Of a DNA stretch of 64,000 nt, positions 1 to 64,000 are shown in pieces. This DNA is from Candidatus Saccharimonadota bacterium. Lineage in GTDB: Bacteria; Patescibacteriota; Saccharimonadia; Saccharimonadales; Saccharimonadaceae. The notes under the pieces were generated by a model. The model saw nothing but the letters and a program-made list of their open reading frames with translations. It was not told where the DNA came from and did not search any database. The DNA lies in assembly GCA_017514045.1 (NCBI GenBank), contig JAFWLS010000016.1:1-64000 (forward strand), written 5' to 3'. The position numbers were made by a program, and so were the translations under genes. Position 1 is the stretch's first letter; every line of letters starts with the position of its first letter.

Positions 1-1455
1 GAATTTTTGGGCAGCAGACTGGTTTGGAGTATATGCCCAGACATTTGAGGCATTGTTAGTTCCCCCACCTTGAACATCGAGAGTAGTTCCGAGGGCGGAA
101 GTAATATAATAAGTGCCGTCAGAGACTGGCTGCTTAGGAATCTCGTTGAATTGCCAAAGTTGCCCTTTGTCCCCACTCGTTCTTTTATAAATATGTACAT
201 TGGCGCCATTGTTAGCGCTGTCTTTATCGATGTCTAGAGCTTTATTAGAGCATGCGGAGAGGATCTGATAGTACTCGTTCGTTTCAACAATATACCATTT
301 TTGGGCGCAAGAGCCATTATAGTCATAGATTTGAACATTAGCTAGGTCAGATTTGCTGCCGGCACTGACGTCGAGAACGCGACTTGATTTGGGGTTAGTA
401 ATCTTATAGGTCCCGTCGGTGGGATTATAGAGAAGTTCGAACTCTTGAGCGGCGCTTTTGTTGAGTTGATACGTCCAGACGTTCGAGGCGTTGCCAATGC
501 CGCCGTTTTGAATATCAAGAGTTTTGCCAAGTGCCGACGTAATATAGTAAGTGCCGTCCGGAACTGGTTGGTGCTCGGGAATAGGAATCTCTTCTACGCT
601 TTCTTCTTCAACGGTCGGATCACCGAACCAGTCCATAAAGAAGAGATAGAAGTTGCGATTGCCGTAGGCGCCACAAGAAACAGTGCCGTAACCGGCGTTA
701 AGTGCGGCTTGGTTGGGCTGATATGGTGTGTAACGATAGAGCGAAGAGGTTGCGAGATTCTCGATATTGACAATTGAGCCCCCACAAGCGCGATTTGGAT
801 TATAGTAAATATAATTCTCCCCTAACGGGTAATTGGTCCACCCTCCATCAAGAACTGTGCGAAATAGCCAGGCGGCACTTTCAAGCTGGTTTTTGAGACC
901 GTAGTACTCACTATCGCATGGAGCGGTGTCAGGACAACCAAAGCCTGTAGCTGAGCGATATTGAATTGAGTTTGGCCAAGAGTCGGAGATAAGACCCTGC
1001 TCCTTTTCTAGAAGGACGAGAAAGACTTGTGGGTTTATTTTATATTTCTGCGAGACTTCATAAATGATTTCAGCAGCGGTTTGAGAAGCTTCGTCTTCTT
1101 TCAGCAAGTCACCGTAATTTGCACCTGACGTAGCAAAGCGTTCGTCGGCAAGACAGATAAAGTGACCGTTTTCGATATGGTAATGAAGCGATGGATACCA
1201 TGAAGCTTTTGTTATGTTGGTGTCATTACAGTTACCGTGGGCGTGGAGAAAGGTATTAATATCGTCAACTGACATAGTAGCGTAATTTGACATAGCGTAG
1301 TCGGAAATGATATTGCCTGGGCGGAAGTTAGCAAGCGAAGCGGCTTGAGAATCTTGCGGAGCCTTGAGTGCTAAAAAGGTAAATGTTGCTACAAACGCAA
1401 AAAGGAAGGATATCTTATAAAGTAAGCCTGGGTGACGCCTATTGAGGCCGTTCAT
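1..1455 (-). CDS. Secreted surface protein with ricin-type lectin repeats (C-terminus outside window)
   Basis: The frame is open from an ATG at 1455 to base 1 (485 codons), so the C-terminus lies outside the window. Residues about 12-30 form a signal or anchor segment. Residues about 45-265 form a Cys-containing domain with NPQVFLVLLEKEQGL and GFGCPDTAPCDSEYYG; from memory this resembles a domain common in secreted actinobacterial proteins. From about residue 295, repeats of the type DGTYYITSALG...LD with QKW/QLW motifs indicate a ricin B-like beta-trefoil, a carbohydrate-binding fold. The start overlaps the stop of the upstream gene by one base, so the two are probably co-translated. A role in surface adhesion or glycan binding is inferred. 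Confidence 0.8.
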   Translation of the reverse strand, partial: MNGLNRRHPGLLYKISFLFAFVATFTFLALKAPQDSQAASLANFRPGNIISDYAMSNYATMSVDDINTFLHAHGNCNDTNITKASWYPSLHYHIENGHFICLADERFATSGANYGDLLKEDEASQTAAEIIYEVSQKYKINPQVFLVLLEKEQGLISDSWPNSIQYRSATGFGCPDTAPCDSEYYGLKNQLESAAWLFRTVLDGGWTNYPLGENYIYYNPNRACGGSIVNIENLATSSLYRYTPYQPNQAALNAGYGTVSCGAYGNRNFYLFFMDWFGDPTVEEESVEEIPIPEHQPVPDGTYYITSALGKTLDIQNGGIGNASNVWTYQLNKSAAQEFELLYNPTDGTYKITNPKSSRVLDVSAGSKSDLANVQIYDYNGSCAQKWYIVETNEYYQILSACSNKALDIDKDSANNGANVHIYKRTSGDKGQLWQFNEIPKQPVSDGTYYITSALGTTLDVQGGGTNNASNVWAYTPNQSAAQKF

Positions 1456-2060
1456 TATTCGACCCTCCCAGTAATGGTGCCGATTCTGCCGTCAGAAGAA
1501 AGGTTAATGGTAATATCGAACGGGCGAGAGTAATTGGTTAATTCTGAGCTAGCGATATCGAAGCCTTCACAAGAAGAGGTGGCGGCTGCCGGCGTGAGAC
1601 GCGCAGTTTTTTCTAGTCGGTTTGTTCCATCCGACACGATAAGCGTACAGACACCGCTAGATAGATATTGATCGATGTTGACACGAATCATTAGTTTGTC
1701 ATTATCGAAACGCGCCGTAGTAATAGAACCAGTAATAGATTCCGAACTATTAGGATCTGCGCCTTCATATTTTTCGGGGGTTTTGCCGTCTGGAGAAATG
1801 GAGGAGTCATTAGTGGAGACGTTTGATTCGGCAGGAGCGGTCGAAGACGATGGAGTGGTGTCGGAAGTATTTGTAGAATGTTCTTTTGAACTGGGGATAG
1901 TAGTATTAGATGAATCAGTAAGCGTTGGCTCTTTTGGCTGTTGTCTAAAAAGGAAAATCGCACCTACTGCCAAAAGTAGAAGAATAAAAATATGAAAAAG
2001 TGGCTGTTTATAAAATGCGCGACGACGTTTAGGGTATGTTTGGTGTTTGTTTTTTGCCAT
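1455..2060 (-). CDS. Membrane-anchored hypothetical protein, Ser/Thr-rich linker
   Basis: A 201-residue protein. It has a basic N-terminus, one membrane helix at about residues 20-40 (IFILLLLAVGAIFLF), a Ser/Thr/Pro-rich linker at about 45-115, and a C-terminal beta-rich part with two cysteines (VCTLIV and SSCEG) that could form a disulfide outside the cell. An AGGAG-type ribosome site lies about 10 nt before the ATG, with an AT-rich TATAAT-like region further upstream. The stop overlaps the start of the lectin protein by one base. No family recognised; it looks like an envelope accessory protein. Confidence 0.75.
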   Translation of the reverse strand: MAKNKHQTYPKRRRAFYKQPLFHIFILLLLAVGAIFLFRQQPKEPTLTDSSNTTIPSSKEHSTNTSDTTPSSSTAPAESNVSTNDSSISPDGKTPEKYEGADPNSSESITGSITTARFDNDKLMIRVNIDQYLSSGVCTLIVSDGTNRLEKTARLTPAAATSSCEGFDIASSELTNYSRPFDITINLSSDGRIGTITGRVE

Positions 2061-2121
2061 ATAGGTATACTCCTATATATATTATATATAAGATAGTAAG
2101 AAACCGCAAGCGGTTTGCATG

Positions 2122-2733
2122 TTATTCTTTGTTGATGATATAAAACTTTGCGGAGGAGGTGAGCTGATCGAATAGCTCAGTCTTCGAAAAATAGATGGCG
2201 GTTTGCTCTGGAAGTAACCAGCTGTCCTTGTTGGTGCCATCAGGATTAAAGTCGGTTGGGAAAAACCCTACATAGCTATTTTCTGGCGGTATACTTGCAT
2301 ATATAAATACGGTATCGGATTTTCTGTCTAGTGCTGAGATACCTGATGGCTCAACAATAGCAACAATCGTATCGGGCTGGTCGAGATGAAAGTTCAGCGT
2401 ACTAGCACTCATTGCAGAAACGGCGATGGCAGAGGAAAAATCTAGGCTCTCAATGTTTATTTTATAGTCATCTATGATCTCTACTGGAATGGCGCCATAA
2501 TTGGGCGAAAAATCGTTGGGGGAGACATAGTTTCTGTTTGTTAAAGATATGACAACGATAAGAGCAATCGCTATTGCGGTCAATACTAATAAAAGAATTT
2601 TGTTCTTCTTGCTGAGAATAGGTGAAGGAGATGCTGGCTTGTTTTGTGAGTGGTGTGTACTAGGACTAATCGAGTGCAGGTAGTCCATTTTCCTGTTTGT
2701 TAGTTTTGGATTATTCATATTTTGATCTATCAT
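2122..2733 (-). CDS. Single-pass membrane protein of unknown function, partner of upstream peptidase
   Basis: The chosen start at 2733 gives 203 residues. A longer frame from 3009 exists but would overlap the upstream peptidase by about 270 bases. The start at 2733 sits 4 nt after that gene's stop; an alternative ATG is at 2718. One membrane helix lies near residues 50-70 (ILLLVLTAIAIALIVVISL), followed by an extracytoplasmic domain of about 130 residues. The layout, a short cytoplasmic tail, one helix and a small outer domain encoded directly after a secreted hydrolase, is the same as at 12292 and 13584. Function unknown. Confidence 0.7.
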   Translation of the reverse strand: MIDQNMNNPKLTNRKMDYLHSISPSTHHSQNKPASPSPILSKKNKILLLVLTAIAIALIVVISLTNRNYVSPNDFSPNYGAIPVEIIDDYKINIESLDFSSAIAVSAMSASTLNFHLDQPDTIVAIVEPSGISALDRKSDTVFIYASIPPENSYVGFFPTDFNPDGTNKDSWLLPEQTAIYFSKTELFDQLTSSAKFYIINKE

Positions 2734-2737
2734 TTGA

Positions 2738-3838
2738 CTAACAATCCTTTCTATCTGGCCCGCTCTTCGATGAGGGTATAAAGAAATAATTATCGTACGG
2801 GAAGCGATTAGTGTTCGTAACTTTTGTGCACCCACTTCCACCTGCATTAGTCCTCCAACCCCCCAATCTGCTGGAATCATTATTCCAAAGAATGCCATCG
2901 CCCCATGTTTCCAGGAATAGAAAATCTGAGGAGCTGAGGTTGTTGCGGTTAGCATTCTGTTTGACACCAACAATAACAGCGTAATGGCGTTCTGCCGTAC
3001 CGGGGCCATGGTTAATAGTTACTCGGTGAACTACCGGCTTACCGGCCATAACGGCATCGTAAGCTTTCTTAAAGCCTGAATCTCCCGAAACTGTAGTAAA
3101 GCCACTTTTTCTGCCTCTTCCTCCGGCGCTGCAGGAGTCGGCAGTGATAGTGTCAAAGTACATATCATAGGCGAGGTTCACCGAAACAACATCACAGTGA
3201 CCGTTCTGCGCAGTAGAATTAGCGTACTTGCCATTAAGATCGTAAACCTTGTTATCGCTCTGGTTAATGTGATACTTCTGAACTTTGTCTTTAAGGAACT
3301 TTTTTAGGCCCGTATTACTGGTGCCATCATCCCTCACCCCGTCGACCTGTATTTTGATGACGTTGTATGCGGTGCTACACATAGTAAACGGACGAGTACC
3401 ATGTTCGATCTCGCCATTATAGGATGTTGCTGGATCTTTTGGATCTTTGGGGTCTGACTGATCTTTGGGGCTCACTGGGGTTGTTGGGGTATTGGGCTTT
3501 TCAGCTTTGGCGGGACAAGACGTGGTTGTGCCATCGGTTGTAGAACCTATAACGCCGCCCGGGATAAGAAATTCTAGGAAAGCAAAAAATATTCCGTAAC
3601 ATAATATACCAATGACTATCTGATATAATCGTTGCTTAGCTTTGGTTTGATGAGCAATGTCGCCTGCTGACGTAATATACATTATCCCGCAAATAATAAT
3701 GCCAATTACGGCTGCTGCGCCGATGGCGATAGTAATTATTTCTACGCATTGGCCAAGGATTTTATAGATAGCGCCGCCATCGCAATAGTCGCAAACTTTG
3801 CCGAAAAGGGCTGTATCTATACATTGTTGTATTGCCAT
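2738..3838 (-). CDS. VirB2/TrbC-like pilin domain fused to a C39-like cysteine peptidase
   Basis: A 366-residue protein. The start at 3838 has an AGGAG ribosome site and lies one base after the LexA-like stop. Residues about 10-95 match the pilin-like proteins of this window: two membrane helices around the loop ITSAGDIAHQTKAKQRL. A Pro/Lys/Asp-rich linker (about 100-140) leads to a C-terminal domain with a candidate catalytic Cys in QNGHCDVVSV, a His in RHYAVIVGV and LETWGDG near the end, the arrangement of papain-like C39-type peptidases. The peptidase call is by motif only. The fusion implies a secreted enzyme delivered with, or anchored by, a pilin module. Confidence 0.7.
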   Translation of the reverse strand: MAIQQCIDTALFGKVCDYCDGGAIYKILGQCVEIITIAIGAAAVIGIIICGIMYITSAGDIAHQTKAKQRLYQIVIGILCYGIFFAFLEFLIPGGVIGSTTDGTTTSCPAKAEKPNTPTTPVSPKDQSDPKDPKDPATSYNGEIEHGTRPFTMCSTAYNVIKIQVDGVRDDGTSNTGLKKFLKDKVQKYHINQSDNKVYDLNGKYANSTAQNGHCDVVSVNLAYDMYFDTITADSCSAGGRGRKSGFTTVSGDSGFKKAYDAVMAGKPVVHRVTINHGPGTAERHYAVIVGVKQNANRNNLSSSDFLFLETWGDGILWNNDSSRLGGWRTNAGGSGCTKVTNTNRFPYDNYFFIPSSKSGPDRKDC

Positions 3839-3839
3839 T

Positions 3840-4190
3840 TTATCTAACTCCTTTTTCGTTGATATTAAGATCAAGACCTAGAATAGTGGCGGCTTTCTGA
3901 AGCGTTTCGATATCTTCTTTATGCTCAAGAGCATCAATCGTTCGGTTAAAGAGAGCTACAGTTTCGGGGTAAAGGTCTAGGGTAACCTCCAGAGAACGGG
4001 CGGCGCCAGGGACTTTTTTTAGGACGCCCTTTCCTATTAGATTATCTATGTGTTCCGCTACGGCTGAAACACTGGAGAGACCAAGGCCGACCATGATTTC
4101 GCGATAGGATGGAGAATAGTTGTTGGCCTCAAGAAAATTAGAGATAAAATCTATAATCTGCTTCTGCTTTTTTGTGAGTTTTTCGGGCAT
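3840..4190 (-). CDS. LexA-like repressor lacking the S24 peptidase domain
   Basis: A 116-residue protein. The first 65 residues match the LexA N-terminal winged helix (LTKKQKQIIDFI, then NNYSPSYREI and the recognition-helix region SSVSAVAEHI). LexA is normally about 200 residues with an Ala-Gly cleavage site and a Ser/Lys autoprotease. Here a short helical tail of about 45 residues replaces that part, so RecA-driven self-cleavage is not expected. It is divergent from the LCP gene with only 23 bases between the two start codons, and may autoregulate both directions. DNA binding is well supported; an SOS role is doubtful. Confidence 0.8.
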   Translation of the reverse strand: MPEKLTKKQKQIIDFISNFLEANNYSPSYREIMVGLGLSSVSAVAEHIDNLIGKGVLKKVPGAARSLEVTLDLYPETVALFNRTIDALEHKEDIETLQKAATILGLDLNINEKGVR

Positions 4191-4213
4191 AGTATGCTAT
4201 AATTGTATAATAA
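4191..4213. promoter_or_regulatory. 23-bp divergent promoter region with -10 boxes next to both starts
   Basis: On the plus strand TATAAT at 4198-4203 ends 10 nt before the LCP ATG, and a second TATAAT (4206-4211) abuts it. On the minus strand TATAGC/CATACT-like boxes lie just before the LexA-like ATG. There is no room for Shine-Dalgarno leaders, so both transcripts are probably leaderless or nearly so, and the -35 regions fall inside the opposite gene. Confidence 0.5.
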
Positions 4214-6136
4214 ATGACAGCAGAAGGAAAGACAATAGACGGGTTCTCTGTTCGCAGCGCTAGCGATTCAAAGCTGGTTTCGCGATCAAAGGCAAACAAA
4301 ATCCCGTCGAATAATGCAACAAAAAAGGTCCGGGTGGTATCTCAAAACGATCCACTGGTTAGACGCAAAAAAAAGCAAATATCGAAGTCTGTATCTATGG
4401 ATACGAAGACTACAAAAAAGCGTAGGGTTTCTAAACCAAAAACCGCAGAAGTTTTTACTTCTGAGCCGAAGGCGTTTAATATTACGGTTGAGCCATCTCA
4501 AGATGAGAATGCTTATTTAGAGGAAGAATCTGTAAATGACTCTCGCGTTAGTCGGATTGATAATAATTCATTCGATGAGGTCTTGAACACTCCAAGAGCG
4601 AACGATGATTTTTTGGCGCCTGTAAAAAGCTTTGATGTGGTTTCCGGTAGTGATTCGGTCAGTGAAGGTGAAATTTCTGATGTCGACGATGAAGAGATTA
4701 AAGATATGAAGAAACAAAAAAAGGAATTAAGGGAAAGCGAAAAGCGCGCCAAACGAGAGCAAAAACATTTAGCAAAACTTGAAAAAAAGAAAAAGAAATC
4801 TAGAGTACGCAAAGTGCTCAAATGGTTGTTGATTGTTTTCTTGCTATTGGTTGTGGGTGTCGGTGTTTATCTTTACTTCTGGGGCGATGATATTATTAAA
4901 AAGATTACTAGTGGAAACGGTGATGTCTGGAGCGCAATTAGTGCTTTTACAAAGGAAACGTACGATCCATTGAAAACCGATGAAAACGGGAGGACAAATA
5001 TATTAGTATTCGGGACGAGTGGATTTGACAGCGATGGCACTGGGTTCGGCGGTTATGAACATGATGGTTCTAATCTTACAGATTCGATTATGGTGGTATC
5101 ATTAGACCAAGAGACTGGCGACGTGGCCATTGTTTCCCTTCCGAGAGATTTGTATGCTGGTTATACGTGCACGGCTACTTCAAAAATTAATGAAGTGTAT
5201 TGGTGTAATAATCAATATGGCGACAACGAAGAAGCTGGCGCGCAGGCTCTACAGGTTAAAATTAAAGAAATACTAGGCATTGATACACAATACTGGTTAC
5301 ACATGAACTGGGGTGCACTTGTTAATATTGTTGATACGCTCGGAGGGATAACGATTACGCTCGATGAAGATATCAATGATCAATGGTATACCGGGGCGGT
5401 ATATTCGGCAGGTGTACCGTATACAATAAGCGGGGCTGATGCTTTGGGTCTCTCAAGAGCTCGTCACGGAACAGAATATGGCGATTTTTCGCGAGCGGCG
5501 AGTCAGCAGAAAATCTTAATCGGTATCAAAAATAAGGTAGTCGAAAAAGGCTTAGGACTTTCTGACGCGCTTAATATTATTTCTGCCGTTGGCGATAATC
5601 TTCGTATGGATTTCAATATGTCGGAGATTAAGACTGGCATGCATCTACTTGAGACCTTCGATCTTGACAATATTCGTCAAATCCCAATTTGGAATGACGA
5701 CGCACATTATATGACGTTTGGGAATAAGGATGGTATTTCTTACGTAATACCTACAGCTGGATTTGGTGTTTATGGGCCTTTGCAAGAGTATGTGGCTCAA
5801 CAACTTAAGAGCAACCCGGCGGAACGTGAAGGGGCAGTAATAATTGTTTATAATGGTTCCGGTGAAGATGGCGTAGCTGGTCAGGAACGCGAGCTTCTCG
5901 AAGAAAAGGGGTACAAAGTAAAAGAGATTGCAAATGCTCCTGAGGGTGATTATAAATTTACTGAAGATATAGAGCTTTACGATGCAAGTGAGGGCTTGAA
6001 GCCAGAGACAAAAAAGGCTCTTGAAAAATTCTACGGTATCGAGGCGAAAGATATGAGCTTATTGCCGAATGGTATTTCTCCGGTTGGGTATGATTTCATA
6101 ATTATTGTTGGTGGAATAGTAGACGAAGAAGAGTAA
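4214..6136 (+). CDS. LytR-CpsA-Psr (LCP) family cell-wall ligase with LytR_C domain
   Basis: A 640-residue protein. A highly charged cytoplasmic N-terminus of about 200 residues (Lys/Glu-rich coiled part at about 170-198) precedes one membrane helix (about 200-222). The LCP catalytic domain follows, with DSIMVVSLD near residue 292, SLPRDLY near 308, and LSRARHG later. A LytR_C domain starts at about 540 (IIVYNGSGEDGVAGQE). The family transfers glycopolymers from lipid carriers to peptidoglycan outside the membrane. The long N-terminal tail is larger than usual. A bidirectional terminator follows. Confidence 0.9.
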   Translation: MTAEGKTIDGFSVRSASDSKLVSRSKANKIPSNNATKKVRVVSQNDPLVRRKKKQISKSVSMDTKTTKKRRVSKPKTAEVFTSEPKAFNITVEPSQDENAYLEEESVNDSRVSRIDNNSFDEVLNTPRANDDFLAPVKSFDVVSGSDSVSEGEISDVDDEEIKDMKKQKKELRESEKRAKREQKHLAKLEKKKKKSRVRKVLKWLLIVFLLLVVGVGVYLYFWGDDIIKKITSGNGDVWSAISAFTKETYDPLKTDENGRTNILVFGTSGFDSDGTGFGGYEHDGSNLTDSIMVVSLDQETGDVAIVSLPRDLYAGYTCTATSKINEVYWCNNQYGDNEEAGAQALQVKIKEILGIDTQYWLHMNWGALVNIVDTLGGITITLDEDINDQWYTGAVYSAGVPYTISGADALGLSRARHGTEYGDFSRAASQQKILIGIKNKVVEKGLGLSDALNIISAVGDNLRMDFNMSEIKTGMHLLETFDLDNIRQIPIWNDDAHYMTFGNKDGISYVIPTAGFGVYGPLQEYVAQQLKSNPAEREGAVIIVYNGSGEDGVAGQERELLEEKGYKVKEIANAPEGDYKFTEDIELYDASEGLKPETKKALEKFYGIEAKDMSLLPNGISPVGYDFIIIVGGIVDEEE

Positions 6137-6149
6137 AGAGATGTATTTA

Positions 6150-6178
6150 AAAAAATAGCCCTTAGCGGGCTATTTTTA
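6150..6178. terminator. Bidirectional terminator between LCP gene and jag
   Basis: An inverted repeat with ATAGCCC and GGGCTAT arms around a short loop, flanked by A-runs and T-runs on opposite sides. It can end both convergent transcripts. Confidence 0.85.
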
Positions 6179-6193
6179 CATTCGCTAATTTGA

Positions 6194-6670
6194 TTATTCT
6201 TCGTCTTCTGGTTGGTTGACTTTAGAAATGATAAGAACGCGGTCTCGTCCTTCACCTTCGCTATGTGTAGTAATATCTGAATAGTCCTCTGCTAGTTTGT
6301 GGACGACGCGCCGGTCGGCAGCGTTAAGATTAATAGTCATTGGCTCTCCTGTTTGGCGGACTTTCTTAATCCAGTTCTCAGCTTTGTCGGCTATACGGTC
6401 GGCACGTTGGCGTTTGTAGTCTGCAATATCTACATTTACGCGTGTGATTTCGGCATTTTTAGCTACAAGAGACATGCTGACAATATGTTGTAAGCAACGA
6501 AGATTCTCAGCATTTTTGCCAATTAGAAGGCTATTCATGCTGGTTGATGGAACACTAAGCTGGATTACTTCGTCGTCAATCGTTGAATAGACCGCGACGT
6601 TTATCCCGAAGAAACTTAGAAGGTCTTCCAAGTATTTAGTGGCAAAACGGATTGATTCATCTCTATCCAT
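6194..6670 (-). CDS. jag: Jag/KhpB-type RNA-binding protein (KH + R3H)
   Basis: A 158-residue protein. A KH-like region (about 30-75) contains the GxxG-type loop LLIGKNAENL, and a C-terminal R3H domain (about 90-155) contains the RRVVHKLAED helix. The N-terminal Jag_N domain seen in Firmicutes proteins is missing. KhpB/Jag proteins bind RNA and are linked to cell elongation and division. An AAAGGAG ribosome site precedes the ATG. It is the last gene of the rpmH-rnpA-yidC-jag block, the usual order at bacterial origins. Confidence 0.88.
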   Translation of the reverse strand: MDRDESIRFATKYLEDLLSFFGINVAVYSTIDDEVIQLSVPSTSMNSLLIGKNAENLRCLQHIVSMSLVAKNAEITRVNVDIADYKRQRADRIADKAENWIKKVRQTGEPMTINLNAADRRVVHKLAEDYSDITTHSEGEGRDRVLIISKVNQPEDEE

Positions 6671-6675
6671 GATAT

Positions 6676-7725
6676 TTATCTCCTTTTCTTTTTAATATCT
6701 TTGGCAGAGATGCGAGTTATTTTTGTTCCGGTTTTTTTATTTTCTATCACTTCAGCTTCCTGAATGTGTTTGAGTTCTTTAAGAACGGCCTTATCAGCTG
6801 AGATTTCCATTTCTTTCTCTGCTTTATCTAAGACGAATTTTTGTTGAACGAAGGTGATAAGATTTGATAGGAAATAATAGAGGATAAGAGCCCCTGGGAG
6901 GTTAATCATGATAATGAGTAGCATAATAGGCATGAATGTGCCCATTTGGGCGGATGTCATCTCGTTGATCTCGGCCTGGTTTACCTCTTTACCCTCTCCA
7001 GCCTCTTTCATGAGTTCACGGAAACTTTTGCTTTTGTTCTTTCCAGAAGGACGAAGTTGTTTTTGGGTGAGATACTGAACAAAACAGGCAAGAACTGCGA
7101 GGAAAAGAGCGAGGATAGCGCTCGGGCTTGTAAAGCCCGGTGTATCTTCAAGATTAACAATTCCAAAAAGGCTGGGGTGAAATTCGTAGGCTGGGGCTTC
7201 TATGGCCTTTTTTTCTTCCTCGGATTTAGTCTCATCAGTTTGAATGGAGTCGTAAGATGCCCTCTCCTCTAGATACTTGTTCTGAAGGCTAATGGCTTCT
7301 TGGACATGCGACCCCTCTTGCTTAACAAAAGAATATGCACGCTTATCTAAATTAGAGTCGGCTGTCGGTACGTTGACCATGACGCGGATCGCGCCGAAGA
7401 TAGCAATAAACATTGGGAGCTGAATTAGAAGGGACAGGATGGAACGAAATGGTTTAACGTTGTATCTTTTGTAAAGATCCATCGTCTGTAGACTCTCAAG
7501 CTGACGATTCCCTGCGCAGTTCTTTTTGATTTGGGCAAGCTCAGGCTGAATCTTGCGCATAAGTTTCGTTTGGTGGAGCTGACGTTTGACCAGTGGCCAC
7601 ATGCAGAGCTTTACTACGATGACGAATAAAATGATGGCAAGGCCGAAGTCGCCGACAAGATTATATATAAGGAAAAGAATATTGGTAATCGGACGAACAA
7701 TTATTGTATCAATTAACTCAAACAT
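6676..7725 (-). CDS. yidC: YidC/Oxa1 family membrane protein insertase
   Basis: A 349-residue protein with the YidC/Oxa1 core. A first helix after a short tail is followed by the charged cytoplasmic hairpin (RQLHQTKLMRKIQPELAQIK) with helix FRSILSLLIQLPMFIAIFG. Three more helices end in a Lys-rich tail (ISAKDIKKKRR) typical of Gram-positive-like forms that contact ribosomes. There is no large periplasmic domain. It inserts membrane proteins alone or with Sec. It starts 7 bases after the rnpA stop and 5 bases before jag, so it is part of one operon. Confidence 0.93.
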   Translation of the reverse strand: MFELIDTIIVRPITNILFLIYNLVGDFGLAIILFVIVVKLCMWPLVKRQLHQTKLMRKIQPELAQIKKNCAGNRQLESLQTMDLYKRYNVKPFRSILSLLIQLPMFIAIFGAIRVMVNVPTADSNLDKRAYSFVKQEGSHVQEAISLQNKYLEERASYDSIQTDETKSEEEKKAIEAPAYEFHPSLFGIVNLEDTPGFTSPSAILALFLAVLACFVQYLTQKQLRPSGKNKSKSFRELMKEAGEGKEVNQAEINEMTSAQMGTFMPIMLLIIMINLPGALILYYFLSNLITFVQQKFVLDKAEKEMEISADKAVLKELKHIQEAEVIENKKTGTKITRISAKDIKKKRR

Positions 7726-7732
7726 ATCTTTG

Positions 7733-8074
7733 TTATTGTACCATACTTTCCTCTAATAGAGAACGGATAGTTTTTTGGAGATCTAAAAATGGCTGGTTTA
7801 TTATGGTTTTGGAATAGACTATAAAGATATAATCTCGGGACTTCCTGGTTTTGTCGAGGTTAAGCCGGATGGCTTCGTAGATACGCCGACGGATGCGATT
7901 ACGGCCGACGGCAGTTTTCATGACCTTTTTGGATATCACTACGGCAAACCTGGTTTTACTACGACTGTTTTCACAAAAGACTAGCGAGAGTTCAGGGCGA
8001 CGAATAGTTTTGCCGTGATTATAAACATATTTGACACCACCACGAGAGTGGAACCGATATTCTTTGTTTAGCAT
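7733..8074 (-). CDS. rnpA: Ribonuclease P protein component
   Basis: A 113-residue basic protein with the RnpA signature around residues 55-70 (AVGRNRIRRRIYEAIR), matching the RNR motif that contacts RNase P RNA. It assists the catalytic RNA in trimming tRNA 5' leaders. It lies between rpmH and yidC in the conserved origin cluster. AT-rich TATAAT-like repeats precede the ATG and no Shine-Dalgarno is visible. A terminator separates it from rpmH, so it probably has its own promoter. Confidence 0.93.
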   Translation of the reverse strand: MLNKEYRFHSRGGVKYVYNHGKTIRRPELSLVFCENSRSKTRFAVVISKKVMKTAVGRNRIRRRIYEAIRLNLDKTRKSRDYIFIVYSKTIINQPFLDLQKTIRSLLEESMVQ

Positions 8075-8093
8075 ATATTATATATATTATATA

Positions 8094-8118
8094 ACAAAAC
8101 CCTCCCATAGGGAGGAGC
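8094..8118 (-). terminator. rpmH terminator
   Basis: On the minus strand, CCTCCC-TAT-GGGAGG is followed by TTTTGTT, a compact intrinsic terminator directly after rpmH. The AT-rich rnpA promoter region follows it. Confidence 0.7.
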
Positions 8119-8123
8119 TTGTT

Positions 8124-8261
8124 TTAATAAGTGAGGCGTTTGCGACCTTTAAGGCGGCGTCGTTTAAGAACAAGACGACCGGCGTGAGTAGCATTTCTTT
8201 TTATGAAACCATGCTCGACTTTGCGTTGTCGCTTGTGTGGCTGGTACGTGCGTTTTGGCAT
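8124..8261 (-). CDS. rpmH: 50S ribosomal protein L34
   Basis: A 45-residue protein, very basic. It starts [14 protein letters not shown] and ends [12 protein letters not shown], the L34 pattern of FQP near the start and ARRRAKGRKRL at the end; the central HGFIKRNAT block corresponds to HGFRARMAT. It is a component of the large ribosomal subunit. It heads the conserved rpmH-rnpA-yidC-jag block next to the origin. Confidence 0.95.
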
Positions 8262-8495
8262 AAAATTAGAATCCTATATAGTTTTAAATTTAGCAAATAT
8301 TTGTTGTATTATACCGCAGTTTTCCACTAAAAGCAAGAAGTTTTCCACAGTCAGAACCGGGGTATCGCGTGTTGGTGGAAAAGTTTTTCCCTGTTAAAAT
8401 ATTAACTATTATAAAACAAAAAATCCTATTATTCACCTGTGGAAAACTTCGTAACAATACGGTATAATGTTCTTTATTAAGGAGGCCAACAAGAA
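8262..8495. other. Left part of the origin region (rpmH-dnaA intergenic) with DnaA boxes
   Basis: DnaA-box-like nonamers of the TTTTCCACA type are at 8320-8328 (last base T), 8341-8349 (exact), 8374-8382 (reverse, one mismatch) and 8438-8446 (reverse, exact). AT-rich stretches lie between them. With the flanking gene order this marks the replication origin and probable dnaA autoregulation. Confidence 0.75.
8308..8336 (-). promoter_or_regulatory. rpmH promoter
   Basis: On the minus strand, TTGCTT (8336-8331) and TATAAT (8313-8308) are separated by 17 bases, a near-consensus housekeeping promoter. It overlaps a DnaA-box-like TTTTCCACT at 8320-8328, so DnaA binding could affect it. Confidence 0.75.
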
Positions 8496-9890
8496 GTGTT
8501 TGATGTATTCCAGAATGTGTTAGCTGAAGTCAATAAAGAAATTGGCGACATGGCTTTTCAGATATGGTTTGAAAATGTTGAGCTGGTTTTTTTGGATAAG
8601 AATGACCGTGTTGCTACTATTGGTGCGCCGAATGTGTTTAAGATACATATGCTAGAAACCAAATATCGCGATAAGATACTGGCTGCTTTTAAACATAATG
8701 ACATAGATCTAAAGCGGATCGATTTTGTAATAAAGTCAAATACGCGAGTTAAGGGAGGTGCGAGGGAGGTTGGTCGAGATGATACGGCGCGGCCTGATGG
8801 TACTCACCCAAAACCAGTACGCCCCGTTAAACCATCTACTACTTTTCCGTCTGTTCCTACAAAAACTTCTTCTTCTGGTTTGAACCCTCGGTACACGTTA
8901 GAGAATTTTGTTGTTGGTAGTAATAACGATCTTGCTGCAGGTGTTGCTAAGAGGATTGTGAAAGAACCTGGTGGTCAATATAATCCATTCTTTCTTTATG
9001 GTGGTCCTGGGTTAGGAAAAACCCACTTAGTGCAGGCTATAGGTAATGCTATAGTTAGCAAGTACCCAGACAAGAAGGTGCTTTATATAACAATGAACCA
9101 CTTCTACTCTGAGTTTATTAATGCGCTGCGCGGTGGTAAGGGCGATGATTTTGTGAAGAAATATCAAAAATTAGATGTATTAATTGTAGATGATTTTCAG
9201 ATGATTATTGGAAAAGATCGAAGCCAAGAAGAGTTTTTTAATATTTTCAACGACTTACACCAAGCAAATAAGCAAATTATTGTGACTAGTGACCGGCTTC
9301 CAGATCAGATTAAAACCATAGACCCGCGGCTTGCTAGTAGGTTAACGTGGGCGGGGGCATATGATTTACAACTCCCCGGTTTTGAAGATAGATGCGCAAT
9401 CCTAAAAGTTAAGGCGGAATATTTGGGGCAATCTATAGAAGATGCCGCTGTAGAGTTTATCGCAGAAAACGTCAGAACAAACATTCGTGATCTTGAGGGT
9501 GAGTTTCAAAGAATAATGGCCCTTAGCGATATTCGCGGTTTATCTCCTCTAGAGCTAATAAATGAGGGTTATTTTAGTGGCTCTGTAGGTAGAAGGCAAA
9601 AAAATGTCACCCCAAAAATGATCGTAGAAAAAGTGGCTAAGTATTACAACCTGTCCGTAGTGGAGATGACTGGAAAGAGTCGAGTAAGTAATATTATGAC
9701 AGCTAGGCAGGTCGCAATGTATCTTCTTTCTAAGGAGCTAGGGATGAGTACAACGAATATCGCTTTGGAGGTTGGGGTAAAAGACCATACAACCGTAATG
9801 AATGGAAAGAAAAGAATTTCTTCTCGTCTGAAGGTTGAGCCACAGCTCCATGACCAGATTGAAAAAATACGGGAGGCGATTTATGGCTAG
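8496..9890 (+). CDS. dnaA: Chromosomal replication initiator DnaA
   Basis: A 464-residue protein, normal length. Domain I (about 1-75) is followed by a Pro/Thr-rich linker, an AAA+ domain with Walker A GGPGLGKTHL near residue 169 and Walker B VLIVDDFQM near 230, and a C-terminal helix-turn-helix with KDHTTVMNGKKRI, the DnaA-box reading signature. The GTG start is preceded by AAGGAGG at a good distance. It melts the origin in its ATP form and loads helicase. DnaA boxes lie on both sides of the gene, so self-regulation is likely. Confidence 0.98.
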   Translation: MFDVFQNVLAEVNKEIGDMAFQIWFENVELVFLDKNDRVATIGAPNVFKIHMLETKYRDKILAAFKHNDIDLKRIDFVIKSNTRVKGGAREVGRDDTARPDGTHPKPVRPVKPSTTFPSVPTKTSSSGLNPRYTLENFVVGSNNDLAAGVAKRIVKEPGGQYNPFFLYGGPGLGKTHLVQAIGNAIVSKYPDKKVLYITMNHFYSEFINALRGGKGDDFVKKYQKLDVLIVDDFQMIIGKDRSQEEFFNIFNDLHQANKQIIVTSDRLPDQIKTIDPRLASRLTWAGAYDLQLPGFEDRCAILKVKAEYLGQSIEDAAVEFIAENVRTNIRDLEGEFQRIMALSDIRGLSPLELINEGYFSGSVGRRQKNVTPKMIVEKVAKYYNLSVVEMTGKSRVSNIMTARQVAMYLLSKELGMSTTNIALEVGVKDHTTVMNGKKRISSRLKVEPQLHDQIEKIREAIYG

Positions 9891-10172
9891 ACTGTGGAAA
9901 AAGGTGTGTATTTCTTTGTGGAGAGGGTGTGGAGATGGTGTAGAAAAGTTTGTTGAAAACTGCTGGGATGCAAAATGTTTCGGTTTTTATTGTGAAAAAC
10001 ATTTAAGAACGGTGAGAAACTTTCTTTGTTTTGCGAAAAAAGGAGGCCTTTTTTGTGGAAAGAAGGAACAGGGAGGAATAGTTACTTTTTCCGCGTTTTC
10101 CGCGGTTTCCACATAGTCTATAACTACTATTACTAATAATTAATTATATTAATAATAAGAATGGAGAAAAAA
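9891..10172. other. Probable oriC core (dnaA-dnaN intergenic)
   Basis: This 280-bp non-coding stretch has TGTGGAAAA at 9893-9901 and several weaker GTGGA-containing nonamers near 9917-9935, 10054 and 10105. It then has an extremely AT-rich tract at about 10120-10160, made almost entirely of TAAT/ATTA words, suitable as an unwinding element. No protein start is convincing here. Confidence 0.7.
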
Positions 10173-11279
10173 ATGGAAATAGAAGTAGAGTCAAGTAAAT
10201 TAGCAAAAGCGCTAGCAATAGTGAGCAGAATTGCCGTAGGTGGAAAGGCTACACTACCAATTCTTAACAATGTATTAATAAGAGCAGAGACTAAAAGGGT
10301 GAGTTTAACCACAACAAACCTCGACATGGCAGTGATTGATTATTTACCAGTAAGCAGTAGTAAAGACGGAGTAGTTACGGTTCCAGCTCGGCTACTGGCA
10401 GAGTTTGTTGGAAATCTTCCCAAGGGAGCCACGGTTAAAATCCACACGGAAGGAACGAAAGTAATAACGGAATCCGGAAAGTACTCTTCTACACTTAATG
10501 GGGCGGTAGCGGACGACTTTCCGGAACTCCCAGAAATAGACGAAGAAAAAACCGTAAGGTTTAAAATGGGGGTAGATGAGTTTAAAGTAGGGATAAACCA
10601 AGTTATAGTAGCGAGCTCAAACGATACGACTAGGCCTGCGCTTACGGGAGTATATTTTAATACTGACAATGGGACGCTATATATTGCTGGTACGGACGGG
10701 TATAGGCTAGCAGAAAAGCGGTTTATTGAAAAAGTTAAAAGTGAAGTAAAAGCGATTGTGCCGACGAGCTCACTATCGGAAGTAATGAGGTCATTAAGCG
10801 ATGAGGATGAGGAGATTGAAATAATATTTGATGAGTCACAGGTAAGGTTTAGATTTGGCGAGATAGAAATAACGTCCAAACTAATAGATGGAAGCTTTCC
10901 AGATTATAGACAGCTAATTCCAAAAACAAACGAGGCAGAGGTGACGCTTGAAAAAGCGGAGCTTCTTAGGGTAACAAAACTAGCCGCTCTCTTTGCTAGA
11001 GAAGTGGGAGGTTCAATCGTGCTCGAGGCGAAGACGGCTACGAAAACGTTCTCTGTAGCTTCTGTAGCCAATGAATACGGTGAGAACACCTCTGAGATCG
11101 AAGCTGTTATCACGAAAGATGAGCGAGTAACACTTAATTCAAGGTTTTTAATAGATGCGTTGAACGCTGTAGATGAAGAAAATGTAGTCTTAGAATTCTC
11201 TGGAAGACTAAACCCAATAGTAATAAAAAACGAGAAGAGCAATAATTATACGCATATTATTATGCCACTAAAGTCGTAA
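10173..11279 (+). CDS. dnaN: DNA polymerase III beta subunit (sliding clamp)
   Basis: A 368-residue protein, the usual clamp length, with three repeated clamp folds. MEIEVESSKLAKAL at the start and the ending NNYTHIIMPLKS match the family. An ATG at 10161 also opens the frame, but the one at 10173 has a GGAG ribosome site at the right distance and gives the usual N-terminus. The clamp encircles DNA and tethers the replicative polymerase. Its TAA overlaps the recF start by one base. Confidence 0.95.
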   Translation: MEIEVESSKLAKALAIVSRIAVGGKATLPILNNVLIRAETKRVSLTTTNLDMAVIDYLPVSSSKDGVVTVPARLLAEFVGNLPKGATVKIHTEGTKVITESGKYSSTLNGAVADDFPELPEIDEEKTVRFKMGVDEFKVGINQVIVASSNDTTRPALTGVYFNTDNGTLYIAGTDGYRLAEKRFIEKVKSEVKAIVPTSSLSEVMRSLSDEDEEIEIIFDESQVRFRFGEIEITSKLIDGSFPDYRQLIPKTNEAEVTLEKAELLRVTKLAALFAREVGGSIVLEAKTATKTFSVASVANEYGENTSEIEAVITKDERVTLNSRFLIDALNAVDEENVVLEFSGRLNPIVIKNEKSNNYTHIIMPLKS

Positions 11280-12295
11280 TGATAATAAAGTCCTGTAAGC
11301 TGACCAACTTTCGAAACCATGACTCTTTTGAGCTGAACTGCTGGAAAGAAACAGCAATGATTTCTGGCGAGAACGGGAGCGGGAAGACATCAATACTAGA
11401 GGCGATTTATGAAGCTATGAGGGGAAAAAGTTTTCGTGCGGTAGATAAGGAAATAATTAAAAGAGGTGCGGATTTTTATCGGGTTGAACTAGAATATGAA
11501 GATGGTGAGAGAGTGGTTGTAATATATGAAAAAGACGGAAAAAAGAGCTTTCTAGTAGGCGACAAAAGAACTGCAAGATTACCTAAGAAGTATAGGTACC
11601 CAGTCGTACTATTTGAGCCGGAGGATTTGAATCTTATCGATAGTTCGCCGGCGCACAGACGGGAGTATTTTGATAGGTACTTTGGACAACTGAATGAGGA
11701 TTACAGCACAAATGTAACTAAATACAACAAAGCACTGAGACAAAGAAACGAATTATTAAAAGAAGAGCGGGCGTCGATTAATGATGTATTTTCTTGGAAT
11801 ATAATACTAAGCCGATTAGGCGTAGCTATTTGGAAATATCGTGGAGAAGTGGTGTCATATATTAATAATGAGTTGACAAGAGTTTATCAATCGATTGCGG
11901 AAAACGAAGATGAGGTAAAGATTAGGCTAAAACGAGATATGCAGACAAATAGTGAGAGTGAGTTTTTGAAGGAGCTCGAGAAGAATTTCACGAAAGACAA
12001 AATCCTTGGACATACAAGCTTTGGTACCCATAGAGACAACTATGAGTTTTGGTTTAATGGGAGTATTGCGGAAGGATCGGCGAGTAGGGGCGAGACAAGG
12101 TCAATAGTGGTTGCTCTGAAGTTTATAGAAGCAAGTATGATTCTTAAAACAACAAAAAAAGCACCAGTAGTACTACTAGACGATGTGTTTTCTGAACTAG
12201 ACGAAACACGACAGAAAGCACTAGTACACAATTTTAAAAAGAACCAAGTAATTATTACAAGCGTGAACGCGGTTGAAGATATTGAGACGAGCTAG
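11279..12295 (+). CDS. recF: DNA repair ATPase RecF
   Basis: A 338-residue SMC-like ATPase. Walker A GENGSGKTSILEA is near residue 30, the signature region SASRGETRSIVVAL near 260, and Walker B VLLDDVFSELDE near 298. RecF works with RecO and RecR to load RecA at gaps. It is translationally coupled to dnaN by a one-base overlap. The stop overlaps the stop of the convergent minus-strand gene. Confidence 0.93.
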   Translation: MIIKSCKLTNFRNHDSFELNCWKETAMISGENGSGKTSILEAIYEAMRGKSFRAVDKEIIKRGADFYRVELEYEDGERVVVIYEKDGKKSFLVGDKRTARLPKKYRYPVVLFEPEDLNLIDSSPAHRREYFDRYFGQLNEDYSTNVTKYNKALRQRNELLKEERASINDVFSWNIILSRLGVAIWKYRGEVVSYINNELTRVYQSIAENEDEVKIRLKRDMQTNSESEFLKELEKNFTKDKILGHTSFGTHRDNYEFWFNGSIAEGSASRGETRSIVVALKFIEASMILKTTKKAPVVLLDDVFSELDETRQKALVHNFKKNQVIITSVNAVEDIETS

Positions 12296-12723
12296 TTTTT
12301 GTCTTCTACTTTTGTATAGATAATTTCGTATTGTGAGGGATTGTAAGGAGAAAGAACTGGAGACTTAAGGAGATCTTTAGCTGCTCGCTTTCCTTCCTCG
12401 GTTTTATAATCAATGGTAAGTACAAACCGGTAGTCACCACTGTTTGTTGATGAAATATCATAACTTATACAATAATCAGAAGTGTCGTCAATTATTGGTA
12501 AAACGGAAGAAATTGGATGGTTTGTGTAGGCGTAGGTCTCTGTGTCTATGTAGTTTTCTTCTACTACCGATGAGTCGGTTTCTATGCTGTCGTCGTCCGG
12601 ACTTGGTTCGTTTTCGCGATTAATATTAATGATTAAAATGGTAATTATTATACAAACGACAAGAAAGAGAATAATTACACCGATCAATTTTCTATTTTGG
12701 CTTCGACGGTCGTTTTGATCCAT
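12292..12723 (-). CDS. Single-pass membrane protein, partner of the NlpC-like hydrolase
   Basis: A 143-residue protein. One membrane helix lies at about 13-32 (LIGVIILFLVVCIIITILII), followed by an acidic linker and an outer domain of about 80 residues. The domain (ISSVLPIID...YRFVLTIDY...LLKSPVLSPYNPSQYEI) aligns by eye with the protein at 13584-14273 (ISNFLPITS...YTFRLTLSA...LLSEDFDKYDPLDYDI), so the two are paralogues. The gene directly abuts the hydrolase stop with GGAGAG as ribosome site. Function unknown; probably an envelope partner of the hydrolase. Confidence 0.75.
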   Translation of the reverse strand: MDQNDRRSQNRKLIGVIILFLVVCIIITILIININRENEPSPDDDSIETDSSVVEENYIDTETYAYTNHPISSVLPIIDDTSDYCISYDISSTNSGDYRFVLTIDYKTEEGKRAAKDLLKSPVLSPYNPSQYEIIYTKVEDKN

Positions 12724-13560
12724 TTACTCTCCTGTCCAACGGAAGACCTGAAAGAGGAAGCACTCAGAGCTACCCGTACATTGTTTCATTTTTGTTATTT
12801 TATTAAGGCTCGGTGATCGTGTCCCAAATGAGGAGCTAGCTACATTGATTGAACAGCTTCCTCTTCCGCATGGGACCGACTGATTTCCTAACCAAATCAT
12901 AATGTGGCCATGCCCGTTTTCAGAAAAGGCGATGACATCTCCTGGTTTGAGATTAGCCATAGAAAAAGCTTGTCCATCGGTGGAAACTTTGGTCCATTTA
13001 TTGGAGCTTCTCATATAAGGGATTTGGTATCTTACGCCTGATGCACGGAAGTTTGGGTCGACTGTTTTTCTCATAACCAAGCCGACAAATTTGCCACAAT
13101 CTCTGATTAGCCCGGTCTGACCTATGCTTTTTAGGTAGTCACTCATGGTGTTTTGACAAGGGGCATCTTTATCCATACTTCTTGGTACCCATGCTACATA
13201 ATTGCCAAAAGAATCGCGACAAGTCCCGGCGGAAGTTGGCCAGGCCATAGCACGAGCGGTTTCAACGATAAGCTTAGCTCCTGATCCTGAAGGAGTAAAT
13301 GGGTCCCCTTTATCGCCGATAATTTGGTATTTACTATTTTCATTGGGAGGAGTGGTTTGTGGAGAGTCTGGAGAGTCTGGGTCTGAACTCTCTTTTTGGC
13401 AATCGGCTTCTGTGTCGCATGGTACAAAAAAGATAATATTGTTTTGTGCGTATTCTTTTCGTTCTTGAGGAGTAATAGCACGTGCAAAAACTCTGGTTGT
13501 GATTAATCCGGTAAGAAAAACTGGTAGAAACAATAATGAGAGGTGTTTGGTTTTTATCAT
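12724..13560 (-). CDS. Secreted NlpC/P60-like (or CHAP-like) cell-wall hydrolase
   Basis: A 278-residue protein. A signal peptide (about 1-27, ending TRVFARA) precedes a Pro/Ser/Asp-rich linker and a C-terminal cysteine hydrolase domain. The candidate nucleophile is in RDCGKFVGLVM near residue 158 and the candidate His in GHGHIMIWLG near 217, with LKPGDVIAF between them, the usual NlpC/P60-type spacing. Such enzymes cut peptide bonds in peptidoglycan. TATAAT ends 7 nt before the ATG without a Shine-Dalgarno, so the transcript is probably leaderless. Paralogous to the C-terminal half of the 14275-15732 product. Confidence 0.8.
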   Translation of the reverse strand: MIKTKHLSLLFLPVFLTGLITTRVFARAITPQERKEYAQNNIIFFVPCDTEADCQKESSDPDSPDSPQTTPPNENSKYQIIGDKGDPFTPSGSGAKLIVETARAMAWPTSAGTCRDSFGNYVAWVPRSMDKDAPCQNTMSDYLKSIGQTGLIRDCGKFVGLVMRKTVDPNFRASGVRYQIPYMRSSNKWTKVSTDGQAFSMANLKPGDVIAFSENGHGHIMIWLGNQSVPCGRGSCSINVASSSFGTRSPSLNKITKMKQCTGSSECFLFQVFRWTGE

Positions 13561-13583
13561 TAGCTTTATTATATCATAAAAAG

Positions 13584-14273
13584 CTATTCCAGTGTGTTTA
13601 TAGACCGAACCATTTGGTGGTCAAGATATGGAAGATCGGCGTACGTGAAGAACAGCTGAGGCATAGATTTAGGCTCTCCGTTTTCTAGAATATAACGGTA
13701 AATATTGGTCGATCCGTCATAGAGTGTGTGAGTGAGCGTGCGCACGGAGTATGGGGAGTCACCAAATCTATAAAGCTCAGAATACTCGAAGTTGGGTGGG
13801 AGATGACCGGTTTTTAAATCGTCTAATGAATAGTTGGTGAACGGATTATAGTAGTTAAGAATCTCAATATCGTAGTCTAGGGGGTCATACTTGTCAAAGT
13901 CTTCCGATAAAAGACGTTTAATCATAGCAGTGCGTCCTGAAGCGGAAAGGGCTGAAAGTGTTAGGCGAAAGGTATAATTGCCTTCTGTGTCACCGTCTAA
14001 TAAATAAGATATTTGATAGGAAGGGTCTGCGGAGGTGATGGGGAGGAAGTTAGAGATTTTAAACGCTTCATTACTAGAGAGAGCATGTTGGTCCGCTGTG
14101 AGCGAGGCATCGTAGTTTCTAGAGTCGTCGCCTTCTAAATTGTCATTGTCTGAAGAAGTAATAAGGGTAATTATAATTATAATGATGACTGCAATTAATA
14201 TACAGAGACTAGCTAGAAAGAGCGGCTTGTGTCTAGCAAAGAGAGTTTTAAGTGAACTTTTTTGAAGATTCAT
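13584..14273 (-). CDS. Single-pass membrane protein, larger paralogue of the 12292 product
   Basis: The ATG at 14273 gives 229 residues. A GTG at 14285 would add four residues and overlap the upstream gene. The ATG follows the upstream stop by one base with GAAAGTGAG before it. It has a basic tail, an Ile-rich membrane helix at about 18-38, an acidic linker and an outer domain homologous to the 12292 protein. About 90 extra C-terminal residues are rich in Tyr, Pro and Leu. Encoded after a hydrolase, as its paralogue is. Function unknown. Confidence 0.75.
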   Translation of the reverse strand: MNLQKSSLKTLFARHKPLFLASLCILIAVIIIIIITLITSSDNDNLEGDDSRNYDASLTADQHALSSNEAFKISNFLPITSADPSYQISYLLDGDTEGNYTFRLTLSALSASGRTAMIKRLLSEDFDKYDPLDYDIEILNYYNPFTNYSLDDLKTGHLPPNFEYSELYRFGDSPYSVRTLTHTLYDGSTNIYRYILENGEPKSMPQLFFTYADLPYLDHQMVRSINTLE

Positions 14274-14274
14274 A

Positions 14275-15732
14275 TTATAGCTCACTTTCTGGTATTACGT
14301 CGTCTGCCGGTGTGTTGGTTTCGGGATTTGAGGCAAGACGATAGACAGAAATGGGATAAGTGGCGCCATTATAGCTAGAAGCCATTCGTGATAGACGATT
14401 TAGAGACGGGGTCCAGGTTTGATAAGACGCCGAAGCGATATTAACTCGACAGGCGCCGTTAGGGCAAGCAGAGCCCTTAACAGTTTGATCACCAATCCAA
14501 ATTTGAATATGGCCACCACGGGCATCGCCTGAACCAGAAGAGTAAGCTAGCACGTCGCCGGGTTGAAGGTTGGCCATGGGAAAGACCTGGCCGTCTGTGG
14601 AAACCTTGGTCCACTTAGTGGATCTATTCATGTAAGACATTTGACTCCGAACGCCAACTTTGGGAAAATCTGGATCAACTTGGGAGTAGATCATAACGGC
14701 GCCAACGAATTTGCCGCAGTCGCGAAGGGAGAGACCACCAACGGCCTTTTGGGCCTCTTTCGCAATGGAGTTCAGTGTACTAGAGCAAGCTTGAATGCCG
14801 CCATCGGCACGTGGTTTCCAGGCGACCGATCCGTAGAAAGCATCACAGTTCCCTTCGGTGTTTGGCCATGACATAGCAATAGCAGTCTCGACGATCTTAT
14901 TGCTACCGCCAGAACCGCTAGAAATGCCAGTGCATGAAACCGAGGAGGAGACGTTGCTTGTGGTGTCGTCGGTAGATAACTCTCCAACCTCTGCAAGAGC
15001 AGATTTTGCCCATTTGAGACGGTTCATAAATGCGGAATAGGCGGATTTGGTTTTGGTCTCGGAGAGCTCAGAAACAGAGCTAGGGGCGTAATCGTTGTAA
15101 CAACCAGCGCGATCGTTCGAGGTGCAGAAAGATGAACGCGGGGTCTCAAAGCGACGATACATAAAGAAAGTAGCTTCTTCGAGTGAAGTGGCGTTCATGT
15201 TGGTGACGGAAGAGCCGCTCCCACGAACTTCACGTTGGAGCTCGTCGAAGAGGTATCCGAGCTGGGCTTCCATAGAAATGACAGGAAGACCATTAGTATC
15301 AGCAAAGGTCTGGAGATTAGTTTGTCGGCCCGGGGAGGTCCACTGAGCGATGCCAAAGCCGCGTTTGCCAAATTTTTCCCACGAAGTAATGCGCCAAGAA
15401 GTATCATTAATTAGCTCGCCGCCCTCTTTTTTGTTAGGAACAACGCTAGACTCAGCAATAAGATTACCGACAATAGCTGCGGCGGAGCTGGCGGAATATC
15501 CCTTTTTAATTAAGTAATTTAATGCGGTCTTAGAATTATCGCCGAGGTTAACTAAGTCTCCATTGAGACAATTTGAAGAATTAGAAGATTCATCATCTAT
15601 AAACATGATGTTGTTCTGGGCATAAAATTTGAGATCTGCTTTGCTTATAGCGAAGGCGTTCTTGGAAGAAGCTAATGGGGTGGCAAAAATGATTGCGAGG
15701 GAGACCAGTAGAAAGATAAAGCGTTTGACCAT
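14275..15732 (-). CDS. Secreted bifunctional cell-wall hydrolase: phage-tail-lysozyme-like + NlpC/P60-like
   Basis: A 485-residue protein from the ATG at 15732, chosen because it gives a clean signal peptide (MVKRFIFLLVSLAIIFATPL); an in-frame ATG at 15747 adds five residues. Residues about 60-175 resemble the phage-tail lysozyme family (ALNYLIKKGYSASSAAAIVG, NLIAESS, GFGIAQWTSPGR). After a Ser-rich linker, the C-terminal domain matches the hydrolase at 12724, with RDCGKFVGAVM and GGHIQIWIGD as candidate Cys and His. It could cut both glycan and peptide, like VirB1-type enzymes that open the wall for secretion machines. Confidence 0.82.
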   Translation of the reverse strand: MVKRFIFLLVSLAIIFATPLASSKNAFAISKADLKFYAQNNIMFIDDESSNSSNCLNGDLVNLGDNSKTALNYLIKKGYSASSAAAIVGNLIAESSVVPNKKEGGELINDTSWRITSWEKFGKRGFGIAQWTSPGRQTNLQTFADTNGLPVISMEAQLGYLFDELQREVRGSGSSVTNMNATSLEEATFFMYRRFETPRSSFCTSNDRAGCYNDYAPSSVSELSETKTKSAYSAFMNRLKWAKSALAEVGELSTDDTTSNVSSSVSCTGISSGSGGSNKIVETAIAMSWPNTEGNCDAFYGSVAWKPRADGGIQACSSTLNSIAKEAQKAVGGLSLRDCGKFVGAVMIYSQVDPDFPKVGVRSQMSYMNRSTKWTKVSTDGQVFPMANLQPGDVLAYSSGSGDARGGHIQIWIGDQTVKGSACPNGACRVNIASASYQTWTPSLNRLSRMASSYNGATYPISVYRLASNPETNTPADDVIPESEL

Positions 15733-15817
15733 ATATATAATATGCATATTATAGCATAAATGTAAGGTAAAGAAAAAGACAAGAGAAATAGCGGATTAGG
15801 CGTGGAGTGACGCCAGG

Positions 15818-17644
15818 TTAACGCTGTTGTTGGACTTTGTTACCAGGATTGGTAGTGATGAGAGACTCTTCGGTTTCGGAGGCGATAATTTGGATGTGAA
15901 CGTGATTAGAGCCAGCAAAGAAGAGACCTTGGCCGACTGGGAAATTAGCAAGACGCTTTTTCTCTTCATCGGTAAGCTTGAAAACATCGGAGAGAACGTC
16001 GACGGCAGAAGAAGATTGTTTAAGTAGGAGTTGCATGGAAGAGTTGCTGACGATGGCGCGGCCCATTTTGGTAGACATGAAATCTTCGACGTCTTGGGTG
16101 ATAGTAGTAAGACCAAGATAATATTTACGGGCACGTTTAGCAAGACCGAAGAGGAAATTTGCGGAATCTTCGAACTGCATGAGTTGCCAAGCCTCATCAA
16201 CAATGAGAAGGCGGCGCTTCTGTTCGGCGCGGACAACGTTCCAAATGTGTGAGAGGACGATATACATAGCAACGGGGCGAAGCTCGTCTTCAAGGTCACG
16301 AATGTTGAAAACGACCATTTGGTTGTTGATATCAACGTTGGATTGTTGTGAGAAAATGCCGGCGAAGGTGCCAGAAGTGTATTTCCTAAGGCGCTGAGCG
16401 AGTTGTGGGCCAGTACCCTCCATATGAACAAGAGTATCATAGAGGTTAATAATGGTCGGTGGAGTACTTTGGTGCGTGAGTGGATCAGAGGTAATACCGG
16501 CACGCGCATAAGTATCAATGAGGGCTTGATCGAGATCGGCTTCTTCGTTTGGTGTGAGTGGAGTAGCGGGTCGACCATTTGTAGCGGCACCACCAAGCAT
16601 AAGGCGGAAAAGACCGTGAAGCGTGACTAGATTCGCGCGAAGAGCGTCATTGGCGTCTTCAGAGTCGACAACCTTTGGGAGATCGAAAGGATTAATGCGT
16701 ACGTCGGAATTGAGGCTGAGGCGAATATAAGAACCGCCAACGGCGTCGCAAAGCTTTTGATATTCATTTTCTGGGTCGATGATGATAATTTCGTTCCCTA
16801 TCATCATGGAACGAAGTGCCTCTAGTTTAACAGTAAAGGATTTACCAGCACCGGATTTAGCGAAGACAACCATGTTGGCATTTTCAAGCGAGAAGCGATC
16901 GAAAATAACAAGGCCATTGTTATGCATGTTAATGCCGTAGAGGATGCCCTTTTCTTGAGTAAGGTCGGCAGACGTGAATGGGAAGGAGGTGGAAATAGCG
17001 CCAGTGTTCATGTTGCGGCGAATCTGGAGCTGATCAGTACACTGCGGCATACAAGACTGCATTCCCTGCTCCTGTTGAGAAGTAGCAACCTTAGAAAAGA
17101 CCATTTGTTGCCCAAAAAGGGTTTCTATTTTTTGGCGAACAAAGTTGAGTTCGTCAAGCGAATCAGCCCAGAGAGTAACATAAAGACCAAAACGAAAGAA
17201 ACGTTCAGCCCCGACCTGGAGCTGATCGCGGAGCTCCTCGGCGTCATTAATAGCGGCTTCAAGCTCTGGATCGCGAACACGGCCTTTTTCGGCGTTGACA
17301 TTCATGCTGGCTTCGAGCTGAGTTACTTTCTTGCGAAGGTTTTTCATGACGACTCCAGTGTCTACTGGATAGATGAACATGGAAATATCTAGTACCTCGT
17401 CGATGTTGATGAGCGGAGAAAGCCATCCAGTGTAAAGAGCACGTGGATAGCCATAGATGTAAAGGGTGCAGCCGTATTTGGTGCCAAGACGGAAATAGCC
17501 AGATTGAATCTCTATAGACGAGGGAGAGATAAGATCACGAAGAGTATTGATGCCCTGCTCAAAAGCCTGCATAATTTGTTGGTCTTCAGTGAGTTGGCTT
17601 GAAGCACCAATTTGTGCAGCGGTCTTTTTATTCTTTTTAGGCAT
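15818..17644 (-). CDS. VirB4-like type IV secretion ATPase
   Basis: A 608-residue protein. Walker A AKSGAGKSFTVK is near residue 262, Walker B RRLLIVDEAWQLM near 480, with the VirB4/TraC pattern (IIIDPENEYQKL, LTTITQDVEDF, SNSSMQLLLKQ). VirB4 proteins power assembly of the pilus and substrate transfer at the inner membrane. The gene starts with an AGGAG site and overlaps the upstream gene by 8 bases. The N-terminal VirB4 part appears to be a separate protein (17637-18464). Confidence 0.9.
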   Translation of the reverse strand: MPKKNKKTAAQIGASSQLTEDQQIMQAFEQGINTLRDLISPSSIEIQSGYFRLGTKYGCTLYIYGYPRALYTGWLSPLINIDEVLDISMFIYPVDTGVVMKNLRKKVTQLEASMNVNAEKGRVRDPELEAAINDAEELRDQLQVGAERFFRFGLYVTLWADSLDELNFVRQKIETLFGQQMVFSKVATSQQEQGMQSCMPQCTDQLQIRRNMNTGAISTSFPFTSADLTQEKGILYGINMHNNGLVIFDRFSLENANMVVFAKSGAGKSFTVKLEALRSMMIGNEIIIIDPENEYQKLCDAVGGSYIRLSLNSDVRINPFDLPKVVDSEDANDALRANLVTLHGLFRLMLGGAATNGRPATPLTPNEEADLDQALIDTYARAGITSDPLTHQSTPPTIINLYDTLVHMEGTGPQLAQRLRKYTSGTFAGIFSQQSNVDINNQMVVFNIRDLEDELRPVAMYIVLSHIWNVVRAEQKRRLLIVDEAWQLMQFEDSANFLFGLAKRARKYYLGLTTITQDVEDFMSTKMGRAIVSNSSMQLLLKQSSSAVDVLSDVFKLTDEEKKRLANFPVGQGLFFAGSNHVHIQIIASETEESLITTNPGNKVQQQR

Positions 17645-18464
17645 GATTTTCTCCTTTCTTCACATAGGTAGTCGCGAGCTTGGTGAAGTCGACAAGCGGT
17701 TCGCGAACGGCCGTGTCGGGGTTGTTGAAATCATAATATAGTTCCGCAAGTTGCTTTGTATTGAGGCGAATAGAGCGGATGCCGATTTGGGCGAGACCAG
17801 AAATCACGGTTTCGACGCGGTTATTGATTTCGGTAGCAGACTTGTCGTAAGTTGCACGATCGATATTTCTAATAGGCTGAATTTTGTTCTTTTGAAAGAC
17901 TGAGATAAGGTTTTTGGTTTCATAGAGCTGTTTTTCATATTCGGCAGAAGGATAGTATGGAATGATAATAAAGAAGGATTTGTCCATAATGTTCGCATCT
18001 TGCGAAAGGATATCGATGAAATTGATATAATCGTCCATTAGGATACCCAAAAGCATATTGTCGTTATTGCGACGTATTTCGGAGAGACGCGAGATGTAGG
18101 GTCCGATGTCGACGCGTTGGGAACGAATGAGGATTTGAGTGGTGAAATTGAGAGAGTTTAAGAAGTTTTGATAAGAATACTCAACGCCTTCACGTTCGGT
18201 TTCGGACATAAGGTCAAAGTTGATAGATTGGCACGCAACAACAGCGCGGAAGGAACCGTCTTTCATAATGACCATACCGTCGCGAAGCTCAGAGATTAGG
18301 AGAGTAGTCTGGGTTGATTCTGGATGATCAGGCGTAGCTTGACGTGGGGCTTGTGGCTGCTGACTTGGCATGCCTGGACGACCAGTAGCTGGTGGTGCGG
18401 AATTGGGCGTTCCGGCCATAGCTGGCATGTTTGGTTGAGCTGGTGTTGCTTGGTTGGGGTTCAT
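17637..18464 (-). CDS. VirB4 N-terminal-like / TraC-like accessory subunit
   Basis: A 275-residue protein. A Pro/Gln/Ala-rich tail of about 50 residues precedes an alpha/beta domain (LLISELRDGMVIMKDGSF, IIPYYPSAEYEKQLYE, ALIGIRSIRLNTKQLAELYY-like ending) that resembles the N-terminal region of VirB4/TraC. It has no Walker motif. It lies between PrgI and the ATPase, overlapping the latter by 8 bases, so equimolar synthesis and a complex are likely. The split-VirB4 reading is inferred from similarity and position. Confidence 0.65.
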   Translation of the reverse strand: MNPNQATPAQPNMPAMAGTPNSAPPATGRPGMPSQQPQAPRQATPDHPESTQTTLLISELRDGMVIMKDGSFRAVVACQSINFDLMSETEREGVEYSYQNFLNSLNFTTQILIRSQRVDIGPYISRLSEIRRNNDNMLLGILMDDYINFIDILSQDANIMDKSFFIIIPYYPSAEYEKQLYETKNLISVFQKNKIQPIRNIDRATYDKSATEINNRVETVISGLAQIGIRSIRLNTKQLAELYYDFNNPDTAVREPLVDFTKLATTYVKKGENHA

Positions 18465-18473
18465 CTTCTCTCC

Positions 18474-19367
18474 TTAATGTAAACTAATATATACTTCATC
18501 ATCTTTATGATTATTACGTTCGCGTTTTGCTTCTTTGGCAATCGTAGTAATAGTGAACGGACTATCTTTTGATAATTCAACAAGACGATCGTGAGAAGGT
18601 ACTGCGGCGGGGGGCTGTTCTCCTGGGGCTTGAGTGTCGACAACTTGATCTATGCCCGGATAGTTGGGAGTTGGAGCAGGTGGTGTTGTTTGAGTGAGAT
18701 TAGCGGAGTTAAATTTAGGCATAGCAGGCTCAGAAGACGAATCGGTCTCTTCTGGCTTAATTGGGTTATTGGCGGCGATGGCTGCGCGCATTTGTTGGAC
18801 TATTTCAGCACGGTAGCGATCAGCTTCGGAAGATAAATCGGTTGAGAGTTGTTCGGAACGATAATTCTCAAAAATATCAGGAGAGGAAACGGTTTCTGCT
18901 ACAAAATCATCGCGCACAGGCGAACTAGTGGGAGCAACAAAGCCTTCTTTAATTGAGAGACCTTCGCTATCGACAATATCTGCTAAGAAAGAAATGCGGT
19001 GAGAAGCCTCTTCTTCCGAAAGATCTTTGGTGAGATTTTGCTCGATTATTTTAGGAGCGGTGATTTCAATGGTAGATTCTCTTTGTCCGGGAAACCAGTA
19101 GCGCTTGTTGGGCTTTGTATAAAAGCTAATAAGGGCTGCAATATAGGTTTCCATGGGTTGATCCTTGCGCAATGGAAGCGCAAGAATAAGTAGGAATAGC
19201 GCCGGAATTACTGGAAGTATGGCAAAAAGAGGAAAAATTTGCCCGATTGCCCAAGCAAGGGCGATAAGGGCGGCGACGATGAGCAGATAGATAAACTGAC
19301 GGAAGTTAAAGGGGCCTATAAGTTTATCGTCCGCTTCGACATCCTGAGGGACCTTATATTGCGCCAT
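18474..19367 (-). CDS. PrgI family (VirB3-like) protein
   Basis: A 297-residue protein. The N-terminus is typical PrgI: MAQYKVPQDVEADDKLIGPF, two adjacent membrane helices at about 27-68, then the motif KPNKRYWFPG. A long hydrophilic C-terminal tail (about 110-297, Pro/Ser/Glu-rich) is not usual for VirB3. PrgI/VirB3 proteins sit with VirB4 in the inner membrane. TAAAAT ends 6 nt before the ATG with no Shine-Dalgarno, so the message is probably leaderless and starts the PrgI-VirB4 unit. Confidence 0.85.
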   Translation of the reverse strand: MAQYKVPQDVEADDKLIGPFNFRQFIYLLIVAALIALAWAIGQIFPLFAILPVIPALFLLILALPLRKDQPMETYIAALISFYTKPNKRYWFPGQRESTIEITAPKIIEQNLTKDLSEEEASHRISFLADIVDSEGLSIKEGFVAPTSSPVRDDFVAETVSSPDIFENYRSEQLSTDLSSEADRYRAEIVQQMRAAIAANNPIKPEETDSSSEPAMPKFNSANLTQTTPPAPTPNYPGIDQVVDTQAPGEQPPAAVPSHDRLVELSKDSPFTITTIAKEAKRERNNHKDDEVYISLH

Positions 19368-19405
19368 AGTATGATTTTACCATAAACGTAACGAAATTAG
19401 AAGGT

Positions 19406-22400
19406 TTAGCCGCCAAGGATGCGCCTGATTATGATAAGAAGATCGTCGATCGAATAGCTTGGGTTGTGATTATAATCGTTTTCGAATAAATTAGCTTCGG
19501 CATCAAGGCCATGGGAGCGAAGGTTCTCAACGACGTACTCAACAAAGCCTTCTTCGTCGATCGGGGTGTTCTCTGCGAACTCTTCATATTCATTGATTAA
19601 CAGCTCGCGTTCTTCGGCGTCTGACAGGCCACCCGCATCGCCGGTTTCTGAGACTGGCTCAGTAGGCTCTGTTTCAGATGGTTTTCTACGTTTGTTACGA
19701 AGCTCGCGTAGTTTAGAGAGGCGAGTTTCGCGAAGCTCTTCTTTGTAGGCCATGCTAAATGGGTCGTCGTCGCTAACACCAAGGAAGTCGCGGACGACAC
19801 GCTTGGCGCTGTTGACAGAACCAGAACTGAGAGAACGAATGATAGGGCCAAGAGTCTTGGACTTATGAAGGGTAGCCATGAAGTTGGCTTTGGCGTATTC
19901 GTTACGAAGTGCTCTCTTCTTTTTGGCAAGCTTGGCGTTGCGGTCTTGTTTAGCCTTCTTCTCTTCGTCAGAATCAGTGTCTTTGATCTCCTCGGGCTCC
20001 TGGCTATACCAGTCTGGAAGCTCTGATGGAGGAGGAGTGGCAGATTCTGGAAGGTCGGCGGCTGGGTCGGGACTTCCTGGATCTTCTGGATGTTCTTTGT
20101 GTTTTTCCATTCGGCGAATAAAATCGTCGGCAAGAATATCAATGATAGGATTGATAGTATCCGTACGGAGTGAGGTAATTTGGCTAGGTACTTGAGCAGA
20201 AAGATATAATTTGGTAAAGTCGGCAAAGTATTCTGGCGTGAGACCTTCAAGCGGGTCGCCCTTCTTGGTCCAGCGAGGCGTATAGCTGCCATCCTCATTC
20301 AACTTTAGACCGGTAATATAAGAGGCAAGGTTAATACCTTGTTCAGAGCCAGAAGGATAAGTAAGGGCGGCAGTAATGATGGCAGGTAGCATAGCATTGT
20401 TAATATCGTTGCGTTTGGCGCCGTAAGCTGCCAAATCAACGTGACCGTCTCTGTCTGTGTAAGCAAGACGGAGGCTGCGATCGATGTTTTCGTAGGTGGT
20501 GCGTTCGACGCCGTTGAGCGAGGTGCCCATGAGGAGAGTTTCTATAGGATACTTGGCGCTACCACTGTTTTTGACGAGAACGCCATGCTCGTCGTATTCG
20601 TCGTAATGTCCAGTGATATATTCATTGAAGGAAAGAACGCGGTTTTGGCGTTTGCCACGTTTTTGGTCTTCGTTGAAGGCGCGGGCCGTCTCAAGATTAA
20701 TGTATTTGCCATAGCGGCGGAGGAGGACGTCGGAATCTTTAACATCAAACATACAGAAGTTAGCGATAGCTTGAGAAGCGTGGGTGCCGAGTTTGATTTG
20801 ATTGGTTTCGACGATACGACGCATGACGTTAGTAACCAAATCGGTATCACCGCGCATATTAAGAGCCTTCATACCAGTCAGAATTGGATCAATATCTTTG
20901 CCGATATGATCAGTTGCGGTGAGTTGGAAGAGACGATCGTAGAGCTCTTGAGTAGCAGGAACGGCGGTAAAGTAGGAACCAAACTTCTTGCCAAGAACGG
21001 CTGTTTGTGTAGAGAAGTCGTGAGCGGCATTGGCGCCGACGAGATGGGTACCCATGACGTCGCCTTCAAGAACAGAAGAGATTTGATTGTAGCGAGCAAG
21101 ATCTTTTTGATTGACGGTACGAGCAATTTGTTCGGCACGCTTAGTGGCATTGAAAGCAGCATTGCTATAGGCATTAAAGGCAGAATCGATACGATCTTGG
21201 CGGGATTGAGTATTGTCAAAACGTACTTTCTCGCCACGAGAAGTTTCATAAAAGAGGGCGTCGGCGGCGTTCATATTCGCAAGGTCAATGGCTGTGAGTC
21301 GTTCGCGATCTCTTTCACTGGTGGCATAATTTGCGATACCTTTTTCGGCGTCGTTGGCGTTTTTAAGAATTTGACGTTGATATTCGGCGGATTGGCCTAT
21401 GAGAGCAGTAAGATCACGACCGCGCCTAGAGATTCCGCCATTTCTATTACGGAGATTGGAGGCATAGGCAGTCCCGCGGAGTTTGGACATTTCTTGATAT
21501 TTTTGGGTATCTGAGGCGGTGCGGAATTTGCGGTCCTGGACACTTTGCCCGAACTTGCGAGCATACTGCCATGTACGAGGTCTGTCACCTAAGTACTTTG
21601 CGCGTCTGAGAGCAGCTTCGGCGCTGGACCAGTTGCGAAGAGCGCCAACTGGGTGACTACTGAGCTTGGTAAGCGCAGAATTGATTTGGCCTGGGAGAGT
21701 GCCGGACATTTTGAGAAGCGACCAACATGCAATAAGCGGAACAACCTTAACGGCGATGCCCATAATTAGAACAAGGGTGTCTTCGGCGGCGGCGATAATG
21801 GTCCAGCCGACGAGAGAACAGGCACCAAATAGTGCTGCGAACATTGGGTAGAAGAATAGCATTTGGTAAAGCGATTTCTTCCAGGTCGCAAACCATTTTT
21901 CAGTATTAGGCAAGAGATTGCAGACGAAAGCTAGTGGGCTTACCATGATGAGAAGGTAAACGAAGGCTTGACGAGCGGCTATAGTGATATAAGCAATAGC
22001 TACAGCAAACACCGCCGCAAGAAGAACGGGGAGAAGAGAGATGAAGATGGCGCCAAGGCCACCAGAAGCGCCAATGGCTAGACCAGCAATGAGGCCACCG
22101 CCAATAAGACCAGAAACAATGTTAGAGAAATCGATTTGAGTGCCTTCAGTAGCATTAGCGATGATGCCGGTAGCCGTGATTCCCTCTTCGACGCTCGAGA
22201 ATAAGCCTTTGAGCGAGGCGCCGACGATATTCGAAACATCGACAAGCGCAGCACAGATGATGTAACTTAGATTGATAAGAATAGCCGAGATGATGATTTT
22301 TGGCAGGAGTTTTTTGATGCCGTAGTTTGAGATACCAAGACCAGAAACTTGAGAAAAGATAATGACTAGGAAGAAAATAGCAAAAACGACGTTGGTAATA

Positions 22401-22798
22401 TCTCGGAAGATAGACCAAATTTGGTGAAATGGCGAGTCGGAATCAGAGGTCAGAGGTTTTACGACAAGCATTTGCTGAATAATGTCGTAAAGGCCATCAG
22501 TAATGCGGGCAAGGAAGCCGGTGGTAGGACAGACGAGCCAACCAAGAGAGCCAGATTCGTCATAGCAAGTGTTGGCTGTTTCGCCGGCTTCGTCGGTCGA
22601 CTGGTTTTGAGTAGTGTTTTGGTCTTGACTTTGGGATTCAGAAGTGGTTTCACTACTGGTTTGATCCTGAGCTTGATTTTGAGTATTGGTAGGTTCAGCG
22701 AAAACAGGGGTAGAGACAACGCTCAAACAAAAGAATAGGCTCAGAAAAACCGCGCCCAGAGAGTAGAAAAATCGTCTTATTTTATTTAACACACTCAT
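19406..22798 (-). CDS. VirB6/TrbL-like polytopic membrane protein with large soluble C-terminus
   Basis: A 1130-residue protein. A signal-like N-terminus (about 1-34) and a Gln/Thr/Ser-rich segment precede a block of five to seven membrane helices (about residues 95-375). About 750 mostly hydrophilic residues rich in Arg, Lys, Asp and Glu follow, with an acidic Pro-rich stretch near 885-930. VirB6-type proteins form the inner-membrane channel of type IV secretion systems. A perfect promoter precedes it (TTGACT, 17 bases, TATAAT). It is upstream of prgI in the same direction. Confidence 0.8.
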   Translation of the reverse strand: MSVLNKIRRFFYSLGAVFLSLFFCLSVVSTPVFAEPTNTQNQAQDQTSSETTSESQSQDQNTTQNQSTDEAGETANTCYDESGSLGWLVCPTTGFLARITDGLYDIIQQMLVVKPLTSDSDSPFHQIWSIFRDITNVVFAIFFLVIIFSQVSGLGISNYGIKKLLPKIIISAILINLSYIICAALVDVSNIVGASLKGLFSSVEEGITATGIIANATEGTQIDFSNIVSGLIGGGLIAGLAIGASGGLGAIFISLLPVLLAAVFAVAIAYITIAARQAFVYLLIMVSPLAFVCNLLPNTEKWFATWKKSLYQMLFFYPMFAALFGACSLVGWTIIAAAEDTLVLIMGIAVKVVPLIACWSLLKMSGTLPGQINSALTKLSSHPVGALRNWSSAEAALRRAKYLGDRPRTWQYARKFGQSVQDRKFRTASDTQKYQEMSKLRGTAYASNLRNRNGGISRRGRDLTALIGQSAEYQRQILKNANDAEKGIANYATSERDRERLTAIDLANMNAADALFYETSRGEKVRFDNTQSRQDRIDSAFNAYSNAAFNATKRAEQIARTVNQKDLARYNQISSVLEGDVMGTHLVGANAAHDFSTQTAVLGKKFGSYFTAVPATQELYDRLFQLTATDHIGKDIDPILTGMKALNMRGDTDLVTNVMRRIVETNQIKLGTHASQAIANFCMFDVKDSDVLLRRYGKYINLETARAFNEDQKRGKRQNRVLSFNEYITGHYDEYDEHGVLVKNSGSAKYPIETLLMGTSLNGVERTTYENIDRSLRLAYTDRDGHVDLAAYGAKRNDINNAMLPAIITAALTYPSGSEQGINLASYITGLKLNEDGSYTPRWTKKGDPLEGLTPEYFADFTKLYLSAQVPSQITSLRTDTINPIIDILADDFIRRMEKHKEHPEDPGSPDPAADLPESATPPPSELPDWYSQEPEEIKDTDSDEEKKAKQDRNAKLAKKKRALRNEYAKANFMATLHKSKTLGPIIRSLSSGSVNSAKRVVRDFLGVSDDDPFSMAYKEELRETRLSKLRELRNKRRKPSETEPTEPVSETGDAGGLSDAEERELLINEYEEFAENTPIDEEGFVEYVVENLRSHGLDAEANLFENDYNHNPSYSIDDLLIIIRRILGG

Positions 22799-22898
22799 AT
22801 GATGTATTTATCTTATGAATTATAGCATTTTTGAGACAAAAAGTCAATGATTATTCTAGCATATCGCGCAGTATTGGAAACTGTGATACAATATGATT
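22799..22898. promoter_or_regulatory. Divergent promoters for the VirB6-like gene and the pilin array
   Basis: On the minus strand, TTGACT and TATAAT are 17 bases apart, about 20 nt before the VirB6-like ATG. On the plus strand, an extended -10 TGATACAAT ends at 22892, exactly 6 nt before the pilin ATG at 22899. Both sides of the secretion locus thus start from this 100-bp region. Confidence 0.75.
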
Positions 22899-23396
22899 AT
22901 GAAAAAGAAGTTTTTAACACTTATTGTGGGGATAATGATGGTAATTGGCGCGATGGCACCGAGTAGTGCGGTGTTAGCTTTGAATGAGGCGGGAACAGGG
23001 GGAGGCAACAATAGCAGTAGCAACAGTAGTAATAGAAGTGCGGGAGACTGTTCTGGTGGCGTGACTGTTTTTGGACTGGATCCGTGGTGGAAGGCCCTAG
23101 ATCGTAATGGATGCGAAATCTTACAGAGTAATTTTGAAGGGGATAAACTTACTGGTACTGTAATAAAAATAGTTGCAGTAGTTGTAAAAGATTTAATGTT
23201 TGTTGCTGGTTTTCTTGCGGTAGGGTTTGTAATGTATGGTGGTTTCTTGATGGTGACAAGCGCCGGGAATCCGGGAGCGGTAGAAAAGGCCAAAAAGACG
23301 ATTTCTGGGTCGATTATTGGGCTTGTGATTGCAATTCTGGCTTATGCGATCGTGACGACTGTGTTAGGCGTAGTAGTTAATGGAGATATGGGATAA
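22899..23396 (+). CDS. VirB2/TrbC-like pilin, variant with Cys-containing insert
   Basis: A 165-residue protein from the ATG at 22899; an ATG at 22893 directly abuts the -10 box and is less likely. A signal peptide ends near SSAVLA. A low-complexity Gly/Asn/Ser segment and a Cys-flanked stretch (DCSGG...NGCEIL) follow. Two membrane helices flank the loop VTSAGNPGAVEKAKKTI, the pattern of TrbC/VirB2 pilins. It is the first gene of the array, with the next pilin two bases downstream. It would be a structural or tip component of the secretion pilus. Confidence 0.8.
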   Translation: MKKKFLTLIVGIMMVIGAMAPSSAVLALNEAGTGGGNNSSSNSSNRSAGDCSGGVTVFGLDPWWKALDRNGCEILQSNFEGDKLTGTVIKIVAVVVKDLMFVAGFLAVGFVMYGGFLMVTSAGNPGAVEKAKKTISGSIIGLVIAILAYAIVTTVLGVVVNGDMG

Positions 23397-23398
23397 AT

Positions 23399-23740
23399 AT
23401 GATAGTTTGGAGTTATATAAGAAATCTAATTGATAAAATAGGAGCAGACGCTAATTCCTATAATGATGTAATGAATAAGATTAAAGAGAATACGCCAGGC
23501 GGGGGCACAATTGGGGAAAATAGCGTGATAAATGTAATAAACTATTTCTTGTATGTTGGGGGTATTGTGGCAGTTGTGATGGCGATTGTGGCTGGCGTGC
23601 AGATGACAACAAGCGCAGGAGATCCTGGAGCAGTAAAGAAAGCCAAGACTACGCTAACTTGGGCGATAGTCGGGTTAGTAGTGATGATCCTAGCTTATGC
23701 GATTGTAAATTTCGTGATAGCTCAGCTTGGCAACGAATAG
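23399..23740 (+). CDS. VirB2/TrbC-like pilin without a signal peptide
   Basis: A 113-residue protein. There is no cleavable signal; the N-terminus (MIVWSYIRNLIDKIGADANS) is amphipathic. Two membrane helices flank TTSAGDPGAVKKAKTTL, followed by AYAIVNFVIAQLG as in its neighbours. It is co-transcribed with the preceding pilin and ends at an intrinsic terminator. Confidence 0.8.
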   Translation: MIVWSYIRNLIDKIGADANSYNDVMNKIKENTPGGGTIGENSVINVINYFLYVGGIVAVVMAIVAGVQMTTSAGDPGAVKKAKTTLTWAIVGLVVMILAYAIVNFVIAQLGNE

Positions 23741-23753
23741 GAAATAGCTCTAG

Positions 23754-23813
23754 AAAAAACGCTTTTCGAAATAAAAGAGCGTTTTTGACATAATGATTAT
23801 GGTTTGGTATACT
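23754..23813 (+). promoter_or_regulatory. Terminator fused to next promoter (pilin 2 / pilin 3)
   Basis: An ACGCTTTT / AAAAGAGCGT hairpin ends in TTTTT, and the last two Ts begin the -35 TTGACA (23785-23790). A 17-base spacer leads to TATACT (23808-23813). Stop and start signals are thus merged in 60 bases. Confidence 0.85.
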
Positions 23814-23843
23814 TGCTGTAACAATTATAAAAGAAAGGATGAT

Positions 23844-24230
23844 ATGAAGTTGTCTTCAAAAATAAAGTCGGTGGTGATGGCAATGGTTCTGGCTATGGTT
23901 GGGGTGTGCACAGTATTGGCGCCAAGTTCGACATATGCGGCGTCTTGGCAGGATGGGATGGATGCAGCACATTCGGAAGGAACCCCGTCGAACCTAGCAG
24001 GCAATGACGGCGTAGTGAAGAAAATTATCAATGGCGTACTGTATGTAGTTGGCGTCCTTGCTGTCGTGATGGTAATCATTGGTGGTGTAAAGTATACAAC
24101 ATCCGGTGGCGACCAAGCTGCAGTAACAAGCGCAAAGAATACTATCCTCTATGGTATCGTAGGCCTTGTAATTGCAATATTAGCCTATGCGATTGTGAAC
24201 TTCGTGATAGGCCAGCTTGGTAACGGATAA
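23844..24230 (+). CDS. VirB2/TrbC-like pilin (tandem paralogue 1)
   Basis: A 128-residue protein. The ATG at 23844 has an AAAGGA ribosome site; upstream in-frame codons are ignored because they lack a signal peptide. The signal peptide ends near STYAASW. The C-terminal 60 residues (GVKYTTSGGDQAAVTSAKN, two helices, ending QLGNG) are almost identical to the next two pilins, while the N-terminal mature part differs. It has its own promoter and terminator. Confidence 0.88.
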   Translation: MKLSSKIKSVVMAMVLAMVGVCTVLAPSSTYAASWQDGMDAAHSEGTPSNLAGNDGVVKKIINGVLYVVGVLAVVMVIIGGVKYTTSGGDQAAVTSAKNTILYGIVGLVIAILAYAIVNFVIGQLGNG

Positions 24231-24247
24231 TTGATAGTAAAGAGAAG

Positions 24248-24304
24248 ACGCCCTTCTGAACAGGGAGGGCGTTTTTTGACATAACAATTATGGCCTGGTA
24301 TTAT
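24248..24304 (+). promoter_or_regulatory. Terminator fused to next promoter (pilin 3 / pilin 4)
   Basis: The hairpin arms ACGCCCT and AGGGCGT end in TTTTTT, whose last Ts form the -35 TTGACA (24276-24281). After 17 bases comes TATTAT (24299-24304). The spacer text is nearly the same as in the preceding unit, which shows that the whole cassette was duplicated. Confidence 0.87.
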
Positions 24305-24333
24305 TAGAATGGAATAAATAGAAAGGGTATGAA

Positions 24334-24729
24334 GTGAGATTTTCAAGAATAAAGTCGGCTGTAGTGGCAGGGGTTTTAGCCATTATTGGAGTTGAGATTA
24401 ATTTAGTGACGAGCAATGCTCATGCTGTAAATTGTCCTGGAGGAGGAATTCAAAATACATATGCTGAATGTGGAATGCACGAGGGTGATTCTGGCGCTAG
24501 TGGGCTCGATGAACAGGTACGGCATATCATCAATGGCGTACTGTATGTAGTCGGTGTTCTTGCTGTTGTAATGGTAATAGTTGGTGGAGTAAAGTACACG
24601 ACTTCTGGTGGTGACCAAGCCGCAGTAACAAGTGCAAAGAATACTATCCTCTATGGCATAGTAGGTCTTGTAATTGCAATTCTAGCCTATGCGATTGCGA
24701 ACTTTGTGATTGGTAAGGTTGCTGGTTAA
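24334..24729 (+). CDS. VirB2/TrbC-like pilin (tandem paralogue 2, GTG start)
   Basis: A 131-residue protein starting at GTG with AAAGGG upstream. An ATG six bases earlier is out of frame and hits TGA at its third codon, a trace of a small indel relative to the paralogue starts. The signal peptide ends SNAHA. The mature N-terminus has two Cys (VNCPGG, AECGMH). The C-terminal half, with GGDQAAVTSAKNTILYG, is nearly identical to its neighbours. It is an independent transcription unit. Confidence 0.85.
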   Translation: MRFSRIKSAVVAGVLAIIGVEINLVTSNAHAVNCPGGGIQNTYAECGMHEGDSGASGLDEQVRHIINGVLYVVGVLAVVMVIVGGVKYTTSGGDQAAVTSAKNTILYGIVGLVIAILAYAIANFVIGKVAG

Positions 24730-24738
24730 GGTTCTTCT

Positions 24739-24793
24739 AGCCCAGGTCAATCTTGGGCTTTTTGTTGCTAACTAATGAAACTTTTGCTATTAT
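24739..24793 (+). promoter_or_regulatory. Terminator next to promoter (pilin 4 / pilin 5)
   Basis: The hairpin arms AGCCCA and TGGGCT are followed by TTTTT. TTGCTA (24765-24770), 17 bases and TATTAT (24788-24793) follow. This is the third copy of the terminator-promoter punctuation. Confidence 0.82.
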
Positions 24794-24820
24794 AAGGATA
24801 AGCTAAAAGAAAGGAAAAAG

Positions 24821-25264
24821 ATGAAGTTATCTTCGAAAGTTAAGGTTGGCGTGATGGCTCTAGTGTTGGCTATGATGGGAGCAAGTGCGCCAATTATGAG
24901 CGTGTATGCATATACCTGTCCGGATGGATCTAGCGCGCCAAATGCGGCGCAGTGTGGGATGAATGCTACCAATACAAGTGATACTCAACCTAAGCCTTTG
25001 GAAGATACTGTTACAAACATTATCAATGCGATTCTTTATGTTGTAGGCGTGCTTGCGGTAGTGATGGTAATTATTGGTGGTGTTAAATATACGACTTCTG
25101 GTGGTGATCAGGCCGCAGTAACAAGTGCTAAGAACACAATTCTCTATGGTGTCGTAGGTCTCATAATTGCGATTCTAGCTTATGCGATTGTAAACTTCGT
25201 GGTTAAGAATGTAGCGGCCGATGAATATGTTTATGGTGTGATATTTCGAGAGCTGATTGGATAA
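24821..25264 (+). CDS. VirB2/TrbC-like pilin (tandem paralogue 3, extended C-terminus)
   Basis: A 147-residue protein with an AAAGGAAA ribosome site. The signal peptide ends near SVYAYT. Two Cys in the variable part (YTCPDG, AAQCGMN) resemble the preceding paralogue. The conserved pilin core follows. Unlike its neighbours it has about 15 extra residues after the last helix (AADEYVYGVIFRELIG), which may come from loss of the original stop. Terminators follow. Confidence 0.85.
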   Translation: MKLSSKVKVGVMALVLAMMGASAPIMSVYAYTCPDGSSAPNAAQCGMNATNTSDTQPKPLEDTVTNIINAILYVVGVLAVVMVIIGGVKYTTSGGDQAAVTSAKNTILYGVVGLIIAILAYAIVNFVVKNVAADEYVYGVIFRELIG

Positions 25265-25278
25265 CATGGTTGAAGAAA

Positions 25279-25306
25279 ATAGCTCGGTAAATCCGAGCTA
25301 TTTTTT
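25279..25306 (+). terminator. Terminator of the pilin array
   Basis: A perfect ATAGCTCGG / CCGAGCTAT hairpin with a short loop, then TTTTTT. Confidence 0.9.
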
Positions 25307-25313
25307 AGATAAA

Positions 25314-25344
25314 AATTCGGCTCGGATTTACGCCGGGCCGAATT
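25314..25344 (-). terminator. Terminator of hsp20
   Basis: On the minus strand, an AATTCGGC / GCCGAATT inverted repeat is followed by a T-run. It ends the convergent hsp20 transcript. Confidence 0.75.
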
Positions 25345-25370
25345 TGGATCAATGACTGAAAGTTGCTGCT

Positions 25371-25913
25371 TTACTGAACAGGGATAACCTTCGGAGCTTC
25401 TACTTTTTCTTTTTCAAAGGTGATGGTTAAAACGCCATCGCGTAATTCAGCCTTGACGCTGTTTTCGTCTTCGCGGACGGCAACAGGAAGAGCGATGGTG
25501 CGAGAGAATTCGCCCCAATAGCATTCTTGGATATGCCAGCGAGTAGTCTGATCATCTTCCCCACCGCTAAGAACGCCAGAAATTGTTAGAATAGAATCGT
25601 GAATCGAGACGTTAAGATCTGATTTTTTAATGCCGGCTGTGCGAGCTTTGATTACTAGTTTGTCGGCGGTTTCATAGACATCTACGGCGAGTTGTCCTGG
25701 AAAATCATCGCCAGCTTCCCACCCATCATCTGTCCCCTCTTCTTCTGATGGTTCGATATTGTCTTCTTCCTCGGGCTCAGAGACCGCAGATTCTTCTGCT
25801 GGCGCAGAATTGGCGGGCTCGTCGGGCTCGAGCATAGTGGTAGCGTCGTCTTCAAGAAAGGCGGCCGCTAATTCATCTTCCATCAGCATGTCATCGTTGT
25901 TTTTACGAGCCAT
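25371..25913 (-). CDS. Small heat shock protein, Hsp20/alpha-crystallin family
   Basis: A 180-residue protein. A very acidic low-complexity N-terminus (about 1-75, Glu/Asp/Ala/Pro) precedes an alpha-crystallin domain (about 78-170) starting QLAVDVYETADKLVI, with KAELRDGVLTITFEK near the end, the classic A-x-x-x-G-V-L motif. Such proteins hold unfolding proteins in oligomers without ATP. A GGAGG site precedes the ATG. The acidic arm is longer than usual for bacteria. No CIRCE-like site is visible upstream. Confidence 0.92.
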   Translation of the reverse strand: MARKNNDDMLMEDELAAAFLEDDATTMLEPDEPANSAPAEESAVSEPEEEDNIEPSEEEGTDDGWEAGDDFPGQLAVDVYETADKLVIKARTAGIKKSDLNVSIHDSILTISGVLSGGEDDQTTRWHIQECYWGEFSRTIALPVAVREDENSVKAELRDGVLTITFEKEKVEAPKVIPVQ

Positions 25914-25986
25914 ACTCGGTTTTCCTCCACTTTATATAGTATATGCTTAATTATAAGGACAAGGTTTGATAAAATCAAGAGAGAAT

Positions 25987-26706
25987 ATGAATTTTAGCAT
26001 AAAAAGTGTTGTAAAAAATATAGTAAATGGGTTCTTTCCTCCCCGATGTAGAGGGTGTGGAGCGTTCGGGGATTATTTATGTGATTGTTGTAAAAAATAC
26101 ATAAGTGGAAACATGAAAATTCGCGAAATGGCGAAGGGTGCTGATGGATCGAACGCATTCTTTCTTGGATATCGAGACGAGTTTTTGGGAGAACTTATTG
26201 AGGAAGCGAAGTATGAATCGGTAAGAGGCTTAATAGCTGAAATAGCTGAAGTGATTTATCGAGGATATTTTGAAAAAGTAGAGGGCGATATGCTGTTGGT
26301 ACCAATGCCGACAAGTCGACGACACGTGAGAGAGCGAGCGATGGACCATATGGATATGATTGCAAAAGAAATAGAACGATTGTCTAAAGGAAGAATCCAA
26401 AGAGAAAGACTGCTGGTTAGAGCGAAAGATACGGTACAAACGGGGGCGAGTGAATCAGTCCGCAGAAAGCAGGCTAAAGAGGCTGTGAGAATAAATGAAA
26501 AGTATTGCGATGAAGATGGTTTGATCTTAAAGAAGTATAGAGACGAGAGAGTTGTTTTGATTGATGACGTATGGACGACGGGTTCGAGCTTAATTGAGGC
26601 GGGAAAGATATTGAAAAAGTCTGGAGTTAATAATTTGAGTTTAATTGCGATAACCAAAAGTCGGGCTAGAAGGAGCCCGACTATAAGGCACGGCGAGATC
26701 TATTAA
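25987..26706 (+). CDS. ComF family phosphoribosyltransferase-like protein
   Basis: A 239-residue protein. The ATG at 25987 is chosen over an upstream TTG that overlaps the extended -10 TGATAAAAT. An N-terminal zinc ribbon (CRGCG...CDCC, about 15-35) precedes a type I PRTase domain with the PRPP loop VVLIDDVWTTGSSLIEAGK near residue 186. ComF homologues are needed for DNA uptake in competent bacteria. CPR bacteria often keep competence genes, so a role in DNA uptake is plausible but not shown. Confidence 0.85.
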   Translation: MNFSIKSVVKNIVNGFFPPRCRGCGAFGDYLCDCCKKYISGNMKIREMAKGADGSNAFFLGYRDEFLGELIEEAKYESVRGLIAEIAEVIYRGYFEKVEGDMLLVPMPTSRRHVRERAMDHMDMIAKEIERLSKGRIQRERLLVRAKDTVQTGASESVRRKQAKEAVRINEKYCDEDGLILKKYRDERVVLIDDVWTTGSSLIEAGKILKKSGVNNLSLIAITKSRARRSPTIRHGEIY

Positions 26707-26711
26707 AATTA

Positions 26712-27077
26712 TTAGAACAAGCCGACGACGAAATTGACGATTGCGTAAGAAAGGATTGCAATTACAAGACCGATGAGAGCGTAAAGAATGGTGTTCTTTG
26801 CGTCGGTTACGGCTTTAGCGTCACCAGCTGAAAGGGCGTACTTGACACCGCCAATGATGAGCATGATGACGGAAATGAAGCCTAGGACATAGAGGATGGT
26901 TGAAGTGATAGTGTCAACAACGCCACCATTGCCAATGAGGCTAGAAGGCATATCATCTGTCTTGGCGACTTCGATGCCGTCATGGACAGAGAGGGCCATA
27001 ACTTTACCAGCGCTAAGAGTCGCAAGGGCGGCTGCGCCAGTGAAGGCTTGTGAAGCTTTTTTGATAATCTTATTCAT
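26712..27077 (-). CDS. VirB2/TrbC-like pilin (separate locus copy)
   Basis: A 121-residue protein. The signal-like segment ends near KVMALS. The mature start (VHDGIEVAKTDDMPSSLIGN) resembles the pilin at 23844 (DGMDAAHSEGTPSNLAGND). The core GGVKYALSAGDAKAVTDAKN with two helices follows. It is on the opposite strand to the array, convergent with the ComF gene, and has its own strong promoter. Confidence 0.85.
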   Translation of the reverse strand: MNKIIKKASQAFTGAAALATLSAGKVMALSVHDGIEVAKTDDMPSSLIGNGGVVDTITSTILYVLGFISVIMLIIGGVKYALSAGDAKAVTDAKNTILYALIGLVIAILSYAIVNFVVGLF

Positions 27078-27119
27078 AAAAATCTCGCAATTAAATGATA
27101 TTTAATAATGATTTTGCTT

Positions 27120-27148
27120 ATTATATCACACTTTTTGAAAAAGTGCAA
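27120..27148 (-). promoter_or_regulatory. Promoter of the minus-strand pilin
   Basis: On the minus strand, TTGCAC (27148-27143) and TATAAT (27125-27120) are 17 bases apart. A leader of about 40 nt to the ATG follows. Confidence 0.78.
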
Positions 27149-27191
27149 TAGTGTATTATTTTATGCGCTGTGATAAAATGTATAGAGGCAT

Positions 27192-27284
27192 GGAGGGTTA
27201 CCCAAGTGGCTGAAGGGGACGGTTTGCTAAATCGTTAGTCTGGGGAAACCTGGAGCGGGAGTTCGAATCTCCCACCCTCCGCCA
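27192..27284 (+). tRNA. tRNA-Ser (anticodon GCT)
   Basis: The acceptor arm GGAGGGT pairs with ACCCTCC before G-CCA. The anticodon stem ACGGT/ATCGT encloses TTGCTAA (anticodon GCT, reads AGC/AGU). A long variable arm, as in all tRNA-Ser, and the T-arm GAGTTCGAATCTC follow. The CCA end is encoded. TAAAAT at 27174-27179 serves as the -10. The 3' end is repeated downstream (see the element at 27264). Confidence 0.95.
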
Positions 27285-27498
27285 GAGGTTGAACTATAAA
27301 AAATAGCCCCGATGGGGCCAATTTTTATAGTTTGCCAGGCAAAGCCCGGCAGGAGCTTCTCTGCTTCTGCGTCGTCGGCCCAGAAAAATAAATTTTTCTG
27401 GGACCTCCTTCTGGTAGGCGAATCTCCCACCCTCCGCCAGAGGTTGAACTATAAAAAATAGCCCCGATGGGGCCAATTTTTATAGTTTGCCAGGCAAA
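27264..27498 (+). repeat. tRNA-associated ~154-bp element, copy A (direct repeats 27264-27343 and 27419-27498)
   Basis: A perfect 80-bp direct repeat starts in the T-arm (CGAATCTCCC) and includes the tRNA 3' end, the terminator hairpin and GCCAGGCAAA. The copies are 155 bp apart. Between them lie a hairpin (TGCCAGGC / GCCCGGCA), the word CTGCGTCGTCGG, a second hairpin CCCAGAAAAAT / ATTTTTCTGGG (27379-27402) and CCTCCTTCTGGTAGG. Copies B (35440) and C (48082) share this order. The second tRNA half has no 5' partner, so it is not a tRNA. See findings. Confidence 0.85.
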
Positions 27499-27557
27499 AC
27501 CTAAGATGTTTTAAATCTGATATAGAGATTTTGTTATGATTATGTTAAAATGAGGTC

Positions 27558-28046
27558 ATGGAAAAGACTGCGTCGAAGAAAAAAGATACAAAAGCAACTG
27601 TTAATTGGGAAGCGGAGGAATATTTACAGCGAGACAAGAGAGCGGGGTGGTATATCGGTTTTACAATTGTAGTTTTGGTATTAGTGGCGCTATCAATCAT
27701 TCTTCAATGGTGGACATTTACTGCATTAATAGTGCTTTCGGCAATTGCGTTGATTATTTATAGCGTAAGGCCGCCAAGAAAATTACATTATAGTCTGACT
27801 AGCAAGGGTCTTTCTGAGGGTAATGTTTTGTATAGCTATGATACCTTTAGGAGTTTTGGCGTATTACAAGATGGTGACAAGTTTGCAATTATATTGACAC
27901 CTAGGAAGCGTTTTTCTCCCAGAGTAACAGTATATTTTCCAGAAGAGTCTGGAGAGAAAATTGTGGATGCTTTTGGAATGAGACTGCCGATGGAAGAAGT
28001 GAAATTAGATTTTCTAGATAAAATTGTAAAACTACTGAGAATATAG
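27558..28046 (+). CDS. Two-helix membrane protein of unknown function
   Basis: A 162-residue protein. A charged N-terminus (about 1-28) precedes two close membrane helices (about 33-75, GFTIVVLVLVALSIIL and TALIVLSAIALIIY) and a cytoplasmic beta-rich domain of about 85 residues (LHYSLTSKGL..., FAIILTPRKRF). The layout resembles PH-domain-like membrane proteins, but I do not recognise the family. TAAAAT ends 6 nt before the ATG, with no ribosome site, so it is probably leaderless. A hairpin follows. Confidence 0.75.
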   Translation: MEKTASKKKDTKATVNWEAEEYLQRDKRAGWYIGFTIVVLVLVALSIILQWWTFTALIVLSAIALIIYSVRPPRKLHYSLTSKGLSEGNVLYSYDTFRSFGVLQDGDKFAIILTPRKRFSPRVTVYFPEESGEKIVDAFGMRLPMEEVKLDFLDKIVKLLRI

Positions 28047-28047
28047 A

Positions 28048-28066
28048 AAAAGCTTGTGCTTTTTGT
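28048..28066 (+). terminator. Short terminator hairpin
   Basis: AAAAAGC-TTGT-GCTTTTT directly after the stop codon. Confidence 0.65.
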
Positions 28067-28129
28067 TGAACTGTGGTAAATTGGGTATAAATAGGGTTTT
28101 ATTATTAATTAAAAAGAAAAGGGTGGCAA

Positions 28130-28663
28130 ATGAATAACGACGAATTGCAAAGAGCAATCGATGATATAACTAAAGATAATGCGCCGGCGGAAGCAGTGCC
28201 TGCTGTCGGTAGCGCTGCAGAAAACGAACAACTTGCTAATGAGCTAGACCAGACGGTAGCACCAGCCGTAGGGCCTACAATTACTCCTGAGACTCCAGAT
28301 TTTGGCGTTGCGCCTACTCCGGTTGTCCCTGACGCTCCTGGGATGCCTCCTGTAGAAACAACTGAAGCTGTAGCTACTATGCCAGAGGCTCCGGTTGCAC
28401 CTGCGGCCCCTGTAGTGGAAACGGCTGAGCCAGTCGCAGAAGCGGCTCCAGCAACTGCTGAAGATGCCGATGGTGATACGCTTAATGAAGCGCTTAAAGA
28501 GCTTTATCCTTTGCTTGATAAGGTAGATATACCAGTTGAAGAAAAGTTTGATATTACTATGAAATTTGGTAGTCCAGCAAAGGCTCTTGATATAGCCAAG
28601 CAAATGACTGACGAGACAGCAAAGGCGAACGCACTTCTAGAGATCGTCAATAAACTAAAATAA
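28130..28663 (+). CDS. Ala/Pro-rich hypothetical protein with small helical C-terminal domain
   Basis: A 177-residue protein. Residues about 15-115 are low complexity (Ala, Pro, Val, Thr, Glu), likely disordered. The last 60 residues are predicted helical (LNEALKELYPLLDKVDIP, FDITMKFGSPAKALDIAKQM). No signal peptide or membrane helix. A GGGTGG-type ribosome site precedes the ATG. Soluble and acidic; function unknown. Confidence 0.75.
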   Translation: MNNDELQRAIDDITKDNAPAEAVPAVGSAAENEQLANELDQTVAPAVGPTITPETPDFGVAPTPVVPDAPGMPPVETTEAVATMPEAPVAPAAPVVETAEPVAEAAPATAEDADGDTLNEALKELYPLLDKVDIPVEEKFDITMKFGSPAKALDIAKQMTDETAKANALLEIVNKLK

Positions 28664-28674
28664 TCGTTTGATTC

Positions 28675-28700
28675 AAAAAATCCCCGTTAGGGGATTTTTT
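28675..28700. terminator. Bidirectional terminator between 28130 gene and groEL
   Basis: AAAAAATCCCC / GGGGATTTTTT inverted repeat with T-runs in both directions. Confidence 0.88.
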
Positions 28701-28716
28701 GTTCAAGCTCTACGGA

Positions 28717-30333
28717 TTAATACATTCCGCCCATGGAACCGGCAGGAGCTTCAGGTTCTTTTTCGGGGATTTCGCAGATGAGTGCGCCCATAGTAATAGC
28801 GGTTGCAGAAATAGAAATGGCGTTTTTGACAGCTTCCTTGGTGACGCGGGCTGGATCGATGACGCCGGCTTTCTTTAGGTCGATAACGCCTTTGTTTGGT
28901 TCCATGACGTTGATTCCATAGCCGGGCTTAGCCTTTTCGACTTCGGCGAGGAGTGCTTGAGCGTTAAGGCCTGCATTTTCGAGGATGTGGACGAATGGGC
29001 GTTTGAGGGCGTTCTTGACAATTCTAGCACCATCATCTGTGTCTTTGAGCTCTCCAGCGAGATTTACAAGCGTGACTCCACCGCCTGGGACAATACCGTC
29101 GGATAGAGCGGATTTGGTAGCGGCGACAGCATCATCAACGCGGAATTTCTTCTCGTCGATTTCAGTTTCGGTGGCACCACCAACTTTGATAATTGCGACT
29201 TTTCCTTCGAGGGCGGCAGCGCGTTTCTCGAATTGTTCCCTTTCGTAATCTGAGGTGGCCATTTCGGCTTGGGACTTGATAAGCTCGATGCGAGCACGTA
29301 GAGCTTTTTTATCGCCAGCGCCTTTGATAATGGTTGTAGAATCTTTTTCGGCGATGACTTTACCAGCTGAACCGAGGACGTCGAGACCTGCTTCTTCGAG
29401 TTTAAGACCGCGATCAGCTGAAACAAGCGTAGCGCCTGTCAGAATGGCAATATCTTCCATAGTCTCTTTGCGGCGGTCGCCAAAGGCAGGGGCTTTGAGG
29501 ACGAGTGAGTTAAAGACGCCTTTGAGTTTATTGAGGACGAGGAGTGAAAGCGCTTCTCCTTCAACTTCTTCGGCGATAATGACGAGATCTTTTTGGCCTG
29601 CTTGTGCACATTTCTCGAGAAGTGGAAGGATATCGGAAGAGGAAGAAATCTTCTTGTCAGTTACGAGAATGGCGGGCTTGTCGAAAACTGCCTCTTGGCG
29701 ATTAACGTCAGTTACAAAGAATGGAGAGGAATAGCCTTTGTCGTAGGAGAAACCCTCGACGATTTCCTGTTCCATTTCTAGACCTTGGCCGGCTTCGACA
29801 GTCACAACCCCATCCTTGCCAATCTTGGAGATAACCTCGGCAATGAGGGTACCAATTTCGGCGTCACCAGCGGAAATAGTGGCAACTTCGGCGACTTTAG
29901 AGTCATTACCATCGATTTTTTCAGCTAACTTGTCGATACCCTTGATAATTTCGGCGCCGGCTTTTTCGATACCTTTTCTGAGCTCCATAGGATTGACACC
30001 GGCCACAATGAGTTTGTTGGCCTCATTTAAGATTTCGTAAGTCAAAACAGTGACGGTAGTGGTGCCATCGCCGGCGACTTTGTTGAGTTTTTGAGCTGCA
30101 GTTTTAATAAGCTTGGCACCGACTTCTTCTCCAAGGTTTTCTTCGGTGGATCCAAGTTCGACGGCTTCGGCGACAGTGACTCCGTCATGAGTGATAACGG
30201 GAGCGCCGTATTGTTTCTCGATAACGACGTTTTTACCTTTGGGACCGAAGGTGACTTTGACGGCGTCGTACAGTTTTTTGCTGCCAGCTAGAACTTTTTC
30301 CCTAGCTTCAGCTTCGTAGTAGATTTTTTTCAT
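28717..30333 (-). CDS. groEL: 60 kDa chaperonin GroEL
   Basis: A 538-residue protein of normal length. Conserved blocks are present: VTFGPKGKNVVIEKQYGAP near the start, the nucleotide site GDGTTTVTVL near residue 87 and ALSDGIVPGGG near 405. It ends in a short GSMGGMY tail instead of the long GGM repeat. It forms the folding chamber with GroES. AGAAAGGA precedes the ATG. It follows groES under the same CIRCE-controlled promoter. Confidence 0.98.
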   Translation of the reverse strand: MKKIYYEAEAREKVLAGSKKLYDAVKVTFGPKGKNVVIEKQYGAPVITHDGVTVAEAVELGSTEENLGEEVGAKLIKTAAQKLNKVAGDGTTTVTVLTYEILNEANKLIVAGVNPMELRKGIEKAGAEIIKGIDKLAEKIDGNDSKVAEVATISAGDAEIGTLIAEVISKIGKDGVVTVEAGQGLEMEQEIVEGFSYDKGYSSPFFVTDVNRQEAVFDKPAILVTDKKISSSSDILPLLEKCAQAGQKDLVIIAEEVEGEALSLLVLNKLKGVFNSLVLKAPAFGDRRKETMEDIAILTGATLVSADRGLKLEEAGLDVLGSAGKVIAEKDSTTIIKGAGDKKALRARIELIKSQAEMATSDYEREQFEKRAAALEGKVAIIKVGGATETEIDEKKFRVDDAVAATKSALSDGIVPGGGVTLVNLAGELKDTDDGARIVKNALKRPFVHILENAGLNAQALLAEVEKAKPGYGINVMEPNKGVIDLKKAGVIDPARVTKEAVKNAISISATAITMGALICEIPEKEPEAPAGSMGGMY

Positions 30334-30410
30334 GATGTCCTTTCTATTGTTTTAGGAGCTCGCAATCGCGTGTCGCTCCGGTTTCGTTATAAGTGAAGGC
30401 AATTCTTAGA

Positions 30411-30668
30411 TTACAAAGTTGCAAGAATGTCTTTTTCGTCGACGATGATATAGTCGACATCATCGAGCTTAACATTAGTGGTTGAGTATTCTTTGTAAAT
30501 AATTTTGTTGCCTTTTTTGACGGACTTGACGTCGGGGCCGACGGACTCGACGATGGCAAAGCTAGGCTTTTCTTTAGAATCGCTAGGCAGAAGGAGACCG
30601 GAGGCGGTAGTCTCAGCAGGCTTTTCTACTTTGGCGACAACGCGATCTTTTAGAGGTTTTAGAGTCAT
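30411..30668 (-). CDS. groES: 10 kDa co-chaperonin GroES
   Basis: An 85-residue protein, about 10 residues shorter than usual. MTLKPLKDRVVAKVEKP and the ending DVDYIIVDEKDILATL are typical. The mobile loop (about 16-32, TTASGLLLPSDSKEK) is present. AAAGGAG lies before the ATG. It caps the GroEL chamber. Confidence 0.96.
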   Translation of the reverse strand: MTLKPLKDRVVAKVEKPAETTASGLLLPSDSKEKPSFAIVESVGPDVKSVKKGNKIIYKEYSTTNVKLDDVDYIIVDEKDILATL

Positions 30669-30694
30669 TATTCTTTTCTCCTTTTCTGCTATCT

Positions 30695-30736
30695 ATAATA
30701 GCACGGTTATTAGCACTGTCAAGCATGGAGTGCTAA
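30695..30736 (-). promoter_or_regulatory. groESL promoter overlapped by a CIRCE (HrcA) operator
   Basis: 30710-30736 reads TTAGCACTG, nine bases, GAGTGCTAA: the CIRCE inverted repeat with one mismatch. On the minus strand the -35 TTGACA lies inside the operator (30722-30717) and TATTAT at 30700-30695 is the -10, with a 16-base spacer. Repression by HrcA, relieved by heat, is expected from the family. Confidence 0.92.
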
Positions 30737-30801
30737 ATTTATTTTTTGAAAGGTCAAATGGAGTTTTACAGGTGATGATATGTGGTATAATTGTGATAAA
30801 T

Positions 30802-32208
30802 ATGGGTAATACTAAAGAAGACTCAAGACTAAAGAGCCTGAAGACGATATTAATGGATAAAGTCCCAGGGTATAATTCGCTGGTAAAGCCGATACATTTA
30901 GCACGGGCTGTTATGGCTGGGGTAAAATACAAGTTTCCGGCTAGAAGCATGAAAGTAATTGCGGTGACTGGTACGAATGGGAAGACTACCACGTGTTTTA
31001 TGATCTGGAAAATGTTAAATGAATGTGGCCGTAAAGCAGGTTTGATGACGACTGTTGCTTGGGGCGTGAAGAGGCTGCAACCAGAACTTAATCACATGAC
31101 AACTATGGATTCAATGACGCTTAATAAGCGTATTGAGGAAATACGCGATCAAGGAGCAGATTATCTCGTGCTTGAGGTGACGTCGCATGCAATGTGCCAG
31201 TTTAGAACACTCGGTATTCCAGTGGAGATAGCAGTATTTACGAATTTAACACATGACCATCTAGACTATCATAAGACGATAGAGAAATACCGCGCAGCGA
31301 AATGCAAGTTATTTAAGAAGGCAAAGTATGGAGTGATTAATGCTGATGATGGGAACTCAAAATGGTTCATGAAAGCGTCGAAAGATTATATCACTTATGG
31401 TATAAAGAATGGAAAATTGAGAGCTAGAAAGGTGAAATTGAGCCCTGCTGGCGTGAAATATGCTTGTGGTGATATGAGGATTGAGACGCAGATACCTGGA
31501 GAATTCAATGTGTATAATTCCCTGGCCGCCGTGGCAGTGGGGCAAAAGTTGGGGCTAGATGATAATGAAATTGAGCAGGGTATTAGTGCGTTAGATGGTG
31601 TGGAAGGCAGAATGACGAAAGTAGATGAGGGACAAGACTTCACAGTTATAGTTGATTATGCGCATACGCCAGACGCGCTTGAGAAGGCTTTTAAAGCCCT
31701 TGGAGATGCAAACGGTAAGATTATTAGTGTTCATGGCGGAGCGGGCCGTAGAGACGAATCTACGCGGTCTGAGCGTGGTGAAATATTGGCGAGGTATAGC
31801 GACTATGTGATTATTACGGAAGACGACTCGCGAGATGAGGATCCGAGTAAGATCGCGCAGCAGTTCGTAAAGGGCGCGGAAAAGATGGGAAAGATCGAAG
31901 GGCGCGACTTGTCTGTTAATCTTGATCGCGAAGAGGCAATTCGAGAAGCGATAGGTGTTGCAAAGAAGGGAGATATAGTGATGCTACTTGGTAAGGGGCA
32001 TGAAAAGACTATTCTTCGAGCAGATGGGCCGCATGAATTTGAGGATATTAAAGTTGCGCGTAAATATTTGCGTGAAAGAGAGCAACATGATAAGGAAGAA
32101 CACGAGATAGCCGAGAAGGCTAGAAAATTACGCGAGCAAGCGCTTAAACGTGAAGCTGAAAGACGTCGACGCGAAGCGGAAGACGTGTACGGGAATATAA
32201 CAGAATAA
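30802..32208 (+). CDS. murE: MurE-like Mur ligase with reduced N-terminal domain
   Basis: A 468-residue protein from the ATG at 30802. An upstream extension of the frame runs antisense through groES and is rejected. ATP loop VTGTNGKTTT is near residue 55, TNLTHDHLDYH near 150, and VDYAHTPDALEKAF near 285, all MurE-like. The first domain is only about 50 residues instead of about 100. The amino-acid selecting motif reads EDDSRDEDP instead of DNPR. The last 45 residues are a Lys/Arg/Glu-rich helix. It would add the third residue to the cell-wall peptide; substrate uncertain. Confidence 0.85.
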   Translation: MGNTKEDSRLKSLKTILMDKVPGYNSLVKPIHLARAVMAGVKYKFPARSMKVIAVTGTNGKTTTCFMIWKMLNECGRKAGLMTTVAWGVKRLQPELNHMTTMDSMTLNKRIEEIRDQGADYLVLEVTSHAMCQFRTLGIPVEIAVFTNLTHDHLDYHKTIEKYRAAKCKLFKKAKYGVINADDGNSKWFMKASKDYITYGIKNGKLRARKVKLSPAGVKYACGDMRIETQIPGEFNVYNSLAAVAVGQKLGLDDNEIEQGISALDGVEGRMTKVDEGQDFTVIVDYAHTPDALEKAFKALGDANGKIISVHGGAGRRDESTRSERGEILARYSDYVIITEDDSRDEDPSKIAQQFVKGAEKMGKIEGRDLSVNLDREEAIREAIGVAKKGDIVMLLGKGHEKTILRADGPHEFEDIKVARKYLREREQHDKEEHEIAEKARKLREQALKREAERRRREAEDVYGNITE

Positions 32209-32209
32209 A

Positions 32210-32234
32210 AAACTCCGGCAAATGCCGGAGTTTT
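32210..32234. terminator. Bidirectional terminator between murE and rny
   Basis: ACTCCGGCA-AA-TGCCGGAGT followed by TTTT, with an A-run on the other side. Confidence 0.9.
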
Positions 32235-32246
32235 GCTGATAGAGGA

Positions 32247-33764
32247 TTATTTGGCGTATTCGACGGCGCGAGTCTCACGAATGACGTTAACTTTGATAAC
32301 GCCCGGATAAGACATGGTGGCCTCTATCTTGTTTGCAATGTCACGAGCAAGCTTGAGCGCGGTAAGATCATCGATTTGCTTTGGCTCAACAATAACGCGG
32401 ATTTCCCTACCAGCGGAGATGGCATAAGCCTTGTCAATGCCTTGGAAGGAAGTGGCAATATTTTCAAGGTCGCGCATGCGTTCAGCAAAGTTTTCAGCGG
32501 AGATATTGCGTGCGCCAGGGCGAGCTGCGGAAATGGCGTCGCAAATTTTAACAATAATAGCCTCTGGGGTAGTAGGTTCGATGTCGTCGTGGTGAGCGGC
32601 GATAGCGTGGACGACGGCTTCCGGCATACCATATTTTTTGGCGAGTTCAGCGCCAATATCAGCATGTTTACCTTCGATTTTGTGGGTGACGGCTTTGCCC
32701 ATGTCGTGGAGGAGAGTGGCAGTTTTGGCAATACGCTTGTCGGCGCCAATTTCTTCAGCGATCATGCCAGCCATGTGGGCCATCTCAATAGAATGAAGAA
32801 GAACGTTTTGGCCGTAGCTGGTGCGGAATTTAAGCTCACCAAGGAGGTGGATAATCTCGCGCGGGATACCAACGACGCCAACTTCACGAGCGGCATCTTC
32901 GCCAGCGCGAACGACTTCTTTTTCGATTTCCTTTTCTCCCTTAGCGACGGCTTCCTCGATGGAAGCTGGGTTAATGCGACCATCTTTCATGAGACGTTCT
33001 AGTGCGTAACGAGCAACTTGGCGACGGATTGGATCAAAACTGGAAAGGACGACCATGCCAGGGGCATCGTCGACAACGATATCTACGCCAGTAGCACGTT
33101 GAAGAGCTTGGATGTTGCGGCCTTCTTTGCCGATGATACGTCCCTTCATTTCATCATCGGGAAGCTTTAGAGCGGTAATAGTACGGTCAGCAGTTACTTC
33201 GGAAGACATGCGTTCCATGGCGGTAAGTAAAATACTCTGGGCGGTCTCGTCAATATCGTGTTTGATCTCTTTTTGCTCTTTGGCAACTAGGGCAACAAGG
33301 TCTTGTTTGATGTCGTTTTCAGTCATTTTCATGAGCTTATCGCGAGCGTCGGCTTTGGAGAGTCCGGCGATTTTCTCGAGTTTTTCGTGTTGCTTGACGC
33401 GGATATCACGAATTTCGGTCTTGAGGTCTTCGATTTCCTTTTCGGATTTGTTGAGTCTTTCGGATTTTTTCTCGAGTTGATCGAGCTTGTTATCGAGAGA
33501 CGTTTCACGCTCTAGAAGACGGTTTTCAGTGCGCTTCCATTCTTTACGATGTTCAGCCTCTTCAGCTTGAGATTGAGAAACGATCTTAGAGGCTTCTTTT
33601 TTGGCTTCGAGAACGATGTCGCTAGCTTCGTGTTTGGCTTTGCGAATAAGATCATCGGCTTTGTTTTTGCCGCCGTTCTCTTTCTTCTTGTTGTATGCGA
33701 AAATACCACCAGCGCCGGCACCTATGCCAACTACGGCGGCGATCACAATGGAGATTATATCCAT
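32247..33764 (-). CDS. rny: Ribonuclease Y
   Basis: A 505-residue protein. An N-terminal membrane helix (about 3-24) precedes a long Lys/Glu coiled coil (about 30-185), a KH domain with GRIIGKEGRNIQALQ (near 210), an HD domain (HSIEMAHMAGMI, then TLLHDMGKAVTHKIEG) near 330-370, and the family's C-terminal part. RNase Y is a membrane-bound endonuclease that starts mRNA decay. AGAAAGAG precedes the ATG. Confidence 0.96.
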   Translation of the reverse strand: MDIISIVIAAVVGIGAGAGGIFAYNKKKENGGKNKADDLIRKAKHEASDIVLEAKKEASKIVSQSQAEEAEHRKEWKRTENRLLERETSLDNKLDQLEKKSERLNKSEKEIEDLKTEIRDIRVKQHEKLEKIAGLSKADARDKLMKMTENDIKQDLVALVAKEQKEIKHDIDETAQSILLTAMERMSSEVTADRTITALKLPDDEMKGRIIGKEGRNIQALQRATGVDIVVDDAPGMVVLSSFDPIRRQVARYALERLMKDGRINPASIEEAVAKGEKEIEKEVVRAGEDAAREVGVVGIPREIIHLLGELKFRTSYGQNVLLHSIEMAHMAGMIAEEIGADKRIAKTATLLHDMGKAVTHKIEGKHADIGAELAKKYGMPEAVVHAIAAHHDDIEPTTPEAIIVKICDAISAARPGARNISAENFAERMRDLENIATSFQGIDKAYAISAGREIRVIVEPKQIDDLTALKLARDIANKIEATMSYPGVIKVNVIRETRAVEYAK

Positions 33765-33903
33765 GTTTACTCTTTCTAATTGTTTTTATCTAGGCTTTGA
33801 CTGTCCTAGATGGGCTAACAAATAATTACCAAATTTAATATTCCGCATCTAGTATAACACGAAATATATGGATTTGCTAGCATTAGTTGAATGGGCGAGT
33901 GGA

Positions 33904-34398
33904 TTATTGATCAGAGTCAGAGGAGTCATCGGATGTTTCGTTTTCGGTGTCATCGGTATTATCAATAGTGTCGTCGGTTTCGTCGCTAGTTTCGTCTGTA
34001 GAATCGCCGTTGTTGTTTTTCATAGCTTCGAGTTCTTCCTCGAGAGCCGCATTGCGTTGGCGCAATTTTGAATTGGTTTCAGAGAGTTCGTCGTTGCGAG
34101 CGCTTGCTTGATTATATCGTGCTTGGATATCTTGTAGTTCGGACTGGAGCTTATTGTTTTCGAGGAGTTCGTAAACAGAAAAACCAATTGCGCCTAAGGC
34201 AATGAACCCGAAAACGAGAGCCAGGACGGTGCTGATAGGAGATTTTTTATTGGCCTTTTGTTCGAGAGCCGCAAGTTCGGCTTGTTTAGCAGCTTGCTCA
34301 GCGCGAGCGCGGGCTTCAATTTCAAGTCTAGTCTCGGCGTGTGTATTACCAACAACATTTTTCATTGGTGGCACAATAGGCCTAGCATCGTTTAGCAT
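33904..34398 (-). CDS. Coiled-coil single-pass membrane protein with acidic tail
   Basis: A 164-residue protein from the ATG at 34398; an in-frame GTG at 34416 overlaps the -10 box. An Ala/Glu-rich helix (about 20-50), one membrane helix (about 54-75), a leucine-heptad coiled coil (about 76-120) and a tail of Asp/Ser/Thr/Glu follow. The shape recalls FtsL/DivIC-type proteins but no family can be assigned. TATAAT ends 6 nt before the ATG: leaderless. Confidence 0.72.
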   Translation of the reverse strand: MLNDARPIVPPMKNVVGNTHAETRLEIEARARAEQAAKQAELAALEQKANKKSPISTVLALVFGFIALGAIGFSVYELLENNKLQSELQDIQARYNQASARNDELSETNSKLRQRNAALEEELEAMKNNNGDSTDETSDETDDTIDNTDDTENETSDDSSDSDQ

Positions 34399-34440
34399 AA
34401 CCTTATTATAGCACAAAAATGATTAGAAATAGAGTTTGAA

Positions 34441-34791
34441 CTATTTTCTGGGCCGTGAAATATTGGCGGGACGACCATAATCTGGGAGGATAAGGTCGTG
34501 CTCATTGCCGTGATGATCGAAAAGCGGAATATGAAGTTCATGTGCGAGCGTATTTACAATGGTGGCGCCGATGCGAAGTCCGGTGAATGAGCCTGGGCCT
34601 GACATGAAGGTAATTTTGGAAAGTTGATGGAATGTTTTATTGTGTTTGGCAAGATGCTCTCGAAGAACGCTGAGAAGTTTTTCGGCCATTTCACGACCAA
34701 GATCATCATGATATTCGAAAGCTTCACCGGTTTGCGGATTAGTAAGAATAATATGCGCGGTGAAGGAGGATGTATCAAGATAAAGTTCCAT
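34441..34791 (-). CDS. tsaB: TsaB, N-terminal domain only
   Basis: A 116-residue protein; TsaB is normally 200-230. The first ASKHA-fold lobe is present with MELYLDTSS and the family hallmark SGPGSFTGLRIG (near 70). The second lobe is missing and replaced by a short basic tail. TsaB pairs with TsaD and TsaE to make t6A37 in tRNAs reading ANN codons. It overlaps the tsaE stop by one base and has AAAGGAG. It may still scaffold TsaD. Confidence 0.85.
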   Translation of the reverse strand: MELYLDTSSFTAHIILTNPQTGEAFEYHDDLGREMAEKLLSVLREHLAKHNKTFHQLSKITFMSGPGSFTGLRIGATIVNTLAHELHIPLFDHHGNEHDLILPDYGRPANISRPRK

Positions 34792-35324
34792 TATTTGGCT
34801 CCTTTTAGATTGTCTACAAGTGCATGCATCGGGCGATTAAAAACGAGGTTTCGAGAACCATCAGGTAGAATCTTAAATGATATTTTCGGATGATTGTCAG
34901 GAAGAATTTCCGCGACAGAATCGGCCCATTCGAGGATAGTTATGGCGTTCGAATTAGAGAGAGATTCGGCGAGGTTGTCGGCCATGAGTCCGGGGTCGTC
35001 AAGTCGATAAAAGTCGTAATGAATGAGCTCTAAATTGGTGTTTTTGTGTATAGAGGTGGTATTGGGGCGCTTGTCGCACTTTTCATCCGCGCTTTGTTCG
35101 TGTCTGTTCGGAGAGAAGAAATAATGCTTGCTGATGGTAAAAGAAGGCGAGGTGACGGGAGTTTTAATACCGAGACCCTTAGCTAGGTAACGAGTAAAGG
35201 TAGTTTTGCCAGCGCCGACGTCGCCGACGAGTTCAATGCAGAGGGGTAAAATTTCTCCGCTGCTTAAAAAAATACCAAGCGAATTGGCGAATTCCGATAG
35301 AGCTTGTTCAGATTTGAAAAGCAT
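34791..35324 (-). CDS. tsaE: TsaE ATPase of t6A tRNA modification
   Basis: A 177-residue protein. Walker A GDVGAGKTTFTRYLAKGLG is near residue 35, and TSPSFTISKHY and LIHYDFYRLDDP are family motifs. An insertion of about 25 residues (SPNRHEQSADEKCDKRPN) is unusual. TsaE acts with TsaB and TsaD; tsaD is about 9 kb away. TATAAT ends exactly 6 nt before the ATG and no ribosome site is seen, so the tsaE-tsaB message is probably leaderless. Confidence 0.9.
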   Translation of the reverse strand: MLFKSEQALSEFANSLGIFLSSGEILPLCIELVGDVGAGKTTFTRYLAKGLGIKTPVTSPSFTISKHYFFSPNRHEQSADEKCDKRPNTTSIHKNTNLELIHYDFYRLDDPGLMADNLAESLSNSNAITILEWADSVAEILPDNHPKISFKILPDGSRNLVFNRPMHALVDNLKGAK

Positions 35325-35342
35325 GGGGTAATTATATCACGC

Positions 35343-35371
35343 TTGACGGTTTAGAGAAAGGAGGGTAAAAT
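35343..35371 (+). promoter_or_regulatory. tRNA-Gln promoter
   Basis: TTGACG, 17 bases, TAAAAT; transcription would start about 8 nt before the tRNA. Confidence 0.8.
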
Positions 35372-35385
35372 ATAGAAGTTCTTGG

Positions 35386-35460
35386 TGGACCGTCGCCAAG
35401 TGGTCAGGCACTGGGTTTTGGTCCCAGCATTCGCAGGTTCGAATCCTGCCGGTCCAGCCA
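35386..35460 (+). tRNA. tRNA-Gln (anticodon TTG)
   Basis: TGGACCG pairs with CGGTCCA before G-CCA. The anticodon stem CTGGG/CCCAG encloses TTTTGGT, anticodon TTG. The T-arm is GCAGGTTCGAATCCTGC and CCA is encoded. The last 21 bases recur 154 bp downstream. Confidence 0.95.
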
Positions 35461-35614
35461 GACCATTTCATAAAAAATCAGCCCGGAGGGGCTTATTTTT
35501 TATGAATCACTGGGCTAGAGCCCAGTGAGAATTCTCCTCTCCTGCGTCGTCGACTCAGAAAAACAAGTTTTTCTGCGTTCTCCTCCTTGGAGGCGAATCC
35601 TGCCGGTCCAGCCA
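35440..35614 (+). repeat. tRNA-associated ~154-bp element, copy B
   Basis: The 21-bp tRNA-Gln 3' end from CGAATCC to CCA (35440-35460) is repeated exactly at 35594-35614, 154 bp apart. In between lie a terminator hairpin CATAAAAAAT / ATTTTTTATG (35469-35504), a perfect hairpin CACTGGGCT / AGCCCAGTG (35508-35527), GAATTCTCCTCTCC with CTGCGTCGTCG, the hairpin CAGAAAAAC / GTTTTTCTG (35556-35575), and CCTCCTTGGAGG. A second terminator (AATCGCC / GGCGATT) follows the repeat. Confidence 0.87.
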
Positions 35615-35735
35615 AAAATTGCTATTAGAATCGCCTTTAGGCGATTTTTGTTTTTGCATAATTTGGAGTTGTGGTATTTTGGCGCTTTGTATGAATACGC
35701 GACTAATGATCGTAATTTTGTGATATGATTAAGTT

Positions 35736-37136
35736 ATGGAAAGCCTTAAGTATTATCCCGGAGATGATGGCGCTATTGATGCAATAGACAGAAACGATGT
35801 CCGAATGGTTTGGAATGGCGCAGAGTTGGGACATGATGCTTTTGATGTGAAACCTGGACCGAGGTATGAGGATATTTCGGGAAGAGAGCGAGCGGGCGAA
35901 CAGATAATTAGACCTGAGAACGTACGAGACTTTGGTGCGGATAGAACGGAGGAAAACTTGAGGATGCTGGAAGAAATCGGTAATTCGCAAATAGCCAGTC
36001 TATATAAGAAGATGTTGGAGGAATATCCGCAACTTTGCGTTGTGAAGTTGGTAAACGAAGACGAAAATAATGCATTCTTTCAACAGACGACTAAGGATGC
36101 TACAACTGGACAAATAATGCCGGTGATTAGATTTAATTTCTCTCATCCTGAAGTGTATGGATTGAATTTGCTTGACACTCTTTCGTCTAAGGAAGATGAC
36201 TCGGACATACGAACAAGCCTTCGATACACAATGAAAATGTTGGCGGTCCGGACGGGAGCAGATTGGCAAAGATGCGCACGTAATAGGAAGATGGCGACTA
36301 GCTTGGCGTTTTTGCACGAAATGGGACATGCGCAAGATTTTATTGATAATTATTTAGTTCCGGAGTATTCGGATCGAGAAGAAATGTCTTTAGGCGAGAG
36401 AATGGCGAGTAGTGTAGCGACGGCGTCGAATAAGTTAGAGGCAGTAAAGGCGGAAGAAAGTGCGAAGTATACGGAGAAATTAGAGGAGCCATTTGAACGC
36501 AGGCATAGATTATATCGTGATATGCCGTATGAGAAACATGCGGATAAATTTGCGACCGATTACATAACAAAGCATTATGATGATTTCTTTATCATAGGAG
36601 AAAAGCCCAGTGATTTGAAAGCAGCAGTCGGAGCAAAAGCTAAGGAAGCTTTGAAGAAATTTGCTTATGGAGAGGATAGAGTAAGAGTCGAATTTGGGTA
36701 TGAGATCCCGATGGATGAAGATTTTGCTCATCTTATGGGCGTAAGTCGCGGCAATCAGATAAAAGTTGAGCCAGTCTATGAACCGAAAAAAGAGCCTTCG
36801 CAGTACGATATAAAAGAGGGGGATTATGGGCTATATGGATATGATGCTTTGAAGAGATTTGATGAGAATATGAACTATATTGCTGCCAAGCATGCTCCTA
36901 GGGTACACGAGCGTGAAAAGCTTAGTTGCGAGGGTAAAGCGATTACTACTTTGAGGGAAGGTGCTCCGCTCTATATACGGGAAGACCCAGAAAAAGAAGC
37001 TGTGAGAATTTGCGACTGTACAGTTTGGGTGCGATATATTCCCTCACGCGATCCTGAGAGCGGGAAGATAACAAATCGAATCAAATTCAATGATAAAGGT
37101 GGGCGAACGTTTACTGTTGAGAGTCTATCAGATTGA
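35736..37136 (+). CDS. Putative zinc metallopeptidase-like protein (HEXXH), unknown family
   Basis: A 466-residue protein. The motif FLHEMGHAQDFI near residue 193 is a zinc-binding HEXXH, and YEKHADKFATDYI near 267 has the E..AD..A pattern that supplies the third ligand in several gluzincins. There is no signal peptide or membrane helix, so it may act inside the cell or be exported by another route. The C-terminal 90 residues are beta-rich (REGAPLYIREDPEKEAVRIC). TATGAT ends 6 nt before the ATG: leaderless. It follows the tRNA-Gln element. Function unknown beyond the motif. Confidence 0.7.
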   Translation: MESLKYYPGDDGAIDAIDRNDVRMVWNGAELGHDAFDVKPGPRYEDISGRERAGEQIIRPENVRDFGADRTEENLRMLEEIGNSQIASLYKKMLEEYPQLCVVKLVNEDENNAFFQQTTKDATTGQIMPVIRFNFSHPEVYGLNLLDTLSSKEDDSDIRTSLRYTMKMLAVRTGADWQRCARNRKMATSLAFLHEMGHAQDFIDNYLVPEYSDREEMSLGERMASSVATASNKLEAVKAEESAKYTEKLEEPFERRHRLYRDMPYEKHADKFATDYITKHYDDFFIIGEKPSDLKAAVGAKAKEALKKFAYGEDRVRVEFGYEIPMDEDFAHLMGVSRGNQIKVEPVYEPKKEPSQYDIKEGDYGLYGYDALKRFDENMNYIAAKHAPRVHEREKLSCEGKAITTLREGAPLYIREDPEKEAVRICDCTVWVRYIPSRDPESGKITNRIKFNDKGGRTFTVESLSD

Positions 37137-37152
37137 CTTTTTGATATAATTG

Positions 37153-37220
37153 TGATATAATGAAAGTATGGTTACCTGCTTTTGCAGGTATGTATTTTAA
37201 TAAGGAGGAGGTTGTTTGGT
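37153..37220 (+). promoter_or_regulatory. Promoter, leader hairpin and strong ribosome site before a TTG start
   Basis: TGATATAAT lies near 37150-37160, then the hairpin ACCTGC-TTTT-GCAGGT, then AAGGAGGAGG about 10 nt before the TTG at 37220. The ATG at 37160 is in frame but sits ahead of this ribosome site. Confidence 0.6.
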
Positions 37221-37642
37221 TGAATATTCTTAAGGTTGGGTTTGACTTAGATGACTTCTGTGTTCGTCTGTCTAAAGTCGAGGAAAACGTTAAAGTAATT
37301 GAGCGTGAATCGACTGAGGAGAAGCTCGGAGAGATCAAAAGCTATGATTATCTGGTTAGGACCGAGAAATGCATTTGGGATCAGCACGGGGTAATCAAAA
37401 AACTGAGTGATGAGCTATTCGCGATTAAGTCCGAAATTCGGACTGAAGGAATGAACGTTTCTGGGGAGAAATTGGATAGCCTGTCAAAACGCGTTAGTGA
37501 TGCTCTGATGGCTTTGTCTGAAGTGATCCAGAGGCTATCCAAACAGAAAGACACACTTTATAAAGAGTTAGTGGCAAGCAGCCGGACGTACTATGAGAAT
37601 TGGATCAATGCGTTGCCGGGTGATTCCGACGAAGGATGTTGA
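37220..37642 (+). CDS. Hypothetical helical protein (first gene of small operon)
   Basis: A 140-residue protein from a TTG start, chosen for the strong AAGGAGGAGG site; an ATG at 37160 would add 20 residues that are really leader. The protein is almost all helix, with heptad-like regions (VRLSKVEENVKVIEREST, SEVIQRLSKQKDTLYK). No membrane helix and no known family. It is followed by two more small genes with good ribosome sites, all ending at the terminator at 38311. Confidence 0.7.
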   Translation: MNILKVGFDLDDFCVRLSKVEENVKVIERESTEEKLGEIKSYDYLVRTEKCIWDQHGVIKKLSDELFAIKSEIRTEGMNVSGEKLDSLSKRVSDALMALSEVIQRLSKQKDTLYKELVASSRTYYENWINALPGDSDEGC

Positions 37643-37705
37643 TCTATTCTTTGTAGTTCTCGTGTGTGTAACGCAAATCGCCGATGTCTTGAATAAAGGG
37701 AGGAA

Positions 37706-38122
37706 ATGACGTTGACTGTGAAAGAGCTTCTGGATAGAGCCGAAGAACATGTTGCTGGAGCGGAATACTTTGCTAATCGGCTCGCTAGAGAGACTGATGG
37801 GGATAGGCTTATGAAGCTTAGCTTGGCGAAGCTGGTAGCGCTCGAGGAAGATGCTTGGAAAGACGTTCAACATATTGATGATCATCTTGTTCCTGTTCGT
37901 GAAGCGATCAGTTCGGTATGCTATTACGATGAACTCGAAATGTCTACTAGCGATAAACTCAGTGCGCTTGTGGGGCTCAATGGTCTTGAAGATAAGATAT
38001 ATGGTTTTCGGCGAAAGTTGACTGATGATCTGATTCGGAAGATCGTGAGTAGAAAATGTGCTCTTCTGTTGGCCGCTAACCTTAGAAGACGTGGTAGCTC
38101 TGGTGATATCGAAGAAGATTAA
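37706..38122 (+). CDS. Hypothetical helical protein (second gene of small operon)
   Basis: A 138-residue protein. GGGAGGAA lies before the ATG. It is helical and charged, starting LTVKELLDRAEEHVAGAEYF, with a cluster of Arg near the C-terminus (NLRRRGSS). No motif or membrane helix seen. Similar in size and character to its neighbour, but not clearly homologous. Confidence 0.7.
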   Translation: MTLTVKELLDRAEEHVAGAEYFANRLARETDGDRLMKLSLAKLVALEEDAWKDVQHIDDHLVPVREAISSVCYYDELEMSTSDKLSALVGLNGLEDKIYGFRRKLTDDLIRKIVSRKCALLLAANLRRRGSSGDIEED

Positions 38123-38139
38123 TAAAGGAGGAAAGGTAA

Positions 38140-38295
38140 ATGATAGATGGTGATACTTTTTTATTCACTGAAGATGGGTTTTGCGATTCAAGCGATGCCA
38201 TTTTATATGGTTCTGTAGAAATCGGCACCAGCCTTGCTGACGAGATTGCCAGTATCGACTCTCCTACGGAACGGTCCGGTGGAGATGGAGACTGA
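38140..38295 (+). CDS. Small acidic hypothetical protein, 51 residues (third gene of small operon)
   Basis: ATG at 38140 after AAAGGAGGAAAGG, one of the best ribosome sites in the window. The product is rich in Asp, Glu, Ser and Gly (ends SGGDGD) with no basic residues except one Arg. Stop TGA at 38293-38295, then a terminator. The strong site and operon position make it credible despite its length. Confidence 0.62.
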   Translation: MIDGDTFLFTEDGFCDSSDAILYGSVEIGTSLADEIASIDSPTERSGGDGD

Positions 38296-38310
38296 ACATC
38301 CTGCTAAATT

Positions 38311-38335
38311 GCCCCGCAAAAAGCGGGGCTTTTTT
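38311..38335 (+). terminator. Terminator of the 37.2-38.3 kb operon
   Basis: GCCCCGC-AAAAA-GCGGGGC then TTTTTT. Confidence 0.92.
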
Positions 38336-38353
38336 ATGGCTGAGAAGGTTGGT

Positions 38354-40981
38354 TTATTCGATGACGGAGAGTTCTAATTTGAGACGCTCGATGAGGGCTT
38401 GTTTTTCTTCTATGCCACGCTTAGTCTCTTCAACGAGTTCGGCGGGAGCTTTTTTGACGTAGTTTGGGTTGTACATACGAGCGTTTAGGGCGTCTAATTC
38501 CCTGCCGACAGCAAGAATACGTTCGGTGAGTTGTTCTTTATACGTTCTGACGATCTCTGGCGGAACATCGATGTATACTTCGCGACCAGAAACAGCAAGT
38601 CTGATTCCTTTTGGCGTGCCTTTGGTTGGTCTGATGTAATCGGTACGAGTTAGGAAACGGATGAGCTCGGCGTTGTCGGCGGCTAAATCGTCATCGCCAT
38701 AGAGCAAGCCGACCTGGATGCCTTTTACGGTGTCTTTAAGGCCCGCTAGGACCTTTCTGGCTTCCGAGACGGTTAGCATAAGCCTTTCGAACTGCTCGGC
38801 GCTTATAGGGTCAAATTTGAGTGCAGAAGGCCATTTTTGATTAATGATGAGGCCGCTTGTCCAGCTGAGGGATTGCCAGATGGTTTCAGTGAGGAAGGGC
38901 ATAAATGGATGAGCTAGGATGAGGATAACTTCTAACGTGCGTTTGAGAAGGGGAATATTCTTTAGGATTTTTTGAGATTCTAGGAACCAGTCGGCATATT
39001 TGTCCCAGATGGTACTATATATTGCTTCGACTGCTTCGGCGAAGCGGTATTTCTTAAAGTCGGTTTCTAGTTGTGTGCGAAGATTATTGAGTTCTCGACA
39101 AATCCAATCTTCTCCCATGCTTTCTGTGTCATAGGTGCCAGATGCAGTAACATCGTCTGCTTGGTCCTCTGTATCGTCTATCCATGATTGAATAAGGCGA
39201 GCTATATTCCAGAGCTTGTTCGCTAGGTTACGTCCCGCGATAACTGATTCTTCAGAAAAAGCTTGAGACATACCAGCGGAACGACCGCGCAGAATGCCCA
39301 AGCGGAAAGCATCGGACCCGTATTTCCCCACTAAGTCCATTGGGTTGATGACGTTCCCTTTAGATTTGCTCATTTTCTTGCCATGGGCATCAAGGACGAG
39401 ACCGTGGAGATAGACTTCTTTGAATGGTATTTCCCCCGTGACATATAGGCCCATCATGATCATTCTAGCTACCCAGGCGAAGAGAATATCGCCTGCGGTT
39501 TCCATTACATTTAGCGGGTAGAACGGCGAGCCGTGGTCTTCGGTCCAATCTGTAGTGACGATTGGCCAATGGGATGAGGAGAACCAAGTGTCAAAGGTAT
39601 CTTCATCACGAACATATTTTACGCCGCCGATTTCGACTTCTTTGAGATTGACGCGTGAATCAAAGATCCAATCTGGCGATTCGGCATAATTGGAGGCACC
39701 GGTGCCTTGGGATGCAAGGTCGGTTTTTTGGAACATTGGAATAGGAATTCCCCATGGGATTTGACGAGAAATGTTCCAGTCCTTTAGGCCTTTAAGATAG
39801 TTAATGACAACTTGTTTTTTAGAGGAGGGATAAAATTTGATTTCATCGTTTTCTAGATGTTCGATGGCGGCCTTGGCTAGTTTTTCTGTATCGACAAACC
39901 ACTGCTCTTTTAGGGTTGGTTCGATGATGGTTCCACATTTGTAGCAGTGCGAGACAGTGTGGATTATTTCTTTGACACCAAGGAGGAGTCCTTGCTCTTC
40001 GAGGTCTTCTAAGGCTTTCTTGCGGCATTCTTCTGTGGTAAGACCGGCGTATTCTTGGCCAGCTGTTTCGAGCATACGACCGTCGTCGCCGATTACGCGA
40101 AGATTTTCGAGATTGTGGCGCTTGCCTACTTCAAAATCATCAAAATCGTGAGCTGGTGTGATTTTTACTGCGCCTGTGCCATATTCTGGGTCGGCGTGCT
40201 CGTCTTCGATGATGGGAATGGTGCGATTGGTCAATGGTAGCTTAACTTCTTTACCTATTAGGCCTCGATATCTTTCATCTGTTGGATTTACAGCTACGGC
40301 CTGGTCGCCGAAGAGTGTTTCTGGTCGAGTGGTAGATACGACAATAAATTTGTCAGGGTCTTCTGCTAGGGGATATTTGATGTCCCAGAGATGTCCTGGG
40401 TCTTCAGTATGTTCGACTTCTATATCGGCGAAGGCAGTTTGATGCTTAGGGCAGTAGTTGACGAGCTTTTCTCCTCTGTAGATCATGCCGTCATTCCACA
40501 TTTTTTCAAAGGTTTGGTATACTCTAGCGACGACGTTTTCGTCTAATGTGAATGTGAGGTCGTCCCAGGCACAAGAGGCACCTAATGCTCGGACCTGGAG
40601 TTCCATATTCCCTCTTTGCTCGGCGACGAAGTCCCAGACTTGAGCGTAGAGTTCATCGCGGGAATATTCGAAGCGGGTATGGCCGAGAGCTTCTAGCGCG
40701 CGTTCATAGACTACCCATGTCTCAAATCCCGCATGGTCGGCTCCGGGAATATACCAGGTATTGTTTCCTTTTAGTCTGTAATAGCGGGTGAGTGAATCCT
40801 CAATAGCTATGGTAAGGCCATGACCGATATGGAGATTGCCATTGGCGTTAGGTGGGGGCATGACAATTGAATAGGTGTTTTTTTGATCTGTTCGTGTCGG
40901 ATTAAAATAGCCAGACTGTTCCCAAGCACGGTAGATGTCTGGTTCAAAGCTTTGTGGCTCATAAGAAGGAGTAAATTTCAT
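38354..40981 (-). CDS. valS: Valyl-tRNA synthetase
   Basis: An 875-residue protein from the ATG at 40981 (MKFTPSYEPQSFEPD). The class I HIGH motif is in PNANGNLHIGHGL near residue 35 and KMSKSKGN near 540. A CP1 editing domain lies between, an anticodon-binding helical domain follows, and a C-terminal Val-tRNA arm coiled coil ends ALIERLKLELSVIE. It charges tRNA-Val. TATAAT ends 7 nt before the ATG and no ribosome site is present: leaderless. Confidence 0.96.
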   Translation of the reverse strand: MKFTPSYEPQSFEPDIYRAWEQSGYFNPTRTDQKNTYSIVMPPPNANGNLHIGHGLTIAIEDSLTRYYRLKGNNTWYIPGADHAGFETWVVYERALEALGHTRFEYSRDELYAQVWDFVAEQRGNMELQVRALGASCAWDDLTFTLDENVVARVYQTFEKMWNDGMIYRGEKLVNYCPKHQTAFADIEVEHTEDPGHLWDIKYPLAEDPDKFIVVSTTRPETLFGDQAVAVNPTDERYRGLIGKEVKLPLTNRTIPIIEDEHADPEYGTGAVKITPAHDFDDFEVGKRHNLENLRVIGDDGRMLETAGQEYAGLTTEECRKKALEDLEEQGLLLGVKEIIHTVSHCYKCGTIIEPTLKEQWFVDTEKLAKAAIEHLENDEIKFYPSSKKQVVINYLKGLKDWNISRQIPWGIPIPMFQKTDLASQGTGASNYAESPDWIFDSRVNLKEVEIGGVKYVRDEDTFDTWFSSSHWPIVTTDWTEDHGSPFYPLNVMETAGDILFAWVARMIMMGLYVTGEIPFKEVYLHGLVLDAHGKKMSKSKGNVINPMDLVGKYGSDAFRLGILRGRSAGMSQAFSEESVIAGRNLANKLWNIARLIQSWIDDTEDQADDVTASGTYDTESMGEDWICRELNNLRTQLETDFKKYRFAEAVEAIYSTIWDKYADWFLESQKILKNIPLLKRTLEVILILAHPFMPFLTETIWQSLSWTSGLIINQKWPSALKFDPISAEQFERLMLTVSEARKVLAGLKDTVKGIQVGLLYGDDDLAADNAELIRFLTRTDYIRPTKGTPKGIRLAVSGREVYIDVPPEIVRTYKEQLTERILAVGRELDALNARMYNPNYVKKAPAELVEETKRGIEEKQALIERLKLELSVIE

Positions 40982-41010
40982 GTTTTTTATTATAGCATAT
41001 GCTCTCTTGA

Positions 41011-41071
41011 TTGACAAAGAAGCTGAGCGTGCTATAATGAGAGTAGAAGTTGGTGCTTAGTTAGAGCACCA
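41011..41071 (+). promoter_or_regulatory. Promoter and leader hairpin of a small gene
   Basis: TTGACA (41011-41016), 16 bases, TATAAT (41033-41038). A perfect leader hairpin TGGTGCT / AGCACCA follows at about 41051-41071. It diverges from valS. Confidence 0.75.
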
Positions 41072-41099
41072 CTTACTATCTTTAAAGGAAGTGTTTGTT

Positions 41100-41309
41100 T
41101 TGTCTAGGAAACCTGGGTTTATTCCACGCAAGGATCTTACAAAAAGGTCGAAGGCGGCTGCGGATAAGGGGGAGCAGTGTTTCGCTACGACTAGTGGTGA
41201 TGTTTTGGTCCAGTCTTTGGGTAATTCCGATATTGTATCGTATGATTCAAAACATGATAGGCCCAAGTATGTAAGTGGGTTCTCTCCTTCACGGGGTAGT
41301 ACACATTAA
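41100..41309 (+). CDS. Small basic hypothetical protein
   Basis: A 69-residue protein from TTG at 41100, about 10 nt after AAAGGA. The in-frame GTG at 41091 is too close to the ribosome site. It is rich in Lys, Arg, Ser and Gly (MSRKPGFIPRKDLTKRSKAA), with one Cys and no membrane helix. A strong promoter with a leader hairpin and a terminator frame it as a single-gene unit. Unknown function. Confidence 0.6.
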   Translation: MSRKPGFIPRKDLTKRSKAAADKGEQCFATTSGDVLVQSLGNSDIVSYDSKHDRPKYVSGFSPSRGSTH

Positions 41310-41339
41310 TCTTAAACTTCCTTTTGTCCTTTATTGATT

Positions 41340-41365
41340 GGCCTCGCATATGCGAGGCCATTTTC
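41340..41365. terminator. Terminator hairpin
   Basis: GGCCTCGC-ATAT-GCGAGGCC followed by ATTTTC. Confidence 0.85.
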
Positions 41366-41817
41366 GTTCCATAGATTCCTTATTCATCGTTCACGTATTT
41401 CCCTGTTGAATAGCTAATGCTTTTCAAGAAATTATTTGACAACAAAACATAATCGGTTTATTTGTTTTGACATTTCAAAATAATATTACCGTTATGGTTA
41501 CTACTTTTTCGAATTGTGTTCTACACTCACCCAAAAGCTATTTTTGCGCAGTTTCGCTTTTGGTTATTTTGATTATATATAATACAGGATGCTAAGTCAA
41601 TAGTATGCTAGACAACAGGTATATACCGATTTATACTTTTGTGGATAATGTGGATTACTTGATTTTTTGTTATGGTAAAAAAGTGAATATACCCCAAACG
41701 CCGGCCTGCGGCCGGCGGATTGCTCCAGATTTGCTAGAAGGGAATTAGTGCTTATACCCCAAGGCGCTCGCTTCGCTCGCGCCTGCGTTCCGCGAACCTT
41801 TGTGGTATTATAAGGAT
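41366..41817. other. Non-coding AT-rich stretch with two GC-rich palindromes and a 9-bp repeat
   Basis: No convincing gene. It is AT-rich to about 41680. Then two copies of ATACCCCAA (41689-41697, 41754-41762) each precede a GC-rich palindrome: CGCCGGC / GCCGGCG at 41699-41717 and GGCGC...GCGCC with inner TCGC repeats at 41763-41783. These look like debris of a mobile element and lie directly before a transposase fragment. Confidence 0.6.
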
Positions 41818-42024
41818 ATGGCCTTTATTCGTAAATTTAAGACATCTTCAGGTAAGACTGGTATTCAGGTTTGCTATAAAGAACGTGGGAAAGTTGTAAA
41901 GACTATCCATGTTGGTTCAGCTGAAAGTGAATCGGCAATTGAAAAATTAATAAAAAAAGCACAGGGAATTATCGATAACGATAAACGGGCCCTTTTTGAT
42001 TTGTCTAAATTTGATAGATCTTGA
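41818..42024 (+). pseudogene. Fragment resembling the N-terminus of an IS1634-like transposase
   Basis: A 68-residue frame. AFIRKFKTSSGKTGIQVCYK followed by KVVKTIHVGSAES and an EKLIKKAQ helix resembles the start of IS1634-type transposases, which are about 500-600 residues. No DDE region follows; the next gene converges 25 bases later. TATTAT ends 6 nt before the ATG, so it could still be expressed as a small protein. The family call is from memory of the pattern. Confidence 0.55.
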
Positions 42025-42048
42025 TTATAATATAACTTTGGAGCTGTT

Positions 42049-43014
42049 CTATTTTTTATGTAGTCGCTGATTTACGATACGGAGTTTCTTGTAGAGGCTA
42101 TATTTGGTTTTGTTTAATGGTAGATCCCAGGTGCCAGAGTAAGTGCGCGCGAATCCACCAAACGATTTTTTAAAGCGAGTGAACCCAGCCCATGGATGGT
42201 TGGCTGGTGCATCTTCTGGGGCAATGCCCCAAAAATCAAAATATTTAAGGCCTTTTTCTTTGGCGTCGAAAAGAGAATTACAAAGTAATCCGACTGTAGT
42301 GGGAAGATTTTTATAGGTGGGGTCGGAGGCGGATTGCATGTAGAAACGGGTGGAATTTTCTGTATCGTCAAAGAATAACGAGGCGGCAACGATCTTGTCC
42401 GATTGTGTTTCCGGATTTTTGAGGTGAACTAGATAAAGTGAAGCGAAAGGCTGTTCGAGCTCCTTTTTCAGATGAGATTCTTCGTATGCCGTTATGCCTT
42501 TACGTTTAGCGAGTGCTTGTTGGAGCCGAACTAGATGTTTAATGTCATTTGGGTTGTGCGAAATTTCTACTGAGAGATTTTTGCGTGGAAACTGATTGTG
42601 TCCTAGGCGTGTGCCGTGTGAAAAACCAAGAACTAGATCTTCTTTGCTTGGTGTTAGATCTAGGAGCCATGTATGTGCTGGTTCGATGTCTTTGGTCTTT
42701 TGGAGCTTCTGTGAAGCCATATAATTGGCCGTAAAGGGTTCTGTAGGCTCGACCCTGATAAAGATGCAATGTTCGTGCCTTGCTAGGCTTACGAGCGATT
42801 CTATGGCCTTTTGAAAGGATTTTTGTGCGACGGCTGGATCGGTCTTGGAAGATTTTACGGATGGACCATAGGGAACTGATAAGTATGAGCCTAGTTTTAT
42901 TGGGGTTTTAATAGCCATATATTCATAGTCTGGGGTGGATTTTCGGAATGTCTTGTGTCCGGCGGATTGCTCGTAGGCTTCCCATGCGGTGGACTGAAGA
43001 AAGTGTTTAAACAT
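42049..43014 (-). CDS. FemX/FemAB-like peptidoglycan bridge aminoacyltransferase
   Basis: A 321-residue protein with the double GNAT-like fold of FemAB. The late motif YFDFWGIAPEDAPANHPW and GFTRFKKSFGG near residues 265-290 are typical. These enzymes add amino acids from aminoacyl-tRNA to the lipid II side chain. The helical hairpin seen in staphylococcal FemA is not evident, as in FemX-type members. TATAAT ends 6 nt before the ATG: leaderless. It suggests that a cross-bridge is made. Confidence 0.85.
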   Translation of the reverse strand: MFKHFLQSTAWEAYEQSAGHKTFRKSTPDYEYMAIKTPIKLGSYLSVPYGPSVKSSKTDPAVAQKSFQKAIESLVSLARHEHCIFIRVEPTEPFTANYMASQKLQKTKDIEPAHTWLLDLTPSKEDLVLGFSHGTRLGHNQFPRKNLSVEISHNPNDIKHLVRLQQALAKRKGITAYEESHLKKELEQPFASLYLVHLKNPETQSDKIVAASLFFDDTENSTRFYMQSASDPTYKNLPTTVGLLCNSLFDAKEKGLKYFDFWGIAPEDAPANHPWAGFTRFKKSFGGFARTYSGTWDLPLNKTKYSLYKKLRIVNQRLHKK

Positions 43015-43032
43015 GAGTCAATTATAACATAA

Positions 43033-43616
43033 TATGAAAAAGGCTCCGCTGGATTGCGGAGCCTACCTAGGGGAATAGTTAGGACGAAATGAAAGATCTT
43101 CCATGGGGGGCACATTCACTGGGAAACGGGCGCCTTGATTTTACTTGGCCGCGGTCGTCTTACTGATTGGTTTTGAGGAACATGTGGAATGCACAGATTT
43201 GTAAGATGGGCAGGCGTCTGTTAAGTAAGTCGAGCAAGTAAACGGTGACAGGGTACGTGTTTTACGAGAAGGTAGCTTAAACTTCTTAGAGTCTACCTGG
43301 GAGTACTTGGCGGAGCACAGAGCCCGGTTCTCAAGGGGCTGAGAAAGGGATGCCCGCCTCAAGAGCGAGCATAACATGGCGGCCATAATTGAATGCAAGT
43401 CGCTTGTCTGTACTCGCGCTTTTACCAAATGCGCTGTCATGATCAAGCTTCTTGGGAGCTCCGATTCAATTTTGACACCTTTTACCAAGATGACGCCAAG
43501 TAAAAACACGTGAGGAATTCGTTCTGCCTATCGGCTCATTTAATGACCCAATGGACTTCCTCCTCCTAACTATATGGAATTAACGTACTACCGAGAGCCC
43601 TCCTTTCCCGAGTGAT
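43033..43616 (-). ncRNA. Candidate ~580-nt structured non-coding RNA (RNA2)
   Basis: On the minus strand a consensus promoter (TTGACA at 43651-43646, 17 bases, TAAAAT at 43628-43623) is followed by about 580 nt and an intrinsic terminator GGCTCCGC / GCGGAGCC with TTTTT (43063-43037). The ends pair: ATAGTTAGGA (43573-43564) and TCCTAACTAT (43084-43075). GGAGGAAGTCC near the 5' end recalls RNase P RNA, but other RNase P and tmRNA signatures are absent. A 122-codon frame inside (43141-43509, GTG) has unnatural composition and no ribosome site. Confidence 0.6.
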
Positions 43617-43622
43617 AAGTGG

Positions 43623-43651
43623 ATTTTAGCATGCGAGAAAAGTGGTGTCAA
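43623..43651 (-). promoter_or_regulatory. Promoter of RNA2
   Basis: On the minus strand, TTGACA, 17 bases, TAAAAT: one of the strongest promoters in the window, with no Shine-Dalgarno or plausible start codon just downstream. Confidence 0.85.
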
Positions 43652-43672
43652 GCGAGAATTATTTTGTTATAG

Positions 43673-43869
43673 AAAAGGGCTCCGCTTGTGCGGAGCCGGG
43701 GGATGGAGAATGTGCAATAGAGTGTTATGGATTTTAGGCGAATCGAAAACGATAATGTGGTATAGTATTTGCTCTAAAACATTTCTCCTATGCAGTTTTC
43801 AAGGTACGCCTGCCTATTGTCTCTCGATGGATGTAGGATCCATTCTTTGAGACTTCACTATTGAGGCGT
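43673..43869 (-). ncRNA. Candidate ~195-nt structured non-coding RNA (RNA1)
   Basis: A promoter at the end of tsaD (TTGAGC 43902-43897, 17 bases, TAAAAT 43879-43874) leads into two folded domains. The 5' domain has nested stems ACGCC/GGCGT, GTCTC/GAGAC and ATGGAT/ATCCAT. The 3' domain has GGAGAAATG pairing with CATTCTCC, TTTTAG/CTAAAA and ATCG/CGAT. The terminator GGCTCCGC / GCGGAGCC with CTTTT ends it at about 43673. Its size fits 6S RNA, but I cannot confirm that class. It could also be a tsaD 3' UTR RNA. Confidence 0.6.
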
Positions 43870-43898
43870 TCTCATTTTAACATAGGGGAGGGGCGAGC

Positions 43899-45002
43899 TC
43901 AAGCAATAGCAGATCTAGGAGAAATGTCGAGAGAATATGGATCTGTGGGTGGAATGCCGGATTTAATCTCGTAGTAGGCGGCCATAGCGACCATGGCGGC
44001 GTTATCACCGGAAAACATGTGGGAGGGGAAGAAGAGTGCTACTGTGTTGTTAGGCATATTGTCATTCGAGGATGAAGCGAATTTCTTCTTCGCCGCATTT
44101 CTCAAGGCGCTGTTTGCGCTGACTCCCCCGGCAAAAACAATTGATTTAGCGTCTGGATGTTCTGTTTTTGCCTGAGCGACTTTTTCTAAGAGTATATCGA
44201 CGGCAGTTTTCTGGAAACTGGCGGAAAAATCAGCAATTTGTTTTTCGTTCAGTAAATTCTTTAAATCGTGTGATGGAAAATCGATACCGACTCCACATTC
44301 TTTTTGTACGGTGCGAAGTACGGCTGTTTTGAGGCCAGAGAATGAGAAATTTAGACCTTCAATTCGTGGGTGAGGGAACTTATACCTATCTGGATCTCCT
44401 TTTTCGGCGGCTTTGGCTACAGATGGGCCGCCTGGGTAGGGAAGACCGAGGATTTTAGCGACTTTGTCAAAGCATTCGCCGATGGCATCATCGAGTGTTG
44501 TGCCGATTATTTCGAAAGAGTTGTGTTCTTTCATGTAAATAATTTGAGTATGCCCACCAGATATGACAAGGGATAGTAATGGGAATGTTGGAAATGTTTC
44601 GTCTTTTTGACTTTGGCTGGACGCAGTTGAGGACGGTTCTTTTATCCAATTACTGTAGATGTGACTTTTGAGGTGGTGAACTGCGTAGAGTGGTTTGTCG
44701 TGAAGAATAGCGAGGGTGCGAGCGGTGAGAGTACCGATGAGAAGAGAACCAAGTAGTCCGGGCGTGTGAGTGACGGCAATGGCATCTATGTCGTTCCAGG
44801 TTATTTCGGCGTCAGTAAAGGCTTTGTCGATGACTGGCAGGATGGCTTCTAGATGGGAACGAGCAGCTACTTCAGGGATGACACCGCCATATGTTTTGAA
44901 AATGTCGATTTGCGAAACGACGATATTGCTCAAAATTTCGCCGTCTTTCAGAATGGCGGCAGCGGTTTCGTCGCAAGATGACTCGATGGCCAAAATTATC
45001 AT
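43899..45002 (-). CDS. tsaD: TsaD, catalytic subunit of t6A tRNA modification
   Basis: A 367-residue protein. ILAIESSCDETAAAI begins the family, HHLKSH near residue 108 supplies the metal-binding His pair, and YPGGPSVAKAAEKGD and FAGGVSANSALR follow. It transfers threonylcarbamoyl to A37 of tRNAs reading ANN codons, with TsaB and TsaE (34441-35324). TATAAT ends 6 nt before the ATG: leaderless. Its stop codon overlaps the -35 of the RNA1 promoter. Confidence 0.95.
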   Translation of the reverse strand: MIILAIESSCDETAAAILKDGEILSNIVVSQIDIFKTYGGVIPEVAARSHLEAILPVIDKAFTDAEITWNDIDAIAVTHTPGLLGSLLIGTLTARTLAILHDKPLYAVHHLKSHIYSNWIKEPSSTASSQSQKDETFPTFPLLSLVISGGHTQIIYMKEHNSFEIIGTTLDDAIGECFDKVAKILGLPYPGGPSVAKAAEKGDPDRYKFPHPRIEGLNFSFSGLKTAVLRTVQKECGVGIDFPSHDLKNLLNEKQIADFSASFQKTAVDILLEKVAQAKTEHPDAKSIVFAGGVSANSALRNAAKKKFASSSNDNMPNNTVALFFPSHMFSGDNAAMVAMAAYYEIKSGIPPTDPYSLDISPRSAIA

Positions 45003-45031
45003 TAGTATATTATAACATATATCTGAGGTAG

Positions 45032-45057
45032 AAAAAAGCCCGACTGGGGTCGGGCTT
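45032..45057 (-). terminator. Terminator of the 45079 gene
   Basis: On the minus strand, AAGCCCGAC-CCCA-GTCGGGCTT followed by TTTT. Confidence 0.88.
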
Positions 45058-45078
45058 GGTGAGTATAGAAAGGGTAGA

Positions 45079-45708
45079 TTAATTTTCGGGCGCTATGAAA
45101 GTGTATCTTACGTGCTCGCTTTCTTCTTTTTTGAAGAAATCTTTGATAATCGGGATCGCCGCCATAGAACACTTTTCATCATCTTTAGAGTCAGCGCCGG
45201 AGACGCAAACATAGATGAGACAAAACGGTTTGGGCTCTAACTTCATCTTATCGTATTCTTCGATGACTTTGACGCAGATGGCACCTGCGTAAGGACCGTA
45301 TCCGCTTTCTTCGTCTATTAGGTAGGAATCCCAGAGTTCGAGGCCAGACTTTAGACCAATGCCTAAGCGGTCGGCGCGGGCGCAGTGGGCGATTTTCATT
45401 GCAGAGTAGGAATAGCAGTCAACCAAGTGCGTAATTCCGTCCCATTCACTTTGGATGATCCGACTCCCGCTGGGCGTGATACAATAGGTGGTTTCATAAT
45501 CGGGGACGTCGATGAGAATAGGCATACCATTTTCGTCCAATTTGATCTTGCCTTTCCCTCCAAGCCACTGGTTTGCTCCAGGGCAGAGAGGATAGGCGAG
45601 GATACGGATGGCTCCGTTGCCAGACTCTCTGAAAATTGGAATTTCCTGAGCTTTTCTGCGAACGGTTTCGAGGATTTTTTCTTCGAGCGAATTAAAGGTA
45701 TTATTCAT
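45079..45708 (-). CDS. Hypothetical protein, 209 residues
   Basis: A soluble alpha/beta protein without signal or membrane helix. It has several Cys (PLCPGANQ, HLVDCYSYS, IAHCARAD, LIYVCVSG) and a predicted internal strand FCLIYVCVSGADSKDD near 165. A GGAAGGA ribosome site precedes the ATG. No family recognised. It is flanked by terminators, so it is its own transcription unit between tsaD and an ABC exporter. Confidence 0.7.
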   Translation of the reverse strand: MNNTFNSLEEKILETVRRKAQEIPIFRESGNGAIRILAYPLCPGANQWLGGKGKIKLDENGMPILIDVPDYETTYCITPSGSRIIQSEWDGITHLVDCYSYSAMKIAHCARADRLGIGLKSGLELWDSYLIDEESGYGPYAGAICVKVIEEYDKMKLEPKPFCLIYVCVSGADSKDDEKCSMAAIPIIKDFFKKEESEHVRYTFIAPEN

Positions 45709-45798
45709 GCGATCATCCTTCCTTTCTGTCTGTTAAAGTACTCTTCAATAGAGGTATATTATAACATAAAAATGTTACTAAATCAAGTTAGACGTGTC

Positions 45799-47031
45799 TT
45801 ATGCCCAGAATTTTAAGGAATAGATAGGATTCTTGTGGGCTGCTTTGATAGCAGGATAGAGACCGAAGACAATGCCGGTGATAAAGCTTACCACAAAGGT
45901 AATGACAAGTATCTGCCAAGAAATGAATGGATTGAATGGTGTTACTAGGCAGAGAAGGAACGAGAGAATGTAACCAAGGATTAACCCCATTAGTCCTCCC
46001 GTAAGGGATAATATTAGAGCCTCAATGAGAAATTGTAAAAGAATATTGCCGGTGGAGGCGCCAATGGCTTTGCGGACACCAATTTCGTGGGTGCGTTCGG
46101 CGACGGATACGAGCATGATATTCATTATGCCGATGCCGCCAACGACAAGTGAAATTCCTGCAACGATGGCTAGAATGCCGGAGATGATGGATAGTAGGGA
46201 GCCGGCAGGGTGCGTGATTTCGTCACCAGACAAGACAACAAAATTGTTATCGCCTGATTTGGAAGCAATAAGTGCTTCTGATATTTTGTTTGAGGTTTCA
46301 GCAAGCGTGTCGGTATTTTCAGTGCGGATGTTTATTTGTTGGATTTGGAGAGAATTGTCGATGTTGTTTAGATCGGAGGCACATACAAAGAGCGAAGCGT
46401 CGAGATCGACATTATTGAAGTTGATAGGATCGTCTACTTCAGCTAAAGTGCCAATAATAATGAAGCGTTGGCCTAAGAGTGTAATAGCCTTGCCGATTGG
46501 TTCTGCTGTGCCGAAAAGAGCATTGGCAAGTTTTGTGCCGATAACGGCAGTTGGTGTTTCAGACTCTTCGCGGAGGAAAGTTCCGTTTTTGAGGCTGAGA
46601 TTTTGAATTTTCAGAAAGTCTGAGTTAGTGCCTATGACTGTGGCGGAGGCGACGACGGTATCTGTTTCGCCTTTTAGTGAATTGACCGAGACGGCGAGTG
46701 GAGAGACTGAAGCGACGCCTTCGATTTTGCTAATTGTGTTAACATCTTTTAAAGTAAGGTTAGATTTAAGGTATTGGGTAGAAGACGTTAGTTCTGTTAC
46801 GATAGAGTCTACAGTTGAGCGAGTTGAAGAAGGACGGACGACTATTAGGTTGGAGCCGACTTTGGATACTTGAGTTGAGACTAGAGAGGAGATGCTTCCC
46901 ATAAGGGAAAGAATCAAAATGATTGATGCAACGCCAATAGAGATGCCCAGACAAGTAAGAAACGAGCGCGTACGATTGCGTTTGAGGGATGATTTAGCTA
47001 GTTCGTAATGTGTGCGTAGTAGTAAAGCCAT
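45799..47031 (-). CDS. MacB/FtsX-type ABC transporter permease
   Basis: A 410-residue protein. One N-terminal helix (about 22-44) precedes an extracytoplasmic MacB-type domain (about 45-270) and three C-terminal helices with VSVAERTHEIGVRKAIGAS, the FtsX signature. It directly follows its ATPase gene with no gap. MacB-type exporters move peptides, antibiotics or lipoproteins; the substrate here is unknown. Confidence 0.9.
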   Translation of the reverse strand: MALLLRTHYELAKSSLKRNRTRSFLTCLGISIGVASIILILSLMGSISSLVSTQVSKVGSNLIVVRPSSTRSTVDSIVTELTSSTQYLKSNLTLKDVNTISKIEGVASVSPLAVSVNSLKGETDTVVASATVIGTNSDFLKIQNLSLKNGTFLREESETPTAVIGTKLANALFGTAEPIGKAITLLGQRFIIIGTLAEVDDPINFNNVDLDASLFVCASDLNNIDNSLQIQQINIRTENTDTLAETSNKISEALIASKSGDNNFVVLSGDEITHPAGSLLSIISGILAIVAGISLVVGGIGIMNIMLVSVAERTHEIGVRKAIGASTGNILLQFLIEALILSLTGGLMGLILGYILSFLLCLVTPFNPFISWQILVITFVVSFITGIVFGLYPAIKAAHKNPIYSLKFWA

Positions 47032-47844
47032 TTATTTCTTACCTTTTTTCTTTTTGTTACTTTTTCTGCGACTCTTGAAGATCTTGCGTGGGGTTTTACG
47101 TTCAATTGGAACAGGAAGGTCACTATCTTTGACGGTCTTGATATCGGTATCGATTGTCCCGTCGAGCATATTGATGACGCGTGTAGCATAGGACGTGAGT
47201 GCGGGATTGTGAGTGACCATGATAATAGTATTACCTTCGCTATGGATGCGTCTAAGTTCTTCCATGACGGTAGTAGATGAACGAGAATCGAGATTGCCAG
47301 TAGGCTCGTCAGCGAGAATGATTTCTGGGTGAGAGACAATGGCTCGTGCGATAGCGGCGCGTTGTTGTTGTCCTCCAGAGAGCTGGAAGGGTAGGTAATA
47401 CTCTTTATCTTTCATATTGAAGCGCTCTAGGGCTTCTGATGCCTTAATGAGGCGGCGAGTTTTGTGATATCCTGAATAGACTAGCGGGAGAGCAACATTT
47501 TCAATGATTGGGAGGTTAGGGATAAGATTAAAGTTTTGGAAAATAAAGCCTATTTTTTTGGCGCGGAGACGTGCTTGACGGCTAGCAGAAATGCGGCTGG
47601 CTAGTTCATCATTTAATAGGTATTTACCGCTGGTAGGAGTGTCAAGAAGGCCTATGATATTTAAAAGCGTAGTTTTACCACAACCGGATGGGCCCATGAT
47701 CATGATGAATTCGCCGCGTTTGACTTCTAGGTCGAAGTTTTGTAGAGCGTAAGAAGCTGCGTCGCCGTAGCCAAAGCGTTTAGAGAGACCCTCGAGTTTG
47801 ATTATGGTCTCGTTGGTGTTGTTTTCTGACTGTTCCTCGTTCAT
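47032..47844 (-). CDS. ABC transporter ATP-binding protein (MacB/LolD-like)
   Basis: A 270-residue protein. Walker A GPSGCGKTTLLN is near residue 53, the signature LSGGQQQRAAIAR near 155, and Walker B IILADEPTGNLDS near 176. A Lys/Arg-rich tail (about 240-270) is unusual and may bind membrane or nucleic acid. TATAAT ends 8 nt before the ATG. Pairs with the permease downstream. Confidence 0.93.
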   Translation of the reverse strand: MNEEQSENNTNETIIKLEGLSKRFGYGDAASYALQNFDLEVKRGEFIMIMGPSGCGKTTLLNIIGLLDTPTSGKYLLNDELASRISASRQARLRAKKIGFIFQNFNLIPNLPIIENVALPLVYSGYHKTRRLIKASEALERFNMKDKEYYLPFQLSGGQQQRAAIARAIVSHPEIILADEPTGNLDSRSSTTVMEELRRIHSEGNTIIMVTHNPALTSYATRVINMLDGTIDTDIKTVKDSDLPVPIERKTPRKIFKSRRKSNKKKKGKK

Positions 47845-47973
47845 TTATTGTTATTATAAACTTGAACAATAAATTTTAGAAGGGGTTTTTGTAACAAAAT
47901 GTTGTAAAAAATACAATGATTTTACGATGATCAATAGCTGATATTTTCTTAATTCGGCCTAGGTTTGAGGATC

Positions 47974-48002
47974 TTCAAAAATAGGGGGAAGTATGTTATA
48001 CT
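47974..48002 (+). promoter_or_regulatory. tRNA-Ser(GGA) promoter
   Basis: TTCAAA, 17 bases, TATACT, about 10 nt before the tRNA. Confidence 0.7.
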
Positions 48003-48012
48003 AGTCGCACGC

Positions 48013-48102
48013 GGAAGTGTGTCCGAGTGGTTTAAGGAGCACGCTTGGAAAGCGTGTGAGCGGGCAACCGTTCCGGAGGTTCGAATCCTCTCGCTTCCGC
48101 CA
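48013..48102 (+). tRNA. tRNA-Ser (anticodon GGA)
   Basis: GGAAGTG pairs with CGCTTCC (one G-T) before G-CCA. The anticodon stem CACGC/GCGTG encloses TTGGAAA, anticodon GGA. A long variable arm and the T-arm GGAGGTTCGAATCCTC follow. CCA is encoded. Followed by element copy C. Confidence 0.95.
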
Positions 48103-48296
48103 GAATCGAGTCTATAGAAAATACCCCCTGCGGGGGCATTTTTTATAGACCGCTTGGCAGAGCCAAGCGGGGATTCTCCTCTCCTGCGTCGTCGGTCCAG
48201 AAAAACAAGTTTTTCTGTAGCCTCCTCCTTGGAGGCGAATCCTCTAAAACTTATGTTTTATGCGAAGAGCACGCAGTGTTCCTCTCGTTTCCGCCA
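48082..48296 (+). repeat. tRNA-associated ~154-bp element, copy C (right end interrupted)
   Basis: CGAATCCTCT of the T-arm (48082) recurs at 48236, 154 bp on. In between lie a terminator TCTATA...TATAGA with CCCCC/GGGGG (48111-48149), the hairpin CGCTTGGC / GCCAAGCG (48151-48169), GGATTCTCCTCTCC with CTGCGTCGTCGG, the hairpin CAGAAAAAC / GTTTTTCTG (48198-48217) and CCTCCTTGGAGG. The second tRNA end is split by 35 bp between two CCTCT copies (48241, 48281), then continues CGTTTCCGCCA with one change. Confidence 0.87.
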
Positions 48297-48398
48297 TCAT
48301 GAGCCATCTTGGCGTTTTTTGCTAGTATTAAATGTTCATCGGAGCACGTAAAAGAGAGTAGTATTGGCTGCGTTTTGTACTTCATTCTTAAATAAAAA

Positions 48399-48419
48399 TC
48401 CCCCAAATGGGGCTTTTTT
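48399..48419 (+). terminator. Terminator after the tRNA-Ser region
   Basis: CCCC-AAAT-GGGG followed by CTTTTTT. Confidence 0.7.
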
Positions 48420-48497
48420 AATGTTTGAGATATTGGTATAATGGTTGGTACCGATCGGTGTACCTTTACTTGCTGGAAATTTGAACGAAAGGAGAAG

Positions 48498-48575
48498 ATG
48501 CTATTGTTTGCCTTAGCTAAGAATGCTTTTTCGGAACAGGAACGTGTTGCAATGGCTAATTTTAGTATCAAGTGA
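48498..48575 (+). CDS. Possible 25-residue small protein
   Basis: An extended -10 (TGGTATAAT, 48434-48442), a leader hairpin (GGTAC / GTACC), AAAGGAG and an ATG at 48498 give a 25-codon frame (MLLFALAKNAFSEQERVAMA...). A GC-rich terminator at 48665-48688 closes the unit. The signals are good, but such a short frame may instead be the leader of a regulatory RNA. Confidence 0.45.
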   Translation: MLLFALAKNAFSEQERVAMANFSIK

Positions 48576-48664
48576 GGAGGCCCCGCAGAGCGAGGTATAA
48601 GATCCATGAACACTTGATAACTGCTACTCAGGCATCAATCAATTCTAACAATTTCTCGCAAACT

Positions 48665-48688
48665 GGCGCCCAGGTGGGCGCCTTTTTT
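48665..48688 (+). terminator. Terminator of the small-protein unit
   Basis: GGCGCCC-AGGT-GGGCGCC then TTTTTT. Confidence 0.9.
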
Positions 48689-48717
48689 AAGAATTTAGGT
48701 TGAATCGCCAATAAAGA

Positions 48718-48738
48718 AGCCACCCGTGGGGTGGCTTT
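48718..48738 (-). terminator. Terminator of the 48751 gene
   Basis: An AAGCCACC / GGTGGCTT inverted repeat just after the minus-strand stop codon. Confidence 0.65.
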
Positions 48739-48750
48739 GTTAGGGAGGTG

Positions 48751-49125
48751 TTAGTGGGTAAAGAATCCGCCCTTGTAGAGCAGGAATGTCTCTATCACTA
48801 ACGAGAGAAAGGTGCCGTAGAAGGATGTTTCTGTTTTGATAGGTTGTCCGTATTTTGATACGACTTGGTATAGGGCAAAAACCCAAAAGGCAATCCGGAT
48901 AATTTGCGGCCAATTGATTTTTCTAAAGAAGCCTCCCCAGGCATATAAGCCGATGCTGAACAATAAGATTAAGAATACCGCGACAAGTATAGCGGGCGCT
49001 ACAGTATAGGTGTTTTCGATGCCGTCTTTGGCGAGCGAGTAGCCCCAGTAGAATAGAGCGAATGCCAGGTAGAAGAGCTGCGGGAATTCTAATTTGAGTT
49101 TCTCCTTTTTGGAAGCTTTAGACAA
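48751..49125 (-). CDS. Small polytopic membrane protein
   Basis: A 124-residue protein from TTG at 49125; an upstream TTG at 49146 would place the GGGAGGGGGAG ribosome site inside the gene. A basic N-terminus (MSKASKKEKLKLE) precedes four membrane helices (about 18-35, 42-63, 73-90, 103-118). A perfect promoter lies upstream on the minus strand (TTGACA, 17 bases, TAAAAT at 49190-49218). No family recognised. Confidence 0.72.
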   Translation of the reverse strand: MSKASKKEKLKLEFPQLFYLAFALFYWGYSLAKDGIENTYTVAPAILVAVFLILLFSIGLYAWGGFFRKINWPQIIRIAFWVFALYQVVSKYGQPIKTETSFYGTFLSLVIETFLLYKGGFFTH

Positions 49126-49189
49126 ATTTCTCCCCCTCCCTTTCAAGGTACTTATTATGTGAGATGGTAAAGCACCGTAATATATTTAT

Positions 49190-49218
49190 ATTTTAGCATA
49201 AATGATATGACTTGTCAA
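49190..49218 (-). promoter_or_regulatory. Promoter of the 48751 gene
   Basis: TTGACA (49218-49213), 17 bases, TAAAAT (49195-49190). Confidence 0.82.
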
Positions 49219-49242
49219 GATATAAGAGGAGAACGCCAAAAA

Positions 49243-49268
49243 CACTCCTGTTAGTGTTGACAGGAGTG
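49243..49268 (-). terminator. Terminator of the DUF916-like gene
   Basis: On the minus strand, CACTCCTG and CAGGAGTG arms are followed by TTTTT. Confidence 0.82.
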
Positions 49269-49294
49269 ATTTTTATACACGTCATATATGAATG

Positions 49295-50143
49295 TTAAGA
49301 CTTGATCTTGCGACGAGACTTGCGGATGCGAACGACGATAGCTGCAATGATAGAGATGAGCGTACACGAGATAAGCAATAAGAACCAAAGTGGGCAGATG
49401 ATGATGTGCTGTTCGATGTCGGAGGTTTCGCCTAAGTAAGTGATGGATTCTTTGACCGTAACGACACCTAGTGACGGGAGGTTCTCGAGATTATTGATTA
49501 GTTGACGATGGGTGTATGGCATAATGACTTCTGCGACGCGGGTTTCGTTTTCTTCGGTGGAGACGATTTCTTCGCCAGAGAAGAAGTTGGTGACTGTGAG
49601 GTCAATGTTGGCATATTCGTGAACGTTGCCGTTGTTTTCTAGCTGTGCAGTGATCGCTACTTTTGGAACGGTGGAGAATGCGGGGACAGTATGGCTAGTG
49701 ATGGCGCCATCGTGAACGGTTTCTCCAGCTACTCGTGCGTAAACGATACTGGCCATTTCGTAAACATATTCTACGACCGATGAGGAATTAGAGGCGTTGT
49801 CTGATCCGACTATAATTGCGGCATATTGGCCGCCGCCCGGGGCGTCTTCCGGAACGTTTATGGTGTAGTTTATTTCTGCGGATTCATTTGGAGCTATGGT
49901 CCCGGTGGGATTTTCAATGGTAATCCATTTAGCGAGCTGTGTTTGTTCGGTAGTTGAGACAAGATCGGCGTTGTAATCTTCACCCTCTACGCCATAAGGA
50001 GCAACTGTCACTTTGTACGTAAAAGGATCTTTCGAGTCTTGCTGGTTAAGAACGGTAATAGTGCCGGTAACCTTTTCGCCGGCCTTAAGAGAGACATCTC
50101 TCCCCATTGGTAGAATAGTAAAGGTGTTTGAGTTGTTGTCCAT
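49295..50143 (-). CDS. DUF916/WxLIP-like surface protein with C-terminal membrane anchor
   Basis: A 282-residue protein. The first 120 residues (FTILPMGRDVSLKAGEKVTG, then INVPEDAPGGGQYAAIIVG) resemble the DUF916 immunoglobulin-like domain of WxL-interacting proteins. A second beta-domain (about 140-235) and a membrane helix (about 250-272) with an Arg/Lys tail follow. There is no N-terminal signal peptide, although the topology requires export. TAAAAT ends 6 nt before the ATG: leaderless. A longer start could be missed, but no upstream codon fits. Confidence 0.72.
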   Translation of the reverse strand: MDNNSNTFTILPMGRDVSLKAGEKVTGTITVLNQQDSKDPFTYKVTVAPYGVEGEDYNADLVSTTEQTQLAKWITIENPTGTIAPNESAEINYTINVPEDAPGGGQYAAIIVGSDNASNSSSVVEYVYEMASIVYARVAGETVHDGAITSHTVPAFSTVPKVAITAQLENNGNVHEYANIDLTVTNFFSGEEIVSTEENETRVAEVIMPYTHRQLINNLENLPSLGVVTVKESITYLGETSDIEQHIIICPLWFLLLISCTLISIIAAIVVRIRKSRRKIKS

Positions 50144-50393
50144 AACTACATTTTACTAGAAGAAGGAGAATTTGTCATGGTGATAATGAGTTATTTCCTT
50201 GATATTGGCCCACTGGTTAATATAAATTATCTAGAACGGCTGCCGAAGTTTACTTCTCCTACTCCTATGTGGTTGTCATATAGTATTCTGTTGAGAAGCA
50301 CTGTTTTTATGCTATAGTAAAGACATCTAGGGGCGCGTTCTTTAAAAACGAGATTTTTGGTTAAAGAAAAAGACGAAGAATGGAGGGAAGGTT
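50144..50393. other. Intergenic region with plus-strand promoter
   Basis: No gene seen from 50165 to 50393. TTGAGA (50291-50296), 16 bases and TATAGT (50313-50318) form the promoter of the small-protein genes that follow, with a 70-nt leader. Confidence 0.6.
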
Positions 50394-50489
50394 ATGTCTG
50401 ATGGCGCAATAATACTCATAGGTGGCATATTGGTGATTATTATCGGTATAATTGTGGTGGCTTTTATGCTACCTGGCAAGAAGAAATGA
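50394..50489 (+). CDS. 31-residue membrane microprotein
   Basis: ATG at 50394 follows GGAGGGAAGG. The product is MSDGAIILIGGILVIIIGII..., a single membrane helix ending in LPGKKK, the simplest positive-inside single-pass layout. The TGA overlaps the GAGGAGG ribosome site of the next gene. Promoter, ribosome site and operon position support expression. Function unknown. Confidence 0.65.
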   Translation: MSDGAIILIGGILVIIIGIIVVAFMLPGKKK

Positions 50490-50502
50490 GGAGGATGAAC
50501 AG

Positions 50503-50994
50503 ATGGAGAAAAAGCCGTACAAGTGTTTCCTATGTGGGCGCACAGGCGTTAAGCTCTGGCATACTGGCTACATGGAAAACCTTCTTTGTGCAGCGTGCGC
50601 AGAGGAACGTCAGGTTCCGTTGGACTATTTGATGGAGCCAGACAAAGCTCCTAAACGTCCACGGTGGAGGGTGTCTGATGACGGTACCATTCCGTCGTAT
50701 TCTTCTCAGGATCCGGATGCAAGGGATTATATCCTCGTAGTCAACATAAGTGATGTCTCTGATTATGGAAAATCTGGTCATACCAATGTTTTTCCGGCAA
50801 CTGACATTGATGAGCGAGGTGAGTTTTGCTTCCCAAACAGAGATGTGCCTGACGGGTATGACAGGTGGCTGAGCTTGCCCGTGAGGCAGCTAAGACTAGA
50901 TGTCGTAGAGGATGACCCGCCGCGACGTGTTCGTTATGTTGATGGTAAGGGTCGCGACCGGCACGCCTTTTGGCTGGACCGTGAGACTGAGTGA
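50503..50994 (+). CDS. Hypothetical protein with zinc-ribbon-like CxxC pairs
   Basis: A 163-residue protein from the ATG at 50503, 8 nt after GAGGAGG; upstream in-frame ATGs lack a ribosome site. The N-terminus YKCFLCGRTGVK...LLCAACAEE has two CxxC pairs about 24 residues apart, a zinc knuckle or ribbon. The rest is polar and rich in Asp, Arg and Pro. No family recognised. In an operon after the 31-residue membrane protein. Confidence 0.7.
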   Translation: MEKKPYKCFLCGRTGVKLWHTGYMENLLCAACAEERQVPLDYLMEPDKAPKRPRWRVSDDGTIPSYSSQDPDARDYILVVNISDVSDYGKSGHTNVFPATDIDERGEFCFPNRDVPDGYDRWLSLPVRQLRLDVVEDDPPRRVRYVDGKGRDRHAFWLDRETE

Positions 50995-51015
50995 TCAAAA
51001 ATCTTGTTTCTGATT

Positions 51016-51038
51016 GCGCCCCAGTAGGGGCGCTTTTT
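51016..51038 (+). terminator. Terminator of the 50.4-51.0 kb operon
   Basis: GCGCCCC-AGTA-GGGGCGC followed by TTTTT. Confidence 0.92.
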
Positions 51039-51082
51039 AACGCGGTATAGTATAATATATATAGATAATATAGGAGGGAAGG

Positions 51083-51304
51083 ATGGAACTAAGTAATTTT
51101 GGAATATTAATGGCAATATTTGCTACGTGTGTGCTAATAGTAGGTCTTTATATGTTTAGTGGACACAAGATAGGCTTAATGACGCTCAGGCCGGCTTTTA
51201 AGAATCTGTCTAAAGAGCAATGGAAGAATATTGGAAAGTGGACGATGATAGTGAGCGTTATTATTTTTGCAATTGCGGTTGTTGGCTTTGTGTTCAATAT
51301 TTAA
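51083..51304 (+). CDS. Two-helix small membrane protein
   Basis: A 73-residue protein. AGGAGGGAAGG precedes the ATG, and a TATAAT-like box is near 51050. Two membrane helices (about 7-25 and 50-70) flank a loop KNLSKEQWKNIGKWT that probably faces the cytoplasm. Not recognised. Confidence 0.7.
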   Translation: MELSNFGILMAIFATCVLIVGLYMFSGHKIGLMTLRPAFKNLSKEQWKNIGKWTMIVSVIIFAIAVVGFVFNI

Positions 51305-51420
51305 TTAAGAGTTTGATGGATTATGATTGAGGTAGCGCTATCTGTGATTTTCTAGTATAATATTTTTACTAGAAAGGGGAGTTCTTTAATAAGGAGTAGA
51401 ATTTTACAGGGGGGAGACAT

Positions 51421-51651
51421 ATGTCGGAGAAATCATTGTTAGAGTTACTTGACGCGGATTTACTGCCAGACGACAGTACGGTATACCCTGAGTTAGTTTC
51501 GTTTTTTTCTGAGAGTAGTGATCGCAGTTTGATGCAACCTAGGGTGAGGCGACTATTCGACGATCCATTTGAAGATCGTCCGTACCCGATTCCACTGATA
51601 TTTAGTGAATTACCTTGGGGAGGCTTTTTTCGTGATGGCATTATACTTTAA
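51421..51651 (+). CDS. Small acidic hypothetical protein
   Basis: A 76-residue protein with GGGGGAG before the ATG. It is rich in Asp, Glu, Leu and Ser, with a run of Pro near residue 55 (DRPYPIPLIF). No membrane helix; soluble. Twenty bases before a 32-residue membrane protein in the same direction, so probably an operon. Confidence 0.6.
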   Translation: MSEKSLLELLDADLLPDDSTVYPELVSFFSESSDRSLMQPRVRRLFDDPFEDRPYPIPLIFSELPWGGFFRDGIIL

Positions 51652-51671
51652 CGGTCGAAGGGGAAGAAACT

Positions 51672-51770
51672 ATGGTTAGGAACAATATAACGGCATTGAT
51701 GTTGTGGCTAGCGGTGATTTTAGTGATTGCTTTTGTCGTCATGACAGTCATGTGGATCTTATCATTATGA
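51672..51770 (+). CDS. 32-residue membrane microprotein
   Basis: ATG at 51672 follows AAGGGGAAG. The product MVRNNITALMLWLAVILVIA... is a single membrane helix with no C-terminal charged tail. TGA at 51768-51770, then a terminator. This is the second very small single-helix protein within 1.4 kb. Function unknown. Confidence 0.58.
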   Translation: MVRNNITALMLWLAVILVIAFVVMTVMWILSL

Positions 51771-51797
51771 GAGCGTAAAATTCTATCGGAATAATAA

Positions 51798-51818
51798 GCG
51801 CCCAACGGGCGCTTTTTT
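51798..51818 (+). terminator. Terminator before pyrG
   Basis: GCGCCC-AAC-GGGCGC then TTTTTT. Confidence 0.9.
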
Positions 51819-51883
51819 GATTTTTTTATTCTACTTGTGCTATAATTAAGAAAACTAGCGTGGGCAAATAAGGAGGTGTCCCG

Positions 51884-53482
51884 ATGCAAAAAAATAAAAA
51901 ATTGAAACAAACTAAATATATATTCGTAACTGGTGGTGTGCTTTCCGGCGTTGGGAAAGGAATTACTGCCGCGAGTATGGGCGCAATACTCAAAGCCAAA
52001 GGCTATCACGTTACAATGCAAAAATGCGATCCATATCTAAATGTCGATGCGGGCCTACTTAATCCTGTAGAGCATGGTGAATGTTTTGTGACTGCGGATG
52101 GCGTGGAAACTGATCTCGACTTGGGACATTATGAGCGGTTTCTTGATTTTGAAACGAGCAAGTATTCTATTACGCTATCCGGTTCTATTTTTAAAGAGCT
52201 AATTGATAAAGAGAGGAGTGGCGGTTTTCACGGAAAGACCGTGCAGCTTGTACCGCATTTTACCGGATTAGTTCAAGAAAAAATCGAAAAAGCTTCGGAG
52301 AATAGCGATATTCATATCGTTGAGATTGGTGGGACAATTGGTGATTATGAAGGCCTGTCGTTTGTTGAGGCGATTAGGCTTTTTGCAAACAAAGTTGGCA
52401 GGCGAAATTGTCTATATGTTTCTGTAGTATATGTACCGTGGATTAATACAAGTAAAGAATTTAAGACTAAGCCGGCGCAGAACGCGTTAAAGGATTTGCG
52501 CGGATTCGGTATTATTCCGGACATAGTTTGCACACGCACAGAAAGACCCGCGCCGAAAGGGATTCAGGAGAAGATTGCTGCTTTTGCGGGCATTGATAAG
52601 GATGCTGTGGTAAATCTACCTGATATTAAATCAGTTTATGATGTGCCGTTTAATGTGTTAAAGTCTGGAGTGCTGAATATCCTGAATGATTTTGTGGGCG
52701 AAAAAAAGAAACCTGATATGAGCGGATGGGAGCAGTTTTCGCGACTCAGGAATCAGGAATTCAAGAAGACGGTTAGAATTGGGTTAGTAGCTAAGTATGT
52801 AGGAAATAACGATACTTATATGTGTGTGACGGAAGCGCTCAAGGCTGCAGCGGCTTGGAACCGAGTTAATCTAGATTTGGTTTGGAAGAATGCGGAAGAG
52901 ATTAAAGAAGGAGATTTGAAAGATCTGAACGGGATTGTGGTGCCTGGAGGCTTTGGTGCAAGGGGCGTAGAAGGGAAGATATTAGCGGCAACCTATGCGT
53001 TAAAGAACAACATACCGTATCTTGGTTTGTGCCTGGGGCTTCAAGTGGCTTGTATTGCTGCGGCTAGAATTGGTGGAATCGAGAATGCAAATTCGGAAGA
53101 GTTTGGCGCAAGCGAGAAGAAATGTAATAACGTGATATATATTATGGAAGACCAGAAGGGCAAGGAATCGACTGGCGGAACAATGAGATTAGGAAATTAC
53201 CCTGCGAAACTTGTAAAGGGATCACAAACAGCAAAGATTTATGACACTATGAATGTAATTGAAAGACACAGGCATCGTTACGAAGTTAATCAAAAATTTT
53301 TGCCGGAAATTGAAAAAGGCGGGCTGAAGGTGTCTGGAACTTCGCCTGATGGTACTTTAGTTGAATTTGTTGAAGCTCCAGGAAAGAGGTTTTTCCAGGC
53401 TACGCAAGCTCACCCAGAGTTTAAGAGTAGACCGTTACATCCACACCCATTGTTCTTAGAGTTTATCAAGAAGTGTAAATAG
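51884..53482 (+). CDS. pyrG: CTP synthase
   Basis: A 532-residue protein. The synthetase domain (about 1-265) starts KYIFVTGGVLSGVGKGI and contains LNVDAGLLNPVEHGECFV. The glutaminase domain (about 285-530) has the nucleophile Cys in YLGLCLGLQVAC and the His-x-Glu pair in QAHPEFKSRP. It makes CTP from UTP, glutamine and ATP. AAGGAGGT precedes the ATG. It is one of the few metabolic genes in the window and shows pyrimidine interconversion is kept. Confidence 0.97.
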   Translation: MQKNKKLKQTKYIFVTGGVLSGVGKGITAASMGAILKAKGYHVTMQKCDPYLNVDAGLLNPVEHGECFVTADGVETDLDLGHYERFLDFETSKYSITLSGSIFKELIDKERSGGFHGKTVQLVPHFTGLVQEKIEKASENSDIHIVEIGGTIGDYEGLSFVEAIRLFANKVGRRNCLYVSVVYVPWINTSKEFKTKPAQNALKDLRGFGIIPDIVCTRTERPAPKGIQEKIAAFAGIDKDAVVNLPDIKSVYDVPFNVLKSGVLNILNDFVGEKKKPDMSGWEQFSRLRNQEFKKTVRIGLVAKYVGNNDTYMCVTEALKAAAAWNRVNLDLVWKNAEEIKEGDLKDLNGIVVPGGFGARGVEGKILAATYALKNNIPYLGLCLGLQVACIAAARIGGIENANSEEFGASEKKCNNVIYIMEDQKGKESTGGTMRLGNYPAKLVKGSQTAKIYDTMNVIERHRHRYEVNQKFLPEIEKGGLKVSGTSPDGTLVEFVEAPGKRFFQATQAHPEFKSRPLHPHPLFLEFIKKCK

Positions 53483-53483
53483 A

Positions 53484-53798
53484 TTAGAGATTTTTGGTCA
53501 GATTGTACGAGAGACGAATGAGATCTTCAAGTTCGGCTGGCTCAAGTTGGTCGGCAGAACTGACTATTTCTAGACCACCACAGCCAAAGTAGCGGCTCTC
53601 CATGACGGATTCATATTTATTGATTAAGAGCTTACCGAGTTTATTATCAGTACGAAGTTCTATAGTGTTTTTGTTGACAACTAGAAAGGCTTTGTTGTTC
53701 GACTCTATTTTGAAGAGATCTCGAGAATTGAAATCGTTGAGTTGCTTTGTCTCCTTAATAAAAGGGCCTATGCCGGAGATTTTGGTTATATCGATCAT
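53484..53798 (-). CDS. Small protein, possibly MmcQ/YjbR-like
   Basis: A 104-residue protein. FKIESNNKAFLVVN, MESRYFGCGGLEIVSS and the ending LEDLIRLSYNLTKNL recall the MmcQ/YjbR (DUF419) fold, a small DNA-binding-like domain of unclear role. Its ATG lies inside the orn stop (ATGA overlap), so it is translated together with orn. The assignment is tentative. Confidence 0.5.
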   Translation of the reverse strand: MIDITKISGIGPFIKETKQLNDFNSRDLFKIESNNKAFLVVNKNTIELRTDNKLGKLLINKYESVMESRYFGCGGLEIVSSADQLEPAELEDLIRLSYNLTKNL

Positions 53799-54322
53799 TT
53801 CTTTATCATTCCTAAGTAATATTTGAGTTCTTCGATGCTACCTTCGATATCAGAGATGGCACGATGATTTTCCGGTTTAATAAACTTCTTTTTGAGTGCG
53901 TTCTCAAAGTAGATTTTCCAGGCAGAGACATCAAGCATACGATAGTGCAATCTTTTGGATAGTTCTGGCATTTCTCGATCAATGAACTTGCGATCTTGGT
54001 GAATGGAATTGCCAGCTAAATATATCTCTTCGCCGAAATTTTCATCGAGGAATTGAAGGAGTTCTTGCTCGATTTTTTGAGAGGGTTTACCATTGGTATT
54101 TTGGCTGACAAGAGATTTGTATGAATCGGTATTCTTTTCCCAGAAGTCGCCTACCATGCGTGACTTGATTATATCTTCATCGACTTTGATTATTCCTTGA
54201 TATGTTTTGATGGGTTTTAAATCCCAACCTGTGGCAATGGCGGCCACTTCGAGGATGCGGTCTTTTTCTGGGTCGAGACCAGTCATTTCTAGGTCTATCC
54301 ATAGTAATTTAGCACGTTTCAT
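53795..54322 (-). CDS. orn: Oligoribonuclease
   Basis: A 175-residue DEDDh exonuclease. The first motif is WIDLEMTGLDPEKD near residue 8, the second GNSIHQDRKFID near 107, and the third with the catalytic His in NHRAISDIEGSIEEL near 153. It degrades di- to pentaribonucleotides, the end of RNA decay, and so complements RNase Y. GGAGG lies before the ATG; the gene abuts argS. Confidence 0.95.
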   Translation of the reverse strand: MKRAKLLWIDLEMTGLDPEKDRILEVAAIATGWDLKPIKTYQGIIKVDEDIIKSRMVGDFWEKNTDSYKSLVSQNTNGKPSQKIEQELLQFLDENFGEEIYLAGNSIHQDRKFIDREMPELSKRLHYRMLDVSAWKIYFENALKKKFIKPENHRAISDIEGSIEELKYYLGMIKK

Positions 54323-55999
54323 TTACATTTCCTCCGGGACATTAATGCCTAAGATGTTTAGGCCATGTTGCATTACTTTTGCGAATATGGAAACCAGCAT
54401 TAATCGTTCGCTCTCAAGCGGGTCGTCTTTGACGCGACACGTTTCGTAGAAACGGGAAAAGTTTTGAGCTAGGTCAAAGAGGTAATTAGCAATAAGGTGT
54501 GGAGCTTTTTCTTTGATAGCATCGGTTAAGATGTTTCTGTAGCTAATAAGCTGTTTACTGAGTACTAGTTCAGTTGGGGATAGATTCCACGGATGGTTTA
54601 TGGCTGGTGTATTGGAGATAGATGCTAAGATTTTGTTGGCACGGACAGCAGAATATTGAAGATAAGGTCCTGAGTTGCCGGTTAGCGAGACTGATTCGTC
54701 GATATTGAATTCGATGTTGCCGCCTATTTTATATCTAAGAAGACTATATTTAATGGCGGCGTCAGCGATGGTCTTTGTGCCTGTTTTTGACTCGATTTCG
54801 TTGAGAATATCTACGGCTTTGATGAAGTTGCCTTTGCGAGAGGACATCTTCTCATTGCCTGGAAGGCGAACATTGCCGTGAGTAATATGGGTAGTTTTAT
54901 TGACGAGTTCAGGAGCATATTGCTCAACAGATTTAAGAACGACCTTCATATAGTCGATAATATCGTTACCGGTGATAACGACAGATTCGTCGAAGTTGTA
55001 GTCCTCGTTTTTCTGGAAGAGAAGGCCAACATCTTTAGACTCGTAAGTCGGAAGCCCCTCTTGATTCACAAAAACGCGTGTGTGTAGTCCGTAATCTTCG
55101 CCTTTAAAAATAAGCGCGCCGTTGGATTCTTGATATACTTCTGGGTGTTCCTTAATAATTGTTAGACCTTTGCCTGCGACGGATGATTCAGGATAGTATT
55201 TTTCGAACTTGACGCCGATTCTGGTATAGAAATCGTCAAAATATTGATAGCTTAGCTCGCGGCCGTACCAATAATCTTTGGCGAGTTTAGTATCGTGGAG
55301 ATTTTGCTCGGCGATGTTATAGATGGTTTTATTGAGTTTCGTAATTTCAGTTTTGGCGGATTCATCCTCTTCGTAAGCGCGGGTGCCTTCGACATAGCAG
55401 GAAGCAATATCTTCAATCGTGAAATCTTTGAGCTCTTTTTGCTCTAGGGAATAAAGGGTTTTTGCTACATGAAGCCCAACATCTCCTCCGAAATTAACGC
55501 GGTGTACTTTTCCGCCGGCAAATTCGATGAGGCGTGAGATCGATTCGCCCATGATACTTGTATATAGATGACCAATATGAAGGACCTTAAAAGGATTGGG
55601 GTCCGAAAATTCAGTAACAACAGTTTTACCAGAATATTCATTGCACGATATATTTTCAATGAATTTTGTAGAAAGTTTGGTTAGCTCTGTGATATAATAT
55701 GCGTCTGGAAGCATAAAATTTATGAATCCCGGCCCAGCGATTTCGGTTCGGATACCGTTGAGCTCTGGGTAACTATCTTTTATGGAGTTTTGGAATTCTT
55801 TAACTAGTGTTTCTGCAATTTCGTGAGGATTTTTGTGAGAAATTCCTGCTAGTTTCATGGCAACATTGGTGGCAAAATCGGCTCGGAAGCCGTTTGAGTC
55901 TTCTAGCTCTGGGGCCGGAGTAACGTCGATTGTAAATTTTTCTGGTATATCAAAAAGAGAGTTAGTGATGGTTTTAATGATATTTTCAATAGAATTCAT
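54323..55999 (-). CDS. argS: Arginyl-tRNA synthetase
   Basis: A 558-residue protein. The Add1 N-terminal domain (about 1-105) is followed by the HIGH region in DPNPFKVLHIGHLYTS near 133, the loop GNEKMSSRKGNF near 385, and the DALR anticodon domain ending with the family's GLNILGINVPEEM. It charges tRNA-Arg. TATAAT ends 7 nt before the ATG and no ribosome site is visible: leaderless, heading the argS-orn-53484 operon. Confidence 0.97.
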   Translation of the reverse strand: MNSIENIIKTITNSLFDIPEKFTIDVTPAPELEDSNGFRADFATNVAMKLAGISHKNPHEIAETLVKEFQNSIKDSYPELNGIRTEIAGPGFINFMLPDAYYITELTKLSTKFIENISCNEYSGKTVVTEFSDPNPFKVLHIGHLYTSIMGESISRLIEFAGGKVHRVNFGGDVGLHVAKTLYSLEQKELKDFTIEDIASCYVEGTRAYEEDESAKTEITKLNKTIYNIAEQNLHDTKLAKDYWYGRELSYQYFDDFYTRIGVKFEKYYPESSVAGKGLTIIKEHPEVYQESNGALIFKGEDYGLHTRVFVNQEGLPTYESKDVGLLFQKNEDYNFDESVVITGNDIIDYMKVVLKSVEQYAPELVNKTTHITHGNVRLPGNEKMSSRKGNFIKAVDILNEIESKTGTKTIADAAIKYSLLRYKIGGNIEFNIDESVSLTGNSGPYLQYSAVRANKILASISNTPAINHPWNLSPTELVLSKQLISYRNILTDAIKEKAPHLIANYLFDLAQNFSRFYETCRVKDDPLESERLMLVSIFAKVMQHGLNILGINVPEEM

Positions 56000-56016
56000 T
56001 GGTCTAATTATAACAT

Positions 56017-56043
56017 AAAAATAGCCCCGGTTGTACCGGGGCT
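56017..56043 (-). terminator. mscL terminator
   Basis: AGCCCCGG / CCGGGGCT with ATTTTT on the minus strand, between mscL and argS. Confidence 0.9.
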
Positions 56044-56060
56044 CAATTGTGTGAGGTGGG

Positions 56061-56492
56061 TTATTTCTTGTTTTGCTTCTTTAAGAGGTCGCGGATATCT
56101 TTGAGAAGAGCAGTCTGATCTTCTTCGACTTGTGCGGCTTCTTCTTCTTTTTTCTCTTCGGCCTTTTTGGTGAGACGTTCGGCACGTTCGCGCATTTTGT
56201 TCAGAGTTCTAATCATGAGGAAGATGACGAGGGCAATGATGAGGAAATTAATAACGGCCTGAATAAAATTGCCATAGTTGACAGTTGCTGGTTCGATGCC
56301 TTCGGCGTATGCAGGTATGGTGAATTTGAGAGAGCTAAAATCGAATCCGCCAATAATCATGGAAACAATAGGCATGACTACGTCGTTGACAAGAGATGTA
56401 ACGATAGCGGTGAAAGCGCCGCCGATGATAATACCAACGGCAAGATCCATGACCGAACCGCGGTTAATGAATTCTTTGAATTCTTTAAGCAT
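56061..56492 (-). CDS. mscL: Large-conductance mechanosensitive channel MscL
   Basis: A 143-residue protein. KEFKEFINRGSVMDLAVGII begins the pore helix, GNFIQAVINFLIIALVIFLM is the second helix, and a Lys/Glu-rich cytoplasmic bundle follows (about 100-143). It forms a pentameric safety valve against osmotic shock. AAAAGGAG precedes the ATG. The periplasmic loop is short. Confidence 0.96.
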   Translation of the reverse strand: MLKEFKEFINRGSVMDLAVGIIIGGAFTAIVTSLVNDVVMPIVSMIIGGFDFSSLKFTIPAYAEGIEPATVNYGNFIQAVINFLIIALVIFLMIRTLNKMRERAERLTKKAEEKKEEEAAQVEEDQTALLKDIRDLLKKQNKK

Positions 56493-56599
56493 TTTTTGCT
56501 CCTTTTATTAATGGCATTGACAAGAATGGTTTATTTGGAGACACGATCCCCATTTACCATGGTCGCCTTTATGGATGTATTATAACACAAGCTGGAGAA

Positions 56600-57211
56600 T
56601 TAGTCAGATTCGGAATAGTTATGGAACGCTTCTTTTAACAAAGTAAGTGATTTTGTGGATGAGTCTATGAAGGCGCTAAGAATACTTTCGCTAGTTTTCT
56701 TGCCGATAGATTCTTCTATGATAAGCAAGTAATCTATCTGATAGTCCATCTCGTGAGCATATGTACGATCAAGGAGGCCATTTAGGCGGGCTTTGTTAAG
56801 ATCATCATTGAGTTTCTGTATTATCGTGGCATCGGTCCCGGAAAGGGTTAGTTTATTAGCTTCAATACCGAGGTTGTTTGAGAGATATGTAGATGTGGTC
56901 GTTGTTATTTCTGTGAGAAGAGTGGAAAGCTGAGCGCCGTTTGAACGAAGGGTGGAATGGCTGACAGAGCTATTGTAATTAGTGATAGTTTTGCTTAGTT
57001 CGCTAGCGCGCAGGTACAACCTGCTGAGTTCAGATGCTGTGGTCGGTTGAGAATTAGATGAGTTGCCGGAAAGCATGGCGATGATTATGAACAACAGAAT
57101 GACGCTTCCGAGTACGCCCAGGATGATTTTCATTTTTTTGTCGAAAAAACCGGTTTTTGCTGGCTGGTTGACGTTAGTGGAAATTTGATTTAAATAATCC
57201 AAATCGTTCAT
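56600..57211 (-). CDS. Single-pass membrane protein with helical outer domain
   Basis: A 203-residue protein. A cytoplasmic tail of about 28 residues, one membrane helix (about 29-50, IILGVLGSVILLFIIIAML) and an outer helical domain of about 150 residues (RLYLRASELSKTITNYNSS, LLKEAFHNYSESD) follow. No motif or family seen. TACACT ends 6 nt before the ATG: leaderless. It is divergent from dnaG with 38 bases between the start codons. Confidence 0.7.
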   Translation of the reverse strand: MNDLDYLNQISTNVNQPAKTGFFDKKMKIILGVLGSVILLFIIIAMLSGNSSNSQPTTASELSRLYLRASELSKTITNYNSSVSHSTLRSNGAQLSTLLTEITTTTSTYLSNNLGIEANKLTLSGTDATIIQKLNDDLNKARLNGLLDRTYAHEMDYQIDYLLIIEESIGKKTSESILSAFIDSSTKSLTLLKEAFHNYSESD

Positions 57212-57249
57212 GGTTTAAGTGTAGCATAAAAAAGTGATATACTGAAGAC

Positions 57250-58884
57250 ATGAATGACGCGAAGGAGGAGATAAGGGCTAGGCTTCCAGTAGAAGACGTG
57301 ATTTCACAGTATATTGAACTGAAGAGAGCCGGCCGTACACTTAAAGGAAGATCGCCTTGGGGCGTAGACAAAACACCTTCGTTTATGGTTAGTCCAGAGA
57401 AGGGAATTTGGCATGATTTTTCTGCAAACAAGGGTGGCGATATTTTCACTTTCGTAATGGAAGTAGAGGGAATTAGCTTTAAAGAGGCGTTAGAAAAATT
57501 AGCGAATCAGGCCGGTGTAGATATTACTCGTTATGCGGGTGGTGACGCAAGGTTGGCAAAACGTAAAACGCGAGCTAGAGAGGCGTTGGAGTTAGCGACA
57601 AAGTATTATCAATTTTGCTTGTCGAAGAGTCGTAAAGTAGCAGAATACGTATTCTACAAACGCAATTTGAATCGTAGCACTGTGAAAGAGTTTAGAATTG
57701 GCTATGCGCCAAAAGACGGAAAGGCATGTAAAAAGTTTTTGACGAGTAGGGGTTTTTCTGAAAATGAGTTAAAAGATGCTGGTCTTCTCAATAGGTTTGA
57801 TGGCGATATGTTCCGAGGGAGAATGATGGTGCCGTTTATTGATACGACAGGAAACGTGATTGGTTTTACGGCGAGGGTGCTAGATAAAAGCGAGCCAAAA
57901 TATTTGAACACTCAGGACACACTTTTGTTCAATAAGAGTCGATTTATATTCGGATTAGCTCAGGCGAAGGAGGCGATCCGTAAGAGTGGATTTGTGGTGA
58001 TAGTGGAGGGGAATATGGATGTAATATCTAGCCATCAGGCGGGCGTAAAAGAAGCGGTGGCGACAAGTGGCACAGCTATGACGGAGCAGCACTTAAAAGC
58101 TCTTTCGCGGTTGACGAATGATATTAGATTAGCTTATGACGGAGACGAAGCAGGCGTAAATGCGACCGAACGTGCAATCATGATGGCAGGGGATTTAGGA
58201 ATTAATTTAACTGTGATATCAGATTACCAGGGAGCAAAAGATCCTGACGAACTCATTCAACGTGGCGCAGAATTGTGGCAAAAGGCAGTGGAGAATCGTA
58301 AGCCAGCCGTGGAATGGTTACTAGATAAATATGAAGAAAAGGTGGACCTTAAAACCGGGTTTGGGAAACGCGAATATTCGGATATAGCATTGAGATTACT
58401 TGGTTATGTGAAAGACAAAGTAGAGCGAGCGCACTATGAAGAGATAGTTGCACATAGATTAGATGTGAGTAGGGAGGACCTGCATGGCAAAGCGGACGAT
58501 CTTCAGAGAAAGATTCTCGAAAAACCAAAGAAACGGCTAAAAAAAGCGAAGACCGAAGTCAAATCCGATAAGATTGTTGGTCTAGAGGATAGTTTGCTTG
58601 CCATAATGATATATGGGGGGATAGAGGGTCCATCAGAGCTTGAAGCACCGGAGGATGAAGTGAAACTAGATGAGCTTGAAATGGTTTTTGACAACTTATA
58701 TAAGAATTACACAAAAAAAGAACTAGAAAGAGAAGTAGGGGATTTGTATGGAGCGCTGAGAAGAGAAATTGCTAAAAGCGAGATAGAATCTTTGCAAATG
58801 AAGCTTGAGAACGAAAATCTTGGTCCGGAAGAGGAAAAAGAGATTTTGAAGAGGATTTACGAGTTGCAAAAATCCCAAAAGTAG
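57250..58884 (+). CDS. dnaG: DNA primase DnaG with ligand-less zinc-ribbon region
   Basis: A 544-residue protein. The N-terminal CHC2-like region (about 30-65) keeps KTPSFMVSPEKGIWHDFS, but the usual Cys/His ligands are replaced: SPWG instead of CPFH and DFSAN instead of CFGCG. The catalytic core and Toprim domain are intact (VVIVEGNMDVIS near 250, RLAYDGDEAGVNA near 295). A short C-terminal helicase-interaction part remains. It synthesises primers for replication. TATACT ends 6 nt before the ATG: leaderless. It is next to sigA, the classic order. Confidence 0.95.
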   Translation: MNDAKEEIRARLPVEDVISQYIELKRAGRTLKGRSPWGVDKTPSFMVSPEKGIWHDFSANKGGDIFTFVMEVEGISFKEALEKLANQAGVDITRYAGGDARLAKRKTRAREALELATKYYQFCLSKSRKVAEYVFYKRNLNRSTVKEFRIGYAPKDGKACKKFLTSRGFSENELKDAGLLNRFDGDMFRGRMMVPFIDTTGNVIGFTARVLDKSEPKYLNTQDTLLFNKSRFIFGLAQAKEAIRKSGFVVIVEGNMDVISSHQAGVKEAVATSGTAMTEQHLKALSRLTNDIRLAYDGDEAGVNATERAIMMAGDLGINLTVISDYQGAKDPDELIQRGAELWQKAVENRKPAVEWLLDKYEEKVDLKTGFGKREYSDIALRLLGYVKDKVERAHYEEIVAHRLDVSREDLHGKADDLQRKILEKPKKRLKKAKTEVKSDKIVGLEDSLLAIMIYGGIEGPSELEAPEDEVKLDELEMVFDNLYKNYTKKELEREVGDLYGALRREIAKSEIESLQMKLENENLGPEEEKEILKRIYELQKSQK

Positions 58885-58892
58885 CTTATAAT
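58864..58892 (+). promoter_or_regulatory. sigA promoter, leaderless
   Basis: TTGCAA (58864-58869), 17 bases, TATAAT (58887-58892), then 7 bases to the ATG at 58900. The -35 is inside the dnaG coding end. Confidence 0.82.
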
Positions 58893-58899
58893 GCTAAAA

Positions 58900-59856
58900 A
58901 TGGATCAAGATAAAGACGACTTGTTGCTGGAACCGATGGAGCCAGACGCTCTTGACTTGGCAGACGAGGAAGAGCTTTCTGATGAAGACCTGGAAATCAC
59001 GGTCGATAATGTTGATGCTTTCGCAGACGATTCGGTAAGACTTTATTTACGTGAAATTGGTAAAATACCGCTTCTTACAAATGAGGAAGAAACGGAATTA
59101 GCGAAGAAAATTGTAGAAGGTGATAAAAAGGCGAAAGATAAGATGGTCGAGGCGAACATGCGCCTTGTGGTGTCGATTGCGAAAAGATACTCTGGGCGCG
59201 GGCTTGATTTCTTGGATTTGATTCAAGAGGGAAATACTGGGTTACTTCGTGCTGTAGAAAAATTTGATCCTGAGAAGGGATTTAAGTTTTCTACTTATGC
59301 GACGTGGTGGATCCGCCAGGCGATTACGCGTGCCATTGCCGATCAGGCAAGGACGATTCGTATTCCGGTGCACATGGTGGAGACTATTAATAAGGTCCTG
59401 CGTACGACTAGAAAATTGACTACAGAGCTTAATCGTGAACCAACTATTGAAGAAATCGCTAAAGAACTCGATATGGAAGTCGATAAAGTTGAATATGTGA
59501 TGAGAATTAAACAAGATATTGCTTCTTTGGACGCGTCAGTTGGGCGCGATGGTGACGATGAAGACTCCGTGCTTGGTGATTTTGTCGAAGACGAAGAACG
59601 AGCTTCGCCGGAAGATTCGGCGGCAAATCAGATTCTTAAGGAACAACTAGCGTCGATTATTTCTACGCTTTCTGACCGTGAACAAAAAATTATCAAAATG
59701 CGTTTTGGAATTGGCGGGGAAAGACCACATACCTTGGAGGAAGTTGGTTATGAATTCTCTGTAACGAGGGAACGCATTCGCCAAATTGAAGCAAAGGCGC
59801 TTTCAAAACTTAGGAAGCATAAAGACACAAAAAAACTACATGAATATCTAAGATAA
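58900..59856 (+). CDS. sigA: RNA polymerase primary sigma factor
   Basis: A 318-residue protein from the ATG at 58900; the ATG at 58891 is part of the -10 box. Region 1.1 is replaced by a short acidic leader. Region 1.2 ([17 protein letters not shown]), 2.3-2.4 ([20 protein letters not shown]), 3 and 4.2 ([17 protein letters not shown]) are complete. It directs transcription from the TTGACA/TATAAT promoters seen throughout the window. Confidence 0.96.
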
Positions 59857-59865
59857 AGGAGGTTT

Positions 59866-60177
59866 ATGTACGGTATTCTAAAGATTGTAGCGGAAGAGAG
59901 TAATGAATGTGTTAAGACTGCTATTTTGGGTTCTGGCGGCTGTTATTCTGGTGGTATATGGGGAATACTTGGAATTGCGATCGACGTTTTGACGGTTGGC
60001 ATCGGAGCTGCAGCGGTGATAGGGGTTATTATCTCGGGTATTCAATATATGACAGCTAGTGGCGAACCTGCTGCAATAGCAAAGGCAAAAAATCGTCTGA
60101 TTCAAATAGCGATTGGTGTTTTGGTTTATGGAACCTTCTACGGGTTGATGCGATGGCTAGTCCCTGGTTGGGGATAG
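59866..60177 (+). CDS. VirB2/TrbC-like pilin domain protein
   Basis: A 103-residue protein. There is no cleavable signal; the N-terminus has two Cys (SNECVKT, GGCYSGG). Two helices surround MTASGEPAAIAKAKNRLIQ. It is closest in pattern to the pilin part of the fusion at 2738 (VGIGAAAVIGVIISGI compared with IAIGAAAVIGIIICGI). AAAGGAGG precedes the ATG, ten bases after sigA, so it is probably in the sigA transcript. Confidence 0.8.
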   Translation: MYGILKIVAEESNECVKTAILGSGGCYSGGIWGILGIAIDVLTVGIGAAAVIGVIISGIQYMTASGEPAAIAKAKNRLIQIAIGVLVYGTFYGLMRWLVPGWG

Positions 60178-60198
60178 ATTGAAAGGGGGGATTGATAA

Positions 60199-61116
60199 GT
60201 GAAAAGGTTGATAATTGTATATAGCTCAAGGTCGGGACGGTTTTCTGAGGTTGAAAAAAAGATAATTGCGGAATCACGTAAGCTAAAAGGATGGATGGTA
60301 GCAAGGTATGAGATTAAAGACGCATCTGTCCGAGTGAATATTGCTGAGCTTGCGAAAATAATACGAAAAGGCGATTTGGTCTTATCTGCCGGTGGAGACG
60401 TAATAGCGATGGTAGCGATGAATGCTATTATCAAGTCTGGAGAGATAGCGACGCTTGGTGTTATGCCGTTTGGCGTTTTTTATGATTTTGCGGAGACGTT
60501 AGGACGGCTGAATTTTAAACAAATCATCCGGAAATTCGAGGAGGGGAGATATGTAGATTTTTATCCGCTCAATATCACGGTCGATAAGAAGCATTATGTA
60601 TATTCTGGAATGTATTTTATGGTAGGGATGATGGCTGAGAGCGCAAGAGTATTAGGGGGTCCTAAAGTAAGAAAAAAATTGGAAAAAGCAAAGAACCGGA
60701 TGTCTTTTTCGGCAAGATGGTTGTTTAAGTGGTATTTAAGAAATAAAAAACGAAAAGATTTCTTACCTGAAGGAACAAGAATTAATGATGCGATTGTAGA
60801 GAAAAATAGTACGGATTATGTTGTAGTAAATGGTGCAAGCATGGCTAGTGTTGTACCTGGTGGGGTGTGGTATAGGAGCGGTAGGCAATTTTGGAGTGGA
60901 ACAATGAGAAATCGTAGTTTTTGGCGAATGCTGAAGAAGTTTTTGATCGCGCTGGAGGGGACGCTTCCTGGCAAAGAGAGTATAGAAGATATCGTGTCGT
61001 TTAAAAGACCCTGCTGCATATACGTACGAAGCGATGGTAGGGGTGAGAGGCTCGAAGAGGTTTCTAAAATTAGTATTTCAAAATCTGGAAAAAGTTTGCG
61101 GGTAATAAAAGCATAG
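60199..61116 (+). CDS. Diacylglycerol/lipid kinase-like protein with altered catalytic motifs
   Basis: A 305-residue protein from GTG with AAAGGGGG upstream. The layout follows the DAGK catalytic family: LSAGGDVIAMVAMNAII near residue 60 and LGVMPFGVFYDFAETLG near 95. The usual GGDGT and GTGNDFA motifs are changed to GGDVI and GVFYDFA. The C-terminal beta-domain is present. Either substrate or catalysis differs, or activity is lost. It is followed by a second kinase-like gene. Confidence 0.72.
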   Translation: MKRLIIVYSSRSGRFSEVEKKIIAESRKLKGWMVARYEIKDASVRVNIAELAKIIRKGDLVLSAGGDVIAMVAMNAIIKSGEIATLGVMPFGVFYDFAETLGRLNFKQIIRKFEEGRYVDFYPLNITVDKKHYVYSGMYFMVGMMAESARVLGGPKVRKKLEKAKNRMSFSARWLFKWYLRNKKRKDFLPEGTRINDAIVEKNSTDYVVVNGASMASVVPGGVWYRSGRQFWSGTMRNRSFWRMLKKFLIALEGTLPGKESIEDIVSFKRPCCIYVRSDGRGERLEEVSKISISKSGKSLRVIKA

Positions 61117-61148
61117 AGTATAATATACACAATATAAAGGAGGTCGCC

Positions 61149-61727
61149 ATGGCGAAAGAAGAAAGAGATGTAAAAATTCTTGCAGTTGTAGGAATGAGTG
61201 GTAGTGGCAAAAGTGTCGCTGTGGATCATTTGACTAGTTTAGGTTTCCCGAAAGTTTATTTTGGCGGAATGATTTATCGTGAGATGGAACGGAGGGGAAT
61301 TGAACGAACGCCTGATGGTGAGAGCGAGAAGAAATTCCGCGAGATGATTCGTGAAACAGAAGGGAAAGATTGGGTAGTAAAACAAGTAATAAATGATGTG
61401 CATAAACTTATCGAGGCAGGGCAAAAGCGAATTGTGCTAGACGGTGTTTATTCCTGGACGGAATATGTAACGCTTAAGAAAGAGTTCCCAGGTGAAATGA
61501 TATTCTTAGCGTTGGTGCTTCCGAAGAAGCTTCGTTATAAACGTGTGGCTGAGCGCCCAGAGCGGCCATTTAATCGTGCCGAAATTATGGAACGCGACAG
61601 AAGTGAAATTGAAAATCTTGAGAAAGGCGGACCGATTGCTGCAGCCGATTACTATATTTTGAATGATGGAACAATTGAAGAGACAAACGCAAAGCTCGAT
61701 GCTATTTTACAAGAAGTAGAATTTTAA
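61149..61727 (+). CDS. P-loop nucleotide kinase-like protein (dephospho-CoA kinase / UPF0200-like)
   Basis: A 192-residue protein. Walker A GMSGSGKSVAVDHL is near residue 15. KVYFGGMIYREMERRGIERT and FREMIRETEGKDWVVKQV recall the archaeal UPF0200 group, relatives of dephospho-CoA kinase. RRxAERP-like lid residues and a nucleotide-kinase ending (ADYYILNDGTIEE) follow. AAAGGAGG precedes the ATG. The true substrate is unknown; CoaE activity is only one option. Confidence 0.75.
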   Translation: MAKEERDVKILAVVGMSGSGKSVAVDHLTSLGFPKVYFGGMIYREMERRGIERTPDGESEKKFREMIRETEGKDWVVKQVINDVHKLIEAGQKRIVLDGVYSWTEYVTLKKEFPGEMIFLALVLPKKLRYKRVAERPERPFNRAEIMERDRSEIENLEKGGPIAAADYYILNDGTIEETNAKLDAILQEVEF

Positions 61728-61811
61728 TTATTGAATTCTATATCGTAATTTCTTTTGTTTTTTGATGATTGGAAAATTTAAAAAGAATTGAAGATAAGGT
61801 ATAATAAGATC

Positions 61812-64000
61812 ATGAAAAGATTGGTTGTTATTGATGGGAAGTCGGTGTTTTATCGTGGGTATTATGCGATGGGGGCGTTGTCGAAGAGCGACGGCACGCC
61901 AACGGGAGGAATATATGGATTCGCGGCGATAGCGATGGAGTTGGTGAAGAAGCTACACCCGAATAAGGTGGTTGTGGCTTGGGATAAGGCGGGCGGCACG
62001 GCAATTGCAAAACGTAAGGAGATCTACAGCGAATACAAGGCTGGACGCGTGAAGCCACCGGAAGATTTTTATGCGCAGATTCCGATGCTCCGAGATTTAA
62101 TTAGTGCTTTAGGGTGGGGTTTTGTTGAATTAGATGGGTATGAGGCGGATGACATTATCGGTACGTTTGCTTTTCAGGTACAGCAATCTTCTGAACCGTA
62201 TGAGATGTATATTATTTCTTCAGATCTGGACATGCTACAGGTGGTTGGCAAGAATGTGAAAATGTATCGTCTACTAAAAGGGTTTTCCGAGTTGGAGGAG
62301 CTGGATGTTCCAGCAGTGGAAGCAAAGTATGGTATACGCCAAGAACAGTTCCTGGATCTAAAAGCGCTAAAGGGTGATGCGTCAGATAATATTCCTGGAG
62401 TGCCGGGCATTGGCGAGAAGGGTGCGGTGAAGCTTTTGAATGAATACGGCAGCTTGGATAGTATATATAATAATATAGATAAAATTGCAGGAGCAACGCA
62501 GAAAAAGTTGATTGACGGCAAAGAGTCGGCTTATATGAGCTATCAGCTAGCGAAGATAATGCTGGATGCTCCTGTCAAGATAGAAGATATTCCAGATTTG
62601 GTTATTGATCGAGAAAAGATTATTGATGCGCTGAAAGGACTGGAGTTTAATAGTTTGATTAGGAAATACATTAAAGATCTTGGTGAAGTTGAGAGTAAGG
62701 GCGATATGCCTGAAGATATGAGTATAGCTGGTGATGAAGATTTGCCGAAGGATGTGATTTTTAGCTTTGATGTAAAGGCGTTGATGCATCGAGATGAAAC
62801 GATAGCTAAAAAAATTCTTGATGGCGCAGTTTTTTACGATTTAGGGCAGGGAAGATTTCTACTTAATCCTCTTGAACGAAAGTCAGAAGAACAGACAAAT
62901 TTGTTTGCCGATAATCTAGAAGAAATGCGGGCGGAATATAATCGGCAAAAACAGCTGTTCGACAAGAACCCAAAATTATATAAAGTGCTTACCGAATTAG
63001 ATTTTCCTATGATCCCGGTTCTTTATAAAATCGAGAAACGGGGAATGAAGATTGATAGAGAATACTTTGAAAAAATGCGGGTAGAATACGAGGGATATGT
63101 TGGAAGATTGGCAACAGAAGTCTATATGGCGGCGGGAATGGAATTTAATATTAATTCGCCAGTACAGCTTGGGGAGGTGCTATTCAACAAGTTGGGCCTG
63201 CCGACCAGAGGCATTAAAAAGACACAGCGAGGGTATTCTACGGGAGTTAAGGAGTTGGAGAAGTTAAAGGATCTACATCCGGTGATCCCTAAACTAATGG
63301 TATACCGCGAAGCGTCAAAATTATTATCGACGTATATTTTGCCATTACCGCAACTTGCCGACGAAAATGATCGCGTGCATACAACATTTACTCAGAATGT
63401 GACGGCGACAGGTAGACTGTCGAGCCTAAATCCTAATTTGCAGAATGTGCCAACCAGGACTGAAGAAGGGAAGAAGATTCGAGGCGGATTTGTCGCAGAT
63501 GATGGAAAGATATTGGTTTCTGCAGATTATGCACAATTTGAACTAAGGTTGGCATCGGCTTTGGCTGGAGATCAGGCGCTGATGGACGATTTTAATGCAG
63601 GTGTAGATATTCATACTAAAACAGCTTCTGAAGTATATGGTATTTCTCCAGAGGATGTAACAAAAGACCAGCGTAGACTAGCTAAGGTGGTGAACTTCGG
63701 GATTATTTATGGAATGAGTGCAAAAGGTTTGGCCGATGCGACAGGAATGTCGTTTATAGAGGCACAGGAGTTTGAGAGACGATACTTTGAATTAAGAAAA
63801 CCAATTGCCGATAAGCTGAAGTCATATTTGGAGCAGGCTCGAGATAAGGGGTATGTTGAGACGTTATTTGGCAGGCGAAGACCTACACCGGATGTAAAGA
63901 GCACAAACTTCTTAATACGTACTGGCGCGGAGAGAGCCGCACAGAATATGCCGATTCAAGGCACTGAAGCTGACTTGATGAAGCTGGCGATGATTAGGCT
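61812..64000 (+). CDS. polA: DNA polymerase I (C-terminus outside window)
   Basis: At least 729 codons, open to the window end. The 5'-3' exonuclease domain comes first (VVIDGKSVFYRGYYAMG, GYEADDIIGTFA, KGDASDNIPGVPGIGEKGA). A middle region without the 3'-5' proofreading motifs follows, then the polymerase with LVSADYAQFELRLAS, the O-helix DQRRLAKVVNFGIIYGMS, and EADLMKLAM. It fills gaps and removes RNA primers. TATAAT ends exactly 6 nt before the ATG: leaderless. Confidence 0.97.
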   Translation, partial: MKRLVVIDGKSVFYRGYYAMGALSKSDGTPTGGIYGFAAIAMELVKKLHPNKVVVAWDKAGGTAIAKRKEIYSEYKAGRVKPPEDFYAQIPMLRDLISALGWGFVELDGYEADDIIGTFAFQVQQSSEPYEMYIISSDLDMLQVVGKNVKMYRLLKGFSELEELDVPAVEAKYGIRQEQFLDLKALKGDASDNIPGVPGIGEKGAVKLLNEYGSLDSIYNNIDKIAGATQKKLIDGKESAYMSYQLAKIMLDAPVKIEDIPDLVIDREKIIDALKGLEFNSLIRKYIKDLGEVESKGDMPEDMSIAGDEDLPKDVIFSFDVKALMHRDETIAKKILDGAVFYDLGQGRFLLNPLERKSEEQTNLFADNLEEMRAEYNRQKQLFDKNPKLYKVLTELDFPMIPVLYKIEKRGMKIDREYFEKMRVEYEGYVGRLATEVYMAAGMEFNINSPVQLGEVLFNKLGLPTRGIKKTQRGYSTGVKELEKLKDLHPVIPKLMVYREASKLLSTYILPLPQLADENDRVHTTFTQNVTATGRLSSLNPNLQNVPTRTEEGKKIRGGFVADDGKILVSADYAQFELRLASALAGDQALMDDFNAGVDIHTKTASEVYGISPEDVTKDQRRLAKVVNFGIIYGMSAKGLADATGMSFIEAQEFERRYFELRKPIADKLKSYLEQARDKGYVETLFGRRRPTPDVKSTNFLIRTGAERAAQNMPIQGTEADLMKLAMIR

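Follow-up and report, generated by a model that had tools for sequence, protein, structure and literature searches.

In the 64,000-nt stretch of DNA analysed here (the window), a predicted RNA gene of approximately 580 nt lies between tsaD and a FemAB-family gene (femAB), and all three are on the same strand (Table 1). Transcription was predicted to start at position 43616 (ATCA), where the sequence TATCA is conserved in the homologues described below, and to end near position 43036. The consensus promoter and the terminator that an earlier note had reported for this region, with the strand left unstated, were both found on the minus strand. In shuffled sequence, about one weaker promoter and one weaker terminator are expected by chance, and the case for a transcription unit therefore rests on the same layout being present in the homologues. 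Matching promoter-like sequences were read by eye upstream of the RNA in four of them (G002, G047, G144 and G180).

The downstream gene femAB has no Shine-Dalgarno (SD) sequence and carries its own −10 element directly before the ATG, an arrangement shared by all six homologous loci. It thus looks leaderless and separately transcribed, which argues that the RNA is not a femAB leader. Within the window, a −10 element at leaderless distance from the first ATG was found for 18 of the 52 long open reading frames (ORFs) and an SD for 14 of the 52, so that a start of the femAB type is normal here, while a transcript that opens with two strong SDs is unusual.

Table 1. Features predicted at the tsaD-femAB locus, in window coordinates
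Feature	Position	Strand	Evidence or remark
tsaD	43899-45002	-	PF00814
Sigma-70-type promoter, TTGACA-17-TAAAAT, TG before -10	43623..43651	-	11/12 consensus positions
Whole RNA, ~580 nt	43036..43616	-	Syntenic homologues in five other genomes; no Rfam match
Conserved 5′ domain, 77 nt, ends at mini-ORF stop codon	43540..43616	-	Identity; R2 model
Hairpin P1, AGGAGGG in loop	43591..43611 (arms 43611-43605, 43597-43591)	-	~90% of cells paired
Loop SD GAAAGGAGG, STAB-SD-like	43599..43607	-	9-nt complement of 16S tail CCUCCUUUC
Closing helix H2, 5′ arm	43564..43573	-	Kept in all six homologues with different sequences
Second SD AGGAGGAGG	43559..43567	-	AGGAGG present in all six homologues
Mini-ORF UUG-GGU-CAU-UAA	43540..43551	-	7 nt after second SD
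Helix H3, 5′ arm ACTTGGCG	43494..43501	-	Covariation
Helix H3, 3′ arm CGCCAAGT	43305..43312	-	Covariation
Hairpin H4, GGTAG(A)CT...AGCTACC	43271..43297	-	Two double-changed columns over four homologues
3′ palindromic hairpin H5 ATGGAAGATCTTTCAT	43089..43104	-	Near-invariant in four homologues
Closing helix H2, 3′ arm	43075..43084	-	Helix overlaps start of second SD
Intrinsic terminator, 9-pair stem then U run	43041..43064	-	Three pairs with double changes
femAB extended -10 TGTTATAAT	43021..43029	-	6 nt before ATG; start codon 43014
femAB	42049-43014	-	PF02388

Homologues, distribution and known RNA classes

Syntenic homologues were identified in five other species of the genus, which gives six carriers including the window copy (genome G000). 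The G002 copy was found by a DNA search (84% identity over the first 77 nt) and the G047 copy by reading the tsaD-femAB gap in members of the genus, while a search of 174 genus genomes with R1, a sequence model of the 5′ end, brought in G144 and G180, where both loci again lie between tsaD and femAB. A 288-nt version was recognised by eye in the tsaD-femAB gap of G076; it retains the GAAAGGAGG-bearing loop, the second SD, the mini-ORF TTG-CCT-TAA and the closing helix (TTCTTTAG/CTAAAGAA). The remaining copies measure 581 nt (window copy), 571 nt (G002) and 531, 701 and 578 nt (the G047/G144/G180 set), and pairwise identity among the five alignable copies, G076 being left out, is 47–64%. The six carriers grouped as one clade (support 99/98) in a 32-row FemAB tree, with G180 on a long branch. 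There are also tsaD-femAB pairs that lack the RNA.

Searches for wider relatives with R1 and with a model of the 77-nt 5′ domain (R2, run over 394 family genomes) returned only the known homologues above chance across the 174 genus and 394 family genomes; 13 weak R2 matches were in line with the number expected at an E-value of 0.05, and none of the inspected alignments was convincing. When the exact 5′ pattern was sought in 84,980 genomes, the matches comprised four Saccharibacteria loci, all of them already identified, and otherwise unrelated organisms. A viral scan with the 5′ pattern gave one partial match (L065), which was taken as chance because it had been selected by the pattern itself. 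The matching public records were Saccharibacteria of water-buffalo rumen, sheep jejunum and sheep ileum, together with one uncultured bin, and, judging from the genomes searched, the RNA is confined to one clade of ruminant-gut Saccharibacteria, a group to which the organism of the window probably belongs.

Two further tsaD-femAB gaps contained other elements. In the sister lineage G017 (L018), a different gap of 590 nt holds a long 5′ hairpin, AAGGAGGTGAAACC-TTG and a 69-codon frame, for which no Pfam match was found; this region is possibly a distant relative of the RNA. In G002 (L012), the 571-nt RNA and femAB are separated by two more small transcription units, both of which have a GC-rich terminator and a sequence resembling a promoter. 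Small RNA genes seem to accumulate in the tsaD-femAB gap.

The Rfam search proposed in the earlier note, carried out with the window copy and the homologous loci, gave no match at the curated threshold and none convincing at a relaxed threshold; the ROOL, GOLLD and OLE models likewise matched neither the window copy nor its homologues. A hint of RNase P RNA, previously seen in GGAGGAAGTCC, proved misleading, as this sequence belongs to the SD/mini-ORF module, the class A model (RF00010) has no match at the locus and the RNase P RNA gene lies elsewhere (G000:C17:12588-12947, 232.9 bits). That the locus is not a tmRNA gene was borne out: RF00023 has no match there, and the tmRNA models match on other contigs (C5:403-762 and C17:9120-9476). 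A T-box riboswitch was rejected, with no Rfam match and with a leaderless-type promoter belonging to the downstream femAB, as was a CsrA sponge of the CsrB/RsmZ type, G000 having no CsrA. No antisense target of the 5′ domain was found in its own genome. The 122-aa frame at 43141-43509 had no Pfam match and is interrupted in the homologues by stop codons and indels, in agreement with the earlier view that no credible protein is encoded.

The two tmRNA-model matches of G000, a small genome, both exceed the cut-off (positions 403-762 of locus L004, on C5, and 1501-1857 of locus L005, on C17); they scored 99.8 and 81 bits, and neither was called by ARAGORN. A similar stretch, GGCGG..AAAAGGTAATTTCTAGCCATA..., lies near each of them and may represent another conserved RNA.

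Covarying helices and the conserved 5′ domain

Folding of the single sequence was unexceptional (z = −1.56, with 6 of 100 shuffles as good); therefore, inverted repeats alone are no evidence and the case for structure depends on comparison. Covariation, a check that the earlier note had suggested, was assessed in a MAFFT alignment of four homologues (A3), in which P1, H3, H5 and the terminator were tested. Here, 96.6% of the cells were paired, compared to 36–48% when the partner was slid by 1–3 columns, and four pairs were changed on both sides, a number reached in 3 of 500 shuffles. With strands chosen by hand, from helix columns curated by eye in six sequences, native pairing exceeded that of swapped strands in all six helices. 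The clearest of these was H2 (1.00 native vs. 0.58 swapped, with double changes in six columns). Because duplex energies computed for the SD region against the 3′ end were too permissive to be discriminating, a contiguous-helix test was used in their place, which for H2 gave p values of 0.003 (G000), 0.008 (G002) and 0.024 (G076), was weak for G047, G144 and G180 singly (p = 0.16–0.22) and combined to 1.2e-4 overall (Fisher). The 10-bp pairing of the distal ends claimed earlier, which corresponds to H2, is exact (ATAGTTAGGA/TCCTAACTAT) and is kept by compensatory changes.

The long-range helix H3 shows a G-C to A-U change in G144 and is formed by CTCGAAG/CTTCGAG instead in G180. The AGGTAG/CTACCT inverted repeat pointed out previously is present and covaries in the homologues as helix H4. 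In G180, H5 is replaced by the perfect palindrome GAGAAACATGTTTCTC, and the maintenance of a palindrome despite the sequence change would be in keeping with a dimer; OLE, ROOL and GOLLD form RNA-only homo-oligomers (PMC12286853). Pairing of H5 with the 5′ sequence GGAAGUCCAU is possible in four homologues and impossible in G180, and is therefore not the cause of the 5′ conservation. The stem of P1 is swapped in G180 for CTTAG/CTAAG; its covariation is modest, with no double change in A3, and P1 taken alone is weakly supported. Altogether, comparative support for the helices is good, though not overwhelming, given six sequences and curation by hand.

Conservation is concentrated in the 5′ domain, with a mean pairwise identity of 0.78 over nt 1–77 vs. 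0.33 over the rest, and by eye it falls directly 3′ of the mini-ORF stop codon. The loop SD, GAAAGGAGG, begins at nt 10 of the predicted transcript, and no start codon (ATG, GTG or TTG) was found at normal spacing after it. The 3′ end of the 16S rRNA in the same genome reads GGATTACCTCCTTTCT (G000:C13), and the complement of this tail is kept at 7 nt or more in five of the six homologues, being broken in G002, where one A is missing. The stretch that precedes the 16S tail (L085, on G000:C13 near the contig end) is unlike normal 16S rRNA, perhaps owing to an intron or an assembly join.

An SD followed by a start codon, one or two further codons and a stop is found in all six homologues. The mini-ORF reads TTG-GGC-TAT-TAA in G002, TTG-GGC-TAC-TAA in G047, GTG-GGC-TAC-TAA in G144 and TTG-GGC-TAC-TGA in G180, so that, with G076 apart, start (TTG/GTG), Gly (GGT/GGC), Tyr/His (TAT/TAC/CAT) and stop (TAA/TGA) are kept in five copies. 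Among these, four of the five substitutions are silent, for which a hand estimate of chance ranges from 0.01 (equal rates) to 0.05 (transition-rich); coming from only five substitutions, this is suggestive and falls short of proof. Pairing by the 3′ arm of H2 extends as far as the opening bases of the second SD, and in G180 the whole AGGAGG is paired via a CCUCCU located just 5′ of that arm. RNase J is encoded in the genome (TIGR00649, 446 bits, G000:C2:22355-24034), and the sequence hallmarks of a STAB-SD are present, namely a 5′-proximal SD complementary to the 16S rRNA that lacks a start codon, together with RNase J. Judged by its sequence, the 5′ module could be a binding site for 30S subunits.

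A second small RNA gene lies directly upstream, from 43873 to approximately 43671-43675 on the minus strand, with its own promoter (TTGAGC-17-TAAAAT) and terminator. Its fold is far more stable than those of shuffled sequences (z = −4.28, 0/200), and it contains the motif ACCTTGAAAAC as well as GGAGAA-ATG-TTT-TAG, the SD of which is paired to a 3′ UUCUCC. Beside the homologous RNA in G002 lies a relative that has ACCTTGAAAA and a frame of 22 codons, and exact-pattern matches were obtained in 3 of the 174 genus genomes. The presence of two adjacent RNAs of the same design strengthens the idea that SD, mini-ORF and 3′ anti-SD constitute one module, and the clade may use the SD/mini-ORF design more than once.

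Taken together, the comparative data make it very probable that the locus encodes a real, structured and independently transcribed RNA. The previous description of an orphan structured non-coding RNA gains from the synteny in six species, the restriction to one clade, the covarying helices and the lack of a conserved long ORF and of an Rfam match; its "non-coding" part may not hold strictly, as the most conserved segment resembles a translation-initiation region with a three-codon ORF.

Interpretation and comparison with known systems

Our preferred reading, which we put forward tentatively and as somewhat short of probable, is that of a structured RNA, specific to this clade, in which the binding of ribosomes is coupled to stability or activity and the 3′ end competes for the SD region. 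In this scheme, 30S subunits or initiating ribosomes would bind the 5′ module, where the SD hairpin at the very 5′ end would block 5′-3′ decay by RNase J in a STAB-SD-like manner, while ribosomes would cycle on the second SD and the mini-ORF without making a useful peptide. The 3′ arm of H2 and the ribosome would compete for the region of the second SD, and ribosome occupancy would open the closing helix, so that, depending on how many ribosomes are available, the RNA may alternate between a closed state and an open one that is stable and ribosome-bound. The output would come from the body and the 3′ palindrome, most likely with the molecule serving as a regulatory or scaffold RNA of long lifetime. 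The bolder version, a ribosome-sensing RNA class in which 30S binding at the hairpin SD and the mini-ORF, set against the 5′-3′ closing helix, determines lifetime or conformation (perhaps the dimer state), is a rather doubtful extension. Within the open papers searched, we know of no non-coding RNA that combines a STAB-SD, a minigene and 5′/3′ SD pairing.

Several alternatives were weighed. A structural or scaffold RNA like OLE, ROOL and GOLLD, possibly dimerising via H5 and using its SD-like sequences for folding or protein binding, would suit the size, the multi-helix architecture and the narrow distribution, and H5 indeed stays a (near-)perfect palindrome where its sequence is replaced in G180. 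However, no Rfam model matches, the body is poorly conserved, the length varies from 288 to 701 nt, and G180 keeps the SD/mini-ORF sequence despite its changed H5, so this sequence is not conserved for H5 pairing; we consider this explanation unlikely.

Quite unlikely, in our view, is a ribosome sponge, which would act either by titrating 30S subunits with its two SDs or through peptidyl-tRNA drop-off at the mini-ORF, as in the phage lambda bar minigenes, with the body only prolonging the life of the RNA. Two strong SDs, one without a start codon, the start, one or two codons and stop retained in all six homologues, and strong conservation limited to the ribosome-binding module are all in its favour. 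Nevertheless, a sponge would require very high abundance, the covarying long-range helices and the 3′ palindrome of the body exceed its needs, and the second SD would be partly masked within the closing helix.

It is improbable that the RNA acts in cis as a femAB leader or attenuator (T-box-like or peptide-sensing), with regulation at the terminator 26 nt upstream of the femAB start codon. The RNA adjoins femAB in nearly all homologues, a mini-ORF could sense translation, and FemAB-family enzymes use aminoacyl-tRNA. Against this, femAB looks leaderless in all six carriers, neither a T-box nor another Rfam riboswitch was matched, two more small RNA genes separate the RNA from femAB in G002, and the tsaD-femAB pair exists without the RNA. 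Very improbable is a small-protein mRNA or its remnant, whose SD/start module translated something longer in an ancestor: the AAGGAGGTGAAACC-TTG and 69-codon frame in the G017 sister-lineage gap would suit it, but the homologues share no conserved frame, that of G017 is without a Pfam match, and a relic would not retain a 77-nt domain and covarying helices.

With regard to the coupling to ribosomes that we favour, each element has a counterpart in mRNAs. The STAB-SD of cry3A mRNA (Agaisse and Lereclus 1996) binds the 16S 3′ end and blocks RNase J1 (PMC4113751). Both are SD-like sequences near a 5′ end that direct no translation; that of cry3A belongs to the 5′ UTR of a protein mRNA, whereas the one described here would sit in the loop of a 5′-terminal hairpin in an RNA without a long ORF. 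In the B. subtilis hbs mRNA, according to the accounts of Braun 2017 given in PMC7509114 and PMC6299119, initiating ribosomes and a 5′/3′ interaction jointly control decay. A similar combination is suggested here by the sequence, although hbs encodes HBsu and the present RNA would encode at most a tripeptide. The 3′-UTR of the S. aureus icaR mRNA pairs with its own SD region and creates an RNase III site (PMC3868564); the 3′ region of our transcript is likewise predicted to pair with its own SD region, but icaR encodes a repressor and there the pairing is a cleavage site, whereas here it would close a structured RNA. The two-codon minigene of axe-txe acts in cis, possibly by stabilising mRNA (PMC8708949), and shares with the phage lambda bar minigenes a tiny SD-led ORF; unlike the present case, these are parts of protein operons or of phage transcripts.

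It is rare for a large structured bacterial RNA to lack an Rfam family, and none from Saccharibacteria was described in the open papers searched. OLE, ROOL and GOLLD resemble the present RNA as large, rare, structured bacterial RNAs (PMC12286853); in contrast to them, it matches no Rfam model and its body is poorly conserved. It constitutes a new RNA family with an unusual 5′ module and a narrow distribution. Should ribosomes bind this module, the STAB-SD/minigene device of mRNAs would have been adopted by a non-coding RNA. That would tie the lifetime of a structured RNA to the supply of ribosomes, in a way open to direct testing, in a bacterium that is minimal and host-dependent.
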